Virus record (IMG/VR): IMGVR_UViG_3300025652_000497
Location: 1-25,188 of that record
Length of the DNA: 25,188 bases
DNA from: a virus
Strand: one strand, 5' to 3'
Positions 1 through 25,188 of this stretch are shown here, piece by piece. The notes under the pieces were generated by a model. The model saw only the letters and a list, made by a program, of their open reading frames with translations, had not been told where the DNA came from and did not search any database. Position numbers and translations under genes: made by a program. How positions within the stretch are numbered: position 1 is the first letter of the stretch; every line of letters begins with the position of its first letter.

Positions 1-1
1 T

Positions 2-319
2 CCTTCTTTACCTAATTCAGGTGTTAATATGGATAAACAGTTTCTTACCAAACTTGAACACGCAAGGGAACTTGCAGGAATACCCTTTAAAATCACAAGT
101 GGTTACAGAAGTGTCAAGCACAACAAAGAAGTTGGTGGAGTTCAAAACTCATCACACCTTTTCGGACTTGCAGCAGATATCGCAGTCGGTAGTGGAAAAG
201 AAAGATACATTATACTTAACGCACTTATTAGAGCAGGATTTAAACGTATTGGAGTTGCAAAAGGATTTATCCACTGCGACACAGACGATTCAAAATCAGA
301 CTCTGTTTGGACTTACTAA
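2..319 (+). CDS. M15-family peptidase (endolysin-like), 5' end cut by window edge
   Basis: A zinc peptidase of the M15 (D-Ala-D-Ala carboxypeptidase-like) fold that would cut peptidoglycan cross-links at lysis. Counting from the ATG at 29, the zinc ligands are H43 and D50 in SSHLFGLAAD and H82 in FIHCD; SGYRS at 24-28 is also typical. The frame is open to the window edge before that ATG, and the residues read there (PSLPNSGVN) match the N-terminal region of the second M15 protein at 1116, which has an extra leading segment. The true start is therefore probably upstream of the window and the ATG at 29 internal. It lies 18 bp before the holin gene, which supports a lysis role. Family call is strong; peptide-bond specificity cannot be read from sequence. 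Confidence 0.85.
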   Translation, partial: PSLPNSGVNMDKQFLTKLEHARELAGIPFKITSGYRSVKHNKEVGGVQNSSHLFGLAADIAVGSGKERYIILNALIRAGFKRIGVAKGFIHCDTDDSKSDSVWTY

Positions 320-337
320 TACCGTAGGAAGCACCTT

Positions 338-760
338 ATGTCTGAAAAAAAGAAATTTAAAGATACCCAAGTAGGACAATTCCTTTTAAACAAGATACCT
401 GACGTTGTAGAAGCAGTAGCAGGTAACAGTTTAGCAGGAAACGTTATACAGGCCATTATAGGAGGTTCTGATATGTCAGAGGAGGATAAGTCCGTTGCAC
501 TAAAGAAACTCGATTTAGAGAGAGCTGAGATAGACGGAGTGACTCGTAGGTGGGTTGCTGATGCTCGTAGTGGTTCTTGGTTAGCTTCTAACGTTAGGCC
601 CTTAACACTAGCTTTTTTTTCTATTAGTTATGTTATCGGTTGGTTTAATGGTTTAGAATTAACTTCTATTACAGGATTATTATCAGTTGTTATTGGAGGA
701 TATTTTGGTAGTAGAGGAGTAGAAAAAGTATTTGGTAATAAACTTCATAAGGATGGCTAA
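338..760 (+). CDS. Phage holin, 3-TM type
   Basis: A 140-residue small membrane protein that would permeabilise the inner membrane and release the neighbouring M15 peptidase. It has a charged N-terminal half with a weakly hydrophobic stretch near residues 30-43, then SWLASNVRPLTLAFFSISYV and a glycine-rich second segment ending IGGYFGSRGVEKV. The pattern 'W-x-NVRP followed by two helices and GGYFGxRGxEK' is characteristic of the gene-transfer-agent/3TM holin family. Position directly after the M15 peptidase agrees. The last 8 nt overlap the next small gene. Confidence 0.82.
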   Translation: MSEKKKFKDTQVGQFLLNKIPDVVEAVAGNSLAGNVIQAIIGGSDMSEEDKSVALKKLDLERAEIDGVTRRWVADARSGSWLASNVRPLTLAFFSISYVIGWFNGLELTSITGLLSVVIGGYFGSRGVEKVFGNKLHKDG

Positions 761-887
761 AGTTCAAATAAGCTCATATAAGACACGAAATAAAGTAAAA
801 CGTAAGGGAGTACACTCTAAGTCTAAAACAAGCTCTCTAAAGACCTCTAAGAACTATTCTAAGGCATATAGAGGACAGGGTCGTTAA
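753..887 (+). CDS. Small basic protein, 44 aa
   Basis: A short ORF overlapping the holin gene by 8 nt. The product starts MAKVQISSYK and ends YRGQGR, and is very rich in Lys, Arg and Ser with almost no acidic residues. Similar tiny basic proteins sit beside lysis genes in other Bacteroidota phages, as far as I recall. The charge suggests nucleic-acid binding, but function is unknown. The overlap and orderly composition favour a real gene. Confidence 0.6.
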   Translation: MAKVQISSYKTRNKVKRKGVHSKSKTSSLKTSKNYSKAYRGQGR

Positions 888-922
888 ACACAGTACACTT
901 TCTTAAACACAGTGTTAAACAG
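884..922 (+). repeat. Two and a half copies of a TTAAACACAGT motif
   Basis: TTAAACACAGT occurs at 884-894 (overlapping the stop of the preceding gene) and at 903-913, followed by a partial copy TTAAACAG at 915-922. The second full copy is preceded by TTC, giving TTCTTAAACACAGT. This differs at one base from the unit TTCTTAAACGCAGT repeated after the terminase gene at 10561-10663, in the same orientation. It is followed by a 29-nt all-purine run at 957-985 and then six C. Confidence 0.75.
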
Positions 923-1081
923 CTTTAAAAGAAAAGAAAGAAAGCAGAACAACACTAAAGAAGAAAAAAGAAAGAAAAGAAAAAGCCCCCCTAGAAAAAC
1001 AAACAATCTAAAAGTATCTGATCCAACAGGCTATCTCAACTGAAGTGTTGTAATTTTTATAGTAGATTTACTGCTACTGTT

Positions 1082-1111
1082 TTGCAAATATATATATTTT
1101 ATTTAATTTAG
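1082..1111 (+). promoter_or_regulatory. Promoter candidate of variant Bacteroidota type
   Basis: TTG at 1082-1084, 19 bp, then TAATTTAG at 1104-1111. The spacing equals that of Bacteroidota TTG/TAnnTTTG promoters but the -7 box ends TTAG, not TTTG. The box lies 4 bp before the ATG at 1116, so the transcript would be leaderless or nearly so. The 11 bases TTAGCAGTATG recur exactly over the start at 7014. Confidence 0.4.
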
Positions 1112-1115
1112 CAGT

Positions 1116-1481
1116 ATGGATTACAAATATTTTTCTTTTGATGAATTTGATTCCCCTGATAAAGTCGGTAGTGGCTATAAATATATGGATAGGGAATTTA
1201 TAGAAATGTTAGATGAAGCTAGAGATATAGCTAAACTAGAATTTAAAATACTTAGTGGATATAGAACAAAGTATGCTAACACTAATATATGGTGTGCTTC
1301 AACTGCAAGCTCACACCTGATTGGTAGAGCTGCTCATATAAGATGTTTGAACTCTAAATTCAGATTGAGGATTGTCGAAGCTGTTTCTATGGTAGGGTTT
1401 AGGAGAATTGGAATACACAGGGATTATATTCACGTAGATAATGATGATTTAAAACCTCCATCCCTTTGGTTAATAGCGTAA
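1116..1481 (+). CDS. Second M15-like peptidase with altered zinc ligand
   Basis: A 121-residue paralogue of the protein at the left edge. It shares the N-terminal FDSPDKVGSG region, the SGYR motif (47-50), SSHLIGRAAH (65-74) and IHVDN (105-109). The canonical SxHxxGxAxD motif has Asp as a zinc ligand; here that residue is His74 (codon CAT), giving candidate ligands H67, H74 and H106. It could still bind zinc, could be an inactive decoy or wall-binding protein, or the base could be a sequencing error. It is separated from the first lysis operon by 228 bp with its own promoter candidate, so it may be made at another time. Confidence 0.75.
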   Translation: MDYKYFSFDEFDSPDKVGSGYKYMDREFIEMLDEARDIAKLEFKILSGYRTKYANTNIWCASTASSHLIGRAAHIRCLNSKFRLRIVEAVSMVGFRRIGIHRDYIHVDNDDLKPPSLWLIA

Positions 1482-1496
1482 CCTTTTGTATATTTG
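1466..1496 (+). promoter_or_regulatory. Bacteroidota consensus promoter
   Basis: TTG at 1466-1468 (TTTG from 1465), 20 bp, then TATATTTG at 1489-1496: an exact match to the Bacteroidota housekeeping consensus TTG-N19-20-TAnnTTTG. It overlaps the end of the M15-like gene and fires into the non-coding stretch at 1500-1561. Transcription should begin near 1502. Confidence 0.72.
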
Positions 1497-1501
1497 CAAA
1501 G

Positions 1502-1561
1502 TAATCGGACATTATTTCTTTGGTAGAAAGGAGGGTGAAGTTAAGTAGCCCTCTTTTTTTT
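1502..1561 (+). ncRNA. Predicted ~60-nt RNA (small RNA or attenuated leader)
   Basis: Between the consensus promoter (1466-1496) and the hairpin/T-run at 1531-1561 there is no start codon in a usable frame. A terminated transcript would be about 60 nt. It contains a small upstream hairpin (TTTCT / AGAAA, 1516-1530 region) and the terminator stem. It may be a free small RNA or the attenuator of the early operon starting at 1635. Confidence 0.4.
1531..1561 (+). terminator. Intrinsic terminator
   Basis: GAGGGT (1531-1536) pairs with GCCCTC (1548-1553) with one T-G wobble and an 11-nt loop, followed by eight T (1554-1561). It closes the lysis region or terminates the short transcript from the promoter at 1466. 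Confidence 0.7.
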
Positions 1562-1634
1562 GTCTATATGTTAAAGTTTTGTTAAAATTTCTGTTGGTAA
1601 CATATTTTTTGTACCTTAGCTGAAAATAACAAAG

Positions 1635-1820
1635 ATGAAACACTTTTACGACTTATCCTCTTACTTCACTCTTCGTATAGAGGCATTACAATCCAGAAAC
1701 GCTAAACTAGAGTATGAGGTAGACCGACTAAGAACATTCTTATTCGAGGTTACTGATGCGGACTGTCCTGTAGAGTACAAGGATATAGTTAGAAAAGAAA
1801 TCGTCAAAGAAGAAGTTTAA
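1635..1820 (+). CDS. Small coiled-coil protein, 61 aa
   Basis: A short protein of unknown function and first gene of the early block. Residues about 12-45 look helical and coiled-coil forming, with regularly spaced Leu (RIEALQSRNAKLEYEVDRL). The C-terminus is charged, ending KEEV. No enzymatic motif is visible. The upstream sequence has a TACCTTAG box (1612-1619) resembling the variant -7 box seen before 1116 and 7014, but without a TTG at the right distance. It is 18 bp before the ERF gene and probably co-transcribed with it. Confidence 0.6.
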   Translation: MKHFYDLSSYFTLRIEALQSRNAKLEYEVDRLRTFLFEVTDADCPVEYKDIVRKEIVKEEV

Positions 1821-1838
1821 CCGATTAATTTATTTATT

Positions 1839-2390
1839 ATGAACATTACTGAAAAACTATTGAAGATTCAAACAGAGTTAAAAGCTCCTAAGAATCAAAG
1901 AAACGCATTTGGGAAGTATAACTACCGAAGTGCAGAAGACATCCTAGAGGCAATTAAACCTTTAGCTGCTAAGCACAACGTGCTGTTTAAAATTACAGAA
2001 GAGGTGAAAGAGATAGCAGACAGAGCTTGTCTTATCTCAACAGCTAAGATGATTGATGCTAGTGACCCTAGCTCCTCTGTAGAGTCTAATGCAACAGCAT
2101 TTATAGACTTTGGTGCTAAAGGTATGCAAGCACCTCAACAGACAGGTTCTGCATCCTCCTACGCTAAGAAGTATGCTTTAGGTAATTTATTACTTATAGA
2201 CGATACTAAAGATTCTGATGCTACTAACGACCACAGTACCACAGGTGCTATTCCTTCTTTAATGAAAGGTTCAGCTAACTGGTCAAAGGTTGTTAATTAT
2301 CTACAAGGAGGTGGAGATTTAGATCCTGTTCTTAAAAAGTATAGTGTTAGTTCTGCACTTAAAACTGAACTACAAAGTTTAACCAATTAA
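1839..2390 (+). CDS. erf: ERF-family single-strand annealing protein
   Basis: A phage recombinase of the ERF (essential recombination function) family, 183 residues, which anneals complementary single strands during recombination and genome circularisation. The family core is clear: AFGKYNYRSAEDILEAIKPL near residues 24-43, then QQTGSASSYAKKYALGNLLL near 100-119, then LLIDDTKDSDA. The C-terminal 50 residues are variable, as usual. It is followed 10 bp later by an SSB-like gene, a common pairing, and a RecE-like nuclease is encoded at 7014. Family confidence is high; activity is inferred. Confidence 0.9.
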   Translation: MNITEKLLKIQTELKAPKNQRNAFGKYNYRSAEDILEAIKPLAAKHNVLFKITEEVKEIADRACLISTAKMIDASDPSSSVESNATAFIDFGAKGMQAPQQTGSASSYAKKYALGNLLLIDDTKDSDATNDHSTTGAIPSLMKGSANWSKVVNYLQGGGDLDPVLKKYSVSSALKTELQSLTN

Positions 2391-2400
2391 TATATATATT

Positions 2401-2691
2401 ATGATTTTTAATGCAAGTATTGACTTAACTAAAATTGAGAAGTCTAAGATTATCAAAGGTAAAAAAGGTAGTTACTTAAACATTACTGGCTTTGTTAATG
2501 ATGAAGTTGACCAGTATGGGAATAACGTTTCTATTATTGTATCTCAATCTAAAGAAGAAAGAGAAGCAAAAACTACTAGAGTTTATTTAGGTAACGGTAA
2601 AACAAATACTGTTAATGCACCAGCTAACGCTGCGCTAGAGACTAACACTCAAGCACCTGCTTCAGTAGGTGTGGATGATTTACCATTTTAA
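2401..2691 (+). CDS. SSB-like single-stranded DNA-binding protein
   Basis: A 96-residue protein whose last residues are DDLPF, closely matching the acidic C-terminal tip (DDDIPF) with which bacterial SSB proteins recruit partners. The preceding 30 residues are Asn/Ala/Thr-rich and look disordered, like an SSB tail. The N-terminal 60 residues are beta-rich (SYLNITGFVNDEVDQYGNNVSIIV) and could be a small OB fold, though overall similarity to SSB is weak by eye. Placement right after the ERF gene supports a role in coating single strands during recombination or replication. Confidence 0.7.
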   Translation: MIFNASIDLTKIEKSKIIKGKKGSYLNITGFVNDEVDQYGNNVSIIVSQSKEEREAKTTRVYLGNGKTNTVNAPANAALETNTQAPASVGVDDLPF

Positions 2692-2700
2692 TTATAAGGG

Positions 2701-2733
2701 GGGGTAGCAGAAATGTTGCCCCTCTTTTATTTT
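2701..2733 (+). terminator. Intrinsic terminator or attenuator with GAAA tetraloop
   Basis: GGGGTAGCA (2701-2709) pairs with TGTTGCCCC (2714-2722) over 9 bp, two being G-T wobbles, with a GNRA-type GAAA loop (2710-2713). A T-rich run TCTTTTATTTT follows. It lies between the SSB-like gene and the next gene on the same strand, so it may lower expression of downstream genes rather than end the operon. Confidence 0.72.
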
Positions 2734-2739
2734 CCGATT

Positions 2740-3180
2740 ATGATAGAACGTCAAGTAAGAATATTATCCGATTATATCTCAAAACAGAATAATGCAACTT
2801 GGAGAGAGAAGCAGGCTTTTAATGATTTAATAAATCACTGTGAAATGCTTGACAACAACTACAAGGATAAGACATTATACTTAGAGAGATTGGCTTCTTG
2901 GTATATTGACCATATTTTTGAGTTGAACCAAGACCATATTAAAGAAATTAGTTGGGAGTTCTTTAAACATATACTGCTAGATAAACTATCTATAGTATTA
3001 AACACTCCTTCACAATATAACTATAATAGCTTAGAAAATAATATATTAGGTTTAGACATACAGAACGGGAATAAGTTAAAGCCTTATGGAAGCGTTTCAA
3101 GAGCCTCTGAGCTACTAATAAAAGATATTATAGTAAATAACACCAAAGATAAATATGAACCAATTAAAGATAGATTATGA
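2740..3180 (+). CDS. Unknown early protein, 146 aa
   Basis: A mostly helical, soluble-looking protein (MIERQVRILSDYISKQNNA...) with no motif I recognise. I chose the ATG at 2740, not the in-frame ATG at 2713, because 2713 lies inside the terminator hairpin and the residues it would add are a by-product of the T-rich tail. It overlaps the following ATPase gene by 26 nt, suggesting coupled translation and possibly a partner role in replication. That is inference from position only. Confidence 0.7.
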   Translation: MIERQVRILSDYISKQNNATWREKQAFNDLINHCEMLDNNYKDKTLYLERLASWYIDHIFELNQDHIKEISWEFFKHILLDKLSIVLNTPSQYNYNSLENNILGLDIQNGNKLKPYGSVSRASELLIKDIIVNNTKDKYEPIKDRL

Positions 3181-3982
3181 GCAGAAGTATAAAGCAATCT
3201 TGGAAAGCAGCTACGTTGATCCTTTGGGAAATGTATCGCAGCCGCCCCTTGCCCTTTCTTATGGCAACAGTGTTGGTTATAATCCTACTCCCACTGGTAT
3301 TGCCAGTTATGGGAATTTCAGCTTTGTACAAGCTCCTCCGAAATCCAAAAAGACGTTCTTCCTTTCACTTATAGCAGCAAGCTATATGGGGGGAAAAACA
3401 GAAAGAACTGGTGATATGATAGGTTATAGAAAAGGTAAGAAGTTAATCCACTACGATACAGAGCAAAGTACATTCCACGCTCAAAAGGTTTTTCGTCGAG
3501 TTTATGATATCTGTGGAACTGCTGAAGACTACCATACTTACGCCTTGAGACAATACTCTGCACCTGAAAGATTAGACTTTATAGATTGGCATTTATACAA
3601 TACTGACAATATTGGGTTAGTAATAATAGACGGTATTGCTGATTTGGTATTAGACAGTAATGATTTGATACAATCAAGTAAGCTCGTTCAATATCTTATG
3701 AAGTGGACTCAAGAGTTAAACATTCATATAATAACAGCTATCCATTCCAATTGGAACTCTGAAAAGCCTACAGGACACTTAGGTTCGTTCTTAGAGAAGA
3801 AGGCTGAAACCCAAATAGCTTTAGAGTTAACAAGCGACAAGAGTGTTGCTGTAGCTAAATGTAAAAGGAGCAGGGGATATTCTTTTGATGATTTTGCTTT
3901 TCAAGTAGATCCAAAAGGATTACCTTTTATATTAGAATCAATCCCTGATCAGATAGACAAAGATAAATATATAAAGATATGA
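3155..3982 (+). CDS. RecA-fold replication ATPase (RepA/DnaB-like)
   Basis: A 275-residue NTPase of the RecA-like fold, resembling the RepA helicase/AAA_25 group used in plasmid and phage replication. The Walker A region is A60-PPKSKKT: the terminal Lys-Thr is kept but both glycines of GxxxxGKT are changed. I recall this variant in Bacteroidota members of the family. Walker B is LVIID at 155-159, followed by a sensor-like AIHSN (196-200) and GHLGSFLEKKAE (208-219). The only reasonable start is the ATG at 3155. It probably acts as a replicative helicase or loader, but a regulatory ATPase is possible. Confidence 0.75.
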   Translation: MNQLKIDYEQKYKAILESSYVDPLGNVSQPPLALSYGNSVGYNPTPTGIASYGNFSFVQAPPKSKKTFFLSLIAASYMGGKTERTGDMIGYRKGKKLIHYDTEQSTFHAQKVFRRVYDICGTAEDYHTYALRQYSAPERLDFIDWHLYNTDNIGLVIIDGIADLVLDSNDLIQSSKLVQYLMKWTQELNIHIITAIHSNWNSEKPTGHLGSFLEKKAETQIALELTSDKSVAVAKCKRSRGYSFDDFAFQVDPKGLPFILESIPDQIDKDKYIKI

Positions 3983-4062
3983 TAGTTTATTTACTATTTC
4001 TTTTGGTGTTAATAGTGATTTTGATTAAATTGTTCACTTATAAACCATCAAATAAAAAATAA
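3979..4062 (+). CDS. Tiny single-pass membrane peptide, 27 aa
   Basis: The ATG overlaps the stop of the ATPase gene (ATGA), and the stop TAA abuts the TTG start of the next gene. The product is one hydrophobic helix (MIVYLLFLLVLIVILIKLF) and a polar KPSNKK tail. This is the typical look of small phage membrane peptides; function unknown. The exact overlaps at both ends favour real translation. Confidence 0.5.
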   Translation: MIVYLLFLLVLIVILIKLFTYKPSNKK

Positions 4063-4512
4063 TTGAGGAGAAGACCTAGAAAGAAAGGCCCAGTACAGTC
4101 AAAGAAGATATCTTATGATGGTGTCAACTTTGCCTCTGGACTTGAAAAGTATATGTATATGGCTCTAAAGAAACATAAGATAAAAGCAAAGTACGAAGGT
4201 GAAACCTTTGTGCTGATTAATGGATTCCATTTTGAGAATGAATCTTATGAGAGACAGGCCAACGGAAAAGGAGAACTTATCAATAGAGGTTCAAAAAGAA
4301 TACTGCCTATTAAATACACGCCAGATTTTATTGGTGAGGATTTTATAATAGAGACTAAAGGAAGGGCTAACGAATCCTTTCCTTTAAGATGGAAGCTGTT
4401 CAAGAGATTGATTACAGAACAGTTTCCTGATTACACCTTATATAAGCCACAAAACCAAAGAGAATGTGATAGGGTGATTGAATTAATTTTAAATAAATAT
4501 GAGAACAATTAA
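4063..4512 (+). CDS. PD-(D/E)XK nuclease, DUF1064-like
   Basis: A 149-residue nuclease-fold protein that begins with TTG directly after the preceding TAA. No in-frame ATG precedes the conserved region, so TTG is the likely start. A basic N-terminus (RRRPRKK) is followed by FASGLEKYMY with E28, then YTPDFIGEDFIIETKG, giving the catalytic set D88, E97 and K99. The order Glu helix, PDF strand, E-x-K strand fits the DUF1064/T7 endonuclease I-like group of phage Holliday-junction or branched-DNA nucleases. Location among replication and recombination genes agrees. Substrate is inferred. Confidence 0.75.
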   Translation: MRRRPRKKGPVQSKKISYDGVNFASGLEKYMYMALKKHKIKAKYEGETFVLINGFHFENESYERQANGKGELINRGSKRILPIKYTPDFIGEDFIIETKGRANESFPLRWKLFKRLITEQFPDYTLYKPQNQRECDRVIELILNKYENN

Positions 4513-4606
4513 AATGCTTTTTGTTTCACTAGGGTTTGTAATGACGAGTACCTTGTGGGGCTATATAATTTTAGTAGTATTAAAAAAATTAAGATATATA
4601 ATATGA
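4499..4606 (+). CDS. Tiny membrane peptide, 35 aa
   Basis: Overlaps the end of the nuclease gene by 14 nt; its TGA overlaps the ATG of the next gene (ATGA at 4603-4606). The product is MRTIK followed by a hydrophobic helix of about 22 residues and a basic tail (KKLR). Function unknown. Confidence 0.42.
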   Translation: MRTIKMLFVSLGFVMTSTLWGYIILVVLKKLRYII

Positions 4607-4767
4607 ATATACAATTTGAAATGATAAAAGGATTCCTTCTGGGAATTGATTATCTGGAAGATATTGAGCAAGAGGATGTTCACGGAGTGATTACTTTTGA
4701 TTTGCTCAGAATAAGTCTAGGAATAGTTTTTATACATATAATGGTTAATGCTAGAGATTCTCAGTAA
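4603..4767 (+). CDS. Small unknown protein, 54 aa
   Basis: Starts at the ATG in the ATGA overlap with the previous stop; an upstream in-frame non-ATG start would run into the previous gene and is less likely. The product (MNIQFEMIKGFLLGIDYLED...) has an acidic EDIEQED segment and a hydrophobic C-terminal stretch (LLRISLGIVFIHIMV). Small proteins starting 'IQF..IKGFLLG..Y' are common in Bacteroidota phages, from memory; no function is known to me. It overlaps the sigma-like gene by 20 nt. Confidence 0.55.
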   Translation: MNIQFEMIKGFLLGIDYLEDIEQEDVHGVITFDLLRISLGIVFIHIMVNARDSQ

Positions 4768-5302
4768 ATATCACAGTACTTGGGTGTCTATGGGATTATC
4801 TATTGGTATTCCAGATACTATCGTTGAGGACTTTGTTCACGAGACGTATCTTAGGCTAAACAAGTATGTCGGTAATCCAGAGAAGATTATGTATAATGAA
4901 ACAGAGGTTAATAGATTCTACGTCTATATAACCTTAAAGAACTTGTGGACTGATTACTGCAAGGAAAGGTCAAGATATCAAAGAAGGGATATCACTGACT
5001 ACTACGAGTTTGAAACTCCTGATTGGGCCATTTATGAAGAAGTGGACTTTGACAAGCAAAAGGCTGAGGAATATATTATAGCTAAGATAGATATGGAAAT
5101 TGATTCTTGGGAACACTGGTACGATAAAAAGCTCTTTAAATTATATTACAATACTGATATAAGTATGAGGAAGCTGGCTAAGGAGACTAGGATATCTGTG
5201 ACTTCTATATTCAATAGCTGCAAGAATTACAAAGAAATATTGAAGAGTAAATTTGGAGAGGACTTTGAGGATTACCTTAATGGAGACTTCGATAAAATAT
5301 AA
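4748..5302 (+). CDS. Sigma-70-like (ECF-type) factor
   Basis: A 184-residue protein with the layout of a two-domain sigma factor. The N-terminal part (PDTIVEDFVHETYLRLNKYV, about residues 22-41) looks like region 2.1-2.2, which binds core polymerase. The middle (RFYVYITLKNLWTDYCKERSRYQRR) fits regions 2.3-2.4. The C-terminal helix-turn-helix (KLFKLYYNTDISMRKLAKETRISVTSIFNSCKNYKEIL, about 127-165) fits region 4, which reads the upstream promoter box. It would direct host RNA polymerase to phage promoters, perhaps the variant boxes before 1116 and 7014 (inference). A phage HTH regulator without polymerase binding is the main alternative. Confidence 0.68.
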   Translation: MLEILSKYHSTWVSMGLSIGIPDTIVEDFVHETYLRLNKYVGNPEKIMYNETEVNRFYVYITLKNLWTDYCKERSRYQRRDITDYYEFETPDWAIYEEVDFDKQKAEEYIIAKIDMEIDSWEHWYDKKLFKLYYNTDISMRKLAKETRISVTSIFNSCKNYKEILKSKFGEDFEDYLNGDFDKI

Positions 5303-5307
5303 CGATT

Positions 5308-5430
5308 ATGAATGAAATAGATTTAGTAGACTTTATAGACTGGTACAACGTAATGCACGAGGATTTAAAGGGTAAGACTTCAGAAGAAATTACAAATATG
5401 TATTATTATTATTTAAACAATAAATTATGA
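5308..5430 (+). CDS. Small acidic protein, 40 aa
   Basis: Lies 5 bp after the sigma-like gene and its TGA overlaps the next ATG (ATGA at 5427-5430). The product (MNEIDLVDFIDWYNV...MYYYYLNNKL) is acidic and aromatic-rich. No family recognised; the tight packing supports translation. Confidence 0.5.
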   Translation: MNEIDLVDFIDWYNVMHEDLKGKTSEEITNMYYYYLNNKL

Positions 5431-5864
5431 GTGAAGAACAAATACCACAAAAACCAAAGGATAAAAGAACTAAGCAATACAAGGATTGGGTTGCTAAGTA
5501 TGAGACTGCCTCAGAAGGTGTTGGAGACACAGTAGCTAAGATTACAGAAGCTACAGGAATAGATAAGGTTGTTAGATTTCTAGCTGGTGAGGACTGTGGG
5601 TGTGATGAACGAAAGGATACACTAAACCACTTATTCCCCTACAATAAACCTAATTGCTTTACTGAGTACGAATTTGATGTATTGAATGAGCTTTTCTCTG
5701 ATGAGCTTTGGAGAGAAAGAGCAAAACTTAGTAGCGAAAAGATTAAAGGACTTTATGCAATATATAATAGAGTTATGAATACTGCTGATGTTCCTAGTGG
5801 ATGTAAAAGCTGTGTTTTAACTAGACTGAATAAGTTAGAGCGTTTATATAAAGAGTATTTATAA
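5427..5864 (+). CDS. Unknown protein with CGC/CxxC cysteines, 145 aa
   Basis: A small protein type I recall from Bacteroidota phages, of unknown function. The N-terminal 25 residues are charged and probably disordered. A GVGDTVAKITEATGIDKVVRFLAGEDCGCDERK stretch at about 31-63 is the most conserved-looking part. Cysteines at 57, 59, 77, 126 and 129 (CGC, single C, CKSC) could bind zinc. It shares its start with the preceding stop and its last base with the next start, so it belongs to the same operon. Confidence 0.72.
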   Translation: MSEEQIPQKPKDKRTKQYKDWVAKYETASEGVGDTVAKITEATGIDKVVRFLAGEDCGCDERKDTLNHLFPYNKPNCFTEYEFDVLNELFSDELWRERAKLSSEKIKGLYAIYNRVMNTADVPSGCKSCVLTRLNKLERLYKEYL

Positions 5865-6253
5865 TGGAGATGTGGAATGAACAGAGATTGTTCGATTATC
5901 TCGTAGGGTGTTGTTATAGTGATTTAGTCAAGGCTAAGAAACAAATGAGTAGATGGGATTGCTATAGCCCTCAAACATTCCACAGAATAGAAATGAAGTG
6001 CAGGAGTAAGCATTTTGATGGTTTATTGATAGAGAAGAAAAAGTTTGATGCACTGATAGAAAAGTGCCACGACAACTTAGATATTCCTATTTATATTAAC
6101 TCAACCCCTAGTGGGGTTTTTAGGTTTAACCTATATAATGTAGAGCCTAAGTGGATGATTAATCATTTTAACAAAACAACCCAGTTTGCTAACAACAATA
6201 AGATACCTAAAGAGGTGGCTTATTTAGATGTAAAAGATGCAGAGATATTATGA
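5864..6253 (+). CDS. Unknown early protein, 129 aa
   Basis: No recognised domain. The N-terminal half is helical and rich in Cys (C16, C17, C33, C46) and basic residues; the C-terminal half is more beta-like. The start follows the preceding stop with a one-base overlap (TAATG), and the end overlaps the next ATG by 4 bases, a clear translational chain. Confidence 0.65.
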   Translation: MEMWNEQRLFDYLVGCCYSDLVKAKKQMSRWDCYSPQTFHRIEMKCRSKHFDGLLIEKKKFDALIEKCHDNLDIPIYINSTPSGVFRFNLYNVEPKWMINHFNKTTQFANNNKIPKEVAYLDVKDAEIL

Positions 6254-6519
6254 GTGATTCAATAAAGAAATACGAAGAGATGATGGAGGATGGGAAGTGG
6301 ACAACTGATAGTACAAGTTATTCGTATAATAATTTACCTAAAGACCCAATAGTATTAAGTGTAATAGATAAATATAAGGCACGTTCAAGGGATGGTATTA
6401 TAAAGTATGGTACAACTTTACACGATAGTCCTGATGGCTTCTACGCTTTCCTTACTCATTTACAGGAGGAACTTATGGATGCTACTTTATATATAGAGAA
6501 ACTGAAACAACAAAAGTAA
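6250..6519 (+). CDS. MazG-like small protein (possible NTP pyrophosphohydrolase)
   Basis: An 89-residue helical protein. The central RSRDGIIKYGTTL (45-57) and C-terminal THLQEELMDATLYIEKLK (69-86) match a phage family with the EExxDA metal-binding pattern of all-alpha NTP pyrophosphohydrolases (E73, E74, D77). It is shorter than a full MazG domain, so the reaction is uncertain; a nucleotide-pool role would fit the early block. Starts in an ATGA overlap with the previous gene. Confidence 0.58.
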   Translation: MSDSIKKYEEMMEDGKWTTDSTSYSYNNLPKDPIVLSVIDKYKARSRDGIIKYGTTLHDSPDGFYAFLTHLQEELMDATLYIEKLKQQK

Positions 6520-6776
6520 TGGATATAGAGGAAAGAATTAGAAAGATACAAGGATACAAAACTTGGTCTATTAAGAGAAAGGTTGATGAACTGCTAGAGA
6601 TTGATGCTCACAATTATACCAATCTAGGTATTGATTCTTCTAAGGCTGATAAGAAAGCTGTAAAGGATATAAGTAGAAAGATATATAGAGCTATCTCTGT
6701 AATTAATCCTTTAGACGGATATATACTAGAAGCTCATATGAATGAGAAAGATTTAACTAAAGCAATACAACAATAG
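6519..6776 (+). CDS. Unknown small helical protein, 85 aa
   Basis: Starts in a TAATG overlap with the previous gene and ends directly before the ATG of the next one. The sequence is strongly charged (about a third Lys/Arg/Asp/Glu) and helical throughout, with MDIEERIRKIQGYKTWSIKRKVDELLEID at the front. No family recognised. Confidence 0.58.
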   Translation: MDIEERIRKIQGYKTWSIKRKVDELLEIDAHNYTNLGIDSSKADKKAVKDISRKIYRAISVINPLDGYILEAHMNEKDLTKAIQQ

Positions 6777-6869
6777 ATGTTACTTGATATAGCAAACGCT
6801 ATTGGTGTAATAGCAGGAGTAGTTCTTTGGTTCTTTGTAATTAAATATTTTATAGACGGAAAGATATGA
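6777..6869 (+). CDS. Tiny membrane peptide, 30 aa
   Basis: ATG directly after the preceding TAG; TGA overlaps the next ATG (ATGA at 6866-6869). One hydrophobic helix (IANAIGVIAGVVLWFFVIKY) with a short polar tail. Function unknown. Confidence 0.48.
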   Translation: MLLDIANAIGVIAGVVLWFFVIKYFIDGKI

Positions 6870-6982
6870 AAGAGTCAGTTTTAATAAAAATGCAGTACGA
6901 CCTTAAACTTGTGCAACAGGCATTAGTAGTGGCCTTAACTAGGCTAGATAGATTAGAGGAAAAAAAAGTAGAAGAAAAGTAG
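6866..6982 (+). CDS. Tiny helical protein, 38 aa
   Basis: Begins in an ATGA overlap. An amphipathic helix (MQYDLKLVQQALVVALTRLDRLEEKK) with heptad-like spacing, probably a short coiled coil that pairs with a larger protein. Together with the membrane peptide before it, it recalls a small i-spanin-like arrangement, but the position far from the lysis genes argues against that reading. Confidence 0.42.
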   Translation: MKESVLIKMQYDLKLVQQALVVALTRLDRLEEKKVEEK

Positions 6983-7013
6983 TGGTTGTTTAAAAAATGT
7001 TTATATTAGCAGT

Positions 7014-7802
7014 ATGAAAACAATTAAACTACTAGACAATAAGGATTGGGATGTATCTGAAATCCTAGACAAGATGGAGGATGATTCATTTTATTATGGA
7101 TACTTGGGTAAGTATGCCCTATCTTCTTCATCTTCTAAAGATCTTTACAAATCCCCCAAGAGTTACTTTAATAAGACTCAACAAGTTAATGGTGATATAC
7201 CTGCTCTAAGAGAGGGAAGGTTAATTCACACTGTAGTACTTGAAGAGGAAAAGATTGATGACAAGTATGACTTTGTTGATATAGGTGGAAGGAACACTAA
7301 GACCTTCAAAGATGCTAAGGAAGAGGCTACCAGTAAAGGCAAAGAGATTATGTTAGTTAGTGAGCTTAATAAGGCTAACGAGCTTTGTAACTCTATTAGA
7401 TTCAATAGAGATGCTAATGAACTATTCACTGGTGGAGCTTCTGAAGTTCCTGCTATTGGTAACTTGTTTGGTGTACCTTTTAGGGGTAAGGCTGACTATT
7501 TAAAAGATGGCCACTTAATAGACTTGAAAACTACGGCTAAGCTAGATGGATGGGAGAGAGCTGCTAAGTATAGTTGGCACTACGATATGCAGGGCTGGAT
7601 TTACTGTGAACTCTTTGGAGTTGAGAGGTTTACTTATGTAGTGATAGAGAAAGGCTCTGGTGATATAGGAATATTTGAACTCACTAAGAATACAAAAGAA
7701 ATAGGTGGTGATAAGGTTAAGCAAGCTGTAAACACTTACAAGGAATATTTTATAGAAAAAAGAAGCAAGGTTAATGACTTTACAATCAGAGGATTCCTTT
7801 AG
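7014..7802 (+). CDS. RecE-like PD-(D/E)XK exonuclease
   Basis: A 262-residue nuclease of the RecE/exonuclease VIII (DUF3799) group, which resects double-stranded ends to give single strands for an annealing protein. Visible motifs in order: LSSSSSKDLYKSPKSYF (36-52, substrate-binding entry), EGRLIHTVVLE (67-77, H72), SEVPA (143-147), FRGKADYL (156-163, D161), LIDLKTTAKLDGW (168-180, D170 and K172) and YDMQGWIY (190-197). With the ERF protein at 1839 and the SSB-like protein at 2401 it forms a complete annealing-recombination set, though 5 kb apart. A TATATTAG box lies just before the start (7002-7009), and TTAGCAGTATG over the start is identical to the one at 1116. Confidence 0.88.
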   Translation: MKTIKLLDNKDWDVSEILDKMEDDSFYYGYLGKYALSSSSSKDLYKSPKSYFNKTQQVNGDIPALREGRLIHTVVLEEEKIDDKYDFVDIGGRNTKTFKDAKEEATSKGKEIMLVSELNKANELCNSIRFNRDANELFTGGASEVPAIGNLFGVPFRGKADYLKDGHLIDLKTTAKLDGWERAAKYSWHYDMQGWIYCELFGVERFTYVVIEKGSGDIGIFELTKNTKEIGGDKVKQAVNTYKEYFIEKRSKVNDFTIRGFL

Positions 7803-8034
7803 TTTATTTGAGGAAGAGAAGATGCTATATTACTACCTATCCTTAATTGACTTACTTCACGGAGTGAGTATAAAACAACTAGAAGAGGATATATCTATCT
7901 ACGAGCAGATAGAGTCTTACGAGGCTTGTGCAGGGATTAAGGAAGCAGTTGAAGTAGCTAGATATAAAACGTATCAAGATATAAAATTGATAGCGTTAGA
8001 AGTGCAAGAGAAGTACCAATTTGAAATAGATTAA
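7774..8034 (+). CDS. Unknown small protein, 86 aa
   Basis: An acidic helical protein with no recognised family. The ATG at 7774 overlaps the nuclease by 29 nt; a second in-frame ATG at 7822 (giving MLYYYLSLIDLLHGVS...) removes the overlap and may be the true start. It contains two Cys-free helical blocks and a single C near the middle (YEACAGI). Confidence 0.55.
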   Translation: MTLQSEDSFSLFEEEKMLYYYLSLIDLLHGVSIKQLEEDISIYEQIESYEACAGIKEAVEVARYKTYQDIKLIALEVQEKYQFEID

Positions 8035-8056
8035 ATAATAATTAAAAACGATTAGA

Positions 8057-8584
8057 ATGATTACAGATTTATTAAAAAATGTAGTAGAAGAATACTACGA
8101 ATTAGATTTAACTTTAAACACTAGACAAAGAACTCACGTTGAAGCTAGAGCTATCTACTTTAGACTGCTAAGAGACAAAACTAAAATGAGTCTTGAGGCT
8201 ATAGGTAAGACTGTTAATAGGGATCACGCTACTGTCTTGTACGCTAACAGAAAGTTAAAAGATTGGATTCAATATGATTCAAAGATTAAAAAGGAGTACG
8301 AGATTATTAGGAACAAATTTGAACACGCTTTGTCATTATCTGATACAAGTATTGAAGAAGAATATTCAACAACAGAAGGGTTTTATGAAGCAAAGTATAA
8401 GGAGTTGGAAGGAAAAATAATGGAAGCCCTTGCTAAAGCTGAAGGTAAGGAGTTTGAAGATATTAATTCAGTACAAGCCTTTGAAGCACTAGACAACTTG
8501 TTTACGAAGTACAACTTCTTAAAGGCAAGTTTTTATAGAACTCACCCTAAGAGAGCTTTAGCTCGTAAATTTGATTTAGTGTAG
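8057..8584 (+). CDS. DnaA domain IV-like DNA-binding protein
   Basis: A 175-residue protein whose first 70 residues resemble the C-terminal DNA-binding domain of the initiator DnaA. AIYFRLLRDKTKMSLEAIGKTVNRDHATVLYANRKL (32-67) matches the DnaA helix-turn-helix with its signature RDHxTVLxA. The AAA+ ATPase part is absent, so this is a stand-alone binding domain, a type found in phages. The C-terminal 100 residues are helical and charged. It could mark the phage origin or interfere with host DnaA; the repeats at 884-922 and 10561-10663 are candidate targets, by inference only (they are not DnaA boxes). Confidence 0.8.
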   Translation: MITDLLKNVVEEYYELDLTLNTRQRTHVEARAIYFRLLRDKTKMSLEAIGKTVNRDHATVLYANRKLKDWIQYDSKIKKEYEIIRNKFEHALSLSDTSIEEEYSTTEGFYEAKYKELEGKIMEALAKAEGKEFEDINSVQAFEALDNLFTKYNFLKASFYRTHPKRALARKFDLV

Positions 8585-8586
8585 TT

Positions 8587-8853
8587 ATGGCTAAGAAGGT
8601 TGCAATAGACTATTCAGTTATAAATCAAGAGGCAGCTAAGTGGTGTATGGATAGAGGTTATAAGATATATCCTACACCAGTTGAGTTTAAGAATTTAAAT
8701 GAAAGAACTAAGAAGGGGATTAAGTTTAAATTGGTTGTGGAGTTTGGTGGTGCTAAGAAAGTTGGTACTAAACTTTATACTGATGTTGAATGGTCTAATG
8801 CAATCTGGTCAGTATACAGTTACCTATATAACAAACACGGAAGGAATGGGTAG
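8587..8853 (+). CDS. Unknown small protein, 88 aa
   Basis: A mixed alpha/beta protein (KWCMDRGYKIYPTPVEF..., then a KFKLVVEFGGAKKVGTKLYTD strand region and a final helix). I recall similar ORFs just upstream of terminase genes in Bacteroidota phages, without a known function. It overlaps the next gene by 8 nt. Confidence 0.6.
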   Translation: MAKKVAIDYSVINQEAAKWCMDRGYKIYPTPVEFKNLNERTKKGIKFKLVVEFGGAKKVGTKLYTDVEWSNAIWSVYSYLYNKHGRNG

Positions 8854-9229
8854 AAAACCAAAAGAAAGGAAGTTCGTTAAAGCTACAGATGGTAGACGTA
8901 ATAATGGTAGGAAGAAAGGTGACAAGGTAAACAAACCTGTTATGGCCACTCCTAGTGCTATTAATGAGGCTAAGAAGAATAGAGTAGGGATATATGCCCT
9001 GAACGCTATGCAGAAAGTATTTGGATCTGAGGAAGAGGCTTGGGCCTCACTAGCAGAACAAGCTAAGGATTCCTTTCCTCATATGAAGCTACTGTTTGAA
9101 TACAAATATGGTAAGCCTGATGATGCTAGACTAGGTGGAGAGAAGCCTAAAGTAAATATAAATATAAAGAACCTGTTTGCAGGTAGTCAAGAAGATAACA
9201 AAGATATAATAGACGTTACAGATGAATAA
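8846..9229 (+). CDS. Candidate small terminase subunit
   Basis: 127 residues from the ATG at 8846 (MGRKPKERKF). A longer in-frame reading from 8699 is a shadow of the previous gene and is rejected. The N-terminus is very basic (KPKERKFVKATDGRRNNGRKKGDK) and likely binds DNA; the middle is helical (INEAKKNRVGIYALNAMQKVFGSEEEAWASLAEQA), and YKYGKPDDARLG is typical of Bacteroidota phage proteins in this position. TerS identity rests mainly on its place before TerL and on the general layout. Confidence 0.6.
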   Translation: MGRKPKERKFVKATDGRRNNGRKKGDKVNKPVMATPSAINEAKKNRVGIYALNAMQKVFGSEEEAWASLAEQAKDSFPHMKLLFEYKYGKPDDARLGGEKPKVNINIKNLFAGSQEDNKDIIDVTDE

Positions 9230-9380
9230 TGAATTGCCAAACGACTGGTGGAATTACGGTATTAATCCAATACTAGGTTATAGATATAACCCAGAGGGAA
9301 AGCGTTTTCACCTCAACACAAAAAACCCAAATAATGAAAACCCCAGAACTAAACCCAAAATACCAATCCCTAGGGAATGA
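9222..9380 (+). CDS. Small Pro/Asn-rich ORF between terminase genes, 52 aa
   Basis: ATG at 9222 overlaps the preceding gene by 8 nt and the ORF runs 47 nt into the TerL gene. The product (MNNELPNDWWNYGINPILGY...) has a credible N-terminal half with WW and Tyr residues; the second half is low-complexity Asn/Pro/Lys. It fills the otherwise empty gap before TerL. Could be a chance ORF. Confidence 0.35.
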   Translation: MNNELPNDWWNYGINPILGYRYNPEGKRFHLNTKNPNNENPRTKPKIPIPRE

Positions 9381-10539
9381 TAGTAGATACTTTGTAATTA
9401 CAGGTGGTAGGGGTAGCGGTAAATCTTTTAGCGTTACCTCTTTTCTTGCGTTACTTACTTTAGAGAAAGGTCATAAGATATTGTTTACTCGATATACTAT
9501 GACCTCTACAGCTAACTCAATTATCCCTGAATTTATAGAGAAGATTGAACTGTATGGTATTGGTGAGCATTTTAGGATAACTAAAGATGAGATTATAAAT
9601 ATCTCCACAGGAAGCTCTATAATGTTTAGAGGTATCAAAACCTCAGCAGGTAACCAAACAGCCTCTCTGAAGTCCTTACAAGGTGTTACAACGTTTGTAT
9701 TAGATGAAGCAGAAGAACTTATTAATGAAGATGACTTTGATAAGATTGACCAGTCTGTACGTTCTAAAGCTAAACAGAATAGAGTTATCCTAATCCTTAA
9801 CCCTACTACTAAGGAGCACTGGATATATCAAAGATTCTTTGCAGCTAAGGCAGTGAAAAGTGGATGGAATGGTTGGAAGGATAATATTACTTATATACAT
9901 ACTACCTTTAAAGATAATTTAGATAATTTATCAGAATCCTTCTTATTCCAAATAGAAGAGATTCGTAGACGTAGGCCAGACAAATACAATCACCAAATAT
10001 TAGGAGGTTGGTTAGATAAAGCTGAAGGTGTAGTATTTACGAGATGGGATATTGGGGATTTTAATGAGTATTTACCCTCTATATATGGGCAAGATTTCGG
10101 GTTTTCAGTAGATCCTACTGTACTACTCAAAATGGCTATAGATAAGGATAGGAAGAAGATATATGTCAAAACTCAATATTGTAAGGTAGGTTTGTCTACA
10201 AAAGAGATAGGGGAGCTAAATAGGAGATATGCTGGGGAAGAGCTTATTATCTGTGATAGTGCAGAACCTAGACTTATTCAGGAGCTAAAGATATATTGTA
10301 ATATCAAACCTACACTAAAGAAGCAGGGTAGTATCCTAACTGGGATAGCCTTGATACAAGATTATGATTTAGTGATTGACCCTGAATCTACAGAGTTAAT
10401 TAAGGAGCTTAACAATTATGTTTGGCACAGTAGGAATGAAAGACCTGTTGATAAATGGAATCACCACTTAGATAGTTTAAGGTATGGTGTTCAATATTTT
10501 TTAGCAAATATAAATAAAGGAAGTTATGTTATCCGATAA
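9334..10539 (+). CDS. terL: Terminase large subunit
   Basis: The packaging motor and genome-cutting nuclease, 401 residues, close to the usual size for the Terminase_3 group. ATPase motifs: Walker A GGRGSGKS (24-31), Walker B FVLDEAEE (121-128), and the coupling motif ILNPTT (154-159). Nuclease motifs: QDFGFSVDP with D254, IICDSAEP with D308, and HHLDSLRY with D380, giving the three acidic metal ligands. All catalytic positions are present, so the protein should be active. It would work with the small subunit upstream and a portal encoded outside the window. Confidence 0.96.
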   Translation: MKTPELNPKYQSLGNDSRYFVITGGRGSGKSFSVTSFLALLTLEKGHKILFTRYTMTSTANSIIPEFIEKIELYGIGEHFRITKDEIINISTGSSIMFRGIKTSAGNQTASLKSLQGVTTFVLDEAEELINEDDFDKIDQSVRSKAKQNRVILILNPTTKEHWIYQRFFAAKAVKSGWNGWKDNITYIHTTFKDNLDNLSESFLFQIEEIRRRRPDKYNHQILGGWLDKAEGVVFTRWDIGDFNEYLPSIYGQDFGFSVDPTVLLKMAIDKDRKKIYVKTQYCKVGLSTKEIGELNRRYAGEELIICDSAEPRLIQELKIYCNIKPTLKKQGSILTGIALIQDYDLVIDPESTELIKELNNYVWHSRNERPVDKWNHHLDSLRYGVQYFLANINKGSYVIR

Positions 10540-10560
10540 AAATATTTTGCTCAACCAAAA

Positions 10561-10663
10561 TTCTTAAACGCAGTACCCAAATTCTTAAACGCAGTGGGTT
10601 CTTAAACGCAGTACCCCACTGAACTCAGTACCCTCTTGAACGCAGTAGGTTCTTAAACGCAGT
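10561..10663 (+). repeat. Six-copy array of TTCTTAAACGCAGT
   Basis: Perfect 14-bp copies start at 10561, 10582, 10599 and 10650. Two degenerate copies lie between them (TGAACTCAGT at 10620-10629 and TCTTGAACGCAGT at 10634-10646). The last five are on a 17-bp period and the first is 21 bp from the second. Spacers are short and either A/C-rich (ACCC) or G-rich (GGG, AGG). The array begins 22 bp after the terL stop. A near-identical motif occurs at 884-922. Iteron-like regulatory or origin sites, packaging sites or recombination boundaries are possible. Confidence 0.85.
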
Positions 10664-10924
10664 AGGTATTTTCCCGTTTGCTTGCGTTTTGCAAGTAAGC
10701 CCTCTAAGCCCCTCAAATTTCTTTTAGGTAGGATACCACCTGAAATGGTATAAAGTCTCTTAAAACGTCTTAAAATAGCTTTCACGTTATTTTTATTAGT
10801 AATACAAAAAAAGCTATAATTGATAGGTTAAAAAAGTTTTATTTTCCTTGTATATTAAAAAAGTTTTATGTATTCGCGCGTACCTTAATTATATCTTTAC
10901 GATTAAAAATAAATTGTTTACTAT
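10664..10924. other. Gene-free stretch after the repeat array
   Basis: From the terL stop (10539) to the small ORF at 10983 no protein gene is credible. Besides the array, I see a hairpin CTTGC-GTTTT-GCAAG (10681-10695), a hairpin ATACCA / TGGTAT (10733-10751), and paired 15-bp direct repeats at 10828 and 10855. A minus-strand ORF at 10585-10785 is only the repeat array read backwards. Confidence 0.6.
10828..10869 (+). repeat. Two direct repeats of TTAAAAAAGTTTTAT
   Basis: Exact 15-bp copies at 10828-10842 and 10855-10869, 27 bp apart start to start, about 56 bp before the promoter at 10925. Position and A-tract content suggest a regulator-binding or DNA-bending site for that promoter. Confidence 0.65.
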
Positions 10925-10954
10925 TTGTTAATTATTAAATTATTTGTATATTTG
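10925..10954 (+). promoter_or_regulatory. Bacteroidota consensus promoter
   Basis: TTG at 10925-10927 (TTTG from 10924), 19 bp, TATATTTG at 10947-10954. Exact match to the host-type consensus. It would start transcription near 10960, 23 nt before the first ATG (10983), and drive the SH3-barrel/GP88 unit up to the terminator at 12674. Confidence 0.75.
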
Positions 10955-10982
10955 AATAAGTTTAACCAATAAAACAAAACAA

Positions 10983-11078
10983 ATGAAACTTTTAAAATTA
11001 CTAAACCAATTTACTTTATTATTCACTCTTTTATTTTTAGCCTATATTATTGGGCAAATTATAAGAGCTATTATTTAA
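10983..11078 (+). CDS. Tiny membrane peptide, 31 aa
   Basis: First ORF after the consensus promoter. MKLLKLLNQ followed by a hydrophobic helix (FTLLFTLLFLAYIIGQII). It could be a small membrane peptide or a poorly cleaved signal-like leader. It ends 19 bp before the next gene. Function unknown. Confidence 0.5.
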   Translation: MKLLKLLNQFTLLFTLLFLAYIIGQIIRAII

Positions 11079-11097
11079 CCAATTAAAAACCAAAGAA

Positions 11098-11418
11098 ATG
11101 AATCAACAACAATTATTTAAAGAAATTACAAGCGGGAAAATATTTACAGCTGAGTTTATTAAGAAAGATAACACTAGACGTGTAATTAATTGCCGTACTA
11201 ATGTAAAAAAGTTCACTAATGGCAAAGGGTTAAATTTTGATCCAATTGTGAGGAATTTACTACCCGTATACGATCTAAAAGCAAAAGATTATAGATTTAT
11301 AAATTTATCAACTCTAATAAGTGTAACTATAAAAGGGCAAAAGTATTTTATAAACGATATTATAATTAACGAAAGTATTAATAAAATTAAGGAACTAAAT
11401 AAAACTATATTAAAATGA
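11098..11418 (+). CDS. SH3 beta-barrel fold-containing protein
   Basis: A 106-residue protein matching, from memory, a Bacteroidota phage family annotated 'SH3 beta-barrel fold-containing protein'. The typical line is an opening helix (QQLFKEITSGKIFTAEFIKKDNTRR), then KKFTNGKGLNFDPIVRNLLPVYDLKAKDYRFINLSTLISV. The role is unknown. It overlaps the following GP88 gene by 4 nt (ATGA), so the two are made together. Spaced AACCAAAGAA before the ATG is an A-rich leader typical of the host phylum, which lacks strong Shine-Dalgarno use. Confidence 0.72.
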   Translation: MNQQQLFKEITSGKIFTAEFIKKDNTRRVINCRTNVKKFTNGKGLNFDPIVRNLLPVYDLKAKDYRFINLSTLISVTIKGQKYFINDIIINESINKIKELNKTILK

Positions 11419-12158
11419 GCTACACAATACCAAAAAACTTATTAAGTAAAGGAATAACGAATGCCAAAACGGTAAAGAATGATATTGAAACTTTTATATT
11501 ATATCTTGCACCGCATAAACAAAACGCCAAAGGGGTGAATATTTGTCCAGCTGCTTCGACTGGCTGTGTCGCTGCTTGCCTTTATTCCGCTGGACGTGGA
11601 AAGTTTTCGAATGTCCAAAAGTCAAGAATTAATAAAACTAATTTTTATATATCAAATAAAAGTTTATTTATTAAAAAGCTAGCAACGGAAATTTTAAGAG
11701 AATATACCAAAGCTAAAAAGAAAGGTATCAAGATAGCATTTAGATTAAACGGTACCTCGGATTTAGATTTTGTTTACTTGCTGCAAAAATACGCGGGTTT
11801 AGATATTAGTACCTTGAAAGACGTTGCAACGTTTTATGACTACACAAAGCTATTAGGTAAAGTAAAAAAATATCTTAATCATCCTAATTATTTTGTAACC
11901 TTTTCCCGCTCCGAAATTAATGAGAGCGTTGCAATTGCGGTCCTTAATATGGGCGGTAATGTTGCTGCGGTTTTCTCTAATAACTTACCAAACTACTGGA
12001 GGGGCTTTAAAGTAATTGATGGGGATAAGTCAGACCTTGAAATGATATACAATACTAATGTGGTCCTAGGATTAAAAGCCAAAGGTGACGCACGTAAAGA
12101 CTCGAGCGGGTTTGTAATAGAAAGCAAAGCGGATATATTAATAAAACAATTAAACTAA
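11415..12158 (+). CDS. GP88 family protein (possible metal- or Fe-S-binding)
   Basis: A 247-residue protein resembling the phage 'gene product 88' family. The hallmark is a cysteine motif near the front, C44-PAASTG-C51-VAA-C55 (C-x6-C-x3-C), then LYSAGRGK. Further motif-like stretches are RLNGTSDLDF (110-119), TFYDYTKL (139-146) and VTFSRSE (161-167), spaced like strands of one alpha/beta domain. The three cysteines could hold a metal or iron-sulfur cluster; I know of no proven function. It is the main gene of a unit with its own promoter and terminator, between packaging and tail genes. Confidence 0.75.
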   Translation: MSYTIPKNLLSKGITNAKTVKNDIETFILYLAPHKQNAKGVNICPAASTGCVAACLYSAGRGKFSNVQKSRINKTNFYISNKSLFIKKLATEILREYTKAKKKGIKIAFRLNGTSDLDFVYLLQKYAGLDISTLKDVATFYDYTKLLGKVKKYLNHPNYFVTFSRSEINESVAIAVLNMGGNVAAVFSNNLPNYWRGFKVIDGDKSDLEMIYNTNVVLGLKAKGDARKDSSGFVIESKADILIKQLN

Positions 12159-12163
12159 ATATA

Positions 12164-12505
12164 ATGGAAACAAAAGAAAATAAATACCCATATTTGGGAG
12201 CGTACGAAATTGAACAAGTAAAGAAAGAAACAACAGAGGAAATACTTGAGAGACTCAATAGCAGCGAAAAGAAATATAAACGCCTTTATTGGGACTGTCA
12301 ACACTGGGGCTCTGTTATCATTCATATATATAAGAATGGTATTGAGCTGCAAAGAATAGAACTAAACGAAGAGGATACCGCAAACGGTTTTGATTTTACC
12401 GATATAAAAAGTATTGCTAATGATTTAGAAAATATCTATCAAGACGACAAAAGTTTAACAGAGGTATTAATGACGTTTAAATCGGAATGGGACGAAAGAC
12501 AATAA
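12164..12505 (+). CDS. Unknown protein, 113 aa
   Basis: An acidic, soluble protein 5 bp after the GP88-like gene. N-terminal half helical and charged (EQVKKETTEEILERLNSSEKKYKRLYW), with aromatic DCQHWGSVIIHIYKNG in the middle and an acidic helical end. Minus-strand ORFs over it are shadows. No family recognised. Confidence 0.62.
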   Translation: METKENKYPYLGAYEIEQVKKETTEEILERLNSSEKKYKRLYWDCQHWGSVIIHIYKNGIELQRIELNEEDTANGFDFTDIKSIANDLENIYQDDKSLTEVLMTFKSEWDERQ

Positions 12506-12515
12506 TAAATAAGAA

Positions 12516-12650
12516 ATGAAATATATAAAACAACTAAACCAGACGTTTTATTCTGTTGAATTGGATAATAAGTACTTTATATCTAATATGAATGGATTAA
12601 ACAAAAGGATAAGTGAGGAGGAATATTTTAAACTCACTGAACAGAATTAA
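12516..12650 (+). CDS. Small protein, 44 aa
   Basis: Follows the previous gene by 10 bp and ends 23 bp before a strong terminator, so it is the last gene of the unit. The product MKYIKQLNQTFYSVELDNKYFISNMNGLNKRISEEEYFKLTEQN (44 residues, read 12516-12650) looks like a tiny beta-hairpin plus helix. Function unknown. Confidence 0.5.
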   Translation: MKYIKQLNQTFYSVELDNKYFISNMNGLNKRISEEEYFKLTEQN

Positions 12651-12673
12651 AGTACTTTTTTTGTTTTGTTTGG

Positions 12674-12711
12674 ATATCCTTAAAGATTAATTTCTTTAGG
12701 GATATTTTTTT
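12674..12711 (+). terminator. Strong intrinsic terminator
   Basis: ATATCCTTAAAGA (12674-12686) pairs with TCTTTAGGGATAT (12693-12705), 13 bp with one T-G wobble, loop TTAATT, followed by six T (12706-12711). It ends the unit driven from 10925. Confidence 0.82.
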
Positions 12712-12976
12712 GGATATATTCTAAACTTAATTTGTTGATTAACAATATAGTTAATTATCTACTATATACCGCCCTCTTCCTTTATCACCCCCTTCTCAAG
12801 CCCCCTCAGAGCTCTTCTAAGAGACTTTTATACTAATTATGTACCTAAGCTCCATTCAGGGGTAAAGTTGCTTAAATTGACGTAAAATGAGTGTAGGGGC
12901 GTTGTGGGTATGAGGTTTTGGAAATTCACCCACTTTTCAAAAGGGGTTAACTAAAATCAGAAAATCAAACGGATAC

Positions 12977-13013
12977 AAAAAACCCTCCAGAGAACTTAAT
13001 CTAAGGAGGGTTT
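12977..13013 (-). terminator. Minus-strand intrinsic terminator
   Basis: AAACCCTCC (12980-12988) and GGAGGGTTT (13005-13013) form a perfect 9-bp stem with a 16-nt loop. On the minus strand the stem is followed by a run of six T (complement of A12977-12982). On the plus strand only TTT follows, so it mainly serves leftward transcription. Confidence 0.72.
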
Positions 13014-13038
13014 AATGCTTATATAAAAATGTCAAATA
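12977..13038 (-). ncRNA. Predicted ~60-nt minus-strand small RNA
   Basis: Bounded by a consensus minus-strand promoter (13044-13073) and the terminator at 12977-13013. No gene of useful length lies inside; a 9-codon ORF (MYLTFLYKH) starts close to the expected 5' end. It is the only well supported leftward transcript in the window. Confidence 0.5.
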
Positions 13039-13043
13039 CATTA

Positions 13044-13073
13044 CAAATATAGTAATAATATTTTAAATAGCAA
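13044..13073 (-). promoter_or_regulatory. Bacteroidota consensus promoter, minus strand
   Basis: On the minus strand: TTG (13073-13071), 19 bp, TATATTTG (13051-13044), an exact match to the phylum consensus. Transcription would start near 13038 and run left into the terminator about 60 nt away. Confidence 0.68.
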
Positions 13074-13093
13074 AATATTTGAGAAAAGAATAT

Positions 13094-13196
13094 AGTTAGG
13101 GCTTTCCTGACTTGGGGTTTATGATAACCTAGAGTTTTCTAAAGATATAGTTTACTATAGATTTAATAGCCCACTTATTGTGGTCTATTGGTTATC
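13094..13196 (+). other. Clustered hairpins, possible structured RNA
   Basis: AGTTAGG / CCTGACT hairpin (13094-13112, one wobble). GATAACC (13123-13129) can pair with GGTTATC (13190-13196), enclosing two further hairpins: TATAG-TTTA-CTATA (about 13146-13159) and AATAGCCCAC-TTATT-GTGGTCTATT (13165-13189, one mismatch). Together this is a three-way-junction shape. A+T-rich DNA makes such stems by chance, so support is modest. Confidence 0.32.
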
Positions 13197-13236
13197 TGTA
13201 GATATAACTGACTTTTATACAAAGTGTTTTATTTTC

Positions 13237-13253
13237 ATATTGTAATACAATAT
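13237..13253. promoter_or_regulatory. 17-bp palindrome, operator candidate
   Basis: ATATTGTAATACAATAT: two perfect 8-bp arms around one central A. It lies 23 bp before the start of the tail gene operon and has the size of a dimer-binding operator. Confidence 0.5.
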
Positions 13254-13262
13254 AACCTATTA

Positions 13263-13276
13263 ATAGTTATAACTAT
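13263..13276. promoter_or_regulatory. 14-bp perfect palindrome abutting a start codon
   Basis: ATAGTTATAACTAT, fully self-complementary, ending at the base before the ATG at 13277. It may be an operator, or in the mRNA a weak stem next to the start codon. Confidence 0.42.
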
Positions 13277-13981
13277 ATGAATAAGAAGTTCACCTTAACA
13301 ATACCAAAAGAATTGTCTGCTGTACCGTTACATCAGTATCAGAAATACCTAAAGGTAATGGATGATAATGAAGGTGCAGAGGATGTAGAGTTTATCAATT
13401 TAAAAGTATTAGAGATATTCTGTGGGCTTTCATTAAAAGATGCTTATAATTTACCTTTAGCAGAGTTCTCTACAATCATATCTCATATAGTAGATATATT
13501 TAAGGAGGATACACCTTTGCAAAGGGACTTTACCTTAACAGATCCTAATGGGGATAGTGTAACCTTTGGGTTTATACCTAAGCTAGATGACATTACTTTA
13601 GGTGAATTTGTAGACTTAGACAACTATATAGGGGACTGGCAGCAGATACACAAGGCTCTAGCCGTACTGTATAGACCGATAACCTTTAGAAAAGGGGAAT
13701 TGTACCTTATAGAAGATTATGAAGGCTCTGATAAGTATGCAGAGATAATGAAAGATGCACCAGTTAATGTAGCTTTAGGTGCAACTGTTTTTTTTTATCA
13801 TTTAGGGAACGATTTGTCTCGCTATTTGATGGACTCTTTAACTCAAGATCTAGCGAAGGACAAGGAGTTGGAGAGGGATTTGGAGAAAAATGGGGTTGGT
13901 ATCAATCAATTTACGCAATCGCTGGAGGAGATATCACTAGGTTTGAAAAAGTTGCAAAGTTATCGGCTGCCGAATGCCTAA
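13277..13981 (+). CDS. Tail assembly chaperone, short form
   Basis: A 234-residue protein of the kind placed before tail genes in Bacteroidota phages, thought to correspond to the gpG/gpGT-type chaperones that coat the tape measure protein before tail assembly. Recognisable stretches are KLDDITLGEFVDLDNYIGDW (102-121), ALAVLYRPITFRKG (127-140) and VALGATVFFYHLGNDLSRY (164-183). The C-terminal part is a charged helix (LAKDKELERDLEK) followed by NGVGINQFTQSLEEIS. It starts just after a 14-bp palindrome. Evidence for a frameshifted long form is given in the next entry. Chaperone assignment is from family memory and position. Confidence 0.65.
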   Translation: MNKKFTLTIPKELSAVPLHQYQKYLKVMDDNEGAEDVEFINLKVLEIFCGLSLKDAYNLPLAEFSTIISHIVDIFKEDTPLQRDFTLTDPNGDSVTFGFIPKLDDITLGEFVDLDNYIGDWQQIHKALAVLYRPITFRKGELYLIEDYEGSDKYAEIMKDAPVNVALGATVFFYHLGNDLSRYLMDSLTQDLAKDKELERDLEKNGVGINQFTQSLEEISLGLKKLQSYRLPNA

Positions 13982-14049
13982 CTTGGCTAGAATTTGAGAA
14001 AGAGAAAAACGATTTAGAAGCAAAATTGATAAAACAAAAGAGTAAATGA
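13888..14049 (+). CDS. Chaperone C-terminal extension read by -1 frameshift
   Basis: In the -1 frame relative to the short form, the sequence from 13891 encodes 52 residues that look like a real domain: WGWYQSIYAIAGGDITRF, then KLSAAECLTWLEFEKEKND, ending LIKQKSK. I recall this W-rich pattern from Bacteroidota phage proteins at this position. It has no start codon of its own. Its TGA (14047-14049) overlaps the next ATG (14046) as ATGA, the packing used throughout this genome. A shift at the run GAAAAAT (13885-13891), or upstream at the nine-T run (13788-13796), would join the frames; the first gives a product of about 257 residues. Confidence 0.62.
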   Translation, partial: KWGWYQSIYAIAGGDITRFEKVAKLSAAECLTWLEFEKEKNDLEAKLIKQKSK

Positions 14050-14507
14050 GACAAGTATATACCGTAATAGAGAAGTTGCAGGAGAAATTACAAGGTAATG
14101 ATATTACAAATACAGTGACTTTTGGGGATATACTTCAAGTTGACTTGAATAAAACAACAATATACCCACTAGCCCACATTTATATTTCTCAAGTTGTATT
14201 CCCTGAACATATAGTTGAGGTATCTATTCAATTGTATTGCCTAGATATAGTGGATAAGACTAACGAGCCTAATAATAACGTAATGATTTATGGAAGTGAC
14301 AACCTTCAAGACGTATTAAACACACAATTACAAGTCGTTAATGATATCCAAGCTGAGTTAAGAAGGGGTGGGTTGTTTGATGAGAACCTACAGTTAACTA
14401 CAGATATTACAGCTACACCTTTTATGGATGATTATGAGAATGAATTAGCTGGCTGGGCTGTAACAATAAATATAGAAATGCCTAACACTGAACATACTAT
14501 TTGTTAA
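14046..14507 (+). CDS. Tail completion/terminator-like protein
   Basis: A 153-residue protein starting in an ATGA overlap with the frameshifted reading upstream. Typical stretches are SIQLYCLDIVDKTNE, then NVMIYGSDNLQDVLNTQLQVVNDIQAELRRGGL and a C-terminal AGWAVTINIEMPNTEHTIC. The pattern is common in Bacteroidota siphovirus tail clusters and resembles small tail-terminator or neck proteins in length and beta/alpha make-up; the exact role is not established from sequence alone. Confidence 0.55.
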   Translation: MRQVYTVIEKLQEKLQGNDITNTVTFGDILQVDLNKTTIYPLAHIYISQVVFPEHIVEVSIQLYCLDIVDKTNEPNNNVMIYGSDNLQDVLNTQLQVVNDIQAELRRGGLFDENLQLTTDITATPFMDDYENELAGWAVTINIEMPNTEHTIC

Positions 14508-14971
14508 TGGAAACAGAGTACACGAAAAAGGTATTAGAAAGGTATAAAAAGGTTATTGTAAAAGACCTAAAGAAGGAATTAGATAAACCTAACAGTAATC
14601 TAAGTAAGAGTATTGTTGGAAGTATGATGACCGATAAGGATGGGTTTACAGTCAGTATGAACGACTACGGACTTAACGTCAATAATGGTAGAAGGGCAGG
14701 AGAGTTTCCTATACCACAAAAATTAGAAGATTGGGTTAGAAGAAATAGCTCAACAATAGGAGTTGAAGACATAAGTCCATCAGGGATTAGAAGGGTATCG
14801 TTTTTAATTGGTAGGTCTATATCTAGGAAAGGAATAAGACCAACTAGGTTTATAGATATAGTTCTTGAAAGAGTAGAACCAAAATTAACACAAGATATAG
14901 CAAACGCATATCTTAAAGATTTAAATATAGAATTAGATAAAATTGTAAAGAATGTCAGTAATAAAACTTAA
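14507..14971 (+). CDS. Head-tail/tail component, HK97 gp10-like
   Basis: 154 residues from the ATG at 14507, which overlaps the previous stop (TAATG); a TTG two codons earlier is less likely. After a helical N-terminus comes [32 protein letters not shown], then [18 protein letters not shown] and a final helix. 'NGR..G..P....L..W' plus 'I..RG..PT.F' is the usual look of small head-tail joining or tail proteins. It overlaps the next gene by 20 nt. Confidence 0.6.
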
Positions 14972-15890
14972 CGGTAGAAGTCCCTTTTTTGTAGTTGCTA
15001 GTAATACTGCAACACCTACTCCTACACCGACCCCAACACCTACTCCAACACCAACCCCTACACCTGTACCCACACCAGTACCGACCCCAACTCCGACCCC
15101 TACACCGACCCCTACACCGACCCCAACACCTGTTCCTACAGCACCTACACCTACACCTACGCCTACTCCTACCCCAACCCCTACACCTACCCCTGTACCT
15201 ACAGCTCCTACTATATACTACAGGGAATATAGAAATCTAGCTTCTTGTCCTAGTACTGTAGAGGGTGCAGGAATTGTAAGAAATATATCGCACACTTCTA
15301 ACTCATTCCCTACTTATATCAGAACAACACAAGATGGGACTGAATGTTTATATAGTTATGCAACTGGTAGCTCTTCTGGAGCAGTATCCTTAACAGGTGG
15401 TAGTGTAACCACTTTTGCAAACTGTACAGATTGTTTTACTCCACCTACTTATTACTCTTTAACTAGGTGTAACCCTGAAGCATCAGGATTTACAACATCA
15501 CAAACAACTTCCGAAATATCGCTAAGTCCAAATGATATTGTATTGTCAGGAGCTACCTACTTCAGAGTCACAGGAACTACGACTACGGTGGGTAATTCTG
15601 TTACAGTTTCAACAACTGCATTATCAGAATGTCCTCCTGTATGTACTGGAATATCAATCTACAGAAGTTTAAACTCTGCACAAGAGGCTTGTTGTTCTGC
15701 TAAAGGAAGTACACAGTACTTTAACGATACCACAGTAAGTAACGCTACTAGCTTTTATGCTTTTGATAGTGGTTGTGCTACACTACATTCAGGAACTGCC
15801 TATATTATGGCAGCTAATGAACTAGGATACTATTATACGTTTGTTAATGGAATCAAAACCGCTGGCCCAACATTATGTCCTAACTGCTAG
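14952..15890 (+). CDS. Fibre-like protein with Pro-Thr stalk and Cys-rich modules
   Basis: A 312-residue, probably virion-surface protein. N-terminal 20 residues (with NGRSPFFVV) may anchor it to the tail. Residues 21-87 are a nearly pure Thr-Pro repeat with a few Val/Ala changes, a stiff extended stalk. Residues 88-312 hold three similar beta-rich modules that begin with a Tyr-rich segment and end in paired cysteines: CTDC (158-161), CPPVC (227-231) and CPNC (309-312), twelve Cys in all. This suggests a receptor-binding or adhesin head. The next genes encode a P4H-like oxygenase and glycosyltransferases, which may modify the stalk (inference). No signal peptide is visible, as expected for a phage structural protein. 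Confidence 0.7.
15012..15212 (+). repeat. Thr-Pro coding tandem repeat
   Basis: About 200 bp of near-continuous ACN-CCN codon pairs. The protein order is (TP)9, VPTPVP, (TP)8, VPTAP, (TP)8, VPTAP: the last two blocks are a duplicated unit. Codon third bases vary, so the DNA is not a perfect repeat, but slippage or recombination could still change stalk length. Confidence 0.85.
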
Positions 15891-15904
15891 TAAAATTATA
15901 AAAT

Positions 15905-16363
15905 ATGAAATACTTAAACTACGACTTAATAACACCATATCAAGGTGAGAACTTTAAAATAAAGAAGGAATATAATGACTTATTCTTTCATTATAAAGAA
16001 GGCTTTTATTCTGAAAGCAGGTACTTAAACTTTATGGTTGACGATTTAACTGAAAACTATTCTACAGCTTTAGTAGTGGGACTAGGATTAGGTGTAATAC
16101 CACAGTGGTTGGCTAACGAAAAGGGTGCTATTGTAGATGTTGTTGAGCAAGATAGGGAGCTTATAAACGTAATAAATGGGTATAACCACCTTTCAGAAAA
16201 TATATCTATAATACATTCAGACATATTTGAATTTACACAAGAGAAAGAGTATGACTTGATTGTTTTTGATATTTGGTTTGACAAAGACAATATAACTCAA
16301 GAAATACAAGATACTTTAAACGATAGATTTACAGCTAATCAAATATGCTACCCACTTTTATAA
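15905..16363 (+). CDS. SAM-dependent methyltransferase-fold protein (spermidine synthase-like)
   Basis: A 152-residue Rossmann-fold protein. TALVVGLGLGVIPQWLA (54-70) is motif I, which holds S-adenosylmethionine or its decarboxylated form; VDVVEQDRELI (77-87) supplies the acidic loop residue E81; ISIIHSDIFEF (100-110) and YDLIVFDIWFD (116-126) are the later core strands. The layout resembles spermidine synthase-like proteins but is about half their length, so substrate domains are missing. It sits between the fibre gene and the oxygenase gene with 14 and 1 bp gaps, suggesting a part in fibre or glycan modification, by context only. Confidence 0.75.
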   Translation: MKYLNYDLITPYQGENFKIKKEYNDLFFHYKEGFYSESRYLNFMVDDLTENYSTALVVGLGLGVIPQWLANEKGAIVDVVEQDRELINVINGYNHLSENISIIHSDIFEFTQEKEYDLIVFDIWFDKDNITQEIQDTLNDRFTANQICYPLL

Positions 16364-16364
16364 T

Positions 16365-16949
16365 ATGGAATACACTTCGAAAGACCAAATACCAAGATTA
16401 ACTCCGACTGGTTTTCAAATTGTTAAATGCCCTGAAAAGACTTGGGGATTGATTCAAGATGCTTATAAATTATTAAAGCCTACAGAGACTACTGAAGACT
16501 TTGAGGGTAAAGATTATTATATAAAGGGTGGCGATACTGAACTTATGGATTTCGGGCAAATATCTAATATTAGAGATGAGATTCATAATCAGTTATGGGA
16601 TTTGCATCAAGATTGGTGTGGAAAAGAAATAGAACCTAGTTATATCTATGGGATACGTTCATATAAAAAAGGAGCTACATTAAAATTACACACAGACACC
16701 GTTACAACGCATCATATAGCTTCCATTATAATTGTAGATAAGAATTTAAAGTGTGGGTGTAAAGACAAGGATCTTGGAAGTGACTGGGCTTTAGACTTTC
16801 AAACACACGACGGAGAATGGCACAAGGTTTATGCTGAAGTGGGTGATATGATAATGTATGAGAGTGCAATATGTGAACACGGTAGAACAGACCCTTTTGA
16901 GGGAAAATACTTCAACAACTTTTACGTGCACTACAAATTCAAGGAATGA
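16365..16949 (+). CDS. Prolyl-4-hydroxylase-like 2OG-Fe(II) oxygenase
   Basis: A 194-residue oxygenase that would use Fe(II), O2 and 2-oxoglutarate to hydroxylate a substrate. The iron site is H109-T-D111 in LKLHTDTVTTH and the distal H172 in ICEHGRTDPFEGK; K181 nine residues later fits the 2-oxoglutarate-binding base of P4H enzymes. Supporting family text is WALDFQTHDGEWHKVYAEVGDMIMYESA (141-168) and a final strand YFNNFYVHYKF. All catalytic residues are present. The neighbouring fibre stalk is half proline, an obvious candidate substrate, although free amino acids or other proteins are possible. The stop overlaps the next ATG by 4 nt. Confidence 0.85.
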   Translation: MEYTSKDQIPRLTPTGFQIVKCPEKTWGLIQDAYKLLKPTETTEDFEGKDYYIKGGDTELMDFGQISNIRDEIHNQLWDLHQDWCGKEIEPSYIYGIRSYKKGATLKLHTDTVTTHHIASIIIVDKNLKCGCKDKDLGSDWALDFQTHDGEWHKVYAEVGDMIMYESAICEHGRTDPFEGKYFNNFYVHYKFKE

Positions 16950-17770
16950 TTACTATTCCAGTAACTGTAGCTATCCCTTATTTTAAGAAGCAGATAGATT
17001 TCTTTCAATATCAACATATTGAAGTTTATGGAGATAATGCAAAGAACAAAGTCATTATACCTATAGTTAAAAGAAATAACAAATCAGAGGAAATAAAAGA
17101 AGATATTGATTGGAATATGAGACTTCCTTATCAAATGGTAGACTCAATATTAGACATATACAATCTTGAAGAGGATTGGTATATACCGACAAATGTCTTT
17201 ACAGCAGCAAAACAAGTTATAAGACACTTACCAAATGATGAGATTGTAGAGATAATAGATGCAGACTTGGTTCATTTAAAAAAATATGATGGATATATTC
17301 CTAAAAGGAATGAGATTATTGCTGATGCTACTTATGAGAATTGGCACTTAAAAACATCAACTAAACAAAGCGAGCATTTTCCTGTAATAAGCAAGTACTT
17401 GAGACATCAGGACTTCAAATATATGAACGGAGGGTTTAATGTTATATCTAGGGTTGACACTATAATGAGAATAATTGATGAAGTTATTCAGGTTAGTATT
17501 GATATAAGTAGAACTGAAAAGGGTAGTACTGTGGGTTGGTGGCAAGCTATGTACGGATTAAACGTAGCGTGTCATAACAATAGAATCAAAATGATAGATA
17601 CTCGTAACTGCTACTACCCAAGCGTAAACGAGTTAAAGCCTCAGCATCATATAGCCCATTACTGTTGTGATCATATATTTAACAAAAGAGATATGGATAA
17701 CATAAATGAAGAAGAATTTCCTGATAATCAATTTTATAATCAAGCTAAGAAATGGTTAAAGAGTGTCTAG
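16946..17770 (+). CDS. Glycosyltransferase, possibly HPAT/SGT1-like
   Basis: A 274-residue GT-A-type protein. EIIDADLVHLK (103-112) supplies the DxD metal/sugar-nucleotide motif (D105, D107) after a Rossmann-like start (VTVAIPYFKKQIDFF). KYMNGGFNVISR (158-169), GWWQAMYGLNVAC (197-209) and PQHHIAHYC (232-240) follow. By eye, the W..xMYG.....A stretch and the later His-Tyr resemble plant peptidyl-serine galactosyltransferase (SGT1, GT96) and hydroxyproline O-arabinosyltransferase (HPAT, GT95) proteins. I cannot score this. It is translationally coupled to the P4H-like gene before it and overlaps the next gene by 19 nt. The general glycosyltransferase call is firmer than the subfamily. Confidence 0.62.
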   Translation: MITIPVTVAIPYFKKQIDFFQYQHIEVYGDNAKNKVIIPIVKRNNKSEEIKEDIDWNMRLPYQMVDSILDIYNLEEDWYIPTNVFTAAKQVIRHLPNDEIVEIIDADLVHLKKYDGYIPKRNEIIADATYENWHLKTSTKQSEHFPVISKYLRHQDFKYMNGGFNVISRVDTIMRIIDEVIQVSIDISRTEKGSTVGWWQAMYGLNVACHNNRIKMIDTRNCYYPSVNELKPQHHIAHYCCDHIFNKRDMDNINEEEFPDNQFYNQAKKWLKSV

Positions 17771-18561
17771 TATTAGCTCACAGCGATAGTGAGAGAGCGA
17801 GTAAAACCCTTGTTAATTGTGTATCATTATTAAAAGATAAGGGATATAGAGTTGTAGTTTCAGATCACTTCTTCAACAAAGAGGCTTACGAACTAGCTGA
17901 TGCCTTTGTGTACAACTACGAAAATCCAATACTCACTCCTAGTCAATACAAAAAATACAATCTTAATCATACAACGCATAAAGATATAGATGGGTATAGA
18001 CTATACAGCCCAGTAAGTTCTTTTGCTGCTTACGCTATAATTGAATTAATAAAGTCAGGATTTGATGCTATAACTAGTAAAAAATGTTTAGTGTTAAATT
18101 ATGATTGGCATATGAAGGAAGATATAGATGAATATTACAGCATAAATAAAGATGGGGTGTTCTTTAGATATGCAGACGATAAGTCTTTCTATACTTCAAT
18201 TTTTATGATGAATAAAGAGCTTTTAAGGGAGTTATATCAAATAAACAGTATTGATGATTACGCAGAGAATTTAAAGTATTTAGAATGGTTCTTTTACGAT
18301 TTATATAGCAAAAAGAATATAAGCATAATAGACCAAGTACCTTCGGATAGATTTGATGATAATCTTTACTATAGAGTTTCTGAAATAAATATAGACAAAA
18401 AGTTTTATAAGGTTTCTGATGGGAAGGTGATATATGTAGATGGTGATAAAATACAAGAATACACTGAACATAAACAATACAGACTGATTGAAGGCGACAA
18501 AACATATATAGCAAATTTAGGTGAGGATTACTTTACCTATCATATTGCTGTTAAACTCTAA
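17752..18561 (+). CDS. Second glycosyltransferase-like protein
   Basis: A 269-residue protein opening CLVLAHSDSERASKTLVNCVSLLKDKGYRVVVSDH (5-39), then ADAFVYNYENPILTPSQY (49-66): the start pattern of a GT-A glycosyltransferase group I recall from marine phages and bacteria ('list of changes in a call, then a neighbouring Y-ENP-L-T'). A single-Asp motif NYDWHMKEDI (116-125) could stand in for DxD. The C-terminal 80 residues are beta-rich repeats of short strands (KVSDGKVIYVDGDK). No donor or acceptor can be named. It ends the fibre-modification cassette; 40 bp later the tail genes resume. Confidence 0.52.
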   Translation: MVKECLVLAHSDSERASKTLVNCVSLLKDKGYRVVVSDHFFNKEAYELADAFVYNYENPILTPSQYKKYNLNHTTHKDIDGYRLYSPVSSFAAYAIIELIKSGFDAITSKKCLVLNYDWHMKEDIDEYYSINKDGVFFRYADDKSFYTSIFMMNKELLRELYQINSIDDYAENLKYLEWFFYDLYSKKNISIIDQVPSDRFDDNLYYRVSEINIDKKFYKVSDGKVIYVDGDKIQEYTEHKQYRLIEGDKTYIANLGEDYFTYHIAVKL

Positions 18562-18601
18562 GGTACAAAAACGTTTTTTTAAGTAATATAAATAAAGAGA
18601 A

Positions 18602-19627
18602 ATGCCAAATCTAACTCAAGCTCAATTAGACCTAAAGGTTTATACAGGAGGATTCTCCTCTGGTAGACCAGCCTCACCTACATACACCATAATAAAGAAA
18701 GTTATAGCTGACGAAGAAAGTGTTATGTTCGAGATAGCTGAATTGTTCAAGGATTATATGGAAGCAACGTTTAGTGGTAATTATGCAACTATATCTACAT
18801 CCGTTTGGGTTTATTGGGATATACTAAAGACTTATGATGACACAACAACTCAAACTGAAGACGGATATGGTTTGGGATTACAGGGATACGGTTATTTTGG
18901 TGATTCAGTAAATCCTCAGCTCAACACTGGTAAGCAAATGGATAATGTTAATCTATACATACCAGAAGGCGAGAGTATAACAATACCAATATTCAAAGGT
19001 ACTGGAGGCGTTACAAACGTTAAATTGTATAAGGATGGCTCAATCTTTTCTAACTTAAACTACCTGATAATTGATGTTCCTGCTGGAGATACAGATCCTG
19101 AAGACTTAATAGAGTATGTTAGAGATGCTAATGATATCGATTATGCTGTTATAACAAAAGAAGATTCAACTACGCAAACTGTATATGTAAACAAAATATG
19201 CAGCCCTAAATACTCTCCATACAAAATATCTTTCTTAAACAGATATGGTGTAATACAGGATTTGTGGTTTTTCAATAAGAGAACAGATTCTTTAAGCATT
19301 TCAAGAGAAAAGTACACAAGAAACACAATCTCTATCCTTAATAATTTAACTCCATTCTATCCTACAAACAAAGCAACAGACGTAACGCTAGATATAAAGG
19401 CTGATAAGAAAATGACTTTAAATACTGGATTTGTGAATGAAGAATACACTGAGGTAATTCAACAATTATTGCTATCTGAAAATGTTTGGATAACTGAATC
19501 TAGTAACGTTTATCCGGTAATTCCACAGACTCAGGAGTTAGTTTACAAAACTAGATTGAATGATAAGCTAATAAACTTCTCTGTTGAATTTAAGTATGCC
19601 TATAATGAATTTAATATTGTTCGATAA
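18602..19627 (+). CDS. Tail structural protein, 341 aa
   Basis: A beta-rich protein (many alternating hydrophobic strands, Tyr/Thr/Asn rich) that I recognise as a common type in Bacteroidota siphovirus tail clusters, without a defined role. ISFLNRYGVIQDLWFFNKRTDSLSISRE in the middle is its most distinctive part. The stop overlaps the next start (TAATG at 19625-19629). It probably forms part of the tail tip or distal tail. Confidence 0.6.
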   Translation: MPNLTQAQLDLKVYTGGFSSGRPASPTYTIIKKVIADEESVMFEIAELFKDYMEATFSGNYATISTSVWVYWDILKTYDDTTTQTEDGYGLGLQGYGYFGDSVNPQLNTGKQMDNVNLYIPEGESITIPIFKGTGGVTNVKLYKDGSIFSNLNYLIIDVPAGDTDPEDLIEYVRDANDIDYAVITKEDSTTQTVYVNKICSPKYSPYKISFLNRYGVIQDLWFFNKRTDSLSISREKYTRNTISILNNLTPFYPTNKATDVTLDIKADKKMTLNTGFVNEEYTEVIQQLLLSENVWITESSNVYPVIPQTQELVYKTRLNDKLINFSVEFKYAYNEFNIVR

Positions 19628-21795
19628 TGCAGAACGTACAATTGTATATAGATGGAGAGCGTGCTGATTTATTTGAAGGAGACACAATTACATTACAGTC
19701 AAGTATACAGAATATAAGAGATATTCAGAAGGTTTTTGCTGACTACACCAAAGGATTATCCCTTCCAGCTTCCAAGACAAACAACAAAATATTTAAGCAC
19801 TTCTACAACTTTGATATTGAGAATGGCTTTAATGCCAGAAAAAAAGTAAGTGCGGAAATCCATATAAATTACGTTCCATTTAAAGTCGGTAAGATTGCTC
19901 TTAATTCTGTCAAGATGAGACATAATAAGGCTTTTTCTTACGACATAACATTTTTTAGCAATATAGTTGAATTGCCAGATAGATTAGGCAGTAAGTTGCT
20001 TGGAGACTTGCAGTTATTTATAAATGGTACTTATGATCATCCACTAAGTGAATCTAGTGTGAAGAATGGACTTACAACAGGATTGACTATAAACGGAAGC
20101 ACTAATGCTGTAATATATCCACTTATATCCGTAAAGAAAAGACTTTATTATGATTCTAGGGGTGATTCAGCCCCAGAAGGGGAAAGATTTAGGGGTAATC
20201 TTCACTATAGTTCGGTGACAAGAGGTTTGACTTGGGATGATTTAAAGCCAGCTATAAAAGCAATTCACGTTATAGAGGCTATAGAGCAAGAAATAGGGAT
20301 TGATTTCACTAGAGACTTCTTTGGCACAACTCCTATGGATAACCTATATCTTTGGCTAAATACAGTGCCAGAGGATAACACAGAGGTTTCTAATACAGAG
20401 CAGAGTATTACTTTAGATGGTTGGAACTTGTATAATAGCACAGCTATAAACCAAATAATATTCTCTGGAACAAAACTCAACCTACTCGTTAACGTAACTC
20501 CAGAAACATATAAATATGAACTTACATATTCAATCCTAACAGGAGACACCACTACTCCTTATGTAGCGAGAATAATAGACGATATAACAAACACGGTTTT
20601 GTTTCAGTTTGAAGAGACTAAAGGAGGTCAACAGCACCTTAGAACTTTGATAAATAATGGATCAGTAGATCCCTATAGATTAAGATTTGAAGTCACCTCA
20701 ACAGGTTCTTTGTCTTTTAGCTCAACGGTAAAGATAGATTTACTTAGCGCAACAAATGTCTTGTATGATAGCGTAACTTATGAAACTGGTATTACAGGTG
20801 GGGCAATAAACACTGAATCAACTCTTCAGATGTACAAACAATTCCCTAAGATAAGAGCGATAGACTTTATTACTGGAATATGGAAAATGTTCAATTTAAC
20901 AGCTTACTACGTTGATGATATAAGGGATGCTAACTACGGAAAAATATACGTTGATACTTTAGACAACTTCTATAATGATAATACAAGTAATCCATTAGGA
21001 GGTACAATAGACATACAGAATTATATAGATATTACTGAAAGTGTTATTGATTCAGCTCTACCATACACTGAGATAGACTTCAATTATCGAAAGCCTGACA
21101 CTTTATTAGCAGAGCAGCACTTAGAAAAGTTTGGTCAAGTATTTGGAGATGAGCAGTATAGAGAGAACGAAGCTAATATAGATAATGACAGGATATATAC
21201 CTTGAGTCTACCTTTCGCACACTTTAAATACGAAAGAATAAGGGATATAAATCCATCCACAAATAATGAAATAACTAGAATACAGTGGGGCTATTCAGCT
21301 TCTGGAGATATAGATGAAACTACTGGTGATTATGATTCGGTGATATCTAGCCCCCTTTTATTTTATGGAGTAAGAGAGACTGGAATACCAAGTGGAGACG
21401 GAATAAATTGGATTAATAATTTTGGTTCTGGTTCTGCATCTTCGGAGCAGCTCCTTAATTACTGGAGACCATCTAACGCAAATGAAGCTGGTGGTTTAGC
21501 AATACCTCCTACATACTCATTAAATTTTGATGCAGAAGTTGATGAATGGCAATCTATTGATTATGGATTGGATAGTGGCTCTCTATTTAACAATTTCTAT
21601 AAAGAATATATAGAGGAGGTTTTTAATCAGAAAAGAAGATTGTCTAAGTTCACTTGTCATCTTCCAGTTCAGATTGTGCAGAACTTTAAACTGAATGACT
21701 ACATAAAAATACTATCTCACCTATATAAGATTAACACTATAAAGTTAAACCTAAATACTGGTAAGGCTGAGGTTGAATTATTAAACATTATATAA
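19627..21795 (+). CDS. Large tail (tip/baseplate-like) protein, 722 aa
   Basis: A long, beta-rich structural protein typical of Bacteroidota phage tail clusters. N-terminal YIDGERADLFEGDTITLQSSIQNIRDIQKVFADYTKGLSLPASKTNN is the recurring start pattern. The middle is Thr/Asn-rich beta sequence; the end (FKLNDYIKILSHLYKINTIKLNLNTGKAEVELLNI) reads like a baseplate hub-type beta barrel, which I note only as a resemblance. It overlaps both neighbours by single bases, so it is part of one operon. Confidence 0.65.
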   Translation: MQNVQLYIDGERADLFEGDTITLQSSIQNIRDIQKVFADYTKGLSLPASKTNNKIFKHFYNFDIENGFNARKKVSAEIHINYVPFKVGKIALNSVKMRHNKAFSYDITFFSNIVELPDRLGSKLLGDLQLFINGTYDHPLSESSVKNGLTTGLTINGSTNAVIYPLISVKKRLYYDSRGDSAPEGERFRGNLHYSSVTRGLTWDDLKPAIKAIHVIEAIEQEIGIDFTRDFFGTTPMDNLYLWLNTVPEDNTEVSNTEQSITLDGWNLYNSTAINQIIFSGTKLNLLVNVTPETYKYELTYSILTGDTTTPYVARIIDDITNTVLFQFEETKGGQQHLRTLINNGSVDPYRLRFEVTSTGSLSFSSTVKIDLLSATNVLYDSVTYETGITGGAINTESTLQMYKQFPKIRAIDFITGIWKMFNLTAYYVDDIRDANYGKIYVDTLDNFYNDNTSNPLGGTIDIQNYIDITESVIDSALPYTEIDFNYRKPDTLLAEQHLEKFGQVFGDEQYRENEANIDNDRIYTLSLPFAHFKYERIRDINPSTNNEITRIQWGYSASGDIDETTGDYDSVISSPLLFYGVRETGIPSGDGINWINNFGSGSASSEQLLNYWRPSNANEAGGLAIPPTYSLNFDAEVDEWQSIDYGLDSGSLFNNFYKEYIEEVFNQKRRLSKFTCHLPVQIVQNFKLNDYIKILSHLYKINTIKLNLNTGKAEVELLNII

Positions 21796-21938
21796 TGATA
21801 AAGACAATTATAGAGCTGCTAAAGGCTGGTGACTTCTACGGTGTTGACCAAAGGATAGATATCGCTAAAGGCAAGTATAAAGCACCAGAGAACATAAAAG
21901 AATTTAAGGAATCCGTAAAGAGAAGAAGTAATGGCTGA
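21795..21938 (+). CDS. Small protein before tape measure, 47 aa
   Basis: ATG overlaps the preceding TAA; TGA lies 6 bases inside the next gene. The product MIKTIIELLKAGDFYGVDQRIDIAKGKYKAPENIKEFKESVKRRSNG is 47 residues (21795-21938), helical and basic. Small genes of this type commonly precede the tape measure gene in these phages. Function unknown. Confidence 0.6.
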   Translation: MIKTIIELLKAGDFYGVDQRIDIAKGKYKAPENIKEFKESVKRRSNG

Positions 21939-23895
21939 TAATAAGAAAATAGTACTTGAGATAGAGTTAAACACTAAAGGACAAGCTAAAATTGAAGGGT
22001 TAACTAAAGGTTTTGTCAAGTTAGACTTAGCTACTAAAAAGGTAACTCAATCCATCAAGGAACAGGCTTCTGCACTTAATTCCACTGCTGCTGCGGGGAA
22101 GAATATGATAGATAAAACAGGTCTAGCAGGAGCTACTGTTGTCGAATTAGGTAGGACTATATCTGACTCTAATTACGGAATTAGAGGTATGGCAAACAAC
22201 TTGTCTCAGCTATCAACATTAATGATCACGTTGATAACAACGACAGGTGGCTTAGCTAATGGAATGAAGGCTCTATGGAGTGCATTAGCTGGGCCCTTAG
22301 GAGTTATAATTGTAATTCAGACTGTTATAACATTATTTGAGAGGTTTAAAATCGAGTCTGATAAGGCGGCCAAAGCTGCTGATGAATTTACTAATTCACT
22401 AGACAGACAAGCATTTTATTTGAAGTCTTTAGGTTCTGCAATATTACAGAATAATTGGTGGATGAGTCTTAGTGATAGTGTAGCTGTTTTAAGTAGTGAA
22501 TTTAAAGAATTCGAAATAGCCTTAGATAAATTGGGTAATAAAGATAGGGGTGCAGTAAAGGCTCTTGTGGAGAGATTTTTAGAATACAAGGAACTTCAAA
22601 AAGATATAAGAGACATTCAGAAAAGGATAGAAGAAGATGTAGTAGGTAGAAGTTTGCTTGAAAAAACATTATATGACTTAATACTTAGAAGGAGTAAATT
22701 AGAAAAGGAGTTTCAGAAAGAATCAGGAAGGGGAGCTAGGGAATCTTTAAAAACATTAAGAACATTTAAACAGCAATTCTTAGACTTTGATAAGGATGTA
22801 GAAAAACTTAGACAGGAGTCATTACAGCAATTTATTAAAGACCAAGAAACTAAAATAGCCAAAGAATCAACAGATTTAATGATGATGTTTAGAATTACAA
22901 CTGAAGACTTCAAACAACGTCAAAAACAAAGGCTTGATGAATTCCTAGAGAGTAAGGCTACTAATGCGGAAAAAATAAAAGCTAAAAAAGAATATAACGA
23001 GTCAATCATTTTAGCAGAACAAGAACTGGCTAATGTAATAATAGAGATAGAAAAGAGAGCCGAGTCGAAAAGAGCTGAATTTAGGCTGGAAAGAGCTCAG
23101 GGCGTTTTAAACACTTTGTATAAAATTCAACAGGCAGAAGCAGATGTAGCAGATGCTCAGTTAATGATACCAAAAGTGTTTACAGAAAACGCTATAAAAC
23201 AAAGAATGAAACAGCTTGATTTTGAAATAATACTTCAGAAGAGTTTGGTTAACATTTATAAATCTGGCACTCAAGAAAAGGCAGACGCTGAATTAAAATT
23301 AGCTCAACTTCAGAAAAGATTAGCTAATGAAAATGTAAGTTATCAAAAACAAAGATTTGATCAAATTCAGGAAATATATAATCAAGCAGCTTCAGCAATA
23401 GGATTTATATCTGATGCAATAAAAAATAGGGAAATAAAAAATGCTGGAGAATCCCAAGATGCGATAGAAGCTGCTCAAAAAAAAGCGTTTAAGATAAACA
23501 AAGCATTACAAATAAGTAGTGTAATAATGGAAACCTATAGAAATGCTTGGCTAGCTTATGGTTCTCAATTAGTTATAGGAGACCCTACATCTATAGGTAG
23601 GGCAGAGATAGCTCGAGCATTAACCGTTGTCGGTGGGGTAGCACAAATAGCTGCAATAGCATCAACTAAATTTGACTCAGGGTCATTAGATAAACGAGGT
23701 GGTAGTGATTCAGGAGGTGGTAATGCTTTTATCGCTCCAGACTTCAATATAGTAGGTACTTCAGCTACTAGTCAATTATCACAAACTATAGCAGATTCAG
23801 AGAAATCACCATTAAAAGCATACGTTGTAACGGATGACATCAATAATGCTCAAGAATTTGACAGAAAAGTAAATGCACAGGCTTCTCTAGGTTAA
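21931..23895 (+). CDS. Tail tape measure protein
   Basis: A 654-residue protein that sets tail length and is passed into the host membrane at infection. The start KIVLEIELNTKGQAKIEGLTKGFVKLD is the usual tape-measure opening in this phage group. About residues 90-135 carry hydrophobic segments (LSTLMITLITTTGGLANG... GPLGVIIVIQTVITLF) that could form membrane helices. Residues about 190-500 are long charged coiled coils. The C-terminal part is Ala/Ile/Gly-rich, with GGSDSGGG. The length points to a tail on the short side for a siphovirus (rule of thumb). No contractile-tail genes are seen nearby. Confidence 0.85.
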   Translation: MADNKKIVLEIELNTKGQAKIEGLTKGFVKLDLATKKVTQSIKEQASALNSTAAAGKNMIDKTGLAGATVVELGRTISDSNYGIRGMANNLSQLSTLMITLITTTGGLANGMKALWSALAGPLGVIIVIQTVITLFERFKIESDKAAKAADEFTNSLDRQAFYLKSLGSAILQNNWWMSLSDSVAVLSSEFKEFEIALDKLGNKDRGAVKALVERFLEYKELQKDIRDIQKRIEEDVVGRSLLEKTLYDLILRRSKLEKEFQKESGRGARESLKTLRTFKQQFLDFDKDVEKLRQESLQQFIKDQETKIAKESTDLMMMFRITTEDFKQRQKQRLDEFLESKATNAEKIKAKKEYNESIILAEQELANVIIEIEKRAESKRAEFRLERAQGVLNTLYKIQQAEADVADAQLMIPKVFTENAIKQRMKQLDFEIILQKSLVNIYKSGTQEKADAELKLAQLQKRLANENVSYQKQRFDQIQEIYNQAASAIGFISDAIKNREIKNAGESQDAIEAAQKKAFKINKALQISSVIMETYRNAWLAYGSQLVIGDPTSIGRAEIARALTVVGGVAQIAAIASTKFDSGSLDKRGGSDSGGGNAFIAPDFNIVGTSATSQLSQTIADSEKSPLKAYVVTDDINNAQEFDRKVNAQASLG

Positions 23896-23931
23896 AATAT
23901 AACGAATACAACTCAAAATAGTTATTTATAT

Positions 23932-24864
23932 ATGGAACGGATTATAGAACTTATTATAGACGAAGAAAACGAGTTTAGTGGAATAGAAGCTATCTCGGTT
24001 GTTGAAAATCCAGCTATAGAAGAGGATTTTATCGCCCTAAAAGAGCATAAAGAAGTCAAATTAGCTGAAGTAGACAAAGAAAAGAGGATTTTAATGGGTG
24101 CAGCCTTGATACCCAACAAAAAGATATATAGAAACAGTGGTGAAGAGGAATATTACATATTCTTCTCTGAAGATACTGTCAGAAAGGCTTCTGAACTGTT
24201 TTTAATGAAGGGCAATCAGAATAACAGCACTTTAGAGCATCAAGTAGAGCTAGAAGGTATGTCTGTGGTTGAATCTTGGATAATAGAAGATGAAACTAAG
24301 GATAAATCAAGAAAATATGACTTTAACCTACCTATTGGTACTTGGATGGTATCTGTAAAGGTTAATAATGATGATGTTTGGGATCAGGTTAAGGCAGGTG
24401 AAGTAAAAGGGTTCTCTATTGAAGGTTATTTTGCAGATAAAATGGAACGCCCTAAAGAGTCTGTAAGAGGCGATTACGATAAAGATGGACTCAGTGAGCT
24501 TAATGCTGAATTTGAGCTCTTAGAAGCCCTTGAAATGCTTTCTGAGGAGGTTGAGCTAGAATCTTATGGAGGATACCCTGAATCTGCTTCAAATAATGCC
24601 AAATTAGGTATAAAAAGGAATAAAGAGCTTGGTAATAAGTGTGCTACTCAGGTTGGTAAGGTTAGAGGCCAACAATTAGCCAGAAAAGAGAAATTTACGC
24701 TACCTACTTTAAAGAGAATCTACTCTTATTTAAGTAGAGCTGGTGAATATTATGATCCTAGTAAGCCAGAGGCTTGTGGAACTATAAGTTATCTTCTTTG
24801 GGGAGGTAAAAGTATGTTAAACTGGACTGAATCTAAACTAAAAGGGATAGAAGATGGCAACTAA
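23932..24864 (+). CDS. Prohead protease-like (XkdF/S78-like) with C-terminal added domain
   Basis: A 310-residue protein with a phage head maturation serine-protease-like core, similar to the XkdF group. H103 in STLEHQVELEGMSVVESW and S162 in VKGFSIEGYF are the likely catalytic pair, separated as in the family. Residues about 212-295 form a second domain: YPESASNNAKLGIKRNKELGNKCATQVGKVRGQQLA..., then LPTLKRIYSYLSRAGEYYD and a final LLWGGKSMLNW, a module I recall at the end of other phage head proteins. It lies directly after the tape measure gene, so head genes probably continue to the right. It overlaps the last gene by 11 nt. Confidence 0.78.
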   Translation: MERIIELIIDEENEFSGIEAISVVENPAIEEDFIALKEHKEVKLAEVDKEKRILMGAALIPNKKIYRNSGEEEYYIFFSEDTVRKASELFLMKGNQNNSTLEHQVELEGMSVVESWIIEDETKDKSRKYDFNLPIGTWMVSVKVNNDDVWDQVKAGEVKGFSIEGYFADKMERPKESVRGDYDKDGLSELNAEFELLEALEMLSEEVELESYGGYPESASNNAKLGIKRNKELGNKCATQVGKVRGQQLARKEKFTLPTLKRIYSYLSRAGEYYDPSKPEACGTISYLLWGGKSMLNWTESKLKGIEDGN

Positions 24865-25188
24865 AAACACTTCTTACAGGGTTCACGTTCAAGATACTAC
24901 AGAAGCAGTCGTTTCTAGTGTGAATATAGAAAACGGAGCTATGATGCGTACAGATGATGCTCTGTATATGGGTCATAATGGAAGAAACGTAATAGTTTAT
25001 CCACAACAAAGTATATCAAGTGCAGGATGGGCAAGATATGATGATACAATTTACACTAGTAGTAATAAGCTAACTCTAGTTGCAGACACCTTAACAACCG
25101 CTCCTAATAACGCAGGTAATATAGTTAGGAGTCATTCAAGTATATCGTTCTACGACTCTTCAACTCAAAAGATACTAGGTGAAAACGT
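24854..25188 (+). CDS. Structural protein, 3' end cut by window edge
   Basis: ATG at 24854, open to the window edge (at least 111 codons). The visible part (MATKNTSYRVHVQDTTEAVVSS..., ...LYMGHNGRNVIVYPQQSI...) is Ser/Thr/Asn-rich and beta-like, with no catalytic motif; probably a head decoration, spike or tail structural protein. Overlap with the protease gene suggests they belong to the same late transcript. Confidence 0.6.
   Translation, partial: MATKNTSYRVHVQDTTEAVVSSVNIENGAMMRTDDALYMGHNGRNVIVYPQQSISSAGWARYDDTIYTSSNKLTLVADTLTTAPNNAGNIVRSHSSISFYDSSTQKILGEN

Follow-up and report, generated by a model that had tools for sequence, protein, structure and literature searches.

A 25,188-nucleotide stretch of viral DNA (IMG/VR record IMGVR_UViG_3300025652_000497), here called the window, raises the question of why a marine, flavobacterial phage carries genes for a Pro-rich protein, a 2OG-Fe(II) oxygenase and glycosyltransferases (GTs) side by side among its structural genes. 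A sequence-only reading had proposed that a prolyl hydroxylase (P4H) and the GTs act on a Pro-Thr stalk. This proposal is supported on genomic grounds, by GTs of hydroxyproline (Hyp)-acting families and by the co-occurrence of P4H with Pro-rich genes, the two predictions that follow from it. The cassette probably makes the phage's own hydroxyproline-rich glycoprotein, through P4H hydroxylation and Hyp-O-glycosylation of a virion stalk. The survey set comprised 110 viral P4H loci, which fall into 45 clusters. The cassette and its flanks consist of:

14501..14971, + strand: upstream flank, a neck/tail-completion gene of the conserved backbone (phrog_5, weak match)
14952..15890, + strand: Pro-rich virion stalk protein of 312 aa, with a short N-terminus, a (T/V/A)-P stalk and a Cys-rich C-terminal part
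15012..15203, + strand: Thr-Pro repeat DNA, an imperfect tandem repeat
15905..16363, + strand: class I SAM methyltransferase-fold protein (MT; MTS family, score at the cut-off)
16365..16949, + strand: 2OG-Fe(II) oxygenase with a prolyl-hydroxylase fold, encoded as a stand-alone protein (keeps HTD, the distal H and the Lys at +9; AlphaFold model)
16946..17770, + strand: GT 1, an HPAT-family (PF23452, GT95-like) glycosyltransferase (Pfam score, invariant DxD)
17752..18561, + strand: GT 2 (GTx), a GT-A-fold protein without a named family (model fold)
18602..21795, + strand: downstream flank, two structural genes of the backbone (homologues of P12024S_44 and P12024S_45)

The window ORFs give the 5'->3' order stalk, MT, oxygenase, GT 1 and GT 2, all on the + strand, with gaps of 14 bp (stalk to MT) and 1 bp (MT to oxygenase) and then overlaps of 4 bp (oxygenase/GT 1) and 19 bp (GT 1/GT 2), correct to the base as the sequence-only reading had described them. 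In Nonlabens phage P12024S, homologues of the flanks (P12024S_41 and P12024S_44/45) lie close together without the cassette. By this synteny, the cassette is an insertion within a structural operon, between conserved neck and tail genes, in line with its claimed place in the tail gene operon. Locus L003 holds a near-identical copy, and L004 and L005 hold diverged copies.

The claimed Thr-Pro stalk of about 67 residues is present in the 312-aa protein, as a (T/V/A)-P stretch at residues ~21-87; the 71 residues from 18 to 88 include 32 Pro and 30 Thr. Four different codons are used for Pro and four for Thr, and at the DNA level the repeat is inexact (66-82% matches), which argues for a repeat maintained at the protein level and not for a recent DNA slippage array. 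The Cys-rich C-terminal part is common to the Pro-rich proteins of other P4H phages. In the Pro stretches across P4H loci, 83% of prolines are preceded by A, S, T or V, with Thr being the commonest (39%), and charged residues are almost absent. The clustered, non-contiguous (A/S/T/V)-P repeats that mark AGP-like sequences are found.

The window oxygenase retains HTD, the distal H and a K at +9, confirming the intact motif attributed to it; the +9 Lys spacing is PHD-like, as in PHD2. Its sequence has no Pfam match, including to 2OG-FeII_Oxy_3, and no PDB-profile match. The AlphaFold model (pLDDT 95) has a double-stranded beta-helix fold nearest to prolyl hydroxylases, with those of P. putida, Dictyostelium and PHD2 as the best PDB matches (TM about 0.5-0.65). 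Because the enzyme has no Pfam match of its own, it is claimed to work like a P4H and not to be a family member.

In nearly all P4H loci of the relatives, the oxygenase is a tandem P4H-P4H protein, and the window enzyme is the ortholog of its C-domain. Within the tandem proteins, the C-domains often lack the +9 Lys, and two have lost HxD. The N-domains carry the catalytic residues H, D, H and K(+10) in 71/71 cases, match 2OG-FeII_Oxy_3 at 50-57 bits and, in a PDB profile search, match the solved peptidyl P4Hs of B. anthracis (122 bits), human C-P4H alpha-2 (86) and Chlamydomonas (83); they are classed on these sequence matches as bona fide peptidyl P4Hs. The long P4H relatives have an N-terminal half that was considered as a fused methyltransferase, since the window has an MT at that place, but their sequences and a profile search against PDB identify it as another P4H domain, of canonical type. 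A search of three sister records, which are partial, for an N-type P4H at another place in the genome of the window phage found none.

The stand-alone window enzyme is divergent, and in some relatives the oxygenase is adjoined by PhyH-like and carbamoyltransferase genes, neighbours typical of small-molecule or glycan tailoring. The oxygenase might thus act on a sugar, an amino acid or another small molecule of a glycan pathway, and the decoration of the virion or host surface by the GTs would be chemically unrelated. This is very unlikely, as the tandem N-domains of the relatives are clear peptidyl P4Hs and the model of the window enzyme is nearest in fold to protein prolyl hydroxylases.

The two GT-like proteins were also borne out. 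GT 1 matches Pfam HPAT (PF23452) at 25.8 bits against a cut-off of 23.9, its counterparts in four sister records reach 28 bits, and 12 of 20 diverse relatives scanned match as well (best 4e-8); the DxD (D105, D107) is invariant in 20 sequences. GT 1 is therefore assigned, on a modest match of 26-28 bits, to HPAT, the plant hydroxyproline O-arabinosyltransferase family. GTx has no family match, adopts a GT-A-like fold in the predicted model and is present in 7/45 P4H clusters. HPATs (GT95) act on Hyp after P4H (PMC8012813), and the GT60 enzyme Gnt1 requires Hyp as acceptor (PMC6939170). GT60, the family of the Skp1 Hyp-GlcNAc-transferase, is absent from the window and found in 19/45 P4H clusters elsewhere. 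The window showed no pathway to UDP-arabinose, NCBIfam gave nothing specific, and profiles of HPAT, GTx and the C-type oxygenase found only chance matches among PDB sequences. HPAT relatives were found neither in 84,980 prokaryote genomes, at the search sensitivity used, nor in cultured phages. The methyltransferase fold claimed for the second gene is upheld by a Pfam MTS score of 23.5 bits, just over the cut-off of 23; MT is confined to window-type loci, and its role is perhaps O-methylation of the sugar or of Hyp.

An oxygenase next to GTs also recalls DNA hypermodification, in which TET/JBP oxygenases and TAGT enzymes act on modified bases, and one weak TAGT match, below the cut-off, occurs within a large GT of L013. 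However, this oxygenase belongs to the P4H type, the GTs come from protein-glycosylating families and adjoin virion genes, and no TET/JBP match was present among the window proteins scanned, leaving this explanation with hardly any likelihood.

A search of other phages, suggested by the sequence-only reading, confirmed the co-occurrence of P4H and Pro-rich genes. A Pro-rich protein is encoded beside the oxygenase in 42/45 P4H clusters, within 500 bp upstream of P4H in 40/45, and HPAT, GT60 or an O-fucosyltransferase (O-FucT) is present in 39/45. Conversely, loci retrieved by HPAT alone have P4H just upstream in 27/27 testable cases. P4H-negative controls mostly lack the Pro-rich gene. Among loci sharing the tail gene, it accompanies 3/3 with P4H versus 2/47 without (p = 5e-4), and both P4H-negative exceptions sit on contigs that end there; among GT60 loci, it accompanies 17/25 with P4H versus 3/51 without (p = 2e-8), or 12/18 versus 1/14 after clustering (p = 9e-4). 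Thus, the Pro-rich gene tracks P4H and not GT60 or the tail gene alone. The pattern named beforehand as telling against the proposal, P4H without a Pro-rich neighbour and with another proven substrate, held only in its first part and in few groups; no other proven substrate is at hand there.

These groups matter for the idea that the enzymes modify a host target (for example EF-Tu, which the P. putida P4H binds, a glycan on the host surface or the metabolism of 2-oxoglutarate), the Pro-rich gene being a mere neighbour in a hypervariable insertion site. The Pro-repeat stalk was not found in two larger phage groups with P4H, HPAT and GT60 (L006-L009; L036/L039), and the P. putida P4H resembled by the window oxygenase model was solved with EF-Tu. 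In addition, the 2OG-Fe(II) oxygenase "auxiliary metabolic genes" of the cultured cyanophage S-SCSM1 were published as host-metabolism genes, not as virion modification genes (PMC9602691). Nevertheless, S-SCSM1 resembles the relatives' cassettes in having an O-FucT, a P4Hc homologue and a carbamoyltransferase near one another, and two of its proteins annotated as virion carry P-X repeats. In several phage backgrounds, and in both controls, P4H is tightly coupled to Pro-rich virion genes, which makes a host target improbable.

A further alternative accepts a hydroxylated and glycosylated stalk but places the sugars on Thr/Ser, with hydroxylation merely stabilising the polyproline helix. Thr precedes Pro most often, and O-FucT enzymes usually use Ser/Thr acceptors. 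GT96, to which GT95 is related, includes SGT1, an enzyme that galactosylates Ser (PMC8012813), and GT60 also has among its members a polypeptide GlcNAc-transferase from T. cruzi (PMC6939170), so the acceptor could be Thr or Ser. On the other hand, every testable HPAT locus has a P4H, which would be superfluous if the sugars needed no Hyp, and in L004 the stalk contains long runs of V-P that are free of Thr. Thr/Ser linkage is therefore regarded as unlikely, and linkage to Hyp is preferred.

Hyp-linked glycosylation is known from eukaryotes, and no report of it in phages was found in the literature searched. Like the plant and green-algal system for Hyp-rich glycoproteins such as arabinogalactan proteins and extensins (P4H, then HPAT1-3/GT95), the cassette combines a hydroxylase of the P4H type with a transferase of the HPAT family and a structural protein in which (A/S/T/V)-P repeats are clustered (PMC8012813). 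It differs in being phage-encoded, cytoplasmic, in one operon with its target and free of a Golgi anchor, and sequence similarity is modest. The cytoplasmic Skp1 pathway of Dictyostelium and Toxoplasma (PhyA, GT60 Gnt1) shares a prolyl hydroxylase and GT60 with the related phages (PMC6939170), and the solved structures nearest in fold to the window oxygenase model include Dictyostelium PHD. However, that pathway targets one Skp1 proline instead of a repeat stalk, and the window has HPAT, not GT60. Chloroviruses also encode a viral P4H but infect algae, and no Hyp glycosyltransferase is known to be linked to it. The PBCV-1 enzyme is active on Pro-containing peptides, although no Hyp was detected in the virions of chloroviruses (PMC7019647). 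Mycobacteriophage virions are glycosylated on subunits of the capsid and the tail tube (cited in PMC12619734); unlike for the cassette, the literature consulted reports no prolyl hydroxylase or Pro-repeat target for them.

In the proposed mechanism, the prolyl hydroxylase would convert prolines of the (T/V/A)-P stalk to Hyp, to which the HPAT-family enzyme would attach the first sugar. GTx would probably extend this sugar and the methyltransferase may cap it. The resulting sugar-coated polyproline-II stalk could form a stiff, protease-resistant extension at the virion neck or tail. Sugar modules vary among the relatives (HPAT, GT60, O-fucosyltransferase, carbamoyltransferase, radical SAM), and the hydroxylase keeps its place beside Pro-rich tail proteins while sugar genes are swapped, which fits the expectation for a decoration under diversifying selection.

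Because P4H and relatives of the Hyp-glycosylation enzymes of plants and amoebae adjoin a Pro-rich virion gene in the window phage and many relatives, these phages probably make plant-like Hyp glycoproteins. The chances are slightly better than even that phages perform plant- and amoeba-like Hyp O-glycosylation of their own virion stalks, in which the P4H core is constant and the sugar modules are interchangeable, and that some of the marine-phage 2OG-Fe(II) oxygenases classed as auxiliary metabolic genes serve to make virion glycoproteins. If true, a large and puzzling set of oxygenases from marine phages, at present assigned to host metabolism, would gain a testable role, HPAT-type enzymes would be placed in the viral gene pool, and a compact, one-operon set of hydroxylase and glycosyltransferases would become available for plant-like glycoproteins in bacteria. 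It would also suggest that the tails of phages infecting Flavobacteriia commonly include a stiff, sugar-coated stalk.

Independent family identifications and comparative genomics support the proposal of the sequence-only reading that a prolyl 4-hydroxylase (P4H)-like enzyme and glycosyltransferases act on a Pro-Thr stalk. ORF positions read off the window, an IMG/VR viral contig of 25,188 bases, bear out the five-gene arrangement exactly, including its gaps and overlaps. Genome comparison with Nonlabens phage P12024S places it as follows:

13277-13981, homologue of P12024S_38
14046-14507, homologue of P12024S_41
14952-18561, cassette of stalk, methyltransferase-fold protein, oxygenase, HPAT-like glycosyltransferase and GTx
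18602-19627, homologue of P12024S_44
19627-21795, homologue of P12024S_45

P12024S is a phage of a marine flavobacterium; its terminase and that of the window share 54% identity, and the window phage probably infects a member of Flavobacteriia. The homologues of the cassette-flanking genes lie close together in P12024S, with no such cassette between them, indicating that the 3.6 kb block is an insertion separating neck from tail genes, unless P12024S has lost it. The P12024S_44 homologue is shorter (341 vs 474 aa) and the N-terminal part is unaligned; the stalk gene may take the place of that part.

The stalk protein (14952-15890) has a stretch of 71 residues with 32 Pro and 30 Thr. Its DNA repeat is imperfect and mixes synonymous codons, and the repeat is thus maintained at the protein level. 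A near-identical copy of the cassette (L003) differs in repeat length, while the 313-aa stalk of L004, adjoined by enzymes that are 91-97% identical, has a repeat of chiefly V-P and T-P/A-P. The repeat therefore changes fast, but its Pro-dipeptide character persists. Tail proteins of several other phages (L011, L044, L049, L078 and others) repeatedly show, flanked by Pro linkers, a Cys-rich domain akin to the stalk C-terminus.

The oxygenase (16365-16949) matched no family by sequence, and this divergence speaks against hydroxyproline (Hyp) glycosylation. Its AlphaFold model (pLDDT 95, pTM 0.90) has as best solved matches the Pseudomonas putida prolyl hydroxylase, alone and EF-Tu-bound, Dictyostelium PHD and human PHD2. 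Among PHROGs it matches phrog_2954 best (9e-14); that group carries the name 'ferrochelatase', very probably a mislabelling of 2OG oxygenases. The 16946-17770 protein scores above the Pfam threshold for HPAT (25.8 vs 23.9 bits), the family of plant hydroxyproline O-arabinosyltransferases, as do its counterparts in four sister records; matches extend to 12 of 20 diverse relatives (best 4e-8), and the DxD is invariant. GTx (17752-18561) matched no family, and its medium-confidence model resembles nucleotidyltransferases and GT-A enzymes; GT8, glycogenin and a glycosyltransferase of PBCV-1 are among the matches.

In other phages, the oxygenase domain makes up the C-terminal half of tandem enzymes, most of them 376-438 aa long. 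The N-terminal half, matching P4Hs of B. anthracis (122 bits), human (collagen P4H alpha-2, 86) and Chlamydomonas (83), is unmistakably of the peptidyl P4H type; H, D, H and K are conserved in every one of 71 distinct sequences. Nearly all C-domains have HxD and the distal H; only 16 of 70 carry the Lys at +9, among them both stand-alone enzymes of the window type. HxD is lost in two tandem C-domains (L014 and L017, both 9305-10537; T.E, N-domain intact), which may have turned into binding or scaffold domains. The window phage would thus depend on a C-type domain in which the catalytic residues are retained; in three sister records, which are partial, no N-type P4H was found.

Scans of viral contigs yielded 110 usable loci in 45 clusters (90% C-domain identity). 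As the proposal predicts for other phages, P4H-like genes co-occur with Pro-rich proteins (at least 9 Pro within 30 residues) in 42/45 clusters; in 40 the Pro-rich gene lies at most 500 bp upstream, often with a second one downstream, and one of the three exceptions is a 2.4 kb fragment. HPAT (20), GT60 (19) and/or O-FucT (10) lie within 8 kb in 39 clusters, with carbamoyltransferase (7), PhyH-like (7), GTx (7) and radical SAM (3) as further partners. The GT60 (56-274 bits vs cut-off 21) and O-FucT (41 and 78 vs 31.5) assignments are strong. A search by HPAT alone gave 28 loci, with P4H directly upstream in 27/27 that include the upstream side. Across 331 Pro stretches with 4,542 prolines, A, S, T or V is the preceding residue in 83%, and charged residues are nearly absent, the pattern of the plant arabinogalactan type. 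In one protein of 1228 aa (L013 10610-14296), several transferases are fused, namely GT60 and O-FucT together with a weak match to TAGT; next to it lie a pair of Pro-rich proteins and a tandem P4H.

Two controls, in both of which related phages are non-independent and many records fragmentary, agree with this association: among 50 records fetched regardless of P4H by a DNA pattern of a conserved tail protein, all three with P4H have Pro-rich genes, vs P-X repeats in 2/47 without (p = 5e-4), both on contigs that stop less than 2 kb from the tail gene, at the expected P4H position; and among 76 new loci from a GT60 scan, some of the P4H-positive ones on contigs that the P4H scan had also returned, a Pro-rich gene accompanies 17/25 with P4H vs 3/51 without (p = 2e-8; after clustering 12/18 vs 1/14, p = 9e-4). 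GT60 commonly occurs without P4H or a Pro-rich gene. L315-L317 carry O-FucT, GT60, carbamoyltransferases and a Pro-rich gene, with no P4H detected within the flank; they may use a different oxygenase or a Thr-linked sugar.

Against a stalk substrate, P4H genes also occur in a few groups without a Pro-rich protein nearby. In L006-L009, whose records reach 122 kb, and in L036/L039 (63 kb), tandem P4H, HPAT and GT60 are encoded with no P-X stalk in the vicinity; the 122 kb record has one protein with a short PKIPNPIP stretch, and no such stretch was found in the 63 kb record. The target there either differs or sits beyond the contig.

In the cultured Synechococcus phage S-SCSM1 (L245), ORFs 113, 114 and 117, close together, encode an O-FucT, a protein homologous to the window oxygenase at 37% identity, and a carbamoyltransferase, and GDP-fucose synthesis genes are also present. 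P-X repeats occur in two proteins with a virion annotation, ORF217 (SPTPTPRPSPTPIPTPSPTP) and ORF19. In the latter (23462-31273, 2603 aa) the repeat spans about 110 residues and, being rich in Arg, Gln and Asn, differs from the A/S/T/V type. Virion mass-spectrometry data, of the sort that a first test calls for, exist for this phage (PMC9602691).

Hydroxylation of the stalk prolines is probable, yet chlorovirus P4H is active and Hyp was not detected in chlorovirus virions (PMC7019647). That the sugar is linked to Hyp of the stalk is reasonably likely: the GT60 member Gnt1 adds GlcNAc only once the Skp1 proline is hydroxylated (PMC6939170) and HPATs use Hyp produced by P4H (PMC8012813), so these two transferase families beside phage P4Hs both use Hyp in eukaryotes. 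Against a Hyp-linked sugar stand the modest HPAT scores, the relation of GT95 to a Ser-galactosylating family, and Thr as the commonest Pro neighbour.

With a Hyp-linked sugar, the cassette would bring together Hyp glycosylation as known from eukaryotes and virion glycosylation as known from phages, a combination not found described in the literature searched. Stalk modification may serve stiffening, protease resistance or shielding, and the swapping of sugar modules while P4H stays constant suggests that selection favours a varied surface sugar.
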